Assembly: GCA_902591485.1 (NCBI GenBank)
Contig: CACJAV010000003.1
Location: 56,406-120,405 of the forward strand
DNA: 64,000 nt
Direction of reading: 5' to 3'
Source: an uncultured Alphaproteobacteria bacterium
GTDB taxonomy: Bacteria > Pseudomonadota > Alphaproteobacteria > HIMB59 > GCA-002718135
Positions 1 to 64,000 of this stretch are shown here, piece after piece; position 1 is the stretch's first letter, and each line of letters starts with the position of its first letter. Below the pieces are notes generated by a model, which worked only from the letters and a program-made list of their open reading frames with translations, searched no databases and was not told where the DNA came from. A program made the translations under genes and the position numbers.

Positions 1-1
1 T

Positions 2-175
2 ACTACATTTTTAATTGAAATATTTACTTCTGGTATGGATCCACAAAATGCAATTCGTTTACATTTATTAGATAGTGTTCCATATTTTAGATATTTATTA
101 ATGGGGATGGTCTTGCTTCTAATATTACGATACCGTCCTAAAGGTATTATCCCTGAAAAAGTAAGACACTCATAA
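2..175 (+). CDS. Branched-chain amino acid ABC transporter permease, C-terminal fragment (5' end outside window)
   Basis: Open frame from the window edge, ...YFRYLLMGMVLLLILRYRPKGIIPEKVRHS*; the RYRPKGI(I/L)PE tail is typical of LivM-type permeases; adjacent to a LivK-like binding protein. Confidence 0.7.
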   Translation, partial: TTFLIEIFTSGMDPQNAIRLHLLDSVPYFRYLLMGMVLLLILRYRPKGIIPEKVRHS

Positions 176-194
176 CTTCTAATAAAAAAAAGAT

Positions 195-227
195 AAAAAA
201 AACCCAGCTATTAAAGCTGGGTTTTTA
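195..227. terminator. Bidirectional rho-independent terminator
   Basis: aaaaaaacccagct-attaa-agctgggttttt: perfect stem with A/T tracts on both sides, between convergent genes. Confidence 0.85.
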
Positions 228-251
228 AAATAAATAATTTAGTAAAAAATA

Positions 252-1433
252 TTATAGTGCACCTACTGTTACAAAAGTACCACCAGAAACTTCAAGTTCT
301 TTAAAGGCACCAGCTGCATCACCAAATGCGTTAAATTCAACATCAGTTGCACCCTGATAATCAATATCTTTTCCAGCTGCTAACATTTGCAGACCGTAAG
401 CTAATTGACCTGGATTAATAACAATCCCAGGAGCATTTGATACTTTACTAATATTAGATAAGATTGATTTTCTATCAGCTGAACCACCTGCTTGAATTGC
501 AAGTGCAATAATAGCAGCAGCGTCATATGACTCTCCTACGTATGGAGCACTTCCATCCATGCCGTTGGCAGCAGCAAGGTCAGCAAATTTTGCAGAACCT
601 TTTGAAATTGCACCTGGCATTGAACCAAATGAACCTTCAAGATCAGCACCAATATTATCAACGATTGATTGACCAATCATACCATCAGACAGAACAAAAG
701 TATCAAAAGCACCAGAATCAAGAGATGCTTCAATCATTCCTTTTCCACCATCATCAATATAACCAATAACTAGTAAAGCGTCACCACCAGCAGATGCTAA
801 AACACCAACTTCTGATGAATAATCGGCTTTTCCATCTTCATGTGAAGCAGAAGCAGTAATAGTTCCTCCACCTGAAGCAAAAGCAGCTTCAAATACTTCA
901 GCTAATCCTTTTCCATAGTCATTGTTTGTGTAAGTTACAGCAATACTTTCAATACCTCTCTTAAGAGCTAAGTTAGCTAAAACTTTACCACCCATTGCAT
1001 CAGATGGAGCAGTTCTCCAGAACGTTCCATTATCAGCGATCTTACTTAGACCAGGTGAAGTTGCAGAAGGAGATACCATCAAGATACCATTAGGAACTGC
1101 CACGTTAGCATTGATTGCTCCAGTAACACCAGAACAGTCAGCACCCATGATAGCAGATACACCATCAGCAACTAGTTGCTCAGCAGCAGCCGTCGCTGCA
1201 GCAGAATCAACACAAGTTGAGTCAGCCTCAAGTATTGTGAAAGTTTCACCACCAAGAAGATTTCCAGAATTTGAAGCTTCTAGAAATGCCAATTTTGCCC
1301 CATCTCTCATAGCAGGAGTTAGAGATTCAATTGGACCGGTGAAACCTAAAATAATACCAACTTTAATTTCAGCTAAAGCAGCTGTCGAGATAGACGACAA
1401 GCTTATAATAGCTGCAACAAGTAATTTTTTCAT
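252..1433 (-). CDS. Branched-chain amino acid-type ABC transporter substrate-binding protein
   Basis: Signal peptide MKKLLVAAIISLSSISTAALA; periplasmic-binding-protein type I fold sequence (IKVGIILGFTGPIESLTPAMRDGAKLA); strong SD GGAGG. Confidence 0.85.
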   Translation of the reverse strand: MKKLLVAAIISLSSISTAALAEIKVGIILGFTGPIESLTPAMRDGAKLAFLEASNSGNLLGGETFTILEADSTCVDSAAATAAAEQLVADGVSAIMGADCSGVTGAINANVAVPNGILMVSPSATSPGLSKIADNGTFWRTAPSDAMGGKVLANLALKRGIESIAVTYTNNDYGKGLAEVFEAAFASGGGTITASASHEDGKADYSSEVGVLASAGGDALLVIGYIDDGGKGMIEASLDSGAFDTFVLSDGMIGQSIVDNIGADLEGSFGSMPGAISKGSAKFADLAAANGMDGSAPYVGESYDAAAIIALAIQAGGSADRKSILSNISKVSNAPGIVINPGQLAYGLQMLAAGKDIDYQGATDVEFNAFGDAAGAFKELEVSGGTFVTVGAL

Positions 1434-1535
1434 ATTTCCTCCGAGAAATTATTTTTTTTATATAGATCAAATCAATTCTAAGGTACAGAAATCAATGATA
1501 TTTAAATACTTAAAATAGTGACAAAATAGTAAAAT

Positions 1536-2645
1536 ATGGAGAAATTTCACACAAATACTGTTGTTATTGGGGCTGGAGTAGTTGGTTTAGCTGTTGCAAA
1601 AGAAATTAGCTCTAAAGATCCTGAAGTAATTATCCTTGAAAAAGAAGGAAATATTGGGCAAATCACAAGCTCTAGAAACTCAGGGGTTATTCATGCAGGT
1701 ATTTATTATCCATCAGATACTTTAAAGGCTAAATTTTGTGTTGAGGGTAATCGTCTACTTTATGCTTATGCAAAAAAATTTAATGTACCTTTTATAAATA
1801 CCAAAAAAATTATTGTAGCTAGTAATCAATCACAAATAGATGATATTCTGGTTATTAAACAACAAGCAGAATTGAATGGAGTTGAAAATCTAGTGATACT
1901 TGATGAAAAACAAGTTAACAAGTTAGAACCCCTTATTAAATGTGTAGGAGGCTTACTCGTTCCATCCACTGGTATAATTGACCAACATAGCTTAATGCAG
2001 TCTTATCTTGGTGAGTATGAAACTAATGGAGGAATGGTATCTTACAATTCTACAGTAAAAAAAATATCTTTTGTAAATAATAGATTTGAAATTTTAGTTG
2101 TTAATAAAGACATTGAAACAAAAATTATTTGTAATAATTTAATTAATGCAGCTGGAATATTTTCATCTGAAGTAGCTAATTCAATTGAAGGTCTTGATAA
2201 GAAACATGTACCTCAAACTTTTTTAGCAAAAGGTAATTATTTTTCTCTAAATAAAAAATTACCTATTAATCATTTAATATACCCTGTTCCTGAAAAAATA
2301 AGCCTTGGTATTCATTTAACTTTGGAGGTTGATCATTCAATAAAATTTGGACCTGATGCTGAATGGGTTGAAGATCCATACGATTATTCAGTGAATGAAA
2401 GTTTAAAATCAAAATTTGTAAATTCAATAAATAAATATTTACCCGATGTTAATGAAAATATGCTTTCACCATCATATGCTGGTATTCGACCTATAACCAG
2501 TAAGGAAGATAGAGTGAAACGTGATTTTACCATAAGCACAGTAGAAAATCATCAAATAGAAAATCTCATTAATTTATATGGTATAGAGTCGCCAGGATTA
2601 ACTTCATCTTTAGCAATAGCTAAATATGTTGTGGAAAGACTATAA
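1536..2645 (+). CDS. FAD-dependent oxidoreductase, L-2-hydroxyglutarate oxidase/dehydrogenase-like
   Basis: N-terminal Rossmann VVIGAGVVGLAVAKEIS; SSRNSGVIHAGIYYPSDTLKAKFCVEGN is typical of the LhgO/L2HGDH family. Confidence 0.75.
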   Translation: MEKFHTNTVVIGAGVVGLAVAKEISSKDPEVIILEKEGNIGQITSSRNSGVIHAGIYYPSDTLKAKFCVEGNRLLYAYAKKFNVPFINTKKIIVASNQSQIDDILVIKQQAELNGVENLVILDEKQVNKLEPLIKCVGGLLVPSTGIIDQHSLMQSYLGEYETNGGMVSYNSTVKKISFVNNRFEILVVNKDIETKIICNNLINAAGIFSSEVANSIEGLDKKHVPQTFLAKGNYFSLNKKLPINHLIYPVPEKISLGIHLTLEVDHSIKFGPDAEWVEDPYDYSVNESLKSKFVNSINKYLPDVNENMLSPSYAGIRPITSKEDRVKRDFTISTVENHQIENLINLYGIESPGLTSSLAIAKYVVERL

Positions 2646-3626
2646 ATGACAATTGGTATTCTAGGTGGTGGCGTTTGGGGAAGTGCTCTTGCAAAGCTTT
2701 TTAGCGATCAAGAAGTTTTAATCTATACTAGAGATAAAAAAGGGATGGATTCTATTAATGAACATCATTTTAATCCTAAGTTAAAGTATGCTGTTTTTAA
2801 TGATAATGTTAGAGCTACTGATGATTTAGAAGAAATTACAAATAAAAATTTAATTTTCATTGCACTCCCTAGTCAGAATATTCGTGAAGTTTTATCAAAA
2901 TCTTATTTTAAAAATTTAGAGTCTGATATTGTTATTGCATCAAAAGGTATTGAAATTTCTTCATCAATGTTTTTATCAAATGTCGTTGATAGTTTAATTA
3001 AACCTAAATCTCTTAGTATTTTATCAGGACCTTGTTTTTCAGACGAGGTTGCTCAAGATTTACCAACAGCAGCAACATTTGCTTCTTCCAATTCTTTTAT
3101 TTTTGATACTATTTCAGGCATGTTAAAGAATAAAAAATTTCGCATTTATTATTCAAATGATGTAATTGGTTGTCAAATTGGTGGAGCATTAAAAAATATC
3201 TATGCTATTGCTGCTGGAATTTCAGATGGTTTAAATTTAGGAGAAAATGCAAGAAGTGCGCTTATTACTCGTTCTTTTGTAGAAATATCTAGGTTTGCTA
3301 TGTTTTTTAAATCAAAAAAAGAGACAATTTTTGGTTTATCTGGATTAGGTGATTTGATGCTAACTTGTAATTCATCTAAATCAAGAAACACTAATTTTGG
3401 AATTAAAATAGCAAATATTAAACACAAAAATTTTGAAAAAGAGCTTGATAAAAATGCAATTACTGAAGGATATTATACAGCAAAAGCAGCTAAAAAAATT
3501 GCTTCAGAAAATAATATAGAAATGCCAATTTTACAGTCTGTTTTTAATATTCTCTATAATGGATTTGATATAGAAGACGAAATTAATAAATTAATGTCAA
3601 GACCACTAACAATAGAAAATATTTAA
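2646..3626 (+). CDS. gpsA: NAD(P)H-dependent glycerol-3-phosphate dehydrogenase
   Basis: GILGGGVWGSALAKLF, GGALKNIYAIAAGISDGLNLGENARSALITR, GLSGLGDLMLTC motifs. Confidence 0.88.
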   Translation: MTIGILGGGVWGSALAKLFSDQEVLIYTRDKKGMDSINEHHFNPKLKYAVFNDNVRATDDLEEITNKNLIFIALPSQNIREVLSKSYFKNLESDIVIASKGIEISSSMFLSNVVDSLIKPKSLSILSGPCFSDEVAQDLPTAATFASSNSFIFDTISGMLKNKKFRIYYSNDVIGCQIGGALKNIYAIAAGISDGLNLGENARSALITRSFVEISRFAMFFKSKKETIFGLSGLGDLMLTCNSSKSRNTNFGIKIANIKHKNFEKELDKNAITEGYYTAKAAKKIASENNIEMPILQSVFNILYNGFDIEDEINKLMSRPLTIENI

Positions 3627-3633
3627 AAAAGAT

Positions 3634-4560
3634 ATGAACCTAGATACTGATTTAGTAAGTAATATTCGTATTAATCTCAGTGCTATTGAGAGAAGAACAT
3701 CTACATTAACCAAAAGACGTTCTGTAAAAAAAGAATATCAAGCTGCATGGTTATTAAAAGCAATTTCATTAATTGATTTAACAACGTTAAGTGGCGATGA
3801 TACGGCTGGAAAAGTAGAGCGCTTATGTGAAAAAGCTAAAAGACCGATCTCTCTCGATTTGCTTCATCTTTTAGGATTGAGTCAAGGAGATATTCAAGTT
3901 GGCGCTGTTTGTGTTTATCATCATCTAATCAAAGAAGCTAAAAAAAATCTTCCAAAAAATATTCCCGTAGCGGCAGTTTCAACTGGTTTTCCTGCTGGAC
4001 TTTCATCTTTTAAAACGAGGAAACTTGAAATTACAGAATCTATTAAAAATGGTGCTGATGAAATTGATATCGTTATTAATAGAGGTTTTGTTCTGCAAAA
4101 TAATTGGAAAAAATTATATGAAGAAGTAAGAGAATTTAAAAAAGCTGCAAAAAACAAACATATTAAAGCAATACTTGGAGTGGGGGATTTGGAGACACTC
4201 AGAAATGTTGCAAAAGCATCTATGGTTTGTATGATGGCAGGGGCTGATTTCATTAAAACTTCTACAGGGAAAGAGTCTATAAATGCCAACCTCAACAATA
4301 GTCTTGTTATGCTTCGTATGATAAGGCATTTTTATCAAATGACAGGTAAAAAAATTGGTTTTAAGCCAGCTGGCGGTATTTCTACAGCCAAAACTGTTAT
4401 AGAGTTTTTAATTTTAGTTATGGAAGAGTTAGATCATGATTGGATCAATCCAAAATATCTTCGTATTGGAGCTTCTAGTCTACTTATTGATATTGAGAGA
4501 CAACTCTATCACTTTGCTTTAGGAAGATATGCAAATAAAGAAAAATTAGCGATTGGGTAA
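3634..4560 (+). CDS. deoC: Deoxyribose-phosphate aldolase
   Basis: TIM-barrel motifs FPAGLSSFKTRKLEI, GADEIDIVINRGF, GADFIKTSTGK (Schiff-base Lys), KPAGGI. Confidence 0.88.
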   Translation: MNLDTDLVSNIRINLSAIERRTSTLTKRRSVKKEYQAAWLLKAISLIDLTTLSGDDTAGKVERLCEKAKRPISLDLLHLLGLSQGDIQVGAVCVYHHLIKEAKKNLPKNIPVAAVSTGFPAGLSSFKTRKLEITESIKNGADEIDIVINRGFVLQNNWKKLYEEVREFKKAAKNKHIKAILGVGDLETLRNVAKASMVCMMAGADFIKTSTGKESINANLNNSLVMLRMIRHFYQMTGKKIGFKPAGGISTAKTVIEFLILVMEELDHDWINPKYLRIGASSLLIDIERQLYHFALGRYANKEKLAIG

Positions 4561-6920
4561 TGAGCAAAATTATACAAAATTTTAAAAACATTACATACGG
4601 TCCTGCCCCTGAAGACAGCAAGGATGTGATGTCATGGATCAATTCTCTCAATCATCCAAACCTTTTATTCATTAATGGGAAATGGATTAAATCGAAATCA
4701 TCTAAGAAAATACAGGTAATAAATCCAGCAACTAATAAAAAATTAACAACACTAGCTGTTTCCAATAAAAGTGATGTCAATGAAGCAGTCGGTGCAGCTA
4801 AAAAGGCATTTGCCTCTTGGTCTAAAACTTCATCAGACACGCGCGCTAAATATTTATATGCGCTAGCAAGATTAATTCAAAAACATTCTCGGTTTTTGTC
4901 TGTGCTAGAAACTATTGATAATGGAAAACCAATAAGAGAGACGAGGGATATTGATATTCCATTAGTAGCTAGACACTTTTATTATCATGCAGGTTGGGCG
5001 AAAAAAATTGATACTAATAAACAAAAACCAATTGGTGTAATTGGTCAAATTATTCCTTGGAATTTTCCTCTACTGATGCTGGCATGGAAAATTGCACCTG
5101 CAATTGCTGCTGGTAATACTGTTGTTTTAAAACCAGCAGAATTCACTTCTTTAACTGCTCTTTACTTTGCTGAACTATGCCAAAAAGCGAGACTACCCAA
5201 AGGTGTTATTAATATTATTACAGGAGATGGCAGCACAGGTGAGATTATTACCTCTCATCAAGATACAAAAAAAATTGCTTTCACTGGTTCTACTGAAGTT
5301 GGGAAAAAAATAATTCAATCTTCTGCAGAGCAAGAAAAAAAATTAACAATGGAGTTAGGGGGTAAATCACCCTTTATTGTTTTTGAAGATGCTGATCTTG
5401 ATAGTGCTGTGGAAGGAGTAGTTGATGCGATTTGGTTTAATCAAGGTCAAGTATGCTGTGCAGGTTCACGATTATTAGTTCAAGAAAGTGTAGAAAAATT
5501 ATTTATTAAAAAATTAAAAGCCCGTATGGAAAAATTACGTGTTGGAAATCCATTGGATAAATCGATTGATATTGGTGCGATTGTAGCGCCAGTACAATTA
5601 AAAAAAATTCAATCAATTGTAAAAAAGGGAGAGAAGGAAGGCTCTAAGCTATGGCAACCTAGTTGGGCTTGTCCAACAGATGGTTTGTTTTATCCACCTT
5701 CAATTTTTACCAATGTTTCCCCATCTTCTTTTATAGCGCAAGTTGAAATTTTTGGACCTGTGTTATCTGTTCTTAATTTCAGAACTCCTAGTGAAGCAGT
5801 GAGTATAGCAAATAATACCCCGTATGGTTTAGCCGCAAGTATTTGGTCAGAAAATATTAATCTTGCACTTGATATTGCACCTAAAATAAAAGCCGGAGTA
5901 ATATGGATTAACTCGACAAATTTATTTGATGCTGCATGTGGATTTGGTGGATACAAAGAAAGCGGATTTGGAAGAGAAGGAGGTTTAGAGGGTATAAGAG
6001 CCTACCAAGACAAAACACTACCTGAAGCTCCTAAAACTGCAATAAAAATAAATAAGAATAAAGTTGTACTTCCTTCAATAGATACAACTCCTAAGTTGTA
6101 TGTTGGAGGTAAACAAAAAAGACCCGACAGTGGTTACTCTTTTAATCAGATGTCGGCACAAAAAGAATTTATTTGTGACATTGCCAGAGCAAATAGAAAA
6201 GATGTTAGAGATGCAGTTGAAGCTGCATCAAAATCTAAAATAGGAATTTTAAATAATTTCAATCGTTCTCAAATTTTATTTTATTTAGCTGAAAATTTAT
6301 CACAGCGAAAAGAAACATTTGTAAATTTATTAATGAGTATTACAGGTGTAAATAAAATTACTGCATTAAAAGAATTTGAGCAATCTTGTGAAAGAATTTT
6401 TTATTATGCCTCTATGGCTGATAAGTTTGAGGGTAATATTCACAACCCTCCAATGAGAGGTTTAACATTAGCGGTAAAAGAACCAATTGGTATTATTGCT
6501 AGTTTGATGTGCGAATATAAACCTTTACTTAGCTTAACAACAACCATTTCTTCTTTATTTGCAAATGGTAATGCAAGTCTGATTGTGCCATCAGAAAAAA
6601 CATCATTAATAGCAACATCATTATATCAAGTTTTTGAGACATCAGATATTCCAGCAGGGTCAATCAATATACTAACATCGAGAAATAATGAACTTAATAC
6701 AACCTTAGCACAACATGAGAACATTGATGGTATTTGGTCATTTTCTAATAGTTCTAGTATAAGGTCAGATATAATAAAGGATACGGTTTTTAATCTTAAA
6801 AGATACTGGTGCCCTAAAAATAATCGTATTGACTGGTCAAATGAGTCTGAAGAGTTTTTAAATGCATTTCTTCATGAGAGTTCACAAGTAAAAAATATTT
6901 GGATACCTTACGGAGAGTAA
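4560..6920 (+). CDS. Aldehyde dehydrogenase with a second, degenerate/truncated ALDH domain (ALDH16-like)
   Basis: N-terminal domain has TMELGGKSPFIVFEDAD and FNQGQVCCAGSR (catalytic Glu and Cys); a second ALDH-like domain begins near KLYVGGKQKRPDSGYSFNQ. Confidence 0.8.
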   Translation: MSKIIQNFKNITYGPAPEDSKDVMSWINSLNHPNLLFINGKWIKSKSSKKIQVINPATNKKLTTLAVSNKSDVNEAVGAAKKAFASWSKTSSDTRAKYLYALARLIQKHSRFLSVLETIDNGKPIRETRDIDIPLVARHFYYHAGWAKKIDTNKQKPIGVIGQIIPWNFPLLMLAWKIAPAIAAGNTVVLKPAEFTSLTALYFAELCQKARLPKGVINIITGDGSTGEIITSHQDTKKIAFTGSTEVGKKIIQSSAEQEKKLTMELGGKSPFIVFEDADLDSAVEGVVDAIWFNQGQVCCAGSRLLVQESVEKLFIKKLKARMEKLRVGNPLDKSIDIGAIVAPVQLKKIQSIVKKGEKEGSKLWQPSWACPTDGLFYPPSIFTNVSPSSFIAQVEIFGPVLSVLNFRTPSEAVSIANNTPYGLAASIWSENINLALDIAPKIKAGVIWINSTNLFDAACGFGGYKESGFGREGGLEGIRAYQDKTLPEAPKTAIKINKNKVVLPSIDTTPKLYVGGKQKRPDSGYSFNQMSAQKEFICDIARANRKDVRDAVEAASKSKIGILNNFNRSQILFYLAENLSQRKETFVNLLMSITGVNKITALKEFEQSCERIFYYASMADKFEGNIHNPPMRGLTLAVKEPIGIIASLMCEYKPLLSLTTTISSLFANGNASLIVPSEKTSLIATSLYQVFETSDIPAGSINILTSRNNELNTTLAQHENIDGIWSFSNSSSIRSDIIKDTVFNLKRYWCPKNNRIDWSNESEEFLNAFLHESSQVKNIWIPYGE

Positions 6921-7013
6921 ATCTATTTTAAAAAATAAAAGTATATAAAAATTTTTTATATAATTCCTGTTTTATAATGCTATAATTTTTTATTTAAACA
7001 AAAGAGGTTCAAA

Positions 7014-7466
7014 ATGTTAATTAATGTTAATCCTTTAATCAGTCCTGAAATTTTATCACTTATCAGGTCAATGGGTCATGGTGATAAATTTGTATTGAGT
7101 GATGCCAATTTTCCATCCTATTCACAGGGCAATAAAATATTTCGTATGGACGGACTAAATGTTCCTCAAGCTGCTGCAGCTTTACTTACGCACTTTCCAC
7201 TGGATAGCTTTATTCCTTATTCTGTTCAAAGAATGGAAGTGGATGGTCAACCTGATGAAATTAATGAAGTGCAAAAAGAGTTAATTGATACTGTAAAAAA
7301 AGTATCTGGAGATAATTGGAAAGTTGGTTCAATAGAAAGACAGCAATTTTATGTTGAAGCAAAAAAAACTACAGCTGTGATCACTACAAGTGAAACAAGA
7401 CCTTATGGTTGTTTTATTTTCACTAAAGGTGTTTTAAAACCTGATGGAACTGTCTGGATTGTCTAA
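7014..7466 (+). CDS. RbsD/FucU-family sugar mutarotase
   Basis: SPEILSLIRSMGHGDKFVLSDANFPSYS motif; C-terminal ETRPYGCFIFTKGV. Confidence 0.85.
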   Translation: MLINVNPLISPEILSLIRSMGHGDKFVLSDANFPSYSQGNKIFRMDGLNVPQAAAALLTHFPLDSFIPYSVQRMEVDGQPDEINEVQKELIDTVKKVSGDNWKVGSIERQQFYVEAKKTTAVITTSETRPYGCFIFTKGVLKPDGTVWIV

Positions 7467-7468
7467 AA

Positions 7469-8395
7469 TTGCGTGAAAAAAATAAATTAAATTCTGAAGA
7501 TATTGCTTTAGGCATTAGGAGAAGAGTATTTGAGCATTGTATAAAAAATAATGGTGCTTATCTGAGTCAAGCGTGTTCTTCCGCGGAACAACTTGCTTGG
7601 TTGTATAACGAAGCATTAAATATTGGTGACTCAATTATGCCGTCCATTCCAGAGACTTTTTCTGGCGTCCCTCATATTAATAATAAAAATTATAAAACTG
7701 GAGCAGGTTATAATGGGCCCATTTCATCAGAATATGATAGGTTTATATTTGCTCCAGCCCATTATGCTCTTGTAGCTTATGCAACTTTAATTGAAGTGGG
7801 ACGAATGGCTCCTGAAGGTTTATCAATGTTTAATCAGGATGGGTCGTCAGTTGAAATTATTGGAGCAGAACATTCACCAGGTATGGAAATGCATAATGGC
7901 ACTTTGGGTATTGGGTTATCAACTGCAGCAGGCATAGCTTATGGAAGAAAATTAAATAAAGACTCCGGAGATACTTGCGTATTTATGTCTGATGGAGAGC
8001 TTCAAGAAGGGCAAATATGGGAGGCACTTCAAGTCAGTGTTTACTATAAGCTTGATAACCTCTGGGCAATCGTTGATGTTAATGAGCAACAAGTTGACGG
8101 GGCTATGAGTGATGTTTTGGATATAGGGAATATTCAAAAAAAAATAAATTCTTTTGGAGCAAAATGTATTGAAATAGATGGTCATGATATTGAGGCCATG
8201 AGACAAGCAAAAAATGAAAAGCATAAAGATCAACCTCTCATTATTCTTGCAAGAACTTCTCCTTACAAAGGTATGCAATATTTGAAAAAAAGATTCCCAA
8301 GATTGCATTATGTAAGATTTAAATCTGAAGAAGAGAGAAGTAAAATGAATTTAGAAATCTCAAAAGAATTAGGCATAGATCCAATAAAGTACTAA
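7469..8395 (+). CDS. Transketolase, N-terminal (ThDP-binding) subunit
   Basis: GAEHSPGMEMHNGTLGIGLSTAAGIAYG and FMSDGELQEGQIWEAL...VDVNEQQVDG; TTG start. Confidence 0.85.
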   Translation: MREKNKLNSEDIALGIRRRVFEHCIKNNGAYLSQACSSAEQLAWLYNEALNIGDSIMPSIPETFSGVPHINNKNYKTGAGYNGPISSEYDRFIFAPAHYALVAYATLIEVGRMAPEGLSMFNQDGSSVEIIGAEHSPGMEMHNGTLGIGLSTAAGIAYGRKLNKDSGDTCVFMSDGELQEGQIWEALQVSVYYKLDNLWAIVDVNEQQVDGAMSDVLDIGNIQKKINSFGAKCIEIDGHDIEAMRQAKNEKHKDQPLIILARTSPYKGMQYLKKRFPRLHYVRFKSEEERSKMNLEISKELGIDPIKY

Positions 8396-8396
8396 A

Positions 8397-9401
8397 ATGA
8401 TTGAAATAGTAAATAAACCATACAGTTATACATTCAAAAACTACGCATCTAAAAATAAAAAAATATTATGTTTATCTGGAGATCTTACATCTTCTTGTGA
8501 AGTAGATTCTTTTAGAGATGAATTTCCAAATCAATTTGTTTCTATGGGTATGGCTGAACAAAATATGATGAGTTTTGCTGGTGGATTATCAATGAGTGGT
8601 TTTATCCCTTTCATCCACACCTTTGGGGTTTTTACATACCGTAGACCATATGATCAACTGCTTGCATCTATTGCCTATCCTAGAAGAAAAATACGTATTA
8701 TGGGTTTTCTGCCTGGGATAACAACACCAGCAGGAATGACCCATCAAGCTATAGAAGATATTTCAATCATGAGAACAATACCTAACATGACCGTGATAGA
8801 AACTGGTGATGCAACAGAAGTGGAGAGTATATGTGAAGTAGCAGATAAAGTAGATGGTCCTGTTTATTGCAGAATGTTAAGAGGAAGTGTTCCTAGACTT
8901 TTTGATACGCCTCTCAAATTAAGTGACATTAGGGTTTTAAATTCTGGAACAGATATTTTATTGATAACATCAGGTATTTGTACTGAAGAAGCATTAAGAG
9001 CAAGAGCGGCATTAGTTAATGCAGGAATTTCAATTTTACATCTTCACGTGCATACATTTAAACCTTTTAATGAAGAAAAAATTTTAGATTTATTAACTAA
9101 TGTAAAATTAGGAGTAATTACGATGGAGAATCATTTAGTTAATGGTGGTCTTGGTACAATGATTTCTGAAATAATATCAAAAAATGGTTTGCCAAAAAAA
9201 TTAATCAAACTTGGGTTAAAAGACACATTTGCTCATGGAGGATCTAAACAATATTTAACCAAATACTACGGTTTTGATGCATACGCATTGATTAAATCTA
9301 TAGAAAAATTTATAGGACAAGAGTTAAATATTTTAGAAGAAGATTTAGAGACTGCGCGAATTGAAAACGTACACTCTCTGTCTAAAGCTGAGGCACTGTA
9401 A
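8397..9401 (+). CDS. Transketolase, C-terminal (pyrimidine-binding) subunit
   Basis: FVSMGMAEQNMMSFAGGLSMSGFIPFIHTF; partner of the upstream gene. Confidence 0.85.
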   Translation: MIEIVNKPYSYTFKNYASKNKKILCLSGDLTSSCEVDSFRDEFPNQFVSMGMAEQNMMSFAGGLSMSGFIPFIHTFGVFTYRRPYDQLLASIAYPRRKIRIMGFLPGITTPAGMTHQAIEDISIMRTIPNMTVIETGDATEVESICEVADKVDGPVYCRMLRGSVPRLFDTPLKLSDIRVLNSGTDILLITSGICTEEALRARAALVNAGISILHLHVHTFKPFNEEKILDLLTNVKLGVITMENHLVNGGLGTMISEIISKNGLPKKLIKLGLKDTFAHGGSKQYLTKYYGFDAYALIKSIEKFIGQELNILEEDLETARIENVHSLSKAEAL

Positions 9402-9404
9402 ATA

Positions 9405-10220
9405 ATGAAAAAAAATTTTTATAAATTATTTAAAACAAAAAAACCAATTATAGCAATGGTTCATTTCCCAGCGTTGCCAGGATCCCCATTATATGATGAG
9501 AAAAAGGGACTAAAATATATTTTAAATTCTATTCAAGCTGATGTTAAACATTTACAAAATGCTGGTGTTGACGCCATTATGTTTGGCAATGAAAATGATA
9601 GACCTTATGAATTAAAAGTGAATCGATCTAGCTTATCCACTATGGCTTATATGATAGGAAGAGTAGCTGAAAAGATCAATATTCCTTTTGGAGTTAATGT
9701 TCTTTGGGATCCTATCAGTACTATTGCACTGGCGGCCTCTACTAATGCTAATTTTGTTCGGGAAATATTTACTGGTACTTATGCCTCCGATATGGGAAAT
9801 TGGAGCCCCGACGCTGGTAAAGCTATGCGCTATAGAAATTCATTAGGTCGAAAAGATTTACAAATGTTCTATAACATTTCAGCAGAGTTTGCATATTCAT
9901 TAGACAGAAGAACAATAGCGGAAAGAGCAGAAAGTACAGTTTTTTCTTCAATTCCCGATGCAATACTAGTATCTGGCCAAATAACAGGTCAATCAGCCAA
10001 ATTAGATGAAATAAAAGCGGTAAGTAAAATAATTCCTAATACACCTGTGCTAGCAAATACTGGAGTAAATTATAATAATGTTGAAGAAATTCTTAAGACA
10101 ACTGATGGAGTGATTATCGGCTCTTCACTAAAAGTCAATGGTGATACATGGAAAAACGTTGATCCAAAAAGAGCAAAAAAATTTATGAACAAAGTTAAGT
10201 CTATTAGAAAAAATGCCTAG
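9405..10220 (+). CDS. BtpA/SgcQ family TIM-barrel protein
   Basis: IAMVHFPALPGSPLYDEKKG, GVDAIMFGNENDRPY, VLANTGVNYNNVEEIL motifs. Confidence 0.8.
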   Translation: MKKNFYKLFKTKKPIIAMVHFPALPGSPLYDEKKGLKYILNSIQADVKHLQNAGVDAIMFGNENDRPYELKVNRSSLSTMAYMIGRVAEKINIPFGVNVLWDPISTIALAASTNANFVREIFTGTYASDMGNWSPDAGKAMRYRNSLGRKDLQMFYNISAEFAYSLDRRTIAERAESTVFSSIPDAILVSGQITGQSAKLDEIKAVSKIIPNTPVLANTGVNYNNVEEILKTTDGVIIGSSLKVNGDTWKNVDPKRAKKFMNKVKSIRKNA

Positions 10221-11316
10221 CTTAAAAGAGATAAATTTTATTAATCAAACACTAAAAGATTTAGTTTTAATTTCTGGTTTATCTGGACATGAAACTAGAG
10301 TGAGAAATTATCTAAATAAACAGCTAAAACAAAATGCGCTTAATACAAAAACTGATGTTCTAGGTAATTTGATTTGCACTCTTCAAGGAGATGACAAATT
10401 ACCATCTATTATTTTATTTGCACATATGGATCAGCTTGGGTTTATAGTAAAAAAAATTGATGAAAATGGATATATCAGAGTTGAAAGAGTAGGAGGAGTC
10501 CCTGAAAAGGCCTTACTTTCTCAAGATGTTGTAATTGTAAATAATAAGCAGGAACTAATTGAAGGTGTAATTGGCAATAAATCTCATCATGCAACTCAGC
10601 AAGAAGAAAAATACAATGTAAATAAGATTAGTGAAATCTATATTGATGCTGGATTTAAAAGTAAAAGAGAAGCTTTAAGAAATGGCATCAATATTGGAAG
10701 TCCTGTCACATACGCTCCTTATTATAAATCTCTTAAAAATAATAATGTTTGTGGTTCCTCAATTGATGACAGAGCCGGTTGTGCAGTTATTTTAAGTGCT
10801 GCTAAATCTTTAAATAAATCTAAAAATAGACCAACTGTGCACATAGTATTTTCAGTGCAAGAAGAATTTAATCTTAGAGGTATACTGCCAGTAGTTAATA
10901 CCCTTAAACCACATATTGCAGTTCAGGTAGATTTAATGTTATCTTCAGACACACCTGATATGATTAATTCAAGTGACGTTCATTTAGGCAAAGGACCTTG
11001 CATTAGTTTGTTTTCTTTTCACGGCAGAGGAACTTTAAATGGCGTTATACCGCATCCTGCAATAGTGGAACTTTTCGAAAAAGTTGCAAAAAATAAAAAT
11101 ATTAATCTTCAAAGAAGTGTAGCCTCAGGTATTTTGACGGATGCTTCATATGTGCAGTTTGCTAATGAAGGTATCGCTACTATTGATGTTGGTTTTCCGA
11201 TGCGTTATTCACATTCTTCCAGAGAAGTATGTAATATAAACGATCTTATTGATTTAAAAAATCTATTAGTTGCTGTTATAAATAAAATTGATAAAAAAAT
11301 TAAACTTACAAGATAG
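10213..11316 (+). CDS. M42-family (glutamyl aminopeptidase-type / SgcX-like) metallohydrolase
   Basis: LFAHMDQLGFIVKKIDENGYIRVERVGG, SSIDDRAGCAVIL, FSVQEEFNLRG metal ligands. Confidence 0.82.
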   Translation: MPSLKEINFINQTLKDLVLISGLSGHETRVRNYLNKQLKQNALNTKTDVLGNLICTLQGDDKLPSIILFAHMDQLGFIVKKIDENGYIRVERVGGVPEKALLSQDVVIVNNKQELIEGVIGNKSHHATQQEEKYNVNKISEIYIDAGFKSKREALRNGINIGSPVTYAPYYKSLKNNNVCGSSIDDRAGCAVILSAAKSLNKSKNRPTVHIVFSVQEEFNLRGILPVVNTLKPHIAVQVDLMLSSDTPDMINSSDVHLGKGPCISLFSFHGRGTLNGVIPHPAIVELFEKVAKNKNINLQRSVASGILTDASYVQFANEGIATIDVGFPMRYSHSSREVCNINDLIDLKNLLVAVINKIDKKIKLTR

Positions 11317-11321
11317 TAGAT

Positions 11322-12824
11322 ATGACAAAAAAACTTTTTCTAGGCATCGATATTGGAACTTACGAGACTAAAGGTGTTTTAGTTGATAGCGTAGGTAACA
11401 TTATTTCTCAAGCTTCAAAAAAACATGAAATGATCGTCCCTCAGAGTGGCTGGGCAGAGCATAGACCAATCGAAGATTGGTGGGGTGATTTTATCTATGT
11501 CTCAAAAAAATTAATTGAGGACTCTAAATGCAATCCAAATGACATTGCTGCTGTTTCTGCAAGTACTATAGGTCCTTGCATGCTTCCACTTGATAAAAAC
11601 GGTGATCCTTTAATGAATGCAGTTTTATATGGTGTAGATACTCGAGCGCATAAGGAAATTGATTTACTCAACTCTTCCATAGGTGAAGAAAAAATCATGC
11701 AATTTAATGGTAATGTTTTAACTTCTCAGCAAGTTGGTCCAAAAATTTTATGGTTAAAAAATAATAGGCCAGAAATTTATTCTAAAACTAATAAAATAGT
11801 AAACGGTACTGGTTTTATTAATTTCAAATTAACTGGTAGGTATACAACAGATCATTTTTCTGCAGCTTTTGTTAGTCCTCTCTATGATATAAATAAACAA
11901 AATTGGAGTGATGAACTAAATGATAATATTGTCGATCTCGAGAAACTTCCTGAACTGGTATGGACTGATGAAATAATTGGAAATATTACTAAAACAGCAT
12001 CAAATGAAACAGGTTTGGCAGAAGGTACTATCGTTACCTCTGGAACTATTGATGCCGCAGCTGAAGCTATAAGTGTTGGAGTAATTGGTAGTGGAGATAT
12101 GATGATGATGTATGGCTCTACGATGTTCTATATATTAGTCACTGACAAAGTTTTATCTGATAAAAGACTTTGGTACTCACCTTGGTTATTCAAAGGAGAG
12201 CACTCATCAATGGGTGGCTTGGCAACAAGTGGGACGTTAACACATTGGTTTAAAAATAATTTTGCACAAGAATTAACGGGTGATGATACTTTTATAAGAC
12301 TAGCTCAAGAAGCAGAAAAATCCCCGCCTGGATCAAAAGGTATTGTATTTCTTCCATATTTTTCTGGTGAGAGGACTCCAATACATGACACAAATGCAAA
12401 AGGTACTTTTTTCGGTTTAGATTTAACTCACAATAGAGCTGATATGTACAGATCAATTTTTGAAGGTATTGCCTATGGAACAAACCATGTAATTGATGTC
12501 TATAAAGAATTAAATGCTATTCCAAAAAATTTATTTAGTGTTGGTGGAGGAACTAAAAATAAAGTTTGGTCTCATACTACTTCAGATGTAATTGGACTAA
12601 ATCAAATTTTAAGAAAAAAAACTATTGGTGCATCTTATGGCGATGCTTTTCTTTCAGCATGTACTGTAGGGGAAATAAAAAAAGATGATATTAACAAATG
12701 GAACGAAGTAGAATATCAAATTGAAGCTAATTTAGATAATCAAGATGTCTACAATAAGGGGTACGAAGTTTTTAGAGAGCTTTATGATAACACCAAGCAT
12801 CTAATGAAAAAATTAAATACTTAA
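11322..12824 (+). CDS. FGGY-family carbohydrate kinase
   Basis: LGIDIGTYETKGVLVD; FSVGGGTKNKVWSHTTSDVIG. Confidence 0.85.
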   Translation: MTKKLFLGIDIGTYETKGVLVDSVGNIISQASKKHEMIVPQSGWAEHRPIEDWWGDFIYVSKKLIEDSKCNPNDIAAVSASTIGPCMLPLDKNGDPLMNAVLYGVDTRAHKEIDLLNSSIGEEKIMQFNGNVLTSQQVGPKILWLKNNRPEIYSKTNKIVNGTGFINFKLTGRYTTDHFSAAFVSPLYDINKQNWSDELNDNIVDLEKLPELVWTDEIIGNITKTASNETGLAEGTIVTSGTIDAAAEAISVGVIGSGDMMMMYGSTMFYILVTDKVLSDKRLWYSPWLFKGEHSSMGGLATSGTLTHWFKNNFAQELTGDDTFIRLAQEAEKSPPGSKGIVFLPYFSGERTPIHDTNAKGTFFGLDLTHNRADMYRSIFEGIAYGTNHVIDVYKELNAIPKNLFSVGGGTKNKVWSHTTSDVIGLNQILRKKTIGASYGDAFLSACTVGEIKKDDINKWNEVEYQIEANLDNQDVYNKGYEVFRELYDNTKHLMKKLNT

Positions 12825-13717
12825 CCTTTAATAGCTCCAGCAGCCATTCCTTTTACAATATATCGCTCTAAGAAAATTGCCACTATAATTAATGGTAAGC
12901 ATAAAGCTGCTGAAATTGCTGCCATATTCCACCATTTAATACTTTGGGATGATATTTGAGAGGCAACCATAACTGGCATTGTTTTAGCATCTGTACTTGT
13001 GATGAGAGCAGCTAGAAAATATTCGTTCCAACATAATATCAAGCACAAGATAAAGGCACTTGCAATCCCAGGTAAAACTATTGGTAAAACAATTTTAAAG
13101 AAACTCATCCATACACTTGCTCCATCTACTAAGGCCGCTTCTTCTAACTCAATAGGTACGGCATTAAATTGATCTCTCATTATCCAAATTACTATTGGTA
13201 AAACTGTTAATGTATAAATTAAAATCATCCCTATATGCGTATCTAATAAATCAAGCTCCCTATAAAGAACCAATACAGGTAAAGCTAAAACTACAGGAGG
13301 TAATATTAATTGCGATAAAAAGAAAAATGAAATGTCAGGATTTCTCATAAAACCAAATTTATAGTTAAATCTACTCAAACCATATGCTGCAAATGAACCA
13401 AGTATAACGGCTAAAGCAGATGCACTTGCAGATATAAAAGCTGTATTAAAAAAACGGGCTAGAAACTCTTCTCTAGGATTAGATTCAACAAATATAGTAT
13501 CTGGGGAAAATCCAAGATTACGCCAACCTTTCCAAGAAGGTTCAAAATCAATCCAAGGAATAAGTAATCCTTGAGTTACGCTTGCGGCAGTTTTAAATGA
13601 AGTAGTTGCTGTCCAATAAATGGGAAACAGGCAAATAAAAGTCCATAGCAAAAGAATTCCATATATTACTATTTTTTCACTTAAGTTATGTCTCATTATG
13701 AAGCTCTCTGTAACCAT
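12821..13717 (-). CDS. Carbohydrate ABC transporter permease (MalG type)
   Basis: EAA loop ELEEAALVDGASVWMSFFKIVLPIVLPG; multiple TM segments. Confidence 0.85.
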   Translation of the reverse strand: MVTESFIMRHNLSEKIVIYGILLLWTFICLFPIYWTATTSFKTAASVTQGLLIPWIDFEPSWKGWRNLGFSPDTIFVESNPREEFLARFFNTAFISASASALAVILGSFAAYGLSRFNYKFGFMRNPDISFFFLSQLILPPVVLALPVLVLYRELDLLDTHIGMILIYTLTVLPIVIWIMRDQFNAVPIELEEAALVDGASVWMSFFKIVLPIVLPGIASAFILCLILCWNEYFLAALITSTDAKTMPVMVASQISSQSIKWWNMAAISAALCLPLIIVAIFLERYIVKGMAAGAIKG

Positions 13718-14814
13718 CTATTAACAAATCGAATTAAAATGGTCATTAGGATGATGATGAAAATTAAATATACAAAAGATAATAATGTACCGTAACCAAC
13801 ATTTGATCTATCCCTATATTCTCTTACGATAAAGCTTGTTACACTATCAGTAGCACCGCCAGGTCCACCAGCTGTGACTATTATAATTATATCTGCAAGT
13901 TTTAATTTAAAGATTATTCGAATAACTAATGTTGTCAAAGATACAGGTAACATTATGGGAAAAATTATATTTTTAAACATCGTCCATTTATTAGCCCCGT
14001 CTACTTTAGCGGCTTCCAGCACTTCTTTTGGTAGTGCTTGAAGGCCTGCTAATAACATAATAATCATAAGTGGAATAAACGTCCAAGCGTCCATACACAT
14101 CATAGTCATTTTTGCAATTACAGGATTGCTAAAAAAAGTTGGTGTATCCCAACCCAACCAACGTGCAAAACTCGCTACTGGGCCAAATCGTTGTTCAAGC
14201 ATAGATTTACCAACCATCCAACTTACCGCAACTGGACTAAGCATTAGAGGGATTAAAAATGCTATTCTAAAAAATTTTCTTCCACGAATTTGTGAATTTA
14301 GTAAAATTGCAAGCAAGAAAGCAATACTAAATTCAACAAGTACTGCAAGCACATAATAAATCATATTTTTGAGAGCGTTCCAGTAATAGGGATCAGAGAT
14401 CATTTGATAAAAGTTATCAAGTCCATTAAATTTTCTTCCATCTACAGAACTTAAGTTCCAGTCTGTAAAAGATATATACAGGCCAAATAACATTGGAAAA
14501 ATTACGATTGAAATTATGAACATTACTGCAGGAAATACAAAAAGATTTCTTTTTCCTCTTTCGCCATAAATCAATACTCTTGAATATCCTATTGCTACTG
14601 CCCAAAGTATATAAGCATAAAGGACTGGTCTCCAATTTGAAAAACCAAAACTGATTCTATCATTTGAATATAAAGTTTGAATAATAGCAATTACAACCAT
14701 CAATAAAAATGATGACCAAACAATAATTTTACCAGCTCGTTTGGTGGATTCACTTACTGTGGAAGGAGCTACAACGTATAATGGATCGCGCTCTATATAT
14801 TTTACTTCACTCAT
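13696..14814 (-). CDS. Carbohydrate ABC transporter permease (MalF type)
   Basis: EVLEAAKVDGANKWTMFKNIIFPIMLP EAA loop; multiple TM segments. Confidence 0.85.
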   Translation of the reverse strand: MSEVKYIERDPLYVVAPSTVSESTKRAGKIIVWSSFLLMVVIAIIQTLYSNDRISFGFSNWRPVLYAYILWAVAIGYSRVLIYGERGKRNLFVFPAVMFIISIVIFPMLFGLYISFTDWNLSSVDGRKFNGLDNFYQMISDPYYWNALKNMIYYVLAVLVEFSIAFLLAILLNSQIRGRKFFRIAFLIPLMLSPVAVSWMVGKSMLEQRFGPVASFARWLGWDTPTFFSNPVIAKMTMMCMDAWTFIPLMIIMLLAGLQALPKEVLEAAKVDGANKWTMFKNIIFPIMLPVSLTTLVIRIIFKLKLADIIIIVTAGGPGGATDSVTSFIVREYRDRSNVGYGTLLSFVYLIFIIILMTILIRFVNRWLQRAS

Positions 14815-14843
14815 TATATAAAAAAGAAATCATAATAAAAAAA

Positions 14844-14869
14844 TCTAGCGACTAAGAATAGTCGCTAGA
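14844..14869 (-). terminator. Intra-operonic hairpin (attenuator/terminator or mRNA-stabilising)
   Basis: Perfect inverted repeat tCTAGCGACTA-agaa-TAGTCGCTAGa; on the minus strand it is followed by TTTTTTT, between the binding-protein and permease genes. Confidence 0.75.
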
Positions 14870-14882
14870 AAAGAAAAGTAAA

Positions 14883-16550
14883 CTACAGTCCTAGTGAACC
14901 TTTATAAAGTTTGATTTGGCTTTCTCTACCAATTTGGTCTGTAATTTTGTCCCAAGCTGCTGCAATATTATCTGCACCAGTTTGTGCATCATATTGACCA
15001 GCAAATATCTTAGACAATTCATCTTCTGCAATACTGTAGTATTGGAAGATACCAGGTATACGTGGCTCAATAGCTGCGTTAGGGTGATTATAAGAGTCAG
15101 CTTCTGAAGCTAAATAATCAGATGCAAAAGCTTCTGTATAACCAGCTCCAACCCACTCATCAACATTAAAGTGACTGTTTCTGTATGGTTGGAATCCTGA
15201 TGGATACATAGACATCCATAATGATAGATCTTTTCCACCAATATGAGCACATGCAGACCATGCAGCTTTATTTTTAGCTGAGTTATCATCAACTGTTTTC
15301 ATACAGTATAATCCCCAACCAATGTATGCCATGTTAGGCGCATAGTTAGGACCACTAGCTAATGTCTCCCATTTACCAGTTTGCCAATTGTAAACATCAT
15401 CAGAACCAGGCAAGATATCAAATCCAACATTACCTTGAATAAGAGATTCATCAGAAGTATTGGCATTTGATCCTACATCTCCCCACCAAGATACCATTGA
15501 ACCAGTACCTGCTAAGAATTGACTAAAGCCTGTAACACCTGGATCAGCATTTATTTGATCAGGTGGTTGAGCACCACTTCTATCTAATACATCTTGAATA
15601 GCTCTAACCCATGCAGGATTATTAACCATTGGTTTCATTGTATCAGGTTCAAATAAGAAAGCTGGACTATTTGGATGTTTTGCATACGCAGTTGCAATAC
15701 TACCTAAGAAATAGAATGCAAATCCACCCCAGCCTTTTTGAACATCTAAGTATCCATAAGCCGGGAACCCAGCATGTTTCTTCCCTTTCAAGAAGTTAGT
15801 AACTTCAGTTACTTTTTGCCAAGTTTTTGGAACTTCCCATTCTCCAGAATGACCTTCTGCTTTCCAAGCTGCAGCCAACTCTTCATTTTCAAAGTAATCA
15901 GTTCTGTAGTTGAAGTTATGGCAGTCACCATCAATTGAGATTCTGTGTGTCACACCATCCCAAGTTCCTGTTGGAGCTTGTAAATAACCAACATAGTCAG
16001 CTAAATCAATTTGATCAGCTACCCAATCAGGCATAGCAGATAGTAATTTCTTACCACCTAAGTCTCCTTCAAATGGAGCTCCAGCTTGTAAGATATCAAA
16101 ATCTACTGTTCCTGTTGCAATAGACTGCTGAAGTCTAGCATTATAATCAGCTTGAGCTAAATCAATCCAATTAATTTTTGCACCAGTGTATTTTTCCCAT
16201 GGTTTTAAAAAACCTCTGTGAAGCATATTGTGAAGGTTTAAACTATCTAAACCCATGAAGTTTAGCTCAACTCCTTTAAACTCTCCTTCTTTCACTCGTT
16301 CTTTTGTTCCGCCTAGACACATCTCACCAACTTTTTGCCAGTCAGCATCTCCAGGTGAACCTGCTCCAACTCCAGGGATTTGTAGAATAGCTTTTCTTAG
16401 TTCCGAGTGACCATCTGCAAATGAACTTGTTGCAATTGATGATAATCCACCACTCATTGCTGCAATAGCTCCAGCTGATGCTGCACCTTTTACAAAGCTA
16501 CGTCTATTTATTCCATGTTTTAGAGCGTAATCATATAGTGATTTTTTCAT
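14883..16550 (-). CDS. Extracellular sugar-binding protein of ABC transporter, Tat-type signal
   Basis: N-terminal NRRSFVKGAASAGAIAAMSGG twin-arginine motif; long solute-binding protein upstream of MalF/G-type permeases; strong SD GGGAGGA. Confidence 0.82.
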   Translation of the reverse strand: MKKSLYDYALKHGINRRSFVKGAASAGAIAAMSGGLSSIATSSFADGHSELRKAILQIPGVGAGSPGDADWQKVGEMCLGGTKERVKEGEFKGVELNFMGLDSLNLHNMLHRGFLKPWEKYTGAKINWIDLAQADYNARLQQSIATGTVDFDILQAGAPFEGDLGGKKLLSAMPDWVADQIDLADYVGYLQAPTGTWDGVTHRISIDGDCHNFNYRTDYFENEELAAAWKAEGHSGEWEVPKTWQKVTEVTNFLKGKKHAGFPAYGYLDVQKGWGGFAFYFLGSIATAYAKHPNSPAFLFEPDTMKPMVNNPAWVRAIQDVLDRSGAQPPDQINADPGVTGFSQFLAGTGSMVSWWGDVGSNANTSDESLIQGNVGFDILPGSDDVYNWQTGKWETLASGPNYAPNMAYIGWGLYCMKTVDDNSAKNKAAWSACAHIGGKDLSLWMSMYPSGFQPYRNSHFNVDEWVGAGYTEAFASDYLASEADSYNHPNAAIEPRIPGIFQYYSIAEDELSKIFAGQYDAQTGADNIAAAWDKITDQIGRESQIKLYKGSLGL

Positions 16551-16621
16551 TATATCCTCCCGATATGAATTATAATACTTAAGTTTTATAAAGATAAGAT
16601 TAGTAAGGCAACAAGAAAAAC

Positions 16622-16645
16622 GTTAAAAAGGTATTTATTTTTAAC
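16622..16645. promoter_or_regulatory. Inverted repeat, possible operator for the divergent sugar-locus promoters
   Basis: GTTAAAAA-ggtattta-TTTTTAAC, 9 nt before the ATG at 16655, in the divergent intergenic region. Confidence 0.35.
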
Positions 16646-16654
16646 AAAAATCAT

Positions 16655-17620
16655 ATGTTTACAAACAAATTTGCTACAAGGCTAAATTCCTTTAAATCTA
16701 ATTGGCACAAGTACGAAAAACCTTCCATTAGGGATTTGATTGATAGAGCATCAAAAGTAGAAGGTTTGACTCATGTTGATCTAAATTATCCTGATCATGG
16801 AGATCCTTCCATTAGGGAAATATCAAATTTTTCAAATGATTGTGGTTTAGCAATCAATGGATTAGCTATGCGATATTATACAAATCCAGCTTTTAAATTA
16901 GGTGCTTTTACCAATCCCAATAAGCTAGTTAGGCAAGAAGCAATTGATTTAACTAAACAGGCGATTGATAAATTAAGAGAAATAGACTCCAATCTTTTGA
17001 CTATTTGGTTAGGTCAAGATGGTTTTGATTACGGTTTTCAAGTAGATTACAAGAAGATTTGGGATGATGAAATAAATGCTATTAGAGAAGTCGCAGAATA
17101 CGATAAAGATTGTTTGATTAGCATTGAATATAAACCAAATGAACCGCGTGCATATTCATTATTAGCAAATTTAGGAACAACACTCTTAGCGATTAAAGAG
17201 ATCAATCTAAATAATATTGGGGTGACTATAGATTTTGCTCATATTTTATATTCTAATGAGCAACCAGCACTTGTTGCAGCTTTAATAGACAAACATTCAA
17301 AAATATTAGGATTACACTTAAATGATGGATACGGCAAAAGAGATGATGGACTAATGGTCGGTTCTGTTCATCAGTTGGCTACCATTGAGTTACTTTATCA
17401 CATCAGCAAATCAAAATATAACGGACCGATATATTTTGATACTTTTCCTGATACTACAAACATGGATCCTGTGAAAGAATGTGAGCTTAATATATCAACT
17501 GTAAAGCAGCATTTTAAATTAGTAGATAAACTAATTAAAAATAATGAATTAAGTAATGCAATTGAAAATCAAGACTCAATCGCTTCACATAAAATTTTTA
17601 ATAGTATTTTATATTCATAA
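16655..17620 (+). CDS. Sugar phosphate isomerase/epimerase (xylose isomerase-like TIM barrel)
   Basis: ISIEYKPNEPRAYSLLAN, NIGVTIDFAHILYSNE, LGLHLNDGYGKRDDGLMVGSVH. Confidence 0.78.
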   Translation: MFTNKFATRLNSFKSNWHKYEKPSIRDLIDRASKVEGLTHVDLNYPDHGDPSIREISNFSNDCGLAINGLAMRYYTNPAFKLGAFTNPNKLVRQEAIDLTKQAIDKLREIDSNLLTIWLGQDGFDYGFQVDYKKIWDDEINAIREVAEYDKDCLISIEYKPNEPRAYSLLANLGTTLLAIKEINLNNIGVTIDFAHILYSNEQPALVAALIDKHSKILGLHLNDGYGKRDDGLMVGSVHQLATIELLYHISKSKYNGPIYFDTFPDTTNMDPVKECELNISTVKQHFKLVDKLIKNNELSNAIENQDSIASHKIFNSILYS

Positions 17621-17621
17621 A

Positions 17622-18467
17622 ATGAAATCAGACTCAATAGTAGTATTGGGAAGTCTTCATTATGATATTTATATTCAATCAAAATCCATTCCTAAAATAG
17701 GAGAGACGGCCTTAGCAGATAATTGGTTTCCAAAATTAGGAGGCAAAGGAGCTAATCAAGCTGTTGCGTTAAGGAAAGAATTTAAAAATGTAAAATTTAT
17801 AAGTGCTATTGGCGATGATATTTTCTCAGAATTTTTATTGAAAAAACTTAATGAGCACAAAGTATCAGCTGATTATATTTCAAAAATAAAAGGGGACTCT
17901 GGTGTAAGTGTCGCAATTTCAAATGAAGCTGGAGATTATAGTGCAGTAGTTGTTTCAGGTGTAAATACAAAAATACCAGAGAAATTTTTGTGCGACAGCA
18001 AATTATGGGAAGGCGTCTCATCGCTAATGATTCAAAATGAAATTAGTGAAGAAATTAATGCATTGGCTGCTCAAGAAGCAAAAAAGAGAAGCATTAAAGT
18101 CTTTTTAAATGCAGCTCCAGCTAAAAATATTGAAAACCTAATCAAGTTTGTAGATATTTTGTTGGTAAATGAAATTGAGGCACAACAGATATCTAATGAT
18201 TATTCAAATAGTTTTGATAGCATTGCAAAAAAATTATCAAAAAAAATATCAAAAGTTATTATAACGCTTGGATCTAAAGGAGTTATTGCGTGTGAGAAAA
18301 ATAGGACTCCTATACATATTCAAGGTCATCATGTAGACGTTAAAAGTGCTCACGGAGCTGGTGATTATTTTGCTGCAAAGTTTATATTAGAATTTTTAAA
18401 AAATAATACTTTTGAAAATGCGATCAGTGTAGCAAATAAAAAAACTGCAGAATTTATTTCAGCATAA
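17622..18467 (+). CDS. PfkB-family carbohydrate kinase (ribokinase-like)
   Basis: GGKGANQAVAL and HGAGDYFAAKF motifs; ATG at 17622 preferred over the longer ORF from 17556. Confidence 0.8.
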   Translation: MKSDSIVVLGSLHYDIYIQSKSIPKIGETALADNWFPKLGGKGANQAVALRKEFKNVKFISAIGDDIFSEFLLKKLNEHKVSADYISKIKGDSGVSVAISNEAGDYSAVVVSGVNTKIPEKFLCDSKLWEGVSSLMIQNEISEEINALAAQEAKKRSIKVFLNAAPAKNIENLIKFVDILLVNEIEAQQISNDYSNSFDSIAKKLSKKISKVIITLGSKGVIACEKNRTPIHIQGHHVDVKSAHGAGDYFAAKFILEFLKNNTFENAISVANKKTAEFISA

Positions 18468-18512
18468 AAGATTATTGTTTTTTTTTAATAAAAATAAAGT
18501 AGGATAATACTA

Positions 18513-19427
18513 ATGAATAATTTATCAATATTAGGTATTTTTGTTGCTGATTTGGCTTTTTTTGGAAAAATTCCAAAAGTTGGAGAAACAATATTAGGAA
18601 AGGAATTTGTTGTTGGTCCGGGTGGGAAAGGATCAAATCAATCTGTTGCTGCTGGAAAAGCCGGAGCCTCCGTCGAGTTTATCACGAAAATTGGCAAAGA
18701 TGATTATGGGAAAATGGCACTCAAAACTTATAAAGAAACTAATGTTGGAACAAAAAATGTTTTTGAAAGTGATGAATATAGTACGGGAGTTGCGGCTATC
18801 TTATTAGATAAAGAGACAGGGCAAAATGCAATTTCAGTAGTTCCAGGAGCAGCAGGAGCTCTTACTATAAAAGATATTGATAATGCTAGAGATACTATCA
18901 CTAATTCATCAATATTTCTTACTCAGTTAGAAGTGCCAATTGATGTAGTTTCACATGCGCTGAAAATTGCAAAAGAAAATAATGTCACTACCATACTAAA
19001 TCCTGCACCTGCAGCAAAGTTAGAAAAAGAAATGTTTCCTTTAGTCGATTATTTTACTCCAAATGAAACCGAAGCTAGCTTTTATATTGATGGTGAAATT
19101 AATACAGTTGATGATGCAAAAAAATATGCACAAAGTATCTTAGATCTTGGTGTTAAAAATGTTTTAATAACATTAGGAGAGAAGGGAGCATATTTTTTCA
19201 ATCAAGATCAGAGCCATTTTGAACCAGCATTAGACATAACAAATCAAGTAGTTGATACATCTGGAGCAGGTGATGCATTTAATGGAGCACTTGCCACTGC
19301 TTTATGTGAGGGCAGACCAATTGTTGAAGCAATTAAGTTTGCTAACTGTTTTGCAGGAATATCTACGACAAGAATTGGTACTGCAAATTCAATGCCCACT
19401 AGAGCAGAGATTGATAAAATGATGTAA
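18513..19427 (+). CDS. Ribokinase / PfkB-family carbohydrate kinase
   Basis: GPGGKGSNQSVAAGKAG and VDTSGAGDAFNGAL motifs. Confidence 0.85.
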   Translation: MNNLSILGIFVADLAFFGKIPKVGETILGKEFVVGPGGKGSNQSVAAGKAGASVEFITKIGKDDYGKMALKTYKETNVGTKNVFESDEYSTGVAAILLDKETGQNAISVVPGAAGALTIKDIDNARDTITNSSIFLTQLEVPIDVVSHALKIAKENNVTTILNPAPAAKLEKEMFPLVDYFTPNETEASFYIDGEINTVDDAKKYAQSILDLGVKNVLITLGEKGAYFFNQDQSHFEPALDITNQVVDTSGAGDAFNGALATALCEGRPIVEAIKFANCFAGISTTRIGTANSMPTRAEIDKMM

Positions 19428-19445
19428 ACAATATATTATAGACCA

Positions 19446-19622
19446 ATGCAACAATTTCTTGAAAGACTACTTTATTTTTGGGCTGCTATCACAGCTATAG
19501 GATTATTAATAGTTATCGTATTTTGGGCTATTTCAACGATAATTTCAGTCGCCTTTATTTCGTTGTTTGTTGCAATTGTAGCTGCTGCTTTTTATCATTT
19601 TTATTGGTCAAAAAAAAATTAG
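19446..19622 (+). CDS. Small membrane protein (58 aa)
   Basis: ATG...TAG: MQQFLERLLYFWAAITAIGLLIVIVFWAISTIISVAFISLFVAIVAAAFYHFYWSKKN; hydrophobic helices; not in supplied ORF track. Confidence 0.45.
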   Translation: MQQFLERLLYFWAAITAIGLLIVIVFWAISTIISVAFISLFVAIVAAAFYHFYWSKKN

Positions 19623-19654
19623 CTAACATTTTCCAAATCTAAAAATTAGTGTAG

Positions 19655-21178
19655 ATGAATAATATGTCTGCAAAGTATATTTTTTATGATTTAGAGACTA
19701 CAGGAAGAGGAAAAAAAGAAAGTCCTAATGCGTTTGGAACAACTCCCAAATGGGAGCAGATTATGCAAATTGCCGCTATAGTAACTGATGAAAATTTTCA
19801 GGAAACTAATCAAAATATAAATGAATTTTGTCGACCACGTTTGTCAATAATTTCCCAACCTGGAGCACTCCTTACAACGCAAAATGGCATTAGGGAAGCG
19901 CTTCATGCACAACAATCTTCCTATGAATTAATGAAAAAAATTAATTCAACTTTTGATGAATGGAAAAAAGATACGGATGAACCAATTTTCATCGGTCATA
20001 ACATTATTGATTTTGATGAGTCAGTTTTGGAATATAATTTGTTTAATAATTTATTTTTTCCATACATTACGAGAAAGAATAGGGGGGATACCTTAAGTTT
20101 GGCAAGAGCCTTATACGCACTTAATCCAAGCAGTATCAAGACGCCTTTAACTGCAAGAGGCAATCCTAGTTTTAAATTAGAAAAATTAGCTGAATTAAAT
20201 AATCTTCCAATTGAATTTGCTCATGATGCATTAAGTGATGTGAGAACTTCTATAGCTCTTACAAAATTTATTCAAGAAAGTGAAAAAGATTACTGGGATC
20301 AATTACAAAAGACAATGAATAAAGAGAAAGCAATTGACTATGTAAATTCCAATAAAGGTTTTTGTTATATGACAAGTTTTGCAGGTAAAGTAAAACTTCA
20401 GGCTTTATCAATGGTTTGTGAGTCACAATACAATGGTTGGTTTCATACAATTGATTTAGCTCATGATCCTGATCCACTTATTGAATGTAATGCAGAAGAA
20501 TTCAAAAAATTAATTAAAAAAAAGAATCGTTATGTAATATGTAATCAGCATCCAATTTTATTATCAGGAAAAATTGCTACTAATTATGAACCCTATACTG
20601 AAATTGGTGCTGAAGTATTAAATGAAAGAGCAAAAAAAGTTTTTCAAAATAAAGTTTTAGCGGATAAATTTAAATTGATGGAAATAGATCGCCAAATTGA
20701 AAAGGAAGAAGAAACCTCTCAAGACAATATTTTTCCAGAGAGCAAAGCAAATTTATTTACTAAGTTTGGTCAATCGACAGAACTTGCTCAATTTCATGAG
20801 CAAGATGATTGGAATGAAAAATATAAAATTGCCCTTGGGATCAAGGATCCAAGAGCTAATTTTATGCTAAAACGCCTCATTTTTGATGAGAGTCCAAAGA
20901 CACTCTCACCTGAAGATTTTAAAACGGTTCATCGTGAATTACATGACCGCTTAGTAATCAATCAAGAACGTCCTTTTACAACGATACCAGAAGCCATGAA
21001 TTATATTGATACAGAATTTACTAGATTAGAAGAAAATGAAGATGAGGATAAAGCAAAAAAAATTACTATTCTAAAAGATTATAATAAGTACTTGTTATTT
21101 TTAGAAAAATATTTCTCAAATAAAAATGCTGAGCCTCTTCCCATAGGATCTGAATTAGCTAAAATAATTTTTGATTAA
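19655..21178 (+). CDS. sbcB: Exodeoxyribonuclease I
   Basis: DEDD exonuclease start FYDLETTG...; GHNIIDFDESVLEYNLFNNLFFPYI; HDALSDVRTSIAL; ExoI-like C-terminal domain. Confidence 0.83.
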   Translation: MNNMSAKYIFYDLETTGRGKKESPNAFGTTPKWEQIMQIAAIVTDENFQETNQNINEFCRPRLSIISQPGALLTTQNGIREALHAQQSSYELMKKINSTFDEWKKDTDEPIFIGHNIIDFDESVLEYNLFNNLFFPYITRKNRGDTLSLARALYALNPSSIKTPLTARGNPSFKLEKLAELNNLPIEFAHDALSDVRTSIALTKFIQESEKDYWDQLQKTMNKEKAIDYVNSNKGFCYMTSFAGKVKLQALSMVCESQYNGWFHTIDLAHDPDPLIECNAEEFKKLIKKKNRYVICNQHPILLSGKIATNYEPYTEIGAEVLNERAKKVFQNKVLADKFKLMEIDRQIEKEEETSQDNIFPESKANLFTKFGQSTELAQFHEQDDWNEKYKIALGIKDPRANFMLKRLIFDESPKTLSPEDFKTVHRELHDRLVINQERPFTTIPEAMNYIDTEFTRLEENEDEDKAKKITILKDYNKYLLFLEKYFSNKNAEPLPIGSELAKIIFD

Positions 21179-21960
21179 TGTTTGAGCTTCAATATTTTTT
21201 AATTGGGCTCATTCAAGGAGTTACAGAATTTTTACCCATAAGTTCATCGGGACACCTTGTATTATTTGCTGAATTAGCAAAATGGGAAGACCAGGGTCTT
21301 TTTACAGATATTGCTGTGCATTTTGGTACCCTCTTTGCTGTTCTCATTTACATGAGAAAAGAAATAAAGCTTTTAATATCAAATATTCTTGCAATGCAAA
21401 TATTAGAAGACAAAATTGTATTTAAAATTATAGTTGCAACAATTCCAGCAATTATTGTTGGTTTTTTTATTTATGATTTAGTAAATTTATATTTTAGAAA
21501 TATAGAGGTTATGGCTATCAGTAGTATTGTATTTGCTGTAATTTTATTTATTGCTGATAAATCAAAAATCGAGGAAAAGAATTGGAATAATATTTCATTC
21601 AAAGATTCATTTTTAATTGGATTATGGCAAGTTCTAGCGTTGATTCCAGGCGCAAGTAGAGCTGGAGTAACCATAACTGGAGCCCGTTTTCTAAGTTTTA
21701 ACAGATCTGATGCAACAAAGTTTTCTATGTTACTTTCCATACCAATTATTCTTGCTTCTTTGTCCATGTCATTTTTAGATTATTATATTTCAGACGAACC
21801 TATCTTAAATTTTTACCCATCCCTTTTTGCTGCTTTTATTGCATTTATAACAGCATTGTTATCAATAACTTTGATGATGAAACTCATAAAAGTTACTAAT
21901 TTTAATATATTCATTATTTATCGAATTTTACTTGGAATTCTAATTTTATTGTTTGTCTAA
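21178..21960 (+). CDS. uppP: Undecaprenyl-diphosphatase
   Basis: LIGLIQGVTEFLPISSSGHLVL and PGASRAGVTITGARFL BacA/UppP motifs. Confidence 0.92.
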   Translation: MFELQYFLIGLIQGVTEFLPISSSGHLVLFAELAKWEDQGLFTDIAVHFGTLFAVLIYMRKEIKLLISNILAMQILEDKIVFKIIVATIPAIIVGFFIYDLVNLYFRNIEVMAISSIVFAVILFIADKSKIEEKNWNNISFKDSFLIGLWQVLALIPGASRAGVTITGARFLSFNRSDATKFSMLLSIPIILASLSMSFLDYYISDEPILNFYPSLFAAFIAFITALLSITLMMKLIKVTNFNIFIIYRILLGILILLFV

Positions 21961-22006
21961 ATTCGTCAGCCTAGTGTAAGGGACAACATATAATTACATA
22001 ATAGCT

Positions 22007-22939
22007 ATGAATAAAATCAACGGTGTTTACTGTGCTGCACTAACTCCTATAAATCAGGATTTATCAATTAATAAAGATCTATATCTTCGACATTGTCAAT
22101 TCTTGATGAAGCAAGGATTAGATGGTTTAACTCTTTTTGGTACAAATGGTGAGGCAAGTAGTTTTTCTATTGATCAAAAAAAAGAGACTATTAAATTTTT
22201 ATTAGAAAATCGTATTGATCCCAAGATTCTAATGCCTGGTTCAGGTTCGTCGTCTTTAGAAGATGCAATTGAGATGACTAAATTTTGTGCTGCTATAGGA
22301 ACAAAAGCAGTATTAGTTTTACCTCCATATTATTTTAAAAATGTGAGTGATGAGGGTGTAATTACTTATTATCGAAATGTTATTGAAGCGTGTGGCAATA
22401 ATAACTTTCATTTTTTATTGTACAATATCCCACAGCATTCAGGTGTTACCATCAACTTCAACATAATTGAAAATTTAATAAAACTTTATCCCAATAATAT
22501 CGTTGGCTTAAAAGACTCGACTGGCGATATGGATAATATGCTTAAAACTATAAAGTACTTTGATGATTTTGCTGTTTTTTGCGGAAACGGTGCATTGGCT
22601 TTACATACATCAAGACGAGGTGGTGCTGGCGCAATTACTGGAGATGCAAATATTAGTGCAAAACTTTTAAGTTTTATAATTCATAATTTTAAGAGAGAAA
22701 AAGAGATTAAACATTTTAATCAACTTCAAACTTTAATGGAAAATATCCGTAACGTTTTAAGCAGTCATGAACAAATAAGTTTACTAAAAGCATATTACTC
22801 AGTTGCAGACAGAATAGAAGATTGGAATAATGTCATGCCTCCTCTTAAAAGAATTGAGAATCCTTCAAATAATAAACAAGTAATAGCGCTATTGGATTTG
22901 ATAAGACAAATTGAAAAGTTAGTACCTTCTGGTTTTTGA
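22007..22939 (+). CDS. Dihydrodipicolinate synthase/N-acetylneuraminate lyase family protein
   Basis: GLTLFGTNGEASSFS, FLLYNIPQHSG, VGLKDSTGDM (Schiff-base Lys). Confidence 0.85.
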   Translation: MNKINGVYCAALTPINQDLSINKDLYLRHCQFLMKQGLDGLTLFGTNGEASSFSIDQKKETIKFLLENRIDPKILMPGSGSSSLEDAIEMTKFCAAIGTKAVLVLPPYYFKNVSDEGVITYYRNVIEACGNNNFHFLLYNIPQHSGVTINFNIIENLIKLYPNNIVGLKDSTGDMDNMLKTIKYFDDFAVFCGNGALALHTSRRGGAGAITGDANISAKLLSFIIHNFKREKEIKHFNQLQTLMENIRNVLSSHEQISLLKAYYSVADRIEDWNNVMPPLKRIENPSNNKQVIALLDLIRQIEKLVPSGF

Positions 22940-23281
22940 TACAAAATAATTTTTAGCTTTTAGTGAAATAAAATCCTGTACAGGTTTTAAAAACACAGCA
23001 AATCCAATACAATCAGTAAAAAAACCAGGTGTTATCAAAAGTAATCCAGATATAAGTAAAAAAATTCCTCCTTTTATTTCATTCGTTGGCATAACTCCTT
23101 CATACATATTTTGACGTGCACTGAAGAGTAAACTTAAACCTCTTCTGCGTACTAGAAAAATGCCCCCCAAAGCAGTTAAAAGAATTATAGCTATGGTGTT
23201 AAGTATCCCTATATTTGATCCAACTGTAATAAATATACTGATCTCAATAATTGGAATTATAATAAAAATTAGAAAAATCAT
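22919..23281 (-). CDS. FxsA family membrane protein
   Basis: PIIEISIFITVGSNIGILNTIAIILLTALGGIFLVRRRG; GIFLLISGLLLITPGFFTDCIGF. Confidence 0.85.
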   Translation of the reverse strand: MIFLIFIIIPIIEISIFITVGSNIGILNTIAIILLTALGGIFLVRRRGLSLLFSARQNMYEGVMPTNEIKGGIFLLISGLLLITPGFFTDCIGFAVFLKPVQDFISLKAKNYFVSKTRRY

Positions 23282-24282
23282 TCAGAAGATGATTCTAGTT
23301 TATCATTTTCCATTTTTAATTCTATCATCTTTTCAAATTCCCTAAGTCTTTTATATACACTTAAAAGTTCAATGATAGTAGGCCATGCTCTTAGCAAATA
23401 TTGCATTGAAGATTCAACTCTTCCAAAAGCTCTAATAATTTGCTGCATCACACCTAAAGTTACTACTCCAGCAACAATAGCTGGTGCTAGAAATATATAA
23501 GCACTCAAAACATTTGCTTGTCCATATGCATTGCTAGCTATTCCAAAATATAAATATCTTAAATAGCTTAAAAAATGTATCTGTCTTACATCATTAAATA
23601 ATTCTTCAAGTTTTTTTGGTCTAACTGTTCCATCATCTTCTGCAATAACTAATATTTTTCTATACGCAGCTTCTTGTTTTTGAAGATCGTATTCTACGCC
23701 AACAAGTTTAAGTATTAACCCTAAAATTACTAAAAATAATGTACCTCCAATCGACCAAATAAGAGCTCCCGTTATTAAACCATATTGCCAATCACCAAAA
23801 AAATAGATTGGAATGCCAACACTTAATCCAAAGAGTATTGGGGTAAATTCAAATATAATTAAAACTGATGCGATAAAACTTGTTCCAAGACTCTCCATTA
23901 TTCTAGAAAACTTAATTGTGTCCTCTTGCACCCTCTGTGAAGCACCCTCAATAGTTCTAGCTTTATCATAAACTGAATGGTACCATTCAACCATAGCAGT
24001 TCGCCATCTAAATAAAAAATGATTTGTAAAAAAACTTATTGCAACAGCTACAGCAACTGCAATTCCTGCTAATGTTATAAAAGATAGTAAACTTGCCCAA
24101 TACTCAGATATAGTGATTGAATTTGGTGCAGAGAGAGCTTTTTGAATAAGGTCATAAAACTCACCAAACCATTCATTAATTCTAACATCGATTTTTACTT
24201 GAAACCAAATTGAAGAGAGAATTAATATAGAACCAGGCCATGCCCAAATTGCCCATTTAGTGTTAGTAAAAAATTTAAACAT
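23278..24282 (-). CDS. SbmA/BacA-like inner-membrane transporter
   Basis: FRWRTAMVEWYHSVYDKARTIEGASQRVQEDTIKFSRIMESLG matches SbmA/BacA family; no ATPase domain in the 334 aa. Confidence 0.8.
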   Translation of the reverse strand: MFKFFTNTKWAIWAWPGSILILSSIWFQVKIDVRINEWFGEFYDLIQKALSAPNSITISEYWASLLSFITLAGIAVAVAVAISFFTNHFLFRWRTAMVEWYHSVYDKARTIEGASQRVQEDTIKFSRIMESLGTSFIASVLIIFEFTPILFGLSVGIPIYFFGDWQYGLITGALIWSIGGTLFLVILGLILKLVGVEYDLQKQEAAYRKILVIAEDDGTVRPKKLEELFNDVRQIHFLSYLRYLYFGIASNAYGQANVLSAYIFLAPAIVAGVVTLGVMQQIIRAFGRVESSMQYLLRAWPTIIELLSVYKRLREFEKMIELKMENDKLESSSE

Positions 24283-24305
24283 TACTTTTATATAAGTACA
24301 TAATT

Positions 24306-24327
24306 TATTATTTAAAGTTAAATAATA
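24306..24327. repeat. AT-only palindrome between carboxymuconolactone decarboxylase-like and sbmA-like genes
   Basis: tATTATTTAA-ag-TTAAATAATa: 10-bp arms. Confidence 0.4.
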
Positions 24328-24747
24328 TTACTTAAGAAAATCATCAACTTCAACTTGATATGACTCAACCAAACGATTAGTTTCATTTGCCATTCCAACT
24401 ACTGCAATTAACTCTTTAAGCATTTTATCAGACATCCCCTTTTTTCTAGCTGCAGCTGTGTGGGAACGAATACAATACTCACAACTATTAGTCATTGAAA
24501 CAGCAATATAAATCATTTCTTTTGTAATAGGGTCTAAAGCACCTTTCTTCATTATTTGCTTTAGAGAAGTCCATGTTCGCTCTAGAGTTTCTGGATCATT
24601 TGCAATAGTTTTCCAAAAATTAGGAATATTTTTTATCTTTCTCTCTTTTTTTATATTATCAAAAACCTTTTTAACTTTTCCAGAAGCTTTTTTTTCATCT
24701 ATAGTTTTAAAAATTGTCATAGGGTCTCCTAGTTTGGAAACCATCAT
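24328..24747 (-). CDS. Carboxymuconolactone decarboxylase/AhpD-like family protein
   Basis: CEYCIRSHTAAARKKGMS (CxxC..H) motif. Confidence 0.82.
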   Translation of the reverse strand: MMVSKLGDPMTIFKTIDEKKASGKVKKVFDNIKKERKIKNIPNFWKTIANDPETLERTWTSLKQIMKKGALDPITKEMIYIAVSMTNSCEYCIRSHTAAARKKGMSDKMLKELIAVVGMANETNRLVESYQVEVDDFLK

Positions 24748-24776
24748 AAATTAGAAAAGGACAAGATTAAAGGTTG

Positions 24777-24860
24777 TTATTTCTTCTTTTGTCGTCTTTT
24801 ATTACGTCTGTATTTAGATCCTCGTTTACGACGACCACGATGTTTTTTCGGATATCCCAT
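24777..24860 (-). CDS. 27-aa ultra-basic microprotein
   Basis: Complete ATG-TAA frame MGYPKKHRGRRKRGSKYRRNKRRQKKK; 18 K/R/H residues in 27; not in supplied ORF track. Confidence 0.5.
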   Translation of the reverse strand: MGYPKKHRGRRKRGSKYRRNKRRQKKK

Positions 24861-24902
24861 AATTAAAGAGGTTTATACAAATTCTATATACTAAGTCAAA
24901 GA

Positions 24903-25790
24903 TTAATAATGCCAATCTTTAGCTTCATTAAATAAAAAATCTCTAAAAACCTCTAATCTTCGATCATTTTTAAATGCTTCAGTATAAACAAAGTACGTTT
25001 GATAGGAAGGTCCTTCAACATTCGGAAGAACTCGAACTAAATGTGGTTTATCAGCAACCATGTAATCCGGAAGAGAAGCCAAACCTGCTCCTTTTTCAAC
25101 CGCAAGAGACATTCCATAAATACTATTTACTCTAAATTTAGGTTTTCTTTTTATTCCATCTTTTCCTAACTTTAGAATCCAATCGATATTAGAAATAGGA
25201 GAAGGTAAACCTGACCCAAAACATATGAGGCTATGTTTATCTAGATCACTTATATTTCTTGGAATGCCTGAAGATTGTAAATATTCAGATGATCCATAAA
25301 TATGATTATGGAAGTTTACAAATTTTTTAAATATTAAATTTGCTTGAGTGGGTTTTTTTACACGAACAGCTACATCTGCTATTCTACTAGATAAATCCAC
25401 CTCTTCATCAGACATAATTATACTAACTTCCATATCAGGAAATTGGTCAGTAAATTTTGTTATTCTTGGAGTAAGCCAAGTTGATCCAAAACCAACTGTA
25501 GTGCTTATAGTAAATTTACCCACTGGTTTTGTTTTTTTATCAATTAATTTTTTTTCAAAACTGGAAACTGAATTGTTTATTTGGCTAACAGTGTTAAATA
25601 AATTCTCCCCTTGTTCTGTTAATCTTACTCCTTTTTGATGGCGAATAAATAGAGGTGTTTTTAAATCATACTCCAAATCTTGAATTTGTCTGCTAAGAGC
25701 AGATTGACTAATATTTAATTTAGCACTTGCCTTTGAAATACTTTTTGAAATTGCAATTTCATAAAAAGATTTTAGTTTGTCCCAATCCAT
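24903..25790 (-). CDS. LysR-family transcriptional regulator
   Basis: N-terminal HTH MDWDKLKSFYEIAISKSISKASAKLNISQSALSRQIQDLE. Confidence 0.92.
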   Translation of the reverse strand: MDWDKLKSFYEIAISKSISKASAKLNISQSALSRQIQDLEYDLKTPLFIRHQKGVRLTEQGENLFNTVSQINNSVSSFEKKLIDKKTKPVGKFTISTTVGFGSTWLTPRITKFTDQFPDMEVSIIMSDEEVDLSSRIADVAVRVKKPTQANLIFKKFVNFHNHIYGSSEYLQSSGIPRNISDLDKHSLICFGSGLPSPISNIDWILKLGKDGIKRKPKFRVNSIYGMSLAVEKGAGLASLPDYMVADKPHLVRVLPNVEGPSYQTYFVYTEAFKNDRRLEVFRDFLFNEAKDWHY

Positions 25791-26437
25791 TATCTCAGAG
25801 AATCAATCATTTTTTTATAATTTTCTTTACCACTAGAAAAAATATATGAACCAGCAACTAATACATCTGCATTAGCATCTTTACATATTTTTCCAGTTTC
25901 ACTATTTATCCCTCCATCAATTTCTATTTCATAACTTAGATTTCTTTTTTTTCTAATTTTAGATAATTCAATTATTTTATTTACTTCTGATTGCATAAAT
26001 TTCTGTCCCCCAAATCCAGGAACGACTGTCATCACAATGACTATATCAATTAAATCTAAAAAACTTACAATCTCATTTATTGAAACTTTTGGATGGATAG
26101 CAATGCCTGCTTTACAGTTAGCTGATTTTATCTGATTTAAAATATTTCTACTATTTTTATCTGCATCAGGATGAAAGCTTATTATATCAGCCCCAGCAGC
26201 AATAAATTCATCCACAAATTTTTTCACAGGAGAAATCATTAAATGGACATCAAGTATTTTTTTTGTATGTGGCCTCATCGATTTGACCATATTTGGTCCA
26301 AATGCGATATTATTTACGTAATGACCATCCATAACATCTATATGAATATAATCAGCCCCGTTTGCATCAACCAATTTGATTTCATTTTTCATATCCATTA
26401 AATCAGCTGCAAGAATTGAGGGGGCTATTTTTACCAT
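25790..26437 (-). CDS. rpe: Ribulose-phosphate 3-epimerase
   Basis: KIAPSILAADLMDM, DYIHIDVMDGHYVNNIAFGP, VVPGFGGQKF, EIDGGIN. Confidence 0.92.
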   Translation of the reverse strand: MVKIAPSILAADLMDMKNEIKLVDANGADYIHIDVMDGHYVNNIAFGPNMVKSMRPHTKKILDVHLMISPVKKFVDEFIAAGADIISFHPDADKNSRNILNQIKSANCKAGIAIHPKVSINEIVSFLDLIDIVIVMTVVPGFGGQKFMQSEVNKIIELSKIRKKRNLSYEIEIDGGINSETGKICKDANADVLVAGSYIFSSGKENYKKMIDSLR

Positions 26438-26475
26438 TTTGATTTTGTTTATATAATATATATATCAGTTTTATA

Positions 26476-26820
26476 ATGAAAAATGTTGTAAATAAACCAT
26501 GGGGCTCTTTTGAGATCATTGATGAAGGAACAAAATATACTGTTAAAAAAATTACTGTTCATCCCGGAGGGATCCTTTCATTACAAAGTCACGAACATCG
26601 CTCTGAGCATTGGTTAATCGCCAGTGGGGAGGCAGAAGTTATTATTGATGACAATACATATAGATTAAAAGAAAATGACAACATTTTCATACCACAAGGA
26701 TCTAAACATCGTTTAAAAAACATCAGCCCATCTAATTTAATAGTAATAGAAATGTGGTTTGGTGAAAAGCTAGACGAAAACGATATTAAACGCTACCAGG
26801 ATATATATGAAAGAATATAA
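26476..26820 (+). CDS. Cupin, phosphomannose isomerase type II-like
   Basis: NKPWGSFEIIDEG...KKITVHPGGILSLQSHEHRSEHWLIASGEAEV; IFIPQGSKHRLKN. Confidence 0.85.
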   Translation: MKNVVNKPWGSFEIIDEGTKYTVKKITVHPGGILSLQSHEHRSEHWLIASGEAEVIIDDNTYRLKENDNIFIPQGSKHRLKNISPSNLIVIEMWFGEKLDENDIKRYQDIYERI

Positions 26821-27203
26821 TGATTATTAGCACACCTGTATCACTTGGAGAATTAGTAGATAAGATTTCTATTTTACATATAAAAAGCATCAAAATTAAA
26901 AAAAATGAAAAACTTATATTGGTTAAAGAGGAGTTATCCTTATTAGAACAAACTCTAAATGATCACATAAAAAGTGATGATATAAAACCATTTTTAGACT
27001 CATTAATTGATATCAATTCAAAATTATGGGTTATAGAAGATGATATACGAGATTGTGAAAGAAATAAAAAATTTGATCAAAAATTTATTGATCTTGCAAG
27101 ATCTGTTTATTTTACAAATGACAAAAGATCTGAAATTAAACTCGAAATAAATAATGCATTTGGTTCTAAAATTATAGAAGTAAAATCGTATGAAAAATAT
27201 TAA
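26820..27203 (+). CDS. DUF6165-like protein
   Basis: PVSLGELVDKISILHIKSIKI pattern; located after the cupin gene. Confidence 0.6.
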   Translation: MIISTPVSLGELVDKISILHIKSIKIKKNEKLILVKEELSLLEQTLNDHIKSDDIKPFLDSLIDINSKLWVIEDDIRDCERNKKFDQKFIDLARSVYFTNDKRSEIKLEINNAFGSKIIEVKSYEKY

Positions 27204-27206
27204 ATA

Positions 27207-28238
27207 TTAGTTTATTCTTTGTGTGCTTGTTTCAATTAACTTGATGAGTGATTTTTTATATTGATTATCTGGAAAAATACTTAGCGAGTCTATAGCAACT
27301 TCAGCAAAATGCTTAGCTCTAGTTAATGTATCCTCCAAACAATTATATTTAATTATTAATTCTTTGACTGAGTCAAAGTTTTTTTTATCACTACTTGGTT
27401 TTTGAACAATTTTTGTCAAAAATTCTTTTTCTTCTTTATCTGATCTTCCGTAGGCCAAAATAATAGGTAAAGTAATTTTACCCTCTTTAAAGTCATCACC
27501 AACGTTTTTTCCCATTGTTTGAAGGTTTGAGAAGTAGTCTATCGCATCATCAATCAATTGAAAAGCCATACCAAAATTAGTACCAAAAGATTTTAATGCT
27601 TGGTGCTCGTTTGATCTTGCTCCACCACTTAACCCACCAACCTGACAAGCGGCACTAAATAGAGAGGCAGTTTTTCCATTGATTACCTGAAAATAGGTAT
27701 CTTCATTCATCTCTAAATTTTTATCATTACTTATCTCTAATACTTCACCCTCGGATATAATAACACTAGTATCAGATAATATTTTTAAAGTTTCCATTGT
27801 TCCGTATTTTGTCATTAATTGAAATGAACGACTAAAAAGGAAGTCACCAACTAAAACACTTGTTTTATTACCCCATACTTCATTGGATGTCAGTTTACCT
27901 CTCCTATCCTTACTAAGATCTACCACATCATCGTGAAGAAGAGTTGCAGCATGAATAAACTCAACCGCTGCTGCTAGGCCGATATGATTAAGTTTGTCAG
28001 CAGGATCGTTATTTAAAATATAATAGCATGAAGTTGTCATTAGGGGTCTGAGTCTTTTTCCACCTGATAAAATCAGATATTTACCAATTTCATGAATTAG
28101 CGGGACTGAACTTTCTAACTTGTCTAATATTAATGTATTGATTGAATGCAAATCTTCTTTGCACAATTCTGATAATTCTTTTATGCAATCATTAAAATTC
28201 TCTTCTTTATTATTATGTAAAGGAATTATTTGAGCCAT
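27207..28238 (-). CDS. ispB: Polyprenyl (octaprenyl-type) diphosphate synthase
   Basis: GGKRLRPLM, LLHDDVVDLSKDRRG, FQLIDDAIDYF DDxxD motifs. Confidence 0.88.
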   Translation of the reverse strand: MAQIIPLHNNKEENFNDCIKELSELCKEDLHSINTLILDKLESSVPLIHEIGKYLILSGGKRLRPLMTTSCYYILNNDPADKLNHIGLAAAVEFIHAATLLHDDVVDLSKDRRGKLTSNEVWGNKTSVLVGDFLFSRSFQLMTKYGTMETLKILSDTSVIISEGEVLEISNDKNLEMNEDTYFQVINGKTASLFSAACQVGGLSGGARSNEHQALKSFGTNFGMAFQLIDDAIDYFSNLQTMGKNVGDDFKEGKITLPIILAYGRSDKEEKEFLTKIVQKPSSDKKNFDSVKELIIKYNCLEDTLTRAKHFAEVAIDSLSIFPDNQYKKSLIKLIETSTQRIN

Positions 28239-28353
28239 ATAAAGAATATAGTTTATTTATATATATTTAGTAGATAATATGTTCGTTTGATAAACAATTT
28301 TATTTAAAATTCAAATAAATGAATACTTTTAACCTTTAAGTAGAGAATAACTT

Positions 28354-29178
28354 TTGTTATTAAGCCCTGTGTTTAAGAGATTTTTTTCAAAAGATATCAA
28401 TATTCCAACCTTAAGACTAGCTGGGGTTATTGGGCAAGCTGGTATAGCCCGATCAGGACTGACTATTGCTGGAATAGAAAAATTAGTAGATAAACTATTT
28501 GCTGATAAAAAATCACCTGCAGTAGCATTAATTATTAATTCCCCAGGTGGATCACCTACACAATCATCCCTAATTGCTGAAAAAATAATTAATTTAGCGA
28601 AAGAAAAAAACAAAAAAGTATTTGCTTTTGTTGAAGATGTTGCTGCTTCAGGAGGTTACTGGTTAGCTTGTGCAGCAGATGAAATTTATTTAGACTTAAA
28701 TTCAATTGTTGGATCAATTGGTGTAATTTCTCCAGGTTTTGGATTTGTAGACTTAATAAAAAAAATTGGAGTTGAGAGAAGAGTATATACCTCTGGTAAA
28801 AGCAAAAGTTTTCTTGATCCTTTTAAAGAAGAAAAAAAAGAAGATATTGATAGATTACAAAATATACAGGAGCAAATCCATGAAAATTTTATTGAATACG
28901 TTAAAAATAGAAGAGGCTCAAAATTATTAAGTTCTAAAGAGGATGAAATATTCTCAGGGCTATTTTGGGTTGGAAAAAAAGGAGTTGAGCTAGGATTAGC
29001 TGATGGGATTGGCTCAATAAATCAAATAATTCGTGAAAAATACGGGAATAAAGTAAAAATAAAAACTATTGATCAAAAAAAATCTTTTTTACAAAAACGA
29101 CTTTCTTCTTCTATAAATAATAATGATATACTCAACAGACTGGAAGAAATGGTAATGTGGTCTAAATATGGGTTATAA
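28354..29178 (+). CDS. S49 family signal peptide peptidase-like protease
   Basis: LIINSPGGSPTQSSLIAEKI; VEDVAASGGYWLACAADEIYLDLNSIVGSIGVI. Confidence 0.88.
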   Translation: MLLSPVFKRFFSKDINIPTLRLAGVIGQAGIARSGLTIAGIEKLVDKLFADKKSPAVALIINSPGGSPTQSSLIAEKIINLAKEKNKKVFAFVEDVAASGGYWLACAADEIYLDLNSIVGSIGVISPGFGFVDLIKKIGVERRVYTSGKSKSFLDPFKEEKKEDIDRLQNIQEQIHENFIEYVKNRRGSKLLSSKEDEIFSGLFWVGKKGVELGLADGIGSINQIIREKYGNKVKIKTIDQKKSFLQKRLSSSINNNDILNRLEEMVMWSKYGL

Positions 29179-29336
29179 TGAAATTTATTGTATTAATTAT
29201 AGCTATCTCGTTTATTTTTTTATTTTTTAAAATACTTTCTGATAGAGCCACTCGTTCGAATATTAAAAAAAATAATGAAACAACAATAGATTTAGAAAAA
29301 GATCCAAAAACAAAAGAATATAAACCTAAGGAATAA
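29178..29336 (+). CDS. Small single-TM protein (52 aa)
   Basis: MKFIVLIIAISFIFLFFKILSDRATRSNIKKNNETTIDLEKDPKTKEYKPKE; fills the gap exactly between the S49 peptidase stop and the glyRS ATG; not in supplied ORF track. Confidence 0.6.
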   Translation: MKFIVLIIAISFIFLFFKILSDRATRSNIKKNNETTIDLEKDPKTKEYKPKE

Positions 29337-30695
29337 ATGACAGCAAGTTCAATGGAAGAATTAGTCTCTTTATGCAAAAGAAGAGGCTTTATTTTTCAAT
29401 CAAATGATATCTATGGAGGTATTAAAGGACTTTATGATTATGGACCTATGGGAGTTGAATTAAAAAATAATATCAAGCAGTCTTGGTGGAAGTCCATGGT
29501 TTATGAAAGAGATGATATTGAGGGTTTAGATGCCTCTATTTTAAGTGATCCAGTAGTTTTGCAGCAATCTGGACATGAGGATACTTTCACTGACCCTTTA
29601 GTTGATTGTAAAAATTGTAAATCAAGATGGAGAGCAGATCAACTCAATAATAATAAGTGTCCTGAGTGCAAATCAGATAATCTGACAGATCCAAGACCAT
29701 TTAATTTAATGTTTAAAACAGCAATTGGACCTGTTGATGATGGTTCTTCATATGCTTATTTAAGACCAGAGACATGCCAGCAAATATTTACTAATTTTAA
29801 AAATATTATTGACTCAACAAGTAGAGTTGTCCCTTTTGGAATAGCTCAAATTGGAAAAGCTTTTAGAAATGAAATTACTCCAAGAAACTTTATTTTTAGA
29901 GTGAGAGAATTTGAGCAAATGGAGTTAGAGTTTTTTGTTAAACCAGGATCAGATGAAGAATGGCATAAATACTGGGTAGAGAAAAGAATTAAATGGTGGG
30001 AGTCACAAGGAGTTAATAAAAAAAACTTACATACTGTTGATGTAGATAAAAAAGATCTCTCTCATTATTCAAAAGCTACTGTAGATATTATGTATGATTT
30101 TCCACATGGGAAAGAAGAACTTGAGGGTATAGCTAATAGAACTGATTTTGATTTGGGGTCTCATACAAAGAATCAAAAAGATTTTGATATTACTGCTAAT
30201 GTAAAAAAAAATGAGCACTCAACCACAAAATTAGGAGTACAAAATTTAGAAGAAAAAACTTCATATATTCCATTCGTAATTGAGCCTTCTGCTGGAGTTG
30301 ATAGAGGTGTATTGGCTATCCTGAATGAAGCTTTTAATAATGAAAAAATTGCAAATGGTAATTCTAGAATAGTGTTAAAATTAAAACCTCATCTATCTCC
30401 GATTAAAGCAGCAGTAATTCCTCTTAAAAAAAATAATGATCAAATAGTTGAAAAAGCTAAAACCATTAAGAATCAATTGCAAAATCTTGGGTTGGGAAGA
30501 GTAATGCTGGAGAATTCTGGAAATATTGGTAAAAATTATAGACGCCATGATGAAATTGGAACACCAATTTGCATTACTGTAGATTTTGAAACTTTAGAAG
30601 ATGACTCTGTGACTATCAGAGATCGTGACTCCATGAAACAAGAAAGAGTTTTAGTTAGAGATCTTAATCAGTTTTATCAAAAATATTTTCATTAA
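29337..30695 (+). CDS. glyS: Glycyl-tRNA synthetase, alpha2 (single-chain) type
   Basis: [82 protein letters not shown]. Confidence 0.9.
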
Positions 30696-30711
30696 ATAAA
30701 ATTGTAATTAT

Positions 30712-31851
30712 ATGAAATTTATAAATGACATAATAGCAACAAGACTGTTGTTTTTTATCATGGCCTTTTATGTGGGTCTATGGACAATAAGGATACCTAC
30801 TATTAAAGATCAAATAAACACTGATTATTTTGGTATTGGTTTAATAATGGCAACATTTGCAATTGGATCAATAATTGCAATGGTATTTTCAAATAAAATA
30901 ATAAAATTAACTTCCTGCAAAACAGTACTTTTATACACAAGTATTTTACAGGCTTTACTATGGTTACCAGCTCCATTTGTCCCCTCTGCAAATATTTTCA
31001 TGATTTTATCTTTTATATTTGGTTTGAGTTATGGAAGTTTTGAAATTAGTTGCAATTTATACGCGTCCAATCTTGAAAAAAGAGAAAAAAAATCAATGAT
31101 GTCTGGTTTCCATGCTTTTTGGAGTTTAGGAGTCCTATTTGGATCTGTTGCTACTAGTTTATTTTTAGAATGGGATATAAATCTTTTAAATAATGTAATA
31201 ATCTACGTAATAATATTATTGCCCTTAAATATTTTAATAATTTTAAAATTAGAAAGCGATCAAATAGAAGATAAAAATAATAAAACAAATATTTTTTTTA
31301 TATGGCCATTAATAATTTATGTTTTAGCAATATTAGCTATGGTTGCTGCTCTTACCGAAGGGAGCGTCGATGCTTGGGGTGCGCTTTATATGAGAGATTT
31401 TATAAAAGTTGAAGGATTTTTAATTGGATTGGCTACAATTAGTTTTAATATTTTCATGGTTATTGGAAGGTTAAGTGGCGATTGGTTTAGAGATAAAATT
31501 GGAGTTTACAATCTATTGACAATACTTTTTTTATTATCAATCTTGAGTCTCTATGTATTATTTTCCTATGATAATATTTTTTCAGCTTTATTTGGTTTTG
31601 CTTTATTAGGTATTGGCACTTCTGCAATTGTACCTATAGCATACAGTTTAGCTGGAAAAATCCAAGGTATAGATGGTGGCGCAGCAATAGCAATAGTTTC
31701 TATTGCTGTATATGGTACATTTATGGCGGCCCCTGCAACACTTGGCGTAATTGCTAATAATTATGGAGTTAATTCAATATTTTTTCCAATATTAATAATT
31801 TTTCTATTTACTATGCCAATTTTATTTGCCTCAAAAAGAAATTTTAAATAA
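30712..31851 (+). CDS. MFS transporter
   Basis: About 12 hydrophobic segments; GFHAFWSLGVLFGS and fucose/FKBP12-like MFS sequence features. Confidence 0.8.
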   Translation: MKFINDIIATRLLFFIMAFYVGLWTIRIPTIKDQINTDYFGIGLIMATFAIGSIIAMVFSNKIIKLTSCKTVLLYTSILQALLWLPAPFVPSANIFMILSFIFGLSYGSFEISCNLYASNLEKREKKSMMSGFHAFWSLGVLFGSVATSLFLEWDINLLNNVIIYVIILLPLNILIILKLESDQIEDKNNKTNIFFIWPLIIYVLAILAMVAALTEGSVDAWGALYMRDFIKVEGFLIGLATISFNIFMVIGRLSGDWFRDKIGVYNLLTILFLLSILSLYVLFSYDNIFSALFGFALLGIGTSAIVPIAYSLAGKIQGIDGGAAIAIVSIAVYGTFMAAPATLGVIANNYGVNSIFFPILIIFLFTMPILFASKRNFK

Positions 31852-32677
31852 CAAAATCCAGAATTAAGCCATCATCAGACTCTATAGAATTTTTTGAATT
31901 GATTTTATTCTCAGCAAACTCAATTTTTATCATCGCCAACATATAATTGTTTTTTATGTTTAAAATTTTTCCTACATCTATTCCATTTTCTTTGATATTT
32001 TGTTTATTTTGAGGACTTCCAGACTTTATATTTAAAGTATAGACCTTCTTTTTAAGTAATGCTCTATATTTCATTCTAGCTGTTATTTCTTGTCCAACAT
32101 AACAGCCTTTGTCCCATGATATTGAATTTAGATTTTCAAAATTATTCTCTAAAAGCAAAGATTTGTTTTCTTCAAGATCATAGTGAGAAAAAGGAACTAA
32201 ATTTTTAATCAATATTTCATGATATTTATCTTCATTTATCTCAGCAAAACTATCCAAGATTTGTGGATTTGCAGACTTATGAATAAATTTGTGACCAATA
32301 TTTTCTTTTCTTGGATCAGTACAAATAATTATTGTATCTTCATCTTTTTTTATATCATTAAAGAGTATGAATGAGTGTATTTGGTCAATTTTATTAATTA
32401 TTATTTTAGATCTAAGTTTATAAATTTTTAACTTCTTTATTAAATTTTCATAAAACAAGCTATGAGTTTCAAGAATATATTTGCTATCTATTTTGAATAT
32501 AAAAAAATCAGATAAAAATTTTCCCTGTGGTGTAAGTAGGCAAGAGTATATTACTTTATCTTTTTTGCATAAGTTTATGTCATTTGTAATTAAATTTTGA
32601 AGAAATTCTGCACTATCTTCACCTTCTACAGATATAAATTTAGAATTACTGTTTTTATAAAAGTATGGCACACTCAT
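31844..32677 (-). CDS. ygfZ: YgfZ/GcvT folate-binding protein
   Basis: SWDKGCYVGQEITARMKYR (K-G-C-Y-x-G-Q-E signature). Confidence 0.88.
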   Translation of the reverse strand: MSVPYFYKNSNSKFISVEGEDSAEFLQNLITNDINLCKKDKVIYSCLLTPQGKFLSDFFIFKIDSKYILETHSLFYENLIKKLKIYKLRSKIIINKIDQIHSFILFNDIKKDEDTIIICTDPRKENIGHKFIHKSANPQILDSFAEINEDKYHEILIKNLVPFSHYDLEENKSLLLENNFENLNSISWDKGCYVGQEITARMKYRALLKKKVYTLNIKSGSPQNKQNIKENGIDVGKILNIKNNYMLAMIKIEFAENKINSKNSIESDDGLILDFVI

Positions 32678-32722
32678 ATTATAAGATATATATGCTAAAT
32701 ATAAAAATGTAATGCGATTCCT

Positions 32723-33637
32723 GTGAAAATTTTAATTATTTGCTCAAACTTAATAGGCGATACCATTCTTTCAACTGGAGCTATAAAGTATTTTATTGAT
32801 CAGTATAAAGAAGCAAATATTTCTCTAGTAATTGGTCCCTCAGCAGCACCCTTATTTAAGAATTATCAAAACATTGATAAAGTTATCATATTTAAAAAAA
32901 GAAAATTTAATCTTCATTGGGTCGATATTTTTAAAAGTACGTATAAGACAAAATGGGACATTGTAATTGATTTTAGATCATCAGTACTTTCATATTTTCT
33001 AAAAAATAAAAAAAAATATATTTTTAAAAAACAAAAGGGATTGCATCATATTGAGCAATTAAATTTAAGTTTTGGTTTTTTGTGTTCAAAATTATTTGTT
33101 CCAATAAGTTTAGATGAAGAAAATAAAGTTGAAAAAAAACTAGAACATACATTTAAGCATATTGTTGTTTTTCCAGGAGGTAATTGGCAACCAAAATTAT
33201 GGCCAGTTGAAAACTATAATATTGTTATGAAATTTTTATTAAAAAAATATGATAATATTAAATTCATATTAGTTGGCTCTGCAAAGGAAAAAGATAAATT
33301 TTATAATAATTTGTTAGCAGGTATAGATAAAAATTTTATAATTGACCTTTTTGGATGTAGTTTAACTTTAACATCTGCCTTTATGAAAAAAAGTGATTTG
33401 TTTATTGGTAACGACTCAGGATTAATGCATTTAGCTGTATCAAATCAATTGAGAGTAATATCTTTATTTGGGCCAACAGATAATAAGGTGTATGGACCTT
33501 ATGGTGATAAAAATATCGTGATCAGAACTAAAGAACCTGTTGATTATTTTAAATCAATAAATATTGATAAAAATAAATCTTATATGAATTCAATTAAAAC
33601 AAATACTGTAATTGCTAGCGTAGAAAAATTTTTGTAA
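32723..33637 (+). CDS. Glycosyltransferase family 9 (heptosyltransferase-like)
   Basis: ILIICSNLIGDTILSTGAIKYF; FPGGNWQPKLWPVENY; GNDSGLMHLAVSNQLRVISLFGPTD. Confidence 0.85.
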   Translation: MKILIICSNLIGDTILSTGAIKYFIDQYKEANISLVIGPSAAPLFKNYQNIDKVIIFKKRKFNLHWVDIFKSTYKTKWDIVIDFRSSVLSYFLKNKKKYIFKKQKGLHHIEQLNLSFGFLCSKLFVPISLDEENKVEKKLEHTFKHIVVFPGGNWQPKLWPVENYNIVMKFLLKKYDNIKFILVGSAKEKDKFYNNLLAGIDKNFIIDLFGCSLTLTSAFMKKSDLFIGNDSGLMHLAVSNQLRVISLFGPTDNKVYGPYGDKNIVIRTKEPVDYFKSINIDKNKSYMNSIKTNTVIASVEKFL

Positions 33638-34683
33638 TGAAAAATTCAATTAAAATTATTCAGCCTGATGACTGGCATGTTCATTTTCGAGAAGGTGAAA
33701 TGCTAAATGTTGTCACAAAATATTCATCAAGAGTAAATAGAAGATGCATAGCAATGCCAAATACTTCAACGCCTATAACTAACTCTATTGAAGCTATAAA
33801 TTATAAAAACTTAATACAAAAGAATTCTGGTAAAAATAATTTTGAAGCTCTTATTCCCTGTTATTTGACTGATAATTTAGATATTGATGATTTTGAATAT
33901 GCACTTCACAATAATATTTTTATTGGTGGAAAATTATATCCCAATAATGCTACAACAAATTCGCAATATGGAGTAAATGATATAAAAAAAATATATAATA
34001 TCTTTGAAATTTTAGAAAAGCAAAATAAAACTTTACTTATACATGGTGAGTTAAATAGAAGTGATATAGATATTTTTGATAGAGAAAAATATTTTATTGA
34101 TGAAGAATTGTATCAAATAAGAAAATCATTTAAAGATCTAAAAATAGTTTTAGAACATGTGTCTAGTGATTATGGAGTTGATTTTGTTAAAACAAATATC
34201 AATATCGCTGGCACAATAACTCCTCATCACATGTTGCTTACTAAAGAAGATGTGTTTAAAGATGAAGAAATAAATCCCCATCATTATTGTATGCCTGTTG
34301 TAAAAAATGAAAAGGATCTCACATCATTAAGAAATGCAGCATGTTTCAATAATTCAAAATTTTTTTTGGGGACTGACTCAGCGCCTCATCATGTTGTTGA
34401 TAAAAAACAAAATGATTCTTTAAAAGCAGGTATTTTTTCTTCTTCTAATTCTATTGAATTATATGCTTCAATTTTTGAGGAGGAAAATGCATTAGAAAAC
34501 TTAGAAAAATTTTCTTCAATAAATGGTCCTAAATTTTATAATTTAGATGTTAATGATCAGTATTTAATTTTAGATAAAGAAGATAAAATTGTTCCAGAAT
34601 ACACAGAAGAAGGAAATATCAAAATTAAAAATTTTTATGCTAACAAAAAAATTCATTGGAAAGTAGCACAATTAGAAGTATAG
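33637..34683 (+). CDS. pyrC: Dihydroorotase
   Basis: IIQPDDWHVHFREGEML; GGKLYPNNATTNS; FLGTDSAPH. Confidence 0.92.
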   Translation: MKNSIKIIQPDDWHVHFREGEMLNVVTKYSSRVNRRCIAMPNTSTPITNSIEAINYKNLIQKNSGKNNFEALIPCYLTDNLDIDDFEYALHNNIFIGGKLYPNNATTNSQYGVNDIKKIYNIFEILEKQNKTLLIHGELNRSDIDIFDREKYFIDEELYQIRKSFKDLKIVLEHVSSDYGVDFVKTNINIAGTITPHHMLLTKEDVFKDEEINPHHYCMPVVKNEKDLTSLRNAACFNNSKFFLGTDSAPHHVVDKKQNDSLKAGIFSSSNSIELYASIFEEENALENLEKFSSINGPKFYNLDVNDQYLILDKEDKIVPEYTEEGNIKIKNFYANKKIHWKVAQLEV

Positions 34684-34690
34684 AAGCATT

Positions 34691-35044
34691 ATGAGTTTTG
34701 GAACAAGATTATACACTTGGCTTAATGGTAAATTTGTTGGCTCTGATGAATCTGGAAATAAATATTATGCAAATAGTTATAATCATGCAGATTTAAATGC
34801 AAAAAGATGGGTAATATTTAGTGGTGAAATAGAAGCATCAAAGATACCTCCACATTGGCATGCATGGCTTCACAAATCAATAGATGAACCGCCAATTAAC
34901 TATAAACATAAATATTCGTGGCAAAAAAATCATAAGGCGAATATGACAGGAACTAGAAATGCACACTTTCCACCGTCTAATCCTCTATCTAAAAATTATA
35001 ATCCAGACCAGATAAAGGTTGATTATGAATCCTGGTCTCCTTAA
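34691..35044 (+). CDS. NDUFA12-family NADH:ubiquinone oxidoreductase accessory subunit
   Basis: GNKYYANS...KRWVIFSGEIEASKIPPHWHAWLHKSIDEPP. Confidence 0.88.
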   Translation: MSFGTRLYTWLNGKFVGSDESGNKYYANSYNHADLNAKRWVIFSGEIEASKIPPHWHAWLHKSIDEPPINYKHKYSWQKNHKANMTGTRNAHFPPSNPLSKNYNPDQIKVDYESWSP

Positions 35045-35402
35045 AATATTTTTTCTAATAATTTTTTTTTCTAGTCCATTACTTTCAGAACCTTTGCAGA
35101 TGAAATATGCTAAATTTAGGTTATTAGATAAAATATCAAATAAGCTCATTGATAAAACTATTTCTGTTGAAGATTTGGATGAAATAGAAACATTAAGTAT
35201 CAGAGTTTATGCTTGTTTTTCTGAGCCTCCAACTGAAATTTCTGAAGACTATGTCTTAGTTGAAATTATTGATAATTTCCAGGATTTACAAAAAAATGTT
35301 TATAGAGGATGGATGATATCTTCCTCTCCTGAAGTCACTGCACTTGAGCATCCAATTTATGATTTATGGTTGTTAGGTTGTATTAATGATAAAACCTCAT
35401 GA
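35025..35402 (+). CDS. DUF2155 domain-containing secreted protein
   Basis: Signal-like N-terminus; YAKFRLLDKISNKLIDKTISVEDL...VYACFSEPPTE; ATG at 35025 preferred to TTG at 35019. Confidence 0.75.
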   Translation: MNPGLLKIFFLIIFFSSPLLSEPLQMKYAKFRLLDKISNKLIDKTISVEDLDEIETLSIRVYACFSEPPTEISEDYVLVEIIDNFQDLQKNVYRGWMISSSPEVTALEHPIYDLWLLGCINDKTS

Positions 35403-36010
35403 AAATCCTCAACAAAAATAAAATTTCTTTTTTCTTTAATGCTTTTCTTGAGTCTTGTTAAGTAATCAATGTTATTAATTTCAAATGCGCCAAATTGCAC
35501 AAGGTGCTTATTAAAGAACTGAGAGTCCAGAACTGAAAATAAATTTTTTTTAAGAATAGCTATTAAATATAGTAAGCAAAATTTACTCGTATTAGAAACC
35601 TTGCTAAACATACTTTCTCCAAAAAAACATCCACCAATATGAACACCATATAATCCTCCGATTAATTTATCATCATCATAGCATTCGATGCTATGACACA
35701 TTTTATGATTATATAAATTAATGTATGAATTTAAAATCATATCATTAATCCAAGTGCCATTATCTCTTCTATTTGTTAATTGGCATTGAGAAATTACATT
35801 TTCAAAATTATTATTTGCAAGAAAAGTAAATCTATTATTTTTAAATAATTTATATAATTTTCTTGGAACATGAAAATTGTTTATAGGAATTAAAAATCGT
35901 TTTTTAGGTTGATACAGATTAACTGTTTCATCAGTAGATCTTTCTGCCATTGGAAAGAAACCTTTTTTATAAAAATTTATTAAATCTTTGGTTGGAATTA
36001 TATTATTCAA
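35357..36010 (-). CDS. aat: Leucyl/phenylalanyl-tRNA--protein transferase
   Basis: YKKGFFPMAE; GLYGVHIGGCFFGESMFSKVSNTSK; FLDSQFFNKHLVQFGA-type motif. Confidence 0.9.
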   Translation of the reverse strand: MNNIIPTKDLINFYKKGFFPMAERSTDETVNLYQPKKRFLIPINNFHVPRKLYKLFKNNRFTFLANNNFENVISQCQLTNRRDNGTWINDMILNSYINLYNHKMCHSIECYDDDKLIGGLYGVHIGGCFFGESMFSKVSNTSKFCLLYLIAILKKNLFSVLDSQFFNKHLVQFGAFEINNIDYLTRLKKSIKEKRNFIFVEDFHEVLSLIQPNNHKS

Positions 36011-37335
36011 TTGAAAGTTGACATAAAGTTTATGTCATATTTTCCAGATTGAAACTCTTCACTCATTATAATTCTTTGATGAAGTTGGATATTTGTATTA
36101 ATTCCCATTATGACATATTCCTCTAAAGCTCTATTCATTCTTGCGATGCATTCTTTTCGGTTATCAGCATAAGTAATAAGTTTTCCAATCATACTATCAT
36201 AATGAGGGGGGACAGAATATCCTTGATAAACAGCTGAGTCTACTCTAACACCAAGACCACCTGGTTGGTGGTATTGAGTAATCTTACCTGGAGAAGGAAT
36301 AAAACTTTCAGGGTGTTCTGCATTAATCCTACATTCAATAGCATGCCCTTTCATTTCAATATCGTTTTGAGTAATTGTAAGCTTTTCTCCTGATGCAGCT
36401 AATATTTGTTGTTTTACTAAATCAATCCCAGTTACCATCTCTGTTACTGGATGTTCTACTTGTAATCTCGTATTCATTTCCATGAAATAAAAATTCTCAT
36501 TTTCATATAAAAATTCTAGCGTTCCAACTCCTTCGTAACCAATAGCAGATACTGCTTTTTTACACAGCTCACTAATTTCCCTCCTTTTTTCATCAGATAG
36601 AAGTTCACTTGGGCTCTCCTCTATTAGTTTTTGGTGTTTTCTTTGAATTGAACAATCACGCTCACCTAAAGTAACTACATTCCCATGTGCGTCTGCAAGA
36701 ATTTGAATTTCAATGTGTTTTGGTGTTGTTAAAAATTTTTCTAAGTAAACTTTGTCATCATTAAAAGATTTTTTTGCTTCAGCTTTTGCAGAATTTATTG
36801 CGTTTTCAATTTCATCATGTTTAGTTACTACTCGCATACCTTTACCACCACCACCGCTAGCAGCTTTGACAATTATCGGCAGACTAACATTTTTAATAAA
36901 TTGTTGAATTTTTTTATTATCAGATATGTCGTTTAGTCCCGGCACTGTTGGAACATTGTTGTCATCCATTATTTTTTTAGCGTCAATTTTATTACCCATA
37001 ATTTTAATATGACTGGAGTGTGGACCAATAAACTTAATATTATGTTCTTCAATAATTTCTGCAAACCTCTGATTTTCACTTAAAAATCCATATCCAGGAT
37101 GAATTCCATCAGCATTAGTAAGAGTCGCTGCTGTAATTATTGCAGGAATATTTAAATAACTTGATTGAGCGGATGCCGGTCCAACACATATGCTCTCATC
37201 TGCCATTCTTACGTGCATCGCACCTTCATCAGCTTCAGAATGTATAGCAACAGTTTTAATTCCTAGCTCTCTACAAGCTCTTAATACTCTTAATGCAATT
37301 TCGCCTCTGTTGGCGATTAAAATTTTTTTGATCAT
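36007..37335 (-). CDS. accC: Acetyl-CoA carboxylase biotin carboxylase subunit
   Basis: KILIANRGEIALRVLRACRELGI; KAASGGGGKGMRVV; FMEMNTRLQVEHPVTE. Confidence 0.95.
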   Translation of the reverse strand: MIKKILIANRGEIALRVLRACRELGIKTVAIHSEADEGAMHVRMADESICVGPASAQSSYLNIPAIITAATLTNADGIHPGYGFLSENQRFAEIIEEHNIKFIGPHSSHIKIMGNKIDAKKIMDDNNVPTVPGLNDISDNKKIQQFIKNVSLPIIVKAASGGGGKGMRVVTKHDEIENAINSAKAEAKKSFNDDKVYLEKFLTTPKHIEIQILADAHGNVVTLGERDCSIQRKHQKLIEESPSELLSDEKRREISELCKKAVSAIGYEGVGTLEFLYENENFYFMEMNTRLQVEHPVTEMVTGIDLVKQQILAASGEKLTITQNDIEMKGHAIECRINAEHPESFIPSPGKITQYHQPGGLGVRVDSAVYQGYSVPPHYDSMIGKLITYADNRKECIARMNRALEEYVIMGINTNIQLHQRIIMSEEFQSGKYDINFMSTFN

Positions 37336-37784
37336 TACTCAAAAATAATTAAGTGATCTCCGAATTCTACGGGCTGACTATTTAAAGCAACTATTTTTTT
37401 TATAACTCCAGATTTAGGAGCTTTTATTTCATTAAATGTTTTCATTGCTTCAATAAGTAAAAGTATGTCACCTGCTTTAACATGCTGGCCTATTTTAACA
37501 TAGGGTGGAGAATTGGGGTCAGCAGATAGATAAGCAACTCCAACCATTGGTGATTTCACTATATTTTCTTCATTAATAGTTTCAATTTCAACCTTTTCCT
37601 CAGAACTTTTTTTAACTGATTGTGTTTTAATTGCCTGAACACCAATCGATTTATCTAATTGTTCAGATGAAATTTCAATTTCATATTCTCCTTTTTTTAT
37701 CCTAAATTTTGATACATTTTCAATCTTTGTTTCATTAAGAAGTAATTTTATATTTTCGATATCTGTTTTGTCTATTTTGTTCAT
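37335..37784 (-). CDS. accB: Acetyl-CoA carboxylase biotin carboxyl carrier protein
   Basis: LLLIEAMKTFNEIKAPKSG biotinylation motif (EAMK). Confidence 0.95.
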   Translation of the reverse strand: MNKIDKTDIENIKLLLNETKIENVSKFRIKKGEYEIEISSEQLDKSIGVQAIKTQSVKKSSEEKVEIETINEENIVKSPMVGVAYLSADPNSPPYVKIGQHVKAGDILLLIEAMKTFNEIKAPKSGVIKKIVALNSQPVEFGDHLIIFE

Positions 37785-38227
37785 TATTGATCTTTATAAA
37801 TTAATTTCTTCATTGCTTCAATTGCTAGTAAGTAGCCATTTTCACCAAATCCACAAATGACACCATTTACAGACTCGGAAGTAATACTTTTTCTTCTATA
37901 ATCTTCCCTCGCATAAATGTTTGAAATATGAACTTCTATTTTTGGTTTAGTAGTAGCTCTTAGAGCATCTAGCAAGGCTATTGATGTGTGGGTGTAAGCA
38001 GCTGGATTAATTATGATACCTTCATAATCATTTTGAACTGAATGAATTTTTTCTAGTAACTCCCCCTCATGGTTACTTTGGTAAAATTCCATTTCCATTT
38101 TATTTTTAGCACATTTTTTTTCACAAATAGATTTTATTCTTTCTAATGAAGTGTCTCCATAAAAATTTTTTTCTCTATTCCCAAGAAGATTAAGATTAGG
38201 TCCATTTATAATTAAAATTTTTTTCAT
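37784..38227 (-). CDS. aroQ: Type II 3-dehydroquinate dehydratase
   Basis: INGPNLNLLGNREKNFYG; IINPAAYTHTSIALLDAL; VHISNIYAREDYR. Confidence 0.95.
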   Translation of the reverse strand: MKKILIINGPNLNLLGNREKNFYGDTSLERIKSICEKKCAKNKMEMEFYQSNHEGELLEKIHSVQNDYEGIIINPAAYTHTSIALLDALRATTKPKIEVHISNIYAREDYRRKSITSESVNGVICGFGENGYLLAIEAMKKLIYKDQ

Positions 38228-38231
38228 GTTA

Positions 38232-39290
38232 TTATATAAAATGTTTACTTAATGTAAGTTTTTGATTCTGGTAATTAGAATTTAATTTTTTTCCATATAA
38301 CATAGATGATGATTTATTCAATTTTTCATATTGAATTCTTGCTATAGTTTGCCCATCTTCAATAATAAAGTTTACTTCATAAGTTTTTACTTCTAAAACG
38401 GCAAATGCGCCATCAGAATAGCCAAATCCGGGATCAAAAAATCCAGCATAATGAACTCTAAAATCTCCAATACCTGTATCATAGGGGACCATTTCACCTG
38501 CTAAATTTGGAGGTATAGAAATTCTCTCCTTAGATTTCAAAATATAAAAACTGTTTTTTTCAATTACTAATGTGTTGTTTAGAGGCTTAATTGGCTCCCA
38601 ATAATTTTTTTTAGAATGAAATTTATTTTTTGAAAAGTCTAATATGGGAGCATTAGTTTTTGACTTATAAGCACAAATAGATTTATTATCCGATAAATCA
38701 ATTGTTAATTTAAGACCGTTTTCAAAAATTGTGCCTCTTTTTGAAAAACATAATTTTTTTTTATGATTTATTTTTTTTAATTGATCATCATTTAAATAAA
38801 TATTTTCTTTATATGCTAATCTCATTTGATTAAGGCTATCACCCTCATAAAATTTAATATTAAATGATTTGCATGTTACTTCTATAAAAATTTCCCCTTT
38901 ATATCTGAGTGGTATCTTCTCATATTCATTGGAATTGTCCAAAATAGTTCTACAAAATATATCTAGTCTTCCAGTGCTACTTTTTGGATTACACTTACCA
39001 ATTATTTGCGATTTAAAATTCAATTTTTCATTTAATCTTACAAGATATGTATGATTTTTTTTAAAAACTAACCCATTTTTTAAATTGTATTTTTTAATTG
39101 ATAGTTTTTTTAATTTATTGCGTATTTTTCCTTTAGGACTTAAAAAACTAAACTTTAATTCATAACATTCATTACTTAGCGTAAGATCCATACTTGATGG
39201 TTGAATTCTACTCTGGTTATAATTTACAGATATTATTTCTTTATTTTTAATTAGTTTTTTGTAATCATCAAAATTTAAGGCTCCGTTCAT
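38232..39290 (-). CDS. dcd: 2'-deoxycytidine 5'-triphosphate deaminase (long alphaproteobacterial type)
   Basis: QPSSMDLTLSNECYEL; GKCNPKSSTGRLDIFCRTI; PYDTGIGDFRVHYAGFFDPGFGYSDGAFAVLEV. Confidence 0.8.
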   Translation of the reverse strand: MNGALNFDDYKKLIKNKEIISVNYNQSRIQPSSMDLTLSNECYELKFSFLSPKGKIRNKLKKLSIKKYNLKNGLVFKKNHTYLVRLNEKLNFKSQIIGKCNPKSSTGRLDIFCRTILDNSNEYEKIPLRYKGEIFIEVTCKSFNIKFYEGDSLNQMRLAYKENIYLNDDQLKKINHKKKLCFSKRGTIFENGLKLTIDLSDNKSICAYKSKTNAPILDFSKNKFHSKKNYWEPIKPLNNTLVIEKNSFYILKSKERISIPPNLAGEMVPYDTGIGDFRVHYAGFFDPGFGYSDGAFAVLEVKTYEVNFIIEDGQTIARIQYEKLNKSSSMLYGKKLNSNYQNQKLTLSKHFI

Positions 39291-40573
39291 AATTTTAAAT
39301 ACTCGTATATTATTTTTTTTAATTTTTTATCATTCGTTTTTTCAGAGATCATAAATAATTTTTCTTTCAGTTCTGCTTTTTTAATTTTATCAGATTGATT
39401 GATTATATTAAATAAATCAATCCAATATTTTTTATCTAAAAGTATAGCTATTTCTATGAATTTATTAATGATATATTTATTATTAGGGAATCGAATCAAT
39501 AAATTTAAATTTTTTTCAAAAAAGGTATTTTCTTCATTTTTTTCTAGATTTTTCAAATTTGTATCCAAAAATATTCTATATTTAATGTAATGATTATCTG
39601 GATAATTTTTTAAAACTATTTGGTAAAATTTTAAAGACTCCTTTACGAAGCCGTGTGATCTAAGAATATCACCTTTGGTTTCTAATAGAAAAATGTAATC
39701 AGGATACATTTTTATTAATAAGTTTATTTTTTTTAGTGAGGTTTCTAAATCCCCAGACTTAGAGCTTTTAATAGAGTCAAAATAAATTTTGTGATCATTT
39801 TTTAATTTACCTAATTCAGATTTATTATTAAATCCTAAAAATTTAGCTTTTATAAAATCAAATTCATTTTGAGTACTTTTACTATAATTAAATTTTTTTG
39901 TTTTTGAGTTATTTTCTATGATTTGGTAACGCTCTTTGAATATTGGATGTGTTGAAAATTTTTGATATTCTTCATCAAAACCTTTACTTAAAGCATTTTC
40001 TTCTAATATTTTTAGAAGCTCTTTTATTGAATCAGATGGTAATTTTAATTTTTGCAGAGTGTCAATTGAATATAAATCTGCTTCTCTTTCCTGTTCTCTG
40101 CTAAAACTAAGATAAAAATTATTTATATTAGCTTGACTTGCTATTGCTCCTCCTAAAATTTGCGGTTCATCTGCTAAAATACTACCACTAATTACAGCTA
40201 TGGATGTTAGTAAATTGAGTTTTGAAAATTGCTCTAAAGAGTCCACTCTTTTTTCTAAGTGAAAATATTGCAGATGGCCAACTTCATGAGCTAACACTGC
40301 CAGTAAAGATACATAATCTGGTGATTGATGAATAAGACCTGATGAAATTATAAGTTTATTGTTGGGAACCACAAAAGCATTAGGATTATCATCTCTGATG
40401 ATATGAATTTTTATATTTTTTTTAAATTTATTAACTTCTTTAATATTATCCAATAATTTATTTAAAAAAATTTCTGTCTCATAATCAAATATTTGATTTG
40501 AATGTGAAATATTTGAAAAAAATAAATTAGAAAAAAAAAAAATTAAAAATAATCTACTTATTAAGACCACCAA
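39287..40573 (-). CDS. M48 family zinc metalloprotease with TPR-like C-terminus
   Basis: LLAVLAHEVGHLQYFH (HExxH); SREQEREADLYSIDTL. Confidence 0.88.
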   Translation of the reverse strand: MVVLISRLFLIFFFSNLFFSNISHSNQIFDYETEIFLNKLLDNIKEVNKFKKNIKIHIIRDDNPNAFVVPNNKLIISSGLIHQSPDYVSLLAVLAHEVGHLQYFHLEKRVDSLEQFSKLNLLTSIAVISGSILADEPQILGGAIASQANINNFYLSFSREQEREADLYSIDTLQKLKLPSDSIKELLKILEENALSKGFDEEYQKFSTHPIFKERYQIIENNSKTKKFNYSKSTQNEFDFIKAKFLGFNNKSELGKLKNDHKIYFDSIKSSKSGDLETSLKKINLLIKMYPDYIFLLETKGDILRSHGFVKESLKFYQIVLKNYPDNHYIKYRIFLDTNLKNLEKNEENTFFEKNLNLLIRFPNNKYIINKFIEIAILLDKKYWIDLFNIINQSDKIKKAELKEKLFMISEKTNDKKLKKIIYEYLKL

Positions 40574-42468
40574 CCAGTTTTCTCCTCAGAGTGTTTATTT
40601 TCATCATCTTTTGTACTTTCTCTATCTCGTAAAGATTCATTTTCAATATTAACTAAATCAATATCCTTATTTTTTTTTATAACACTTTTCTTTTTAGTTT
40701 GATTTTTTTTTGTTTTTTTGAAACTTTTCTCATCATTTTTAGTTTTGGTTTTTGCTGATCTTTTTTTAATACTGTTATTTGTTTTTTTAATAGAGTTTAT
40801 TTCTTCATTGTTATTATAATTTAAAATTTCAATTATTGGTTCGTGTAATGAAAATTCTTCCTTAAACTCAAAATTTATAATAGATTTATAATTATTTTCC
40901 AGCTTGTTGAGCTCTAGTTTTTTTTGATTAATGAGATTTTCTGCCAAAGCAGTATTACATTTAACTAAAAGATTTGAATTATTATTTAATATTAATTTTT
41001 CTTTTATAATATTTAAAATCTGCTCACTTATCGATCTTGAATTTAGTATTAATCCTGAGCCTTTGCAAAAATTACATTTATCAAATGATTTTTCAATTAA
41101 ACTTGATCTTAATCTTTGTCTTGATAATTCTAATAATCCAAACATACTTATTCTGCCTACTTGAATTCTAGCTCTGTCTCTATACAATGCAGATTTAATT
41201 GCTTTTTCTACCTTAAAGTTATTGCGGTAGTCATCCATATCTATAAAATCAACAACTACTAATCCGCCTAAATCTCTTAATCTTAATTGTCTTGCTATTT
41301 CTATGGCGGCTTCAAGGTTAGTTTTTAATGCCGTACTTTCAATATTTCTTTCTGATGTATTTTTTCCAGAATTTACATCTATTGCTACAAGTGCCTCAGT
41401 AGTGTTTATCACTATTGAACCTCCCGATGGCAACTTGACATTCAGACTATACAGTTCATTAATTTGAAATTCGATATTTTGTGAAGCAAACAGTGAATTT
41501 TCTTTATCTTTAAATAACTTTATTTTTTTTGATTGACTTGGAAGTATACTTTTAGATATTTTTTTAATTTTATCATATCCATCTTTACCATCAACTAATA
41601 CTTCTGCAACTTCTTCAGTTAACATATCTCTTATTGTTCTTTTTAAAATACTGCCTTCTTCATAAATAAGTTTAGGAGCTTCTGACTTAAGAGTTACAGT
41701 TCTAATTTTATTCCATTGATTTATTAGGAAGGTCAAATCTTTAGAAATTTCTTTTTTACTTCTTCCAATTCCAGCTGTTCTTACTATAACAGACATTTTT
41801 TCGGGTATATTCACTGATGCTAAAATCTGCTTTAATTTTTTGCGTTCTTCAATATCTCCAATTTTTCTAGATATTCCATCATTATTCATACTATTTGGCA
41901 TCAAAACACAATAACGACCAGCAAAAGACAAAAAAGTAGTAAGGGCAGCACCCTTGAGACCTCTCTCCTCTTTATTGATTTGAACTAAAATAACCTGTCT
42001 AGGTTTTATAACATCTTGTATTTTATATTTCCTGAAAAAATTGTAATATTCTTTTTTTGGATTCAATGTTTTAATTCTAATTTTTTTGTTACCTTCATCA
42101 ATAGTCTCAAGATCATCATTTTTATCGATTTGATTGTTTTCTGTTGACTCATCTATTTCATCTAATTGTTCATTTTCAGATTGTTTTTTTAATAGCTCTT
42201 TTAGTTTAGCTTCATCTGAAGATGGAATTTTAAAGTAATCAGGATGTATTTCTGTAAGTGGGAGAAAACCATTTCTATTTGTTCCAAAATCAACAAAAGC
42301 AGCTTGTAGAGAAGGTTCAACGCGTGTTATTTTTGCTAAATAAACATCCCCTTTTACAGCATTCTTTTTATTAGACTCGATTTCAAAATCATCCAATTTG
42401 CCATCATCTGTAACAGCAACTCTTGTTTCATTTGCATTTGATGCATCAATAAGTATATTTTTCGACAT
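40561..42468 (-). CDS. rne: Ribonuclease E/G
   Basis: GDVYLAKITRVEPSLQAAFVDFGTNRNGFL; VAIDVNSGKNTSERNIESTALKTNLEAAIEIARQLRLRDLGGLVVVDFIDM; CNFCKGSG Zn-link. Confidence 0.92.
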   Translation of the reverse strand: MSKNILIDASNANETRVAVTDDGKLDDFEIESNKKNAVKGDVYLAKITRVEPSLQAAFVDFGTNRNGFLPLTEIHPDYFKIPSSDEAKLKELLKKQSENEQLDEIDESTENNQIDKNDDLETIDEGNKKIRIKTLNPKKEYYNFFRKYKIQDVIKPRQVILVQINKEERGLKGAALTTFLSFAGRYCVLMPNSMNNDGISRKIGDIEERKKLKQILASVNIPEKMSVIVRTAGIGRSKKEISKDLTFLINQWNKIRTVTLKSEAPKLIYEEGSILKRTIRDMLTEEVAEVLVDGKDGYDKIKKISKSILPSQSKKIKLFKDKENSLFASQNIEFQINELYSLNVKLPSGGSIVINTTEALVAIDVNSGKNTSERNIESTALKTNLEAAIEIARQLRLRDLGGLVVVDFIDMDDYRNNFKVEKAIKSALYRDRARIQVGRISMFGLLELSRQRLRSSLIEKSFDKCNFCKGSGLILNSRSISEQILNIIKEKLILNNNSNLLVKCNTALAENLINQKKLELNKLENNYKSIINFEFKEEFSLHEPIIEILNYNNNEEINSIKKTNNSIKKRSAKTKTKNDEKSFKKTKKNQTKKKSVIKKNKDIDLVNIENESLRDRESTKDDENKHSEEKTGWWS

Positions 42469-42591
42469 ATCTCGGAAACTCCATTATTATTTGTAAAAAT
42501 TCTTTTCATTTATGTTATTTTTTATGTTTTTTATAATTAATTAACCTCTATTGTCATATTTTAAACTATTTCACAATCTAGATTGTTCAAA

Positions 42592-44940
42592 ATGAAAAAA
42601 TTAATATATTCAATTTTTGCACTATCATTTGTCTCATTTTTTGTAGTTTGTGGTTTTATTCTGACGATTTTATGGAATTATTCACCCGATTTACCAAGCT
42701 ATGAAAAGATAACAAATTATAAACCTAACTTATCTTCACGACTCTATAGTTCTGACGGTTTATTGCTTAAAAGCTTTCATAAAGAAGAAAGACTTTACAT
42801 ACCAATAGAAAGAATTCCTGAACAAATAATTCAAGCTTTTATAGCAGCTGAAGATAAAAATTTCTTTAATCATTTTGGTGTAGATTTTTATGCTATTTTG
42901 AGAGCATCGTTTACTAACTTAATTAACAGTAACAAAAATAGAAAATTAATTGGAGCCTCAACAATAACTCAACAAGTAGTAAAAAATTTACTTCTTTCCA
43001 ATGAAGTTAGCTATGAGAGAAAAATAAAAGAAATATTATTAGCATTAAGGATTGAGAATATTTTAGAAAAAGATCAGATATTAGAATTATATTTAAATGA
43101 TATTTATCTTGGAAAAAGATCTTATGGGATTGCTTCAGCAAGTCTAAATTATTTTAACAAATCTCTTTCAGAGTTGAATTTAGATGAAATAGCCTTTTTG
43201 GCCTCTCTTCCAAAAGCTCCAAATAATTATAACCCAAGTGAAAATTATGAAGCTGCTTTTGAAAGAAGAAATTGGGTCCTGGATCGAATGTACTCAAATA
43301 AATTCATTGAAAAAAAGGATTTAATTTTTAAAACAAAACCTATCAAATTATTTTCAAGAAATAAGTTGATTTTTAATGAAGCTGATTATTTTTATGAAGA
43401 AATAAGAAAGCATCTTTTTAATCAATATGGTGAAAAAAAATTTTATTCTGAAGGATTAATAGTTAAGACATCTCTTGACTCAAATTTGCAAAAAATTGCA
43501 AACAAGTCTTTAATAAAAGGTTTGATAGATTATGATAAGCGTCATGGATGGAGAGGATCATTAGGAAAAGATGATGTTAGTAATGAAAATTTAGAAAATT
43601 TTATTTTAAAATTTAAAAATCCTTTTCCGAATAAATGGCAAATTGTTCAAATAAAAAAAATTAATGATAATTTGATTAATGTTTTAGATCAAAATAATAA
43701 AGATTTAATTGTTGATTTAAATTCAGCAGACAATGAATGGTTAAAAAAAGAAGTATTTACTGTTGGAGAAATAATTTTTGTAGAATTAATAGAAAATGAT
43801 TTAATTATTAGACAAATTCCAGAAGTTAATGGAGCAATAGTTGTTATAAATCCACATTCTGGTGATGTGCTTGCAATGTCTGGGGGGTTAAGTTTTAATT
43901 TGAGTCAGTTTAATAGATCTACACAAGCAAAAAGGCAGCCTGGCTCAGCTTTTAAACCTTTTGTATATATTACAGCCTTAAATGACGGTTTTAATCCATC
44001 TACATTAGTTCTTGATGCACCATATGTAATTGATCAAGGTCCAGGTTTACCTAAATGGAAACCAGCCAATTATACAGATGAATTTTATGGCTTGACTACA
44101 ATTAGAACAGGAATTGAAAAATCAAGAAATCTTATGACAATTAGACTCGCTAATGAAATAGGTATCCCAAAAATTCTTCAGACTGCTAAAGAATTTGAGA
44201 TAGATAAGTTTCTTGATGATAATATGTCTATGTCCCTAGGAAGCGGTTTAGTTCGCCTTATTGATATTACTAATGCATACGGCATAATCGCTAATGGTGG
44301 AAAAAAAATTCAACCTAATTTCATACAAAGTATTTATGACAGAGAAGGAAAATTAATATTTAAAAGTACAAACAAAAATTGCTTTGATTGTTTGATAAAT
44401 AAATTAGATAAAAATATTAATATTCCAAACATTATAGATAATAAAGAGCTGATCATTGATCCAAGAATAGCTTACCAGGTTACATCGATGATGGAAGGGG
44501 TTGTGCAAAGAGGAACTGCTATTAAACTCAAAGATCTTGGTTTAACTCTAGCAGGCAAAACAGGAACTACTAACAAAAACAAAGACGCCTGGTTTATAGG
44601 TTATTCACCTGACATTGTAGTAGGAATTTATGTAGGTTATGATCAACCTAAATCACTAGGTTATAAAGAAACTGGTTCATCTGTAGCAGTTCCAATTTTT
44701 AAAAATTATGCTTTAAACTCAGATATAAATAAAAACAATAAACCATTTAGGATACCAAATGGATTGACTTTTATTAATATTGACCCTAGCACCGGAATGC
44801 CATCAAACAATAAAAATTCAATAATGGAACCATTTATTAAGTCTCCAGAAAATATTTTAAAAAATGAAATAAATGTTATAGACTCATTAGGTTTTAGTTC
44901 AGAAATAATTTCTGGAACAGGTGGGTTACTAAATAATTAA
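42592..44940 (+). CDS. mrcA: Penicillin-binding protein 1A family
   Basis: AAEDKNFFNHFGVDFYAILRA, GASTITQQVVKNLLL, KRQPGSAFKPFVY, AGKTGTT. Confidence 0.93.
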   Translation: MKKLIYSIFALSFVSFFVVCGFILTILWNYSPDLPSYEKITNYKPNLSSRLYSSDGLLLKSFHKEERLYIPIERIPEQIIQAFIAAEDKNFFNHFGVDFYAILRASFTNLINSNKNRKLIGASTITQQVVKNLLLSNEVSYERKIKEILLALRIENILEKDQILELYLNDIYLGKRSYGIASASLNYFNKSLSELNLDEIAFLASLPKAPNNYNPSENYEAAFERRNWVLDRMYSNKFIEKKDLIFKTKPIKLFSRNKLIFNEADYFYEEIRKHLFNQYGEKKFYSEGLIVKTSLDSNLQKIANKSLIKGLIDYDKRHGWRGSLGKDDVSNENLENFILKFKNPFPNKWQIVQIKKINDNLINVLDQNNKDLIVDLNSADNEWLKKEVFTVGEIIFVELIENDLIIRQIPEVNGAIVVINPHSGDVLAMSGGLSFNLSQFNRSTQAKRQPGSAFKPFVYITALNDGFNPSTLVLDAPYVIDQGPGLPKWKPANYTDEFYGLTTIRTGIEKSRNLMTIRLANEIGIPKILQTAKEFEIDKFLDDNMSMSLGSGLVRLIDITNAYGIIANGGKKIQPNFIQSIYDREGKLIFKSTNKNCFDCLINKLDKNINIPNIIDNKELIIDPRIAYQVTSMMEGVVQRGTAIKLKDLGLTLAGKTGTTNKNKDAWFIGYSPDIVVGIYVGYDQPKSLGYKETGSSVAVPIFKNYALNSDINKNNKPFRIPNGLTFINIDPSTGMPSNNKNSIMEPFIKSPENILKNEINVIDSLGFSSEIISGTGGLLNN

Positions 44941-46032
44941 TGAATTTTAAAGAAAAAATTGAGTCTAATATAGAGATTATAAATAATAACTACGATCTGC
45001 TGAGGAGGGGGGTTTGACTTTCCTTTACTAAAACAAGAATTAAAAAAGTTAAGATTGGAAAGTGAAAATCCAGAAATTTGGAAAGATCCAAAAGCAAAAT
45101 CACTATTTCAAAAAATTAAAAATATTGAAAATAAAATTAAAGATTTTGAAACAATTGAAACCAATATTGAATATATAAAAGAATTATTAAATATTGCAGT
45201 ATCTGAAAACAATGAAGAATATTTTGAACAATTAGTTAGTGAGTCTAACAAACTTTTAATTATTTCAAATAAATCTAGGTTAGAAAACTTAATGAGTGAG
45301 ACCGCAGATCCAAACAATGTTTTTTTAGAAATACACGCAGGTGCTGGAGGTACAGAAAGTCAAGATTGGGCTGAAATGTTACTTCGGATGTATATTCGAT
45401 GGTCGGAAAAACAAAATGCTAAAATATTACTTCTTCAAGAGACTCGAGGGGAAGAAGCAGGAATAAAGTCTTCAACAGTGAAGATAGAAAAAAATTATGC
45501 ATACGGATGGTTAAAAAGAGAAAGTGGTATACACCGTTTAGTTAGAATCTCACCGTTTGATAGTAATAAGAGAAGGCACACAAGTTTTGCTAGTGTATGG
45601 GTTTATCCAGAAATAGATGATAAAATTGAAATTTCAATAAATGACTCAGATTTAAGAATTGATACTTACAGAGCATCTGGTGCTGGTGGACAGCATGTTA
45701 ATACAACGGATAGTGCTGTCAGAATTAAACATTTGCCAACCGACATAGTTGTTCAGTGTCAAAATGATAGATCGCAACATAAAAATAAAGCATACGCAAT
45801 GAATATGTTAAAATCTAGAATATATGAATATGAATTACAAAAAAGAAAAGAAAAGGAAAATGTTATAAATGATCAAAAAAAGCAAATAGGTTGGGGTAGT
45901 CAGATTCGATCATACGTTTTGCATCCATATAAATTAATAAAGGATTTAAGATCTAATCATGAATCATCTGATGTAAATGCTATTTTAGATGGAGAAATTG
46001 ATGGTTTTCTAGAAAAATCATTATACTTATAA
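44940..46032 (+). CDS. prfB: Peptide chain release factor 2 with programmed +1 frameshift, join(44940..45014,45016..46032)
   Basis: Zero frame MNFKEKIESNIEIINNNYDLLRRGV-TGA at 45015-45017; +1 frame continues DFPLLKQELKKLRLESENPEIWKD...; SD-like AGGAGG at 45003-45008; GAGGTESQDWAEM and RASGAGGQHVN. Confidence 0.88.
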
Positions 46033-46039
46033 ATTAAAA

Positions 46040-47281
46040 TTATTTTTTAATTTTTAAAATACCAATATTTTTTTTGCCTACACTTATTTTGATTTCAGAT
46101 TTGTTAGCATAAAAATTTAGAGATAAATCAGTAGAGCTATATATTTCTTCATTAATTCTTATGCCATGTGATTTTATTAATCTTTTGGTATCACTTCTAC
46201 TTTTACTTAAATTGAGTTTTTCTAATGCATCTAAAATTGTAAATTTTGAATTTTTTATGAAAGACGAATTAATCTCATAAGACGGCAATCTTTTGTCAGT
46301 TTTTTTTATAGTAAACAAATTGTTTGCCATGTCTTCTGCTTCTTTTGCAGACTCAATTCCTCTACAAATTTTTGTTACTTCATAAGCAAGTATTTTTTTA
46401 GCCTCATTGGTTTCCTTGCCTTTTAATTGTGATAATTTTTTTATTTCGTCTAAATTAATTTTAGTAAATAATTTTAAAAAACTCTCAACTTTCTCATCTG
46501 AAACATTTCTCCAAAATTGGTAAAAGTCAAAATTACTAAGTTTTTCTTTATCTAGCCATACTGCACCTTTTGCAGTTTTACCCATTTTCGAACCGTCTGT
46601 GTTTGTAATTAGTGGTGAAGTAATTGCATAAGCTTTTTTATTTAAAATTTTTTTAATTAAATCGATACCATTAATAATATTACCCCATTGATCAGATCCT
46701 CCCATTTGTAAAACACAGTCAAAATTTTTTCTTAAATAATAAAAATCATATGCTTGAAGTAACATATAATTAAATTCTAAAAAGGTTAATGCTTGTTCTC
46801 TGTCCAATCTATTTTTTACAGATTCATATGTAAGCATCTTATTAAGGGTTAATTTTGATCCTACATCTCTCAAAAACTCTATGTAATTTAGTTCAGAAAG
46901 CCAATTATAATTATTAATTATGGAGCCTCTTTTATTTAAATTTATAAATTGATTAAATGTTTTTTCAATTTTTTTAATATTTTTATTAATTTGATCCAGA
47001 CTTATTATTTTTCTTGTTGAGTCTTTTCCTGACGGATCTCCAACCAATGTAGTTCCTCCACCTACTAAAGCTATAGACTTGTGACCATAAGTATCTAACC
47101 AATTTAGTAACATTAGCTGAACTAAACTTCCAATATGAAGGCTATCACTTGTAATATCAAAACCAATATATGCTGTTATTTTTTTTTTTGAAATTAATGA
47201 ATCTAAACTTTCTATGTCACTTGACTGATAAATAAAACCACGTGAATTGATTTCTTTTAGAAATTCAGATTTTAATTTCAT
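46040..47281 (-). CDS. tyrS: Tyrosyl-tRNA synthetase
   Basis: AYIGFDITSDSLHIGSLVQL; GGSDQWGNI; GSKMGKTAKGAVWLD. Confidence 0.94.
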   Translation of the reverse strand: MKLKSEFLKEINSRGFIYQSSDIESLDSLISKKKITAYIGFDITSDSLHIGSLVQLMLLNWLDTYGHKSIALVGGGTTLVGDPSGKDSTRKIISLDQINKNIKKIEKTFNQFINLNKRGSIINNYNWLSELNYIEFLRDVGSKLTLNKMLTYESVKNRLDREQALTFLEFNYMLLQAYDFYYLRKNFDCVLQMGGSDQWGNIINGIDLIKKILNKKAYAITSPLITNTDGSKMGKTAKGAVWLDKEKLSNFDFYQFWRNVSDEKVESFLKLFTKINLDEIKKLSQLKGKETNEAKKILAYEVTKICRGIESAKEAEDMANNLFTIKKTDKRLPSYEINSSFIKNSKFTILDALEKLNLSKSRSDTKRLIKSHGIRINEEIYSSTDLSLNFYANKSEIKISVGKKNIGILKIKK

Positions 47282-47297
47282 TATTTTTTTTTAATAA

Positions 47298-47936
47298 CTA
47301 GTTAATATTTTCTTTAATATACTTATCTACTATTTCAGTAAATTGAGTAGAATAATTTTCATAAAAATGGTCTGCTCCTTTTATAGGTTTAAACTTTATA
47401 TCAACCTTTTTTTGTTTTTGTAACTTTTCAGCCAATATTTTTGTTGAATCAAAGGATGCTATATTATCCTTATCACCATGAACAATAAGTCCTGAAGATG
47501 GACAAGGAGCTAAAAAACTAAAATCTCTATTGTTTGCAGGAGGCGAAACACTTACAAAACCATTAATCTCCGGTCTTCTCATTAATAATTGCATTGCAAC
47601 CCATGCTCCAAATGAAAAGCCTACTACCCAACAAATCTTAGAATTTGTATTGTATTGTTGTAACCAATCTAAAACACTTGCTGCATCACTTAATTCACCT
47701 TCACCATCATCATATATGCCTTCACTTTTCCCTACACCTCTAAAATTAAATCGTATTGCTGAAAAACCATTATTTACAAATATCTTAAATAGTTTGAAAA
47801 CAATTTTAGTATTCATAGTGCCCCCTCTAGAAGGGTCAGGATGTAAAATTAGCGCTATTGGAGACTGATCATTGTTATTATGAGCATATTTTGCTTCAAT
47901 CTTACCCTCCGGTCCAGGAATTAATAAATCAACCAT
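47298..47936 (-). CDS. Alpha/beta hydrolase
   Basis: RFNFRGVGKSEG, VVGFSFGAWVAMQL nucleophile elbow; start placed at internal Met (MVDLLIPGPEG...). Confidence 0.82.
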   Translation of the reverse strand: MVDLLIPGPEGKIEAKYAHNNNDQSPIALILHPDPSRGGTMNTKIVFKLFKIFVNNGFSAIRFNFRGVGKSEGIYDDGEGELSDAASVLDWLQQYNTNSKICWVVGFSFGAWVAMQLLMRRPEINGFVSVSPPANNRDFSFLAPCPSSGLIVHGDKDNIASFDSTKILAEKLQKQKKVDIKFKPIKGADHFYENYSTQFTEIVDKYIKENIN

Positions 47937-47992
47937 TATTCTAAAGCTATTATTGAAGTAATATGACTTTGTAAATATATAGATAAAAAAAT

Positions 47993-49084
47993 ATGAACTC
48001 ACTTGGATTTGATAAAAAAGAAAAAGATACCAAAGTAATTGTTGCTATGTCAGGAGGTGTAGATAGTTCTGTTGCAGCAGTAAAACTTAAAAAAGAGGGT
48101 TATGATGTAATAGGGGTAACATTACGTTTATATAACCAGCCAAACTCTTCTAAATCAAAATCATGTTGTGCAGGTATAGATATCGATGATGCAAGTAAAG
48201 TTGCCAAACAGTATGATTTTCCTCATAAAGTTTTTGATTATCAAGATAAGTTTTTTAATGGTGTTATTAATAATTTTGTTGACTCCTATGCAAATGGGGA
48301 AACTCCTGTTCCTTGTATTCAGTGCAATCAAACTGTTAAATTTTCAGATTTATTGGAAGAATCAAAGAACTTAAATGCTGATGCTCTTGTTACAGGTCAT
48401 TACGCAATAAGGCAGGGAGGGCTTAAAGACTCAAAACTTTATAAGGCAAAAGATAAAAGTAAGGACCAGAGTTATTTTTTATTTGCAACTTTGCAAGATC
48501 AATTAGATTATGTCCGTTTTCCACTTGGTAATTATTTAAAAGCAGACATAAGACAAATGGCAAATGATTATAAATTAGTCGTCAGTGATAAGCCTGATAG
48601 CCAAGATATATGTTTTGTTACATCTGACTCTTACAGAGATTTAATTAATAAGATTAAACCAGATATAAACAAAGAAGGCATAATATTTGACATAAACGGA
48701 AATAAGATTGGAGTTCATAAAGGAATAGCAAATTATACTATTGGTCAGAGAAAAGGAGTTGGAGTTGGAGGTCAGGAACACCCACTATATGTGCAAGAAG
48801 TAAATAAAAATCAAAATTATATTGTGTTAGCTCCTTACGAAAAATTACAAAAAAATAAAATCTATTTTACAAATATAAATTTATTAGAAAAACAGATTTT
48901 AAATAAAGAACTTGAATGCTCAGCAAAAATAAGATCAACTCAGAGTGAAATTTCAGGTAAATTAAACATAATTGATAATGGGGGTTATTTTCTATTTGAT
49001 AAACCAGTTTCTGCAACATCCCCCGGTCAGGCTTGTGTTTTTTATAAGAATGATCAAGTATTAGGCGGAGGTTGGATAACTTAA
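47993..49084 (+). CDS. mnmA: tRNA 2-thiouridine(34) synthase
   Basis: VAMSGGVDSSVAAVKLKKEGYDVIGVTLRLY; TPVPCIQCNQTVKF; DSQDICFV; GQRKGVGV. Confidence 0.95.
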   Translation: MNSLGFDKKEKDTKVIVAMSGGVDSSVAAVKLKKEGYDVIGVTLRLYNQPNSSKSKSCCAGIDIDDASKVAKQYDFPHKVFDYQDKFFNGVINNFVDSYANGETPVPCIQCNQTVKFSDLLEESKNLNADALVTGHYAIRQGGLKDSKLYKAKDKSKDQSYFLFATLQDQLDYVRFPLGNYLKADIRQMANDYKLVVSDKPDSQDICFVTSDSYRDLINKIKPDINKEGIIFDINGNKIGVHKGIANYTIGQRKGVGVGGQEHPLYVQEVNKNQNYIVLAPYEKLQKNKIYFTNINLLEKQILNKELECSAKIRSTQSEISGKLNIIDNGGYFLFDKPVSATSPGQACVFYKNDQVLGGGWIT

Positions 49085-49085
49085 T

Positions 49086-49105
49086 ATTTAGAATTCATTC
49101 TAAAT
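49086..49105. promoter_or_regulatory. Dyad operator resembling the alphaproteobacterial Irr/ICE box
   Basis: ATTTAGAAT-TC-ATTCTAAAT perfect palindrome with 9-bp arms, 60 bp before sufB. Confidence 0.55.
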
Positions 49106-49164
49106 TAACCTATTTATAGTTGAAAACACTGGATTTTTAATAATAAAACTTTATTTGAATAATT

Positions 49165-50616
49165 GTGGATACTGAAACTAGTCAAACTTTAGATAAATTT
49201 GCTCAAGATAAATATAAATATGGTTTTGTTACAAATATTGACTCTGATAGGCCAAAAAAAGGCTTAGACGAGGAAATAATCAAGTTTATTTCTCAAAAGA
49301 AAAATGAACCTAACTGGATGCTTACTTGGAGACTTGATTCCTATAAAAAGTGGTTAAAAATGTCTGACCCTAAATGGGCAAATATACAGTTCCCTAAAAT
49401 TGATTATCAGGATATTTATTATTATTCCGCTCCAAAAGGTTTTGAAAAAAAACCCAAAGATTTAAGTGAAGTAGATCCGAAATTAATTGAAACTTATAAT
49501 AAACTTGGAATCCCTCTCGAAGAACAGAAAGTATTAGCAGGAGTTGCAGTAGATGCAGTTTTTGATAGTGTTTCAGTTGCAACTACTTACAAAGGTGAAC
49601 TGGAAAAACTTGGTATAGTATTTTGTTCTATTAGCGAAGCTATTCAATCACATCCTGAATTAGTAAAAAAATATCTTGGCTCTGTTATTCCTCCAGGCGA
49701 TCATTCTTTTTCAGCACTTAACTCTGCAGTATTTACTGATGGCTCTTTTGTTTATATTCCGGAAAATGTTAAATGTCCAATGGAGCTCTCTACTTATTTT
49801 AGAATAAATGCAGAAGAAACAGGTCAGTTTGAAAGAACATTAATTATAGCTGACAAGGGAAGTTATGTGAGCTACCTCGAAGGTTGTACAGCACCACAAC
49901 GAGATACAAATCAGCTTCATGCAGCGAATGTTGAATTAATTGCTCTAGAAAATGCAGAAATAAAATATTCTACAGTTCAAAATTGGTACCCAGGAGATGA
50001 AGATGGAAAAGGTGGAATTTATAATTTTGTTACAAAAAGAGGTCTTTGCAAAGGTAAGAATAGTAAAATATCATGGACTCAGGTTGAAACAGGATCTGCT
50101 GTAACTTGGAAATATCCAAGTTGTATTCTTAAAGGTGATAACTCAATTGGAGAATTCTACTCCGTGGCCATTACAAATAATTTTCAACAAGCTGATACTG
50201 GTACAAAGATGACTCATATTGGTAAAAATACTCGAAGTAAGATTATTTCTAAAGGTATTTCTTTAGGCCATTCTCAAAATACTTATAGAGGAAATGTATC
50301 GTTTCTAAGAAAAGCTCACAAGGCTAGAAATTATACTCAATGTGACTCTCTTTTAGTTGGTAATAAATGTGGAGCCCATACAATTCCATACATAGATTCA
50401 AAAAATAACTCTGCAATTATTGAACATGAAGCGTCTACTTCTAAAATTAACGAAGATCAGTTGTATTATTGTAGACAAAGAGGTCTTAGTCATGAAGAAG
50501 CGGTTTCATTAATTGTTAATGGATTTTGTAAGCAAGTTCTCCAAGAGTTACCGATGGAATTCGCAGTAGAGGCGCAAAAATTAGTGTCAATCTCTCTGGA
50601 AGGGAGTGTTGGATGA
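49165..50616 (+). CDS. sufB: Fe-S cluster assembly protein SufB
   Basis: GTG start; FGSV-type [49 protein letters not shown]. Confidence 0.95.
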
Positions 50617-51353
50617 TTTTTTTAAATATTAATAATTTGAATGTGTCTATTGAAGGCAAAAAAATTCTTAATGATTTTAACATTACCATAAATGAGGGTG
50701 AAGTGCATGCTATCATGGGCCCAAATGGTTGTGGTAAAAGTACTTTGGCAAATGTGCTAGCTGGTAATGAAGATTATGAAGTAAATTCAGGTAAAGTTAT
50801 TTTCAAAGATGAAAATCTATTAGATTTAAATATAGAAGAAAGAGCTCAAAAGGGACTCTTTTTAGCTTTTCAATATCCGGTTGAAATACCAGGTGTAAAT
50901 ATTACGCCATTCCTTCAGGCTTCTATTAATTCAAAGCTTAAAAATCATCAAAAACCAGAATTAGATAACCTCTCATTTGCTAAACTATTAAGAAAAAATG
51001 CAGAGGAGCTTGGAATCAGTAGTGATATGCTCAAAAGATCAATTAATACAGGTTTTTCTGGTGGTGAAAAAAAGAGATACGAGATTCTTCAAATGAGTAT
51101 TCTTAATCCTGAACTTTCAATTTTTGATGAAACTGACTCTGGTCTTGATGTTGATGCTTTGAGAATTGTTACAGAAGGCATTAATAAATTTAAAGATCCA
51201 AAAAAATCTTTTTTGATCATAACACATTATCAAAAACTCTTAGACTATATTCACCCTGATTATGTGCATGTTATGAGGGATGGTCAAATAGTGAAATCAG
51301 GTGATATATCTTTAGCTACTGAAATAGAAGCATCAGGTTATAAAAATTTTTAA
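50613..51353 (+). CDS. sufC: Fe-S cluster assembly ATPase SufC
   Basis: Walker [45 protein letters not shown]. Confidence 0.95.
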
Positions 51354-52580
51354 ATGACTTTTGAAAATAATTTTATCAATCACTCTAAAGAATATATTTT
51401 TTTAGATAACGAAACTCTTCTAAATCAGAGAGAGGAAACTTTTAAAAAAATTTTTCAAAAAAATTATGATAAAAAAAATAATGAAAGCCTTAAAAATATC
51501 ACGATTACAGATTTAAGCAAGTTTGAGTATTTCTACAAACCTAAAAAAGAAGACTCTACAATTTCATTAATAGATAATTTTAATTATGAAATCAGAGTGG
51601 TTAATGGAATATGCAAAAATTATGAAGATGATAATATTGAAATAAGAAATCTTACAAATTTAGATTTTAAAAAATTTTTAAATCAAAACAATAATTATTT
51701 AGATGATATAATAATTGATTTTAATAAAATCTTTCTAAATTCCGGATTTATTTTTAATATCAAAAGTAATTCTAAACTAAAAATACGTTTAATTCATAGT
51801 ACTTCAGATAATTTCACAATATTTCAAAATAATTTTGTAAATTTTAAAAAAAATTGTGATGTTCAATTAGAACATTATTTTAATTTTACACACAACTCAA
51901 TAAATAATATAAATTATAATATTAATGTTGAGGAAGGCAGTGTTATTAAGCATAATATTTTCGAAAATTTTTCAAATACAAATAAACTTTATTTAACTTC
52001 AAATACTGTTTGTGAAAAAAGTTCATCTTATAATCAAAATACTTATAATTTCTCTGAAGGTTTTGTAAGAAATTTTCATCACGCTCTTTTGAATGGAGAA
52101 TTTGCAAATGCAACATTAAAGGGTTGTTTTTTTCTAAAAAATAAAAATGTATGCTCAAATAAAACAAATATTATACACAACGCTGAGCATTGTTCCAGCG
52201 ATCAAACTTACAAAGGTATTTTAAATGATCATTCGAAGGCAAATTACTATAGTAATACTTTTGTACATGAAAATGCTCAAAAGACTGAAGGATATCAATT
52301 AAGTAAAGGAATATTATTAACTGATAATTGCTCTTTTTTCTCAAAACCTGAACTTAAAATATTTGCAGATGATGTTAAATGTTCTCATGGTTCTACAATT
52401 GGTCCTGTAGATGAAAGTGCTCTTTATTATTTGCGGTCAAGAGGGATTAGTAAAAATGAAGCCATGAAAATGATTATTTCTTCTTTTATTGAGGAAGATT
52501 TGCAAAATCTTGATATAGATGGTGCTAAAATAATAAGTAATAATCTATCAGATTATTTGAGCAGTCTAGTAGATGATTAA
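51354..52580 (+). CDS. sufD: Fe-S cluster assembly protein SufD
   Basis: FADDVKCSHGSTIGPVDESALYYLRSRGISKNEA. Confidence 0.92.
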   Translation: MTFENNFINHSKEYIFLDNETLLNQREETFKKIFQKNYDKKNNESLKNITITDLSKFEYFYKPKKEDSTISLIDNFNYEIRVVNGICKNYEDDNIEIRNLTNLDFKKFLNQNNNYLDDIIIDFNKIFLNSGFIFNIKSNSKLKIRLIHSTSDNFTIFQNNFVNFKKNCDVQLEHYFNFTHNSINNINYNINVEEGSVIKHNIFENFSNTNKLYLTSNTVCEKSSSYNQNTYNFSEGFVRNFHHALLNGEFANATLKGCFFLKNKNVCSNKTNIIHNAEHCSSDQTYKGILNDHSKANYYSNTFVHENAQKTEGYQLSKGILLTDNCSFFSKPELKIFADDVKCSHGSTIGPVDESALYYLRSRGISKNEAMKMIISSFIEEDLQNLDIDGAKIISNNLSDYLSSLVDD

Positions 52581-53772
52581 GAACTTAAGAAAAAGATTTC
52601 CTGTTTTTTCAAAAAATCCTGATTTAGTTTTTTTTGATACTGCGGCATCTGCATTAAAAGTAGATAGCATGATAAAAGCAGTTAATGATTGTTATTCTTA
52701 TGAATATGCAAATATTCATAGAGGAATTTATGCATTAAGCTCTAAACTTACAAAGCGTTATGAGGATGCAAGAATATCAGTTAGTAAATTCATAAATGCT
52801 GAGTCTTCTGAAAATATAATTTTCACAAAAAGTGCAACAGAAGGAATTAATTTAGTATCTTCATGCCTATCAGACAATTACTTTAATGATGGAGATGAAG
52901 TTTTGCTTACCTCATTAGAACATCATGCTAATTTAGTTCCATGGCATTTAGTGTCAAAAAAAATTAAAATCATCACAGCTAAAATAAAACCTACTGGTGA
53001 GTTAGATTACTATGATTTGTTAGAAAAAATTAATTCCAAAACAAAGCTTTTAGCTATTACTCACATGTCAAATGTAACAGGGTCTATAACTAACTTTGAG
53101 GAAATAAAAATTAAAGCTAATAAATTTAATGTACCAATATTAATTGATGGATGTCAGTATGTTCCTCATAAAAAACTGAATATAAAACAGCTTGATCCTG
53201 ATTTTTATGTTTTTTCAGCCCATAAACTATACGGACCTTCAGGACTTGGAATACTTTATATGAAAAGTAATTGGATTGATAGGCTTGGACCTTACCAAGG
53301 TGGGGGCTCTATGATAAAAAATGTTGAAACTGATTCAAGTACATATCTAAGTGGTTTTCAAAAATTTGAAGCAGGTACTCCACCAATAGCTGAGGTTATA
53401 GGTTTATCTTCATCATTAGATTTTATAAATGAAGTTGGTATCGATAAAATTTATGAATATGAAAATAATTTAACTCAATATGCTTATAGTCAAATGATAA
53501 AAAATAATGATATCATAATTTATGGTAATTTTAGCAATCAAACTTCAATCATTTCCTTTAATATTGACGGTGTACATTTCAACGACCTCGCTATGCTTTT
53601 AGATAAAAAAAATATTGCTATCAGGACAGGTCATCATTGTGCTCAACCTTTCATGAAATTTTTTAAGATTTCAGGAAATGCAAGAATGTCAATAGGTGTA
53701 TATAATAGTAAAGATGAGATAGATTATTTTATAAAAACATTAGACGAAATAAAAATAATATTAAAATCATGA
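52573..53772 (+). CDS. sufS: Cysteine desulfurase SufS
   Basis: FDTAASALK; SLEHHANLVPWHL; FSAHKLYGPSGLGILY (PLP Lys); RTGHHCAQP. Confidence 0.94.
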   Translation: MIKNLRKRFPVFSKNPDLVFFDTAASALKVDSMIKAVNDCYSYEYANIHRGIYALSSKLTKRYEDARISVSKFINAESSENIIFTKSATEGINLVSSCLSDNYFNDGDEVLLTSLEHHANLVPWHLVSKKIKIITAKIKPTGELDYYDLLEKINSKTKLLAITHMSNVTGSITNFEEIKIKANKFNVPILIDGCQYVPHKKLNIKQLDPDFYVFSAHKLYGPSGLGILYMKSNWIDRLGPYQGGGSMIKNVETDSSTYLSGFQKFEAGTPPIAEVIGLSSSLDFINEVGIDKIYEYENNLTQYAYSQMIKNNDIIIYGNFSNQTSIISFNIDGVHFNDLAMLLDKKNIAIRTGHHCAQPFMKFFKISGNARMSIGVYNSKDEIDYFIKTLDEIKIILKS

Positions 53773-54155
53773 CCGAAGAAAAAAACTTAAAAGATTTTAT
53801 GCCAAATAAAAATGGAAGTTATTACAGAGAATTCGATATTATTATTACTAAAAATTCAATTACTGAAGAAGAAATTGTTAAATGTATCAAGACCGTTATG
53901 GATCCAGAGATCCCAGTAAATTTATATGATTTGGGCTTAATTTACTCTATCAATATTATAAATAACAATGTTTCTATAGAAATGACATTAACAAATCCAA
54001 ATTGTCCTGTTGCAGGTCAAATGCCAGAAAATGTTGGTAAATCAATTGAAAAACTTAATGGTATAAAATCAGTTGAAGTAAAATTAGTCTGGAGCCCGCC
54101 TTGGAATAAGAACTTAATGTCAGAAGATGCAAAACTTGCTTTAGATATTTTCTAA
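53769..54155 (+). CDS. sufT: SUF system MIP18/DUF59 protein SufT
   Basis: VMDPEIPVNLYDLGLIYSINI; MTLTNPNCPVAGQMP; VWSPPWNKNLMSEDAK. Confidence 0.88.
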   Translation: MTEEKNLKDFMPNKNGSYYREFDIIITKNSITEEEIVKCIKTVMDPEIPVNLYDLGLIYSINIINNNVSIEMTLTNPNCPVAGQMPENVGKSIEKLNGIKSVEVKLVWSPPWNKNLMSEDAKLALDIF

Positions 54156-54174
54156 AATATTCTATAATAGTATT

Positions 54175-54510
54175 ATGACAAACATTATCACAATTACTGA
54201 TCAGGCTTCTCTTCAATTAAAAAAAATAATTCAGAAAGCCCCTCCTGGAACTGTAGGAGTTCTTGTTGGAATTGATAAATCAGGATGTAATGGTTATTCA
54301 TACAAATTAGATTTTGCACAGAAAAATGAAATTGAAAATCTTGAGTGTGTTAAAAAAAATAATATTAAAGTTTTTATAGATCCTAAGGCAACCATGTTTT
54401 TACTTGGAAGTGAAATGGATTATTCAGAAGATAAATTATCTTCTAGGTTTGTTTTTAATAATCCAAATGAAAAAAGTTCATGTGGATGTGGTGAATCATT
54501 TAGTATATAA
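54175..54510 (+). CDS. sufA: A-type iron-sulfur carrier/scaffold protein (SufA/IscA)
   Basis: GVLVGIDKSGCNGYSYKLDFA; C-terminal SSCGCGESF. Confidence 0.9.
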   Translation: MTNIITITDQASLQLKKIIQKAPPGTVGVLVGIDKSGCNGYSYKLDFAQKNEIENLECVKKNNIKVFIDPKATMFLLGSEMDYSEDKLSSRFVFNNPNEKSSCGCGESFSI

Positions 54511-54520
54511 TTGAATTTAA

Positions 54521-54597
54521 GGCGGAGTAGCTCAGTTGGTCAGAGCGCACGGCTCATATTCGTGATGTCGGGGGTTCAAATCCCTCCTCCGCTACCA
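54521..54597 (+). tRNA. tRNA with CAT anticodon, probably elongator tRNA-Met
   Basis: Cloverleaf folds: GGCGGAG/CTCCGCT acceptor, GCTC/GAGC D-stem, CACGG-CTCATAT-TCGTG anticodon arm, GGGGG-TTCAAAT-CCCTC T arm, encoded CCA. tRNA-Ile2 not fully excluded. Confidence 0.88.
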
Positions 54598-54619
54598 GTT
54601 TTTGATTTATATATTTATT

Positions 54620-54647
54620 TTGACCATTTAAATATAAAGTGTAAAAG
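54620..54647 (+). promoter_or_regulatory. Candidate sigma70-type promoter before tRNA-fMet
   Basis: TTGACC (54620-54625), 16-bp spacer, TAAAAG (54642-54647); tRNA starts 11 nt after the -10. Confidence 0.4.
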
Positions 54648-54657
54648 AAAAAAATAC

Positions 54658-54734
<77 letters not shown>

Positions 54735-54743
54735 ATTAGTCAC

Positions 54744-56150
54744 ATGTTTGAAAATTTGCACAATTTAAATAACAATGTTGCATTTATAGACGGTGATAAA
54801 AAAATAAAGTATTCTAAATTACAAAAAGACGTCATAAATCTTAGTAATAAAATTCCAACTAGAAGTTTATTTTTGATAATTTGTAATAATTCCTATCAAT
54901 CAATAAAAAACTATATAGCTTCGATAAAAAATAAATACATATCAATTTTAATTGATGAAAAAGTAAATGAAGAATATTTAAACGAATATATATCAAGATA
55001 CTTACCAGATTTTATATCTGTATCAAATACAATCGAAATTAATACAAAATTATATAAAGTTTTGATTGAAGATAATCACAATATTATTTATGCATTAAAA
55101 ACAAAAATTGATAGATATTTTAATAAAGACCTTGCAATATTAATACCTACTTCTGGCAGTACTGGATCACCTAAGTTTGTGAAATTATCATTCAACAATT
55201 TAAACACAAATACAAAAACAATAATAAAATATTTGGATATAACGCCAAATGATAAAACAATATTATCTTTGCCTTTTAGTTATTCTTATGGTTTATCAAT
55301 AATCAATACGCACATTGAAAAAAATGCTACAATTATATTAACTGCATATTCTTCAATTCAAAAAAATTTTTGGGATTTATTTAAAAAACATAAAGACATT
55401 ACAAATTTTTCAAATGTGCCATTAGTTTATCAATTTTTAAAACAACTTAAAATTAAAATATTTGAAAATAAAAGTTTCCGATTTTTTTGTGTAGCTGGTG
55501 GACACTTGGATTACAATACCGCAAAATATATTTTTGAAAATTGTAAAAAAAATAAAATAAGATTCTTTATTATGTATGGGCAAACTGAAGCAAGCCCAAG
55601 AATGTCTTTTGTTAGGCCATCAGATCTTCCCAATAAATTAGGAAGCATAGGAAGGCCTATAAACATGGGTAAGTTTTCTCTAATTAACAAACAGAAATAT
55701 CAAAAATATAAAAAAAATACAGTAGGTGAATTAGTATATTCCGGTCCAAACGTTTTTATTGGATATTCAAATAATTATCATGATTTAGGTTTGAAGAGCG
55801 CAAAATATAAATATCTTAAAACTGGTGATCTTGCATATATAAAAAATAATAATTATTATATTGTTGGTAGGATTAGTAGAATAATTAAATGTGCGGGCAT
55901 AAGAGTCAATCTTGATGACATTGAAAAAGAGCTGATTAATTATAATTTTCATACAGCCATTATAGGAACTGATGATAATATGAATATTTTTATAGAAAAT
56001 GAATCTAGTAAAAATCAAGTCATGAAAATTTTAAAAACAAGATACAAAATTCATCCAAAATTTATAAATATTTTCTTAAAAAAAATTCCAAGGTTGAAAT
56101 CAGGAAAAATAGATTATAAAAAATTAAAAAATTATCATGAAAAATATTAA
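54744..56150 (+). CDS. AMP-dependent acyl-CoA/acyl-ACP synthetase (ANL superfamily)
   Basis: AILIPTSGSTGSPKFVKLSFNNL (P-loop), MYGQTEASPRMSF, YLKTGDLAYIKNNNYYIVGRISRIIKCAGIRVNLDDIE. Confidence 0.9.
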   Translation: MFENLHNLNNNVAFIDGDKKIKYSKLQKDVINLSNKIPTRSLFLIICNNSYQSIKNYIASIKNKYISILIDEKVNEEYLNEYISRYLPDFISVSNTIEINTKLYKVLIEDNHNIIYALKTKIDRYFNKDLAILIPTSGSTGSPKFVKLSFNNLNTNTKTIIKYLDITPNDKTILSLPFSYSYGLSIINTHIEKNATIILTAYSSIQKNFWDLFKKHKDITNFSNVPLVYQFLKQLKIKIFENKSFRFFCVAGGHLDYNTAKYIFENCKKNKIRFFIMYGQTEASPRMSFVRPSDLPNKLGSIGRPINMGKFSLINKQKYQKYKKNTVGELVYSGPNVFIGYSNNYHDLGLKSAKYKYLKTGDLAYIKNNNYYIVGRISRIIKCAGIRVNLDDIEKELINYNFHTAIIGTDDNMNIFIENESSKNQVMKILKTRYKIHPKFINIFLKKIPRLKSGKIDYKKLKNYHEKY

Positions 56151-57189
56151 TAAAAATAAAATTTTTGATTATTCCAAAAATCAGAAAGTTAAGATTTTCA
56201 CACCTTTGATTGTATCAAAAATGAAATTTCACCTACAAAAAAACAATAATTTAAAACTTTTTTTTAAAAAAATAAATCAAATCACTCAAAAAAAATCATT
56301 AGAGAATTATCCATTTATGCCTGTAAGGTTGTTTAAAAAATTTAAATTAACAAGCATAAATGACAAGGACATCTATAAAATAATAACTTCATCTGGCACT
56401 TCAGGAGATGTATCTAGAATTTATTTAAATAAAAAAAATGCTAAAGATCAAATTGAGGTTTTGTATAATATTGGATCAAGTTTCCTAGGAAAACAAAGAT
56501 ATCCTATGATAATACTTGACTCAAAAAAAACTAATCAAAATAAGAATGATTTCAATGCAAGAAGAGCAGCTGTAATAGGCTTTTCAATTTTTTCCAAAAA
56601 AAATTATTTCATTTTTGATGAGGATCAAAATTTAAAATTAGAATACTTAAAAAAGATTCTAAGTGAAAATAAAAATAAAAAAATAATTATATTTGGCTTT
56701 ACTGACATTGTTTGGAATTTTATTCAAACACTTGAAAAGACAAAATTAAAATTAAATTTATCGAATTGTATTTTATTACATGGCGGTGGTTGGAAGAAAT
56801 TAGCAGACAAAAAAATTACCAATGATAAATTTATCAATAAGATAAAGAAAAATACAAGTATTAAAAAAATAATTAATTATTATGGAATGATTGAACAAAC
56901 AGGTTCTATTTTTTTTGAGTGTGAGCACAGATATTTCCATACATCAATTTACTCAGATATTTTGATTAGGGATAAAATGTTAAATATTCAAAAATTCGGA
57001 AAAGAAGGAATAATTCAGCTACTTTCTATTGTCCCTTCTAGTTATCCAGGTAATATAATTTTAACAGAGGATATGGGAACAATATTTGGTGAGGATGATT
57101 GCATTTGTGGAAGAAAAGGAAAATATTTTAGAGTATCTGGAAGAATTCCTAATGCTGAGTTAAGAGGTTGCAGTAATGTTAATTTATGA
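56137..57189 (+). CDS. LuxE-like acyl-protein synthetase
   Basis: YPFMPVRLFKKFKLTS, IITSSGTSGDVSRIYLNKKNAKDQIEVLYNIGSSFLGKQRYPMIILDSK; C-terminal AELRGCS. Confidence 0.88.
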   Translation: MKNINKNKIFDYSKNQKVKIFTPLIVSKMKFHLQKNNNLKLFFKKINQITQKKSLENYPFMPVRLFKKFKLTSINDKDIYKIITSSGTSGDVSRIYLNKKNAKDQIEVLYNIGSSFLGKQRYPMIILDSKKTNQNKNDFNARRAAVIGFSIFSKKNYFIFDEDQNLKLEYLKKILSENKNKKIIIFGFTDIVWNFIQTLEKTKLKLNLSNCILLHGGGWKKLADKKITNDKFINKIKKNTSIKKIINYYGMIEQTGSIFFECEHRYFHTSIYSDILIRDKMLNIQKFGKEGIIQLLSIVPSSYPGNIILTEDMGTIFGEDDCICGRKGKYFRVSGRIPNAELRGCSNVNL

Positions 57190-58372
57190 AAAAGATAATA
57201 TTTTAAAAATTAAAAATAAAATGGATAAATCATATCAAGTGTTAGAGACATTTGATAAAGTTGTTATTATTTTTTTTAATGATCTTTACAAATTACTTAA
57301 TAAGAAAAAAATAATCAATGCTTATCCTGAACTACTCTTTCTTAAGTTTTGGTTAAGACCAGGGAATTTAAATTTAATTTACAAAAATAGTTTTGATAAA
57401 TTAAATTTTAGGGCTCGATTAGGATGTATCTTTCATATTGCACCCTCTAATACGCCTTTAAATTTTTTTTATTCTTTATTTTTTGGTTTAGTTGCTGGCA
57501 ATATAAATATCGTTAGACTACCATCTAAAGATTATGACTCTCTTAAAATATTTTTAAGTTGTTTAAAAAAAATTATTAGCAAAAAAAAATTCAAAATAAT
57601 CTCAGATCACATTTTTTTTGTTAAATATGAAAAATCTTTAAAGTATACTGAATACCTATCTGGTTTTTGTGATATGCGAGTTATTTGGGGTGGTGACAAT
57701 ACCATAAATAGTATCAGAAAAATCCCAATTAATCCTAAAACAAGAGAAATTACATTTCCAGATAGAGTTTCCATAGCTATTCTTGATTTAAAAAAATATA
57801 AGTTTTTAAACATTGTAGAAAAACAAAAATTAATTAAAAAATTTTACGGTGATTTGTTCTTTGTTGATCAAAATGCATGCACTTCTCCTCAAATAATTTT
57901 TTGGGTGAATGGCTTTTCAGAAAATGTAAGAAATGATTTTTGGGAAAGGATCGAAGATCATGCTAAAAAAAAATATGATTTGCCTGAAATTGCAACATTA
58001 GATAAGTTAAATAAATTCTATGAAGACTCTTTAAATTTAAATATATCTAACAAAATTAATCTTCATTCTTTATGCTATAGATTAAATATTAAAAAATTCC
58101 CAAGAAATATCGATTCTCTAAAAGGTAGATGGGGATATTTTTATGAATTTAATTTAAAAAAAATAAATAATTTAAATTTAATTTTACATTCAAAAATGCA
58201 AACTTGTGTCTATTTTGGTATTACTAAAAAAGAAATTTTAGACGTGGTAATGAAAAATAAAAGTAATGCAATTGATAGAATTGTTCCTGTTGGCCAAGCT
58301 CATAATTTTGATGGATATTGGGATGGTTATGATTTATTCAAATCGATGACTAGAATTATAAGGAGTAATTAA
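57176..58372 (+). CDS. LuxC-like acyl-CoA/acyl-protein reductase
   Basis: GCIFHIAPSNTPLNFFYSLFFGLVAGNINIVRLPSKDYDS; VDQNACTSPQIIFW catalytic Cys context. Confidence 0.88.
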   Translation: MLIYEKDNILKIKNKMDKSYQVLETFDKVVIIFFNDLYKLLNKKKIINAYPELLFLKFWLRPGNLNLIYKNSFDKLNFRARLGCIFHIAPSNTPLNFFYSLFFGLVAGNINIVRLPSKDYDSLKIFLSCLKKIISKKKFKIISDHIFFVKYEKSLKYTEYLSGFCDMRVIWGGDNTINSIRKIPINPKTREITFPDRVSIAILDLKKYKFLNIVEKQKLIKKFYGDLFFVDQNACTSPQIIFWVNGFSENVRNDFWERIEDHAKKKYDLPEIATLDKLNKFYEDSLNLNISNKINLHSLCYRLNIKKFPRNIDSLKGRWGYFYEFNLKKINNLNLILHSKMQTCVYFGITKKEILDVVMKNKSNAIDRIVPVGQAHNFDGYWDGYDLFKSMTRIIRSN

Positions 58373-58822
58373 ATGCAGCTTGATTTTAATCAACTTTTGC
58401 AAGTGCAACAAAATAGACCACCATACTTAATGATGGATCATGCAACAAGAGTTGAGCCAGGCATTTTATCGGAGGGTTATAAAGATCTCAAAGAGGATGA
58501 ATGGTTTTTTAAGGTGCATTGGAAAAATGATCCAAATATGCCTGGCATGCTGCAGATTGAATCTTTAGTGCAAATTGGATCGTTAGCAATATTAACTTTA
58601 CCAAATTTATCTGGTAAGATTTTATACTTAACATCAGCAAATAAGCTTAAATTCCAAAGAAAAATCATTGCAGGTGATAGATTGCATTTAAAAACTAAGT
58701 TGATAAGTTGGAAAAGAGGTATAGGTAAATTCGAAGGTGAAGGTTTGGTGAAAAACCAACTGGCTTGCAAAGCTGAATTTACTCTGATATTACCTGAAGA
58801 AGTAAATAAATATCAGCGCTAA
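58373..58822 (+). CDS. FabZ/FabA-like hotdog-fold dehydratase
   Basis: PPYLMMDHATRVEPG...GYKDL...WFFKVHWKNDPNMPGMLQIESLVQIG; candidate catalytic His/Glu retained. Confidence 0.78.
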   Translation: MQLDFNQLLQVQQNRPPYLMMDHATRVEPGILSEGYKDLKEDEWFFKVHWKNDPNMPGMLQIESLVQIGSLAILTLPNLSGKILYLTSANKLKFQRKIIAGDRLHLKTKLISWKRGIGKFEGEGLVKNQLACKAEFTLILPEEVNKYQR

Positions 58823-59907
58823 TGCCAATACATTCATCTTTATTAAAAAAACCAAGACTTGTAAAAAAACTACGGTCTTTTTATAAATATGTTAATGAGA
58901 ATGATGGACAAGTTGGTACTAAAACTCGTGGAATAGATTTAAATTTAAATAATGCCTGTAATTTAAGATGTAAATATTGTTTTACTAATTCACCAAAAGG
59001 TGAAAGAGTTAAGGATCGTTTACCATTGGATGTGCTAGCAAGAGTAGCTGATGAGGCTGATGAATTAGGATATTTTGAATTTGATTTGCAAGGTGGTGAG
59101 CTTTTACTAAGGCCAGATATATTATTTGAATCATTGGAGGCAATTAAACCTGAAAGGTTTTATCTCTACTTAACTACCAATGGATTTCATTTAGATGAAA
59201 AAATGGCAAAAAAGCTAGCTGATGCTCATGTCAGTAGAGTTTCGGTGAGCATAGACAGCATGGATGAAGCAACTCATGATAGAATAAGGGGAAGAAAGGA
59301 GTCATGGAGGAAAGCAATTGAAGCTCTTAAACATGTTCAAGAAGCAGGTATGGATCCTTATCTTAATATAACAGTAGGTCACTATAATGCTTTTGATCCT
59401 GCCTTTGAGGAATTACTTAAATATTCTAAAGATCAAAAATATAAAACATTGATTAATGTGGCTGTACCTGCAGGTATGTGGTCAATGATGTCTGAAATTA
59501 TGCTAGATGATAAAGACAGAGAACATTTATACAATTTAAGAAAAGAATATAAAAACTTAATTAGAAATATTTGGAATCCTTTTGACAAAACTCATGAAAA
59601 ATCAATCGGATGCACAACAGTCAATAGATTATACATTACACCTATAGGAGATGTCTTGGCATGTCCTTATGTTCATATTAAAATTGGTAATGTTATTGAG
59701 CAATCATTGAGAGAAATAGTTGAATATGGATTTTCTATAAAGCATTTTAATGAGCATAGCCCAATTTGTCTTGCAGGTGAAAATAAAGAATTTGTTAAAA
59801 AATACTTATCTAATTCAGGCCAGTCTATTTTTAAACCAGCTTTAGCAAAAGATATATTCCCAGAAGCGGATTTCATCGATAAGTCTAATTTAAAAATTCA
59901 TTATTAA
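58822..59907 (+). CDS. Radical SAM protein with SPASM/twitch-like C-terminus
   Basis: NNACNLRCKYCFTNSPKGERV (CxxxCxxC), FDLQGGELLLRPDI, IGCTTVNRLYITPIGDVLACPYVHIKIGNV. Confidence 0.9.
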   Translation: MPIHSSLLKKPRLVKKLRSFYKYVNENDGQVGTKTRGIDLNLNNACNLRCKYCFTNSPKGERVKDRLPLDVLARVADEADELGYFEFDLQGGELLLRPDILFESLEAIKPERFYLYLTTNGFHLDEKMAKKLADAHVSRVSVSIDSMDEATHDRIRGRKESWRKAIEALKHVQEAGMDPYLNITVGHYNAFDPAFEELLKYSKDQKYKTLINVAVPAGMWSMMSEIMLDDKDREHLYNLRKEYKNLIRNIWNPFDKTHEKSIGCTTVNRLYITPIGDVLACPYVHIKIGNVIEQSLREIVEYGFSIKHFNEHSPICLAGENKEFVKKYLSNSGQSIFKPALAKDIFPEADFIDKSNLKIHY

Positions 59908-59912
59908 TATAA

Positions 59913-60638
59913 ATGTTAACTGATAAAGTTGCTGTGATTACTGGTGCAAATAATGGTATTGGTAAATCAATTGCTGAAAAATTTATAAGTGAAAATGCAA
60001 CAGTATGGCTTTGTTCAAGAAAAATAGACAAAGATTACTTCCTAGGTATTAAAAAAAAAAATAATATTTTTTTTTTAGAGTTTGATTTTTCAAAGCCTGA
60101 AGAAGTATCATTTGCTGCAAAAGAAATTTTGAAAAATAACTCTAAAATTGACATATTAGTAAACAATGCTGGTATTATTGACACTAACCTTTTTTTAATG
60201 ACTAAACTTGATACAATTAAAAAAATATTCGAAATAAACTATTTTCAACAATTACAATTTACTCAAATAATTATAAAAAAAATGATGAAATCAAAAAATT
60301 CTAGTATTATTAATATTTTGTCTAATTCTGCAATAGATGTCCACGAGGGAAGATTGGCATATTCTGCATCAAAATCTGCAATGTTGCAATCTACTAAAAT
60401 ACTTGCAAAAGAATTAGGTAGATTTTTAATTAGAGTTAATGGAATTGCTCCTGGATTAACTAAAACAAATATGATGACAAATAATCACACTGAAGAAGTT
60501 ATTAATGAAGTTAAAAGCAAAACATTTTTAAAAAAAATTGCTTCAGTTGAGGACATTGCTAATACATCTCTATTTCTTGCTTCAGATTTATCTACTCATA
60601 TTTCAGGTCAAATCATAAGAGTTGATGGAGGTCTCTGA
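59913..60638 (+). CDS. SDR-family oxidoreductase (FabG-like)
   Basis: AVITGANNGIGKSIAEKF, ILVNNAGIIDTN, YSASKSAM, GQIIRVDGGL. Confidence 0.92.
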   Translation: MLTDKVAVITGANNGIGKSIAEKFISENATVWLCSRKIDKDYFLGIKKKNNIFFLEFDFSKPEEVSFAAKEILKNNSKIDILVNNAGIIDTNLFLMTKLDTIKKIFEINYFQQLQFTQIIIKKMMKSKNSSIINILSNSAIDVHEGRLAYSASKSAMLQSTKILAKELGRFLIRVNGIAPGLTKTNMMTNNHTEEVINEVKSKTFLKKIASVEDIANTSLFLASDLSTHISGQIIRVDGGL

Positions 60639-60645
60639 ATTTCAA

Positions 60646-61467
60646 ATGTCTAAACACGAATCAAGTAATTTAGAAGAATTTATTGAAAGAATTAAAATAA
60701 ATATTTTAGAATTAGCACTCTCTGCAAAAGAAAATAGCTCACACTTTGGTGGAAGTTTGTCAACAGTTGAAATGATAGCCTGCATATTTAATAACTTTAT
60801 AAAAAAAAATGAAAATAATAATACTACTGACAGGCATCGCTTTATTCTAAGTAAAGGTCATGGGTGTCTTGCGTATTATGCTGCTTTATGTGATTTGGGA
60901 TATTTTAACAAAAAAGAACTAACTACATTTGAAGGTGATGGAAGTTTTTTACTTGGGCATCCTGTTATTAATAGAAATAAAGGTATTGAATTTTCAACTG
61001 GAAGCTTAGGTATGGGTTTGGGGTTAGGAATTGGCCAAGCAATTTCATTAAAGTTAAAAAATATTAATAAACAAGTTTTTGTATTAATTGGTGATGGAGA
61101 ATGTAATGAAGGATCAATTTGGGAAGCAGCAATGCTTGCTCCTAATTATGACTTAAATAATTTAACAGTATTAATTGATCATAATAAATTTCAACAAACT
61201 GGTTCTAACGAGCAAATTATGAATTTAGGTAACTTGAAAGATAAATGGACTTCATTTAACTGGAATGTAATAGAAATTGATGGTCATAACATTGATGAAA
61301 TTAATTTATCTCTTAAAAAAAGCTTTCCAAATCAAAAACCAAAATTAATTCTAGCAAATACAACTAAGGGTAATGGATTTTCATTTTCTGAAAATAACAA
61401 CGATTGGCATCATAGAGTTCTTACCTCTAAAAATTATGATGATGCGATGAAAGAATTATTGAAATGA
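60646..61467 (+). CDS. Transketolase, N-terminal (ThDP-binding) subunit, second pair
   Basis: SSHFGGSLSTVEMIACIFN, FILSKGHGCLAYYAALCDLG, VLIGDGECNEGSIWEAAMLAPNYDLNNL; start could alternatively be 60625. Confidence 0.9.
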   Translation: MSKHESSNLEEFIERIKINILELALSAKENSSHFGGSLSTVEMIACIFNNFIKKNENNNTTDRHRFILSKGHGCLAYYAALCDLGYFNKKELTTFEGDGSFLLGHPVINRNKGIEFSTGSLGMGLGLGIGQAISLKLKNINKQVFVLIGDGECNEGSIWEAAMLAPNYDLNNLTVLIDHNKFQQTGSNEQIMNLGNLKDKWTSFNWNVIEIDGHNIDEINLSLKKSFPNQKPKLILANTTKGNGFSFSENNNDWHHRVLTSKNYDDAMKELLK

Positions 61468-62429
61468 TTTTTGACCATAAGACAATTAAAAAATTTTCTA
61501 TGATAGGTTCTAGAGCTACCTTTGGTTTAGTTGTTTATGATTTGATTTCTGAAATTGATGATCTTATAGTTTTAACTGCAGATGTCTCTACTTCTGCTGG
61601 TTTAGATCGTTTTAGAAAAAACTACCCAAATAATTATATTGATTGCGGCATTGCTGAACAAAATATGATGAATATTGCTGCAGGAATTGCCAGTGAAAAT
61701 TTTAATGTTATTACAACTACATTTGCTCCATTTCAAACAATGAGATGTTTAGAGCAAATTAAAGTAAATTTGGGATATATGAAAAATAAAGTTACAATGG
61801 TGGGATTAGCAAGTGGTCTTGTTTTAGGACCGCTTGGCTTTACTCATTGTTGTATAGAAGACTTATCTGTTATTAAATCAATTCCAAACATAAACGTAAT
61901 TTCCCCATGCGACACTTTAGAGACAGCAAAATCTGTGATTGCCTCACTAAAAACTAATAATTCTACTTATATAAGATTGACTGGAGGGTCTAACTCACAA
62001 ATAGTGTACAAGGAAGATTATAATTTTGAAATTGGAAAACCTAATGAGATTATTCAAGGTGATGATATTTGTATTTTAGCTAACGGTCCAATGGTAGCTA
62101 ATTGTATGAATGCTGCAGAGTTATTAAAAGAAAAAAATATCTATCCATCTCTCTATAATATCCACACTTTAAAACCACTAGATGAAAATGAAATAATTAA
62201 TATAATATTAAATTCAAAAATAATATTCACAGTTGAGGAGCATTCAATTAATGGAGGATTGTTTTCTTCAATTTCTGAAATTCTATGCAAAAATGGTATT
62301 TTTAAAAAAATTATTCCTTTAAGTATTCCTCATAATTATATAACTTCCGGTAGCTACAATTATATGATAAAAAAATTAAAACTTGACCCACAATCAATTG
62401 CTGAAAGGATATTGAATGAAACAAAATGA
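61464..62429 (+). CDS. Transketolase, C-terminal subunit, second pair
   Basis: IDCGIAEQNMMNIAAGIASENFNVITTTFAPF; LTGGSNSQIV. Confidence 0.9.
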   Translation: MIFDHKTIKKFSMIGSRATFGLVVYDLISEIDDLIVLTADVSTSAGLDRFRKNYPNNYIDCGIAEQNMMNIAAGIASENFNVITTTFAPFQTMRCLEQIKVNLGYMKNKVTMVGLASGLVLGPLGFTHCCIEDLSVIKSIPNINVISPCDTLETAKSVIASLKTNNSTYIRLTGGSNSQIVYKEDYNFEIGKPNEIIQGDDICILANGPMVANCMNAAELLKEKNIYPSLYNIHTLKPLDENEIINIILNSKIIFTVEEHSINGGLFSSISEILCKNGIFKKIIPLSIPHNYITSGSYNYMIKKLKLDPQSIAERILNETK

Positions 62430-62661
62430 AGAAAATTATAAAAATTGTTTTTCTGAAGCTTTTGAAATTGAAATTGAAAAAATCAGTTCAGATTTGGAAT
62501 ATAATGCCATCCCAGAATGGGATTCAATAGGACATATGACGCTTATTTCTGCTCTTGAAGAAAAATTTGACATATCTTTTGAAACAGATGATATAATTGA
62601 TTTTAGTTCTTATAAAAAAGGAATTGAAATTCTCCAAAAATATTCAATAAATTTTAGTTAA
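62416..62661 (+). CDS. Acyl carrier protein
   Basis: 81 aa; IPEWDSIGHMTLISALEEKFDISFETDDIIDF with phosphopantetheine-type DS motif. Confidence 0.88.
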   Translation: MKQNEENYKNCFSEAFEIEIEKISSDLEYNAIPEWDSIGHMTLISALEEKFDISFETDDIIDFSSYKKGIEILQKYSINFS

Positions 62662-63561
62662 ATGAAATTTGATAGAATAAGTGAAAAATTTCATAATAAT
62701 GGTGCACTGTTAATCAATAATGACAAAGGTCACATTAATCAGTTAAATAGAGATGAAATTATAAATGTTTTTGAAAAAACTGGCTTAATTGTTTTTAGAG
62801 GCTTTAATCTTAATCCTGATAAAATATTAGAAACCACAGATATTTATACTAAAACTTATGCTGCTGACGCTCCAAGAAGGCAGCAAATGTATGGAAAAAA
62901 AAATTTAAACACTGTCGATGAAGGGTTTCATGAAATGCCACTTCATAGTGAAGCAAGTTATTCTCCAAGTTGGCCCGAAATACTCTGGTTTTATTGTGTG
63001 CAACCTTCATTGAAGGGAGGGACTACTACACTTTGTGACGGCATCATGTTGTGGAAAAAATTGCCAAATAATATTAAAGATTTTTTTCTATCCAATCCTA
63101 TTGTTTACAATTTAGAGTTTCCAGTAATAAAGAAAAAAAAAGGATATGGTGAAAAAGAATGGCCAATGAATACACTAGGCTCCAGTCACGGTATTCTCGA
63201 TTATGAAAATGGTTTGTTGAAAATAAAACAAACTAGGTTTGCAGTTGCAGAAACAAGATTAGAAAATCTTCTTACTTTTACAAACCATCTAATGATTATA
63301 TTTAAGAATGAGCCTCAAATTAAATCATTAAATCTAGTAAATGGTGAAAAAATACCTCAAAAAATAATTGATGAAGTTAAAAATATTTCTAATAATTTAA
63401 TATATGACTTAGATTGGCAAACTAATGATTTAATAATGCTAGATAACAGAAGGTTTATGCATGGTAGACGAGCATATAAGAAAGATCAAAAAAGAGAAAT
63501 TATAAATATTCAAACTTTAAAAGCTAACTTTAGTTTTGGTTCTACAATAAGAAATATTTAA
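62662..63561 (+). CDS. TauD/TfdA-like Fe(II)/2-oxoglutarate-dependent dioxygenase
   Basis: GLIVFRGFNL, FHEMPLHSEASYSPSWPEILWFYC (HxE), LMLDNRRFMHGRRAY distal His. Confidence 0.83.
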   Translation: MKFDRISEKFHNNGALLINNDKGHINQLNRDEIINVFEKTGLIVFRGFNLNPDKILETTDIYTKTYAADAPRRQQMYGKKNLNTVDEGFHEMPLHSEASYSPSWPEILWFYCVQPSLKGGTTTLCDGIMLWKKLPNNIKDFFLSNPIVYNLEFPVIKKKKGYGEKEWPMNTLGSSHGILDYENGLLKIKQTRFAVAETRLENLLTFTNHLMIIFKNEPQIKSLNLVNGEKIPQKIIDEVKNISNNLIYDLDWQTNDLIMLDNRRFMHGRRAYKKDQKREIINIQTLKANFSFGSTIRNI

Positions 63562-63574
63562 TTAATAATAATTA

Positions 63575-64000
63575 ATGCAAAATCTTCAAATTAATCCTTT
63601 GATCATAAAAGATAAGTGTAAATTAAAAAATTTTGTAAAAAAAAATTGGTCAAAAAATCACTTATTTACAAAAGATGAAACAATTTTTAATTTTCAATAT
63701 CATTACAAAAATAAATTTTCATTTTTAGTTGCTAGAAAAAAATCAGAAATACTTGGAGTGCAAGGATATATTGATTATGCAAAATATAATAAAATTGAGC
63801 ATTCCAAACAAATTTTTCTAGCTTTTTGGTGCGTTAAAACAAATTCAAATTTTGGTATTGGTTTGAAATTGCACAACAAAATTATGGATTTAGTTAAGCC
63901 TTCTTTCGTAGGTATTGTTGGGATAAATGTAAGAGCACTAAAATTACACAAATGGTTAGGATTTAAAGTTTTTAAAATGAGACACCATGTACTTATTTCT
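63575..64000 (+). CDS. GNAT-like acyltransferase, 3' end beyond window
   Basis: 142 codons open to the window end; FLVARKKSEILGVQGYIDY...NFGIGLKLHNKIMD...GINVRALKLHKWLGFKVFKMRHHV. Confidence 0.6.
   Translation, partial: MQNLQINPLIIKDKCKLKNFVKKNWSKNHLFTKDETIFNFQYHYKNKFSFLVARKKSEILGVQGYIDYAKYNKIEHSKQIFLAFWCVKTNSNFGIGLKLHNKIMDLVKPSFVGIVGINVRALKLHKWLGFKVFKMRHHVLIS

Follow-up and report, generated by a model that had tools for sequence, protein, structure and literature searches.

Why should the genes of a LuxE/LuxC acyl-reducing pair lie in one tight operon with a split transketolase (TK), an acyl carrier protein (ACP) and a radical SAM protein, and what does such an operon make? The question arose at one end of the window, a 64,000-nucleotide stretch of a contig from an uncultured alphaproteobacterium. 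It bears on a wider gap: marine bacteria, among them the abundant Pelagibacterales, carry hypervariable surface glycans whose acyl groups have been matched to genes only poorly. A sequence-only reading of the window had proposed that LuxE and LuxC produce an aldehyde, that the thiamine diphosphate (ThDP) pair extends it, and that the product decorates a surface glycan or is a diffusible lipid.

Gene layout of the operon

Eleven ORFs lie on the forward strand of positions 54744-64000. The ORF check bore out the positions and strand given earlier for each gene; the earlier count of ten fell one short. Domain calls are Pfam matches above curated cut-offs.

54658..54734, + strand: initiator-type tRNA-Met (CAT), left edge of the module
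54744..56150, + strand: LIG, AMP-forming acid ligase (PF00501, AMP-binding, 99.9 bits)
56137..57189, + strand: LUXE, acyl-protein synthetase (PF04443, 165.6 bits; aligns to LuxE 7xc6_E)
57176..58372, + strand: LUXC, acyl reductase (Pfam LuxC, 78.6 bits, middle part only)
58373..58822, + strand: FABZ, hotdog 3-hydroxyacyl-ACP dehydratase-like protein (Pfam FabA-like)
58822..59907, + strand: rSAM, radical SAM protein (Pfam Radical_SAM and SPASM)
59913..60638, + strand: SDR, short-chain dehydrogenase (Pfam SDR; Tyr and Lys of YxxxK retained)
60622..61467, + strand: TKN, N-terminal half of the split transketolase (Pfam Transketolase_N; GDG...N ThDP motif)
61464..62429, + strand: TKC, C-terminal half (Pfam Transket_pyr and Transketolase_C; catalytic Glu kept)
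62416..62661, + strand: ACP (PP-binding, marginal at 21.1 bits against a cut-off of 20.8)
62662..63561, + strand: TAUD, 2-oxoglutarate/Fe dioxygenase-like protein (Pfam TauD)
63575..64000, + strand: last ORF, incomplete (52% identity to the gene at the same place in related locus L008)

The spacing was nearly as tight as had been described: overlaps reach 17 nt and gaps measure 0-5 nt, with the sole exception of 13 nt before the last ORF. LIG starts 9 nt 3' of the initiator tRNA-Met, and L008 is arranged likewise, at 10 nt. The last ORF is indeed truncated, and what cuts it is the contig end, which coincides with the edge of the window: contig base 120405 is window position 64000, and the assembly therefore holds no downstream sequence. 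The L008 contig likewise stops inside the gene after the counterpart of the last ORF. The last ORF of the window, cut as it is, had no Pfam match, leaving its earlier description as GNAT-like unconfirmed. Related loci encode sugar acyltransferases of several kinds (PglD-like, AAC(3)-like or LpxA-like).

Active sites of the encoded proteins

ACP, acid ligase, LuxE and LuxC are all encoded in one operon, and their catalytic residues are in place. In LUXE, the SSGTSG motif and the cysteine of the C-terminal RGCS motif (Cys345) are invariant in 13 aligned loci. Cys235 of LUXC, in DQNAC(S/T)SP, is also invariant, and the LUXC structure model (pLDDT 88.8) has LuxC 7xc6_A as its nearest solved structure. 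The catalytic His and Glu of FABZ are retained across all loci, and ACP has its phosphopantetheine Ser (WDSIG). LIG is 31-53% identical to its counterparts in related loci. The most conserved gene is rSAM (63-90% identity between loci), whose SPASM-type C-terminus contains CxxxCxxC plus three invariant Cys; its structure model (pLDDT 53.8) was too poor and was left out of the fold search.

Equivalents of transketolase His26, His66 and His100, the ThDP motif and the catalytic Glu are all present in TKN/TKC. Three residues of E. coli TktA that contact the phosphate and hydroxyls, H461, D469 and R520, are A, L and G in the window, and A/G, L and G throughout the 14 module TKs in the comparison; R358, S385 and H473 are retained. 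We had considered the loss of phosphate contacts as a mark of the module and withdrew it, since other island split TKs also lack them; the contacts consequently do not single out the chemistry of the module.

Conservation and cassette exchange

Twenty loci carry this TK subfamily beside LIG/LuxE in a shared gene frame; their hosts include Pelagibacterales, Rhizobium, Gammaproteobacteria, Myxococcota and Synechococcus. With the TKC profile, scores above 400 bits came from 4 of 399 Pseudomonadota genomes and, within the order, from 4 of 162 (the window is counted in both), and other split TKs reached at most 303 bits and were located elsewhere. Reciprocally, the TK carriers other than the window lay beside LIG/LuxE in 3/3 cases in the phylum draw and 3/3 in the order (G111 is counted as linked though its contig ends inside luxE); no carrier without LIG/LuxE was found in either set. 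LuxE/LuxC without the module TK were frequent. This search upheld the claim that LuxE/LuxC and the TK genes form one conserved unit. Against the refuting condition set in the earlier reading, consistent absence of the TK pair or of LuxC/E, the outcome is one-sided: LuxE/LuxC are often found without the TK, but no carrier of the TK without LIG/LuxE turned up. With no relative among viral contigs and a single distant phage match, phage or viral carriage was set aside.

Within the frame, some parts are exchanged. The rSAM slot is filled elsewhere by a GMC flavoprotein and a small protein: over the 20 loci, rSAM occurs in 9, GMC in 10, neither in 1 and both in none. The rSAM-type and GMC-type TKs form separate clades (support 99/99 and 99/97). 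A candidate likeness for rSAM is the BtrN/SpeY-like radical SAM alcohol dehydrogenase, which would oxidize a secondary alcohol, and the family that fills the slot elsewhere is the GMC dehydrogenase family. TAUD is optional, present in 5/20 loci. Another exchange was seen between two Pelagibacteraceae loci, L076 and L032, in which [GMC-small-SDR-TKN-TKC] is swapped for [ALS-NeuB], an acetolactate-synthase-like ThDP enzyme and a NeuB-like synthase; L009 also has the NeuB-like enzyme. The surrounding genes remain alike (ACP 80%, FABZ 86%, LIG 68%, LUXE 66% and LUXC 66% identity), and the two LUXE proteins are sisters (support 100/100).

The neighborhoods point to glycans. In a relative of the same genus, PseG-like and PseI genes lie directly upstream of LIG, and the loci are flanked by many genes for hexapeptide acyltransferases, DegT, CMP-sugar synthetase, NeuB and polysialyltransferase. 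The carriers include two cultivated strains, Pseudoalteromonas flavipulchra NCIMB 2033 (L014) and Rhizobium anhuiense T24 (L088); in L014, the genes on one side of the locus are not glycan genes.

Proposed pathway

What the analysis shows is the gene set, its intact active sites, the tight co-occurrence, the exchange of cassettes and the glycan surroundings; the substrates, step order, ketol donor, product and acceptor sugar are inferences. With about even confidence, we propose that the operon is an acyl module of the tetronate type: the ThDP cassette would extend the LuxC aldehyde, and the carrier-bound acyl group would then pass to an amino sugar. It would yield a small, unusual hydroxyacyl group, held on its own carrier protein and destined for an amino group of a surface-glycan sugar of the nonulosonic acid or 4-amino sugar type. 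The base module would consist of LIG, ACP, LuxE and LuxC. LuxE would take a small acid, probably a two-headed one, and activate a carboxyl group on it, which LuxC would convert to an aldehyde. In simple versions (Vibrio cholerae O1 RfbN type; ACP-SDR-LIG-LuxE-LuxC), an Fe-ADH or SDR would then reduce the aldehyde to an alcohol. In the window version, the split TK would instead transfer a two-carbon ketol onto it, and SDR together with rSAM (elsewhere the GMC flavoprotein) would set the redox level of the hydroxyketone so formed. FABZ could dehydrate a 3-hydroxyacyl chain on the carrier and TAUD could hydroxylate the chain; LIG would join the remaining carboxyl to ACP, and a locus-specific acyltransferase would move the acyl group from ACP to the sugar. 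The earlier idea of aldehyde formation followed by ThDP carboligation is compatible with the intact active sites and the cassette exchange. The joint need for GMC/rSAM oxidation and SDR reduction lacks a unique explanation in this model, and the TK could act on a different carbonyl.

A broader reading is possible but doubtful: that bacteria lengthen a carrier-bound carboxylic acid by two carbons with no ketosynthase, using the LuxE/LuxC aldehyde, an exchangeable ThDP cassette, FabZ and transfer to sugar. The cassette could pair TK with an oxidase of the flavin or radical SAM kind, or combine NeuB-like condensation with PEP and a subsequent ThDP decarboxylation; either way the net gain would be two carbons.

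Alternative explanations

Among the alternatives, two parallel pathways, unlikely in our judgment, would have LIG, ACP, LuxE and LuxC produce a tetronate-like acyl group and the TK pair, in the same island, put a two-carbon branch on a nucleotide-linked ketosugar. The split TKs of miharamycin and amipurimycin are proposed to branch ketosugars (PMC12247030), polysaccharide clusters hold split TKs beside DegT aminotransferases (PMC13390465), and YerE-like ThDP enzymes branch O-antigen sugars. Against this, the conserved frame includes no NDP-sugar dehydratase or deoxysugar gene, and in several loci the TK cassette has ACP/FABZ on one side and LIG/LUXE on the other; in the reciprocal search it did not occur without LIG/LuxE. 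Chance gathering of unrelated genes in a hypervariable island would fit the variability of island genes and the frequent LuxE/LuxC without TK; the spread of the set over twenty loci and several phyla, the gene overlaps and the reciprocal linkage make it exceedingly improbable. By a hand calculation that leaves adjacency uncounted, the chance that 3/3 TK carriers (window excluded) fall among the 21/398 LuxE carriers is ~1e-4.

The TK pair might instead hand a glycolyl-type C2 unit to ACP while LuxE/LuxC act on the acyl chain, much as NapB/NapD supply a C2 unit to an ACP in naphthyridinomycin biosynthesis. TKC does adjoin ACP in the window and several loci, but the two are apart in others, the operon has no lipoyl carrier domain, and the relatives of the pair are transketolases (closest solved structures 6yak/6yaj, from Carboxydothermus) rather than PDH-E1-like proteins; we regard this route as improbable. 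Equally improbable is the lipid version, in which a long-chain fatty aldehyde would become a hydroxyketone released as a diffusible lipid. LuxC/LuxE of luminous bacteria do use C14 fatty acids, and L026, L076 and L083 contain an enoyl-reductase-like gene. The window LUXC, however, falls far under the cut-off of the long-chain LuxC model (26.7 against 750), the clusters have glycan neighborhoods and sugar acyltransferases, and the nearest functional precedents concern glycans (PMC4772473, PMC7874193). Of the two products envisaged earlier, glycan decoration fits the neighborhoods, and a fatty acyl group or diffusible lipid is less likely because the known relatives acylate glycans, the best known having been assigned a four-carbon hydroxy acid.

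On the preferred reading, a tetronate-type module with ThDP extension, scattered luciferase-free LuxE/LuxC genes become tied to a glycan-acylation platform with a conserved add-on, ThDP enzymes that appear to extend the chain with no ketosynthase involved. Should this hold, N-acyl groups of a class not yet recorded are to be expected, with markers to predict them from genomes and new carboligases acting on small semialdehydes.

Comparison with known systems

The fatty acid reductase of Photobacterium and Vibrio shares with the window the LuxE and LuxC families, the catalytic cysteines and the LuxC fold (7xc6). The window proteins differ in scoring well below the luminescence equivalog cut-offs (LuxE 64.1 against 550 bits, LuxC as given above). 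No luxA/luxB-like gene was detected by Pfam in the cluster, as the sequence-only reading had noted; two generic PF00296 proteins are encoded on other contigs, and this family is found in E. coli too. The luxD profile gave no match, and its control search was likewise silent. Gene context and equivalog scores led us to reject a luminescence or fatty-aldehyde pathway.

Like the split TKs of Carboxydothermus and of miharamycin/amipurimycin, the module TK is a two-gene enzyme with the ThDP motif and catalytic Glu. The module TKs differ in forming a separate group (>400 bits) linked to LIG/LuxE, and in the replacement of H461, D469 and R520, as in other island TKs.

Flavobacterium psychrophilum places a 3,5-dihydroxyhexanoyl group (R1) on its O-antigen. 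Its wfpC-G genes resemble the present set in having a dedicated ACP and a PglD-type transferase, whose predicted role is the transfer of a short hydroxyacyl group to an amino sugar; the chain comes from ketosynthases, and the passages of PMC6519341 on these genes do not mention LuxE, LuxC or TK. With its ketosynthases, it was ruled out as a match. Two Yersinia ruckeri leads were also dropped: the luxC associated with legionaminic acid belongs to a luxCDABE reporter, and LuxE membership was not established for the O1-only ACP/ligase/reductase genes.

Closer is the ACP-SDR-ligase-LuxE-LuxC set of flagellin glycosylation islands in Aeromonas (FGI group II; PMC7874193) and Enterobacteriaceae (PMC4875605), whose product was suggested to be a 'liposugar'. 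It has the same five families, in that order and beside pse genes, without TK or rSAM/GMC and rarely with FabZ; our searches found many more such loci. Aeromonas flagellin carries a Pse derivative of 376.14 Da as well as a group of 102 Da (PMC7874193). A mass of 376.148 results when C4H6O3 (102.03), the composition of a tetronyl group, takes the place of acetyl in Pse5Ac7Ac (316.127). By this arithmetic, the lux-like genes could be linked to these masses, and whether they make both the 102 Da group and the pseudaminic derivative of 376 Da as tetronyl-type modifications is now testable. The system is thus less new than had been claimed: its LuxE/LuxC/ACP/ligase part is known (PMC7874193, PMC4875605, PMC4772473), and for its combination with TK our search of the open-access literature found no published description in glycan clusters. 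One locus, L146, has an RfbN-type make-up, a triad of Fe-ADH, an 821-aa LuxE-LuxC fusion and ligase; the LuxE part of the fusion is 29% identical to the window LUXE.

The rfbKLMNO genes of V. cholerae O1 supply, besides RfbN, a carrier protein, a ligase and an acyltransferase, and the tetronate pathway is assigned 3-deoxy-tetronic acid, a four-carbon hydroxy acid, as its product. The passages on RfbN in PMC4772473 (citing Morona et al. 1995) describe its LuxE domain and place it in the proposed O-antigen tetronate pathway. The window operon resembles this set in combining a carrier protein, a ligase and a LuxE and LuxC reductase in a surface-glycan locus. The RfbN type is a fusion accompanied by Fe-ADH, whereas the window encodes separate LuxE and LuxC with SDR in place of the ADH, and adds TK, FabZ and rSAM to the tetronate set.

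Linkage of the transketolase to ligase and LuxE genes

A LuxE-based scan of GTDB genomes yielded 80 loci, to which plasmid loci and further genomes were added. Twenty loci encoded a transketolase (TK) of the module's subfamily together with the AMP-forming acid ligase (LIG) and LuxE, and usually also LuxC, FabZ, SDR, and ACP:

Window, L008, L011, L012, L013, L014 (Pseudoalteromonas), L016, L017 (Colwellia), L020 (Sedimenticola), L026
L063, L076, L084, L086 (Synechococcus), L088 (Rhizobium anhuiense T24 plasmid), L124, L131, L133, L134, L171

Because most of these were found via LuxE, a reverse search starting from TKC, one half of the split TK, was a fair test. We searched a TKC profile against 399 Pseudomonadota and against 162 genomes of the window's order. 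Scores fell into two groups separated by a gap (>400 bits vs ≤303 bits). Matches above 400 bits occurred in 4 of the 399 and 4 of the 162 genomes, with the window counted in both, and all carriers adjoined LIG/LuxE (the G111 contig stops within luxE). The matches at ≤303 bits that were looked at were other split TKs in other gene settings. LuxE of the module's subfamily was present in 22/399 Pseudomonadota, mostly without TK; the linkage is thus one-way. The grouping of LIG, LuxE, and TK is not due to chance.

Other split TKs were also seen. The window carries a second, unrelated one (7469-9401; TKC ≤33% identical to module TKCs). Its neighbors are an aldehyde dehydrogenase gene, deoC-like and xylulokinase-like genes, and genes of a sugar ABC transporter; the locus looks like one for sugar catabolism. 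Those of other Pelagibacterales (L172, L173) lie downstream of rRNA-proximal ORFs, accompanied, as judged by eye, by an HldE-like nucleotidyltransferase, an epimerase, and a UDP-galactopyranose mutase-like gene.

Edges and active sites of the module

The coordinates of all eleven module ORFs were confirmed, and the contig ends with the window.

54521-54734: elongator-type and initiator-type tRNA-Met genes, 60 nt apart
54744-64000 (+): LIG, LuxE, LuxC, FabZ-like, radical SAM (rSAM), SDR, TKN, TKC, ACP, TauD-like, and a truncated last ORF

The initiator-type tRNA-Met gene ends 9 nt upstream of the module; in the same-genus relative L008, the module starts 10 nt downstream of the equivalent tRNA. 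In L008 (6303-8600) the two tRNA-Met genes are 2.1 kb apart, with an ABC transporter and a HAD-like gene between them, and in both genomes the module follows the second tRNA-Met.

Sequence comparison revealed that active-site residues were kept in every module enzyme checked: SSGTSG and a C-terminal RGCS cysteine (aligned to GCS of LuxE 7xc6_E) in LuxE, Cys235 in LuxC, His/Glu in FabZ, Ser in ACP, Tyr/Lys in SDR, and the ThDP motif and catalytic Glu in TK. The LuxC structure was predicted with confidence (pLDDT 88.8), and its top solved match was LuxC of the Photobacterium LuxC-LuxE complex. Three residues with which E. coli TktA contacts its substrate are missing from the module TK; as other island TKs share this loss, it is weak evidence for an unusual TK substrate.

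Three module kinds on a common base

ACP-LIG-LuxE-LuxC is the base common to three module kinds:

Kind (a): base plus SDR, at times plus acyltransferase; Actinomycetota, Deinococcus, and enterobacteria-like genomes with pse genes
Kind (b): base plus FabZ, SDR, TK, and one oxidase (rSAM, or the flavoprotein GMC with a small protein)
Kind (c): base plus FabZ, an acetolactate-synthase-like ThDP enzyme, and a NeuB-like synthase; L009, L010, L032, L122

Among the 20 TK loci, rSAM occurred in 9, GMC with the small protein in 10, neither in 1, and both together in none; TKs of rSAM-type and GMC-type loci formed separate clades. Kind (c) LuxEs were scattered in the tree with no common group, and L032 LuxE (kind c) was sister to L076 LuxE (kind b; support 100/100). 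These two loci share AAC(3)-like (44% identity), ACP (80%), FabZ (86%), LIG (68%), LuxE (66%), and LuxC (66%) proteins, and differ in the middle cassette. As the LuxE tree and this comparison show, ThDP cassettes are exchangeable parts of a shared platform. The NeuB-like proteins of kind (c) grouped in a clade separate from PseI (support 100/100); a single one, from L010, was scored, and it fell under the NeuB/PseI cut-offs.

Several side features were observed. The NeuB-like synthase and the acetolactate-synthase-like enzyme were paired without exception in the four kind (c) loci. The small protein adjoining GMC in L014, L017, L020, L026, L076, L086, and L088 is about 100-140 aa, highly divergent, and had no Pfam match. 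Actinomycetes conserve the ACP-SDR-LIG-LuxE-LuxC set in dozens of species (L021-L087: Amycolatopsis, Lentzea, Actinoplanes, Kibdelosporangium). Another kind of locus, seen on a Salmonella plasmid (L091) and on Priestia plasmids, combines distant members of the LuxE family with AMP-binding and phenylacetate-CoA ligase-like genes.

Glycan surroundings and proposed pathway

In the same-genus relative L131, PseG-like and PseI genes lie directly 5' of LIG (PseI, 446 bits vs a cut-off of 340). Among 64 genes flanking eight TK loci, hexapeptide acyltransferases, DegT aminotransferases, UDP-GlcNAc 2-epimerases, UDP-sugar dehydrogenases, CMP-sugar synthetases, glycosyltransferases, NeuB, and polysialyltransferase recurred. 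Acyltransferases within the clusters belong to several families: AAC(3)-like (L014, L032, L076), PglD-like (L012, L020), and LpxA-like (L088). On another contig of the host genome (L180, G000:C12:10500-30499), NeuB scored above cut-off; its neighbors, judged by eye, are NeuC-like, CBS-domain, cytidylyltransferase-like, Fe-ADH-like, DegT-like, and radical SAM-like genes, and L180 looks like a nonulosonic acid locus.

The scheme probably runs from a small acid via an aldehyde, extended by two carbons in kinds (b) and (c), to an amino-sugar acyl group. The base would convert one carboxyl of the acid to an aldehyde, which kind (a) would reduce to an alcohol. TK would extend the kind (b) aldehyde by a ketol C2 unit, and SDR together with the oxidase (rSAM or GMC) would set the oxidation level. 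Kind (c) would use NeuB to attach the PEP carbons and the ThDP enzyme to release CO2, for a net two-carbon gain as in kind (b). FabZ in both would suit a carrier-bound 3-hydroxyacyl intermediate, and the acyl group would finally be transferred to an amino sugar. L026, L076, and L083 have a second FabZ-like and an acrylyl-CoA-reductase-like gene after LuxC, which suggests that the acyl chain loses a hydroxyl.

Comparison with known systems

Locus L146 combines an Fe-ADH and a ligase with a LuxE-LuxC fusion of 821 aa, the make-up of rfbM-N-L. Ketosugar branching has been proposed as a role of split TKs (PMC12247030). We found no description of LuxE/LuxC joined with TK in a glycan cluster in the open-access literature. 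Flagellin glycosylation islands of Aeromonas and enterobacteria contain ACP, SDR, ligase, LuxE, and LuxC (PMC7874193, PMC4875605), and Aeromonas AH-3 flagellin bears a 376.14 Da Pse derivative and a 102 Da group (PMC7874193); by arithmetic only, these masses would fit a C4H6O3 acyl group. The sequence-only reading had proposed an undescribed, luciferase-free LuxE/LuxC aldehyde system joined to a split TK. The TKC reverse search bears out a real, conserved LuxE/LuxC/TK cluster, but its ACP/ligase/LuxE/LuxC base is already present in the flagellin islands. The module should therefore be regarded as real, conserved, and partly known, its new part narrowing to the ThDP cassette on a platform likened to the proposed tetronate pathway of the V. 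cholerae O1 O-antigen, in which RfbN contains LuxE (PMC4772473).
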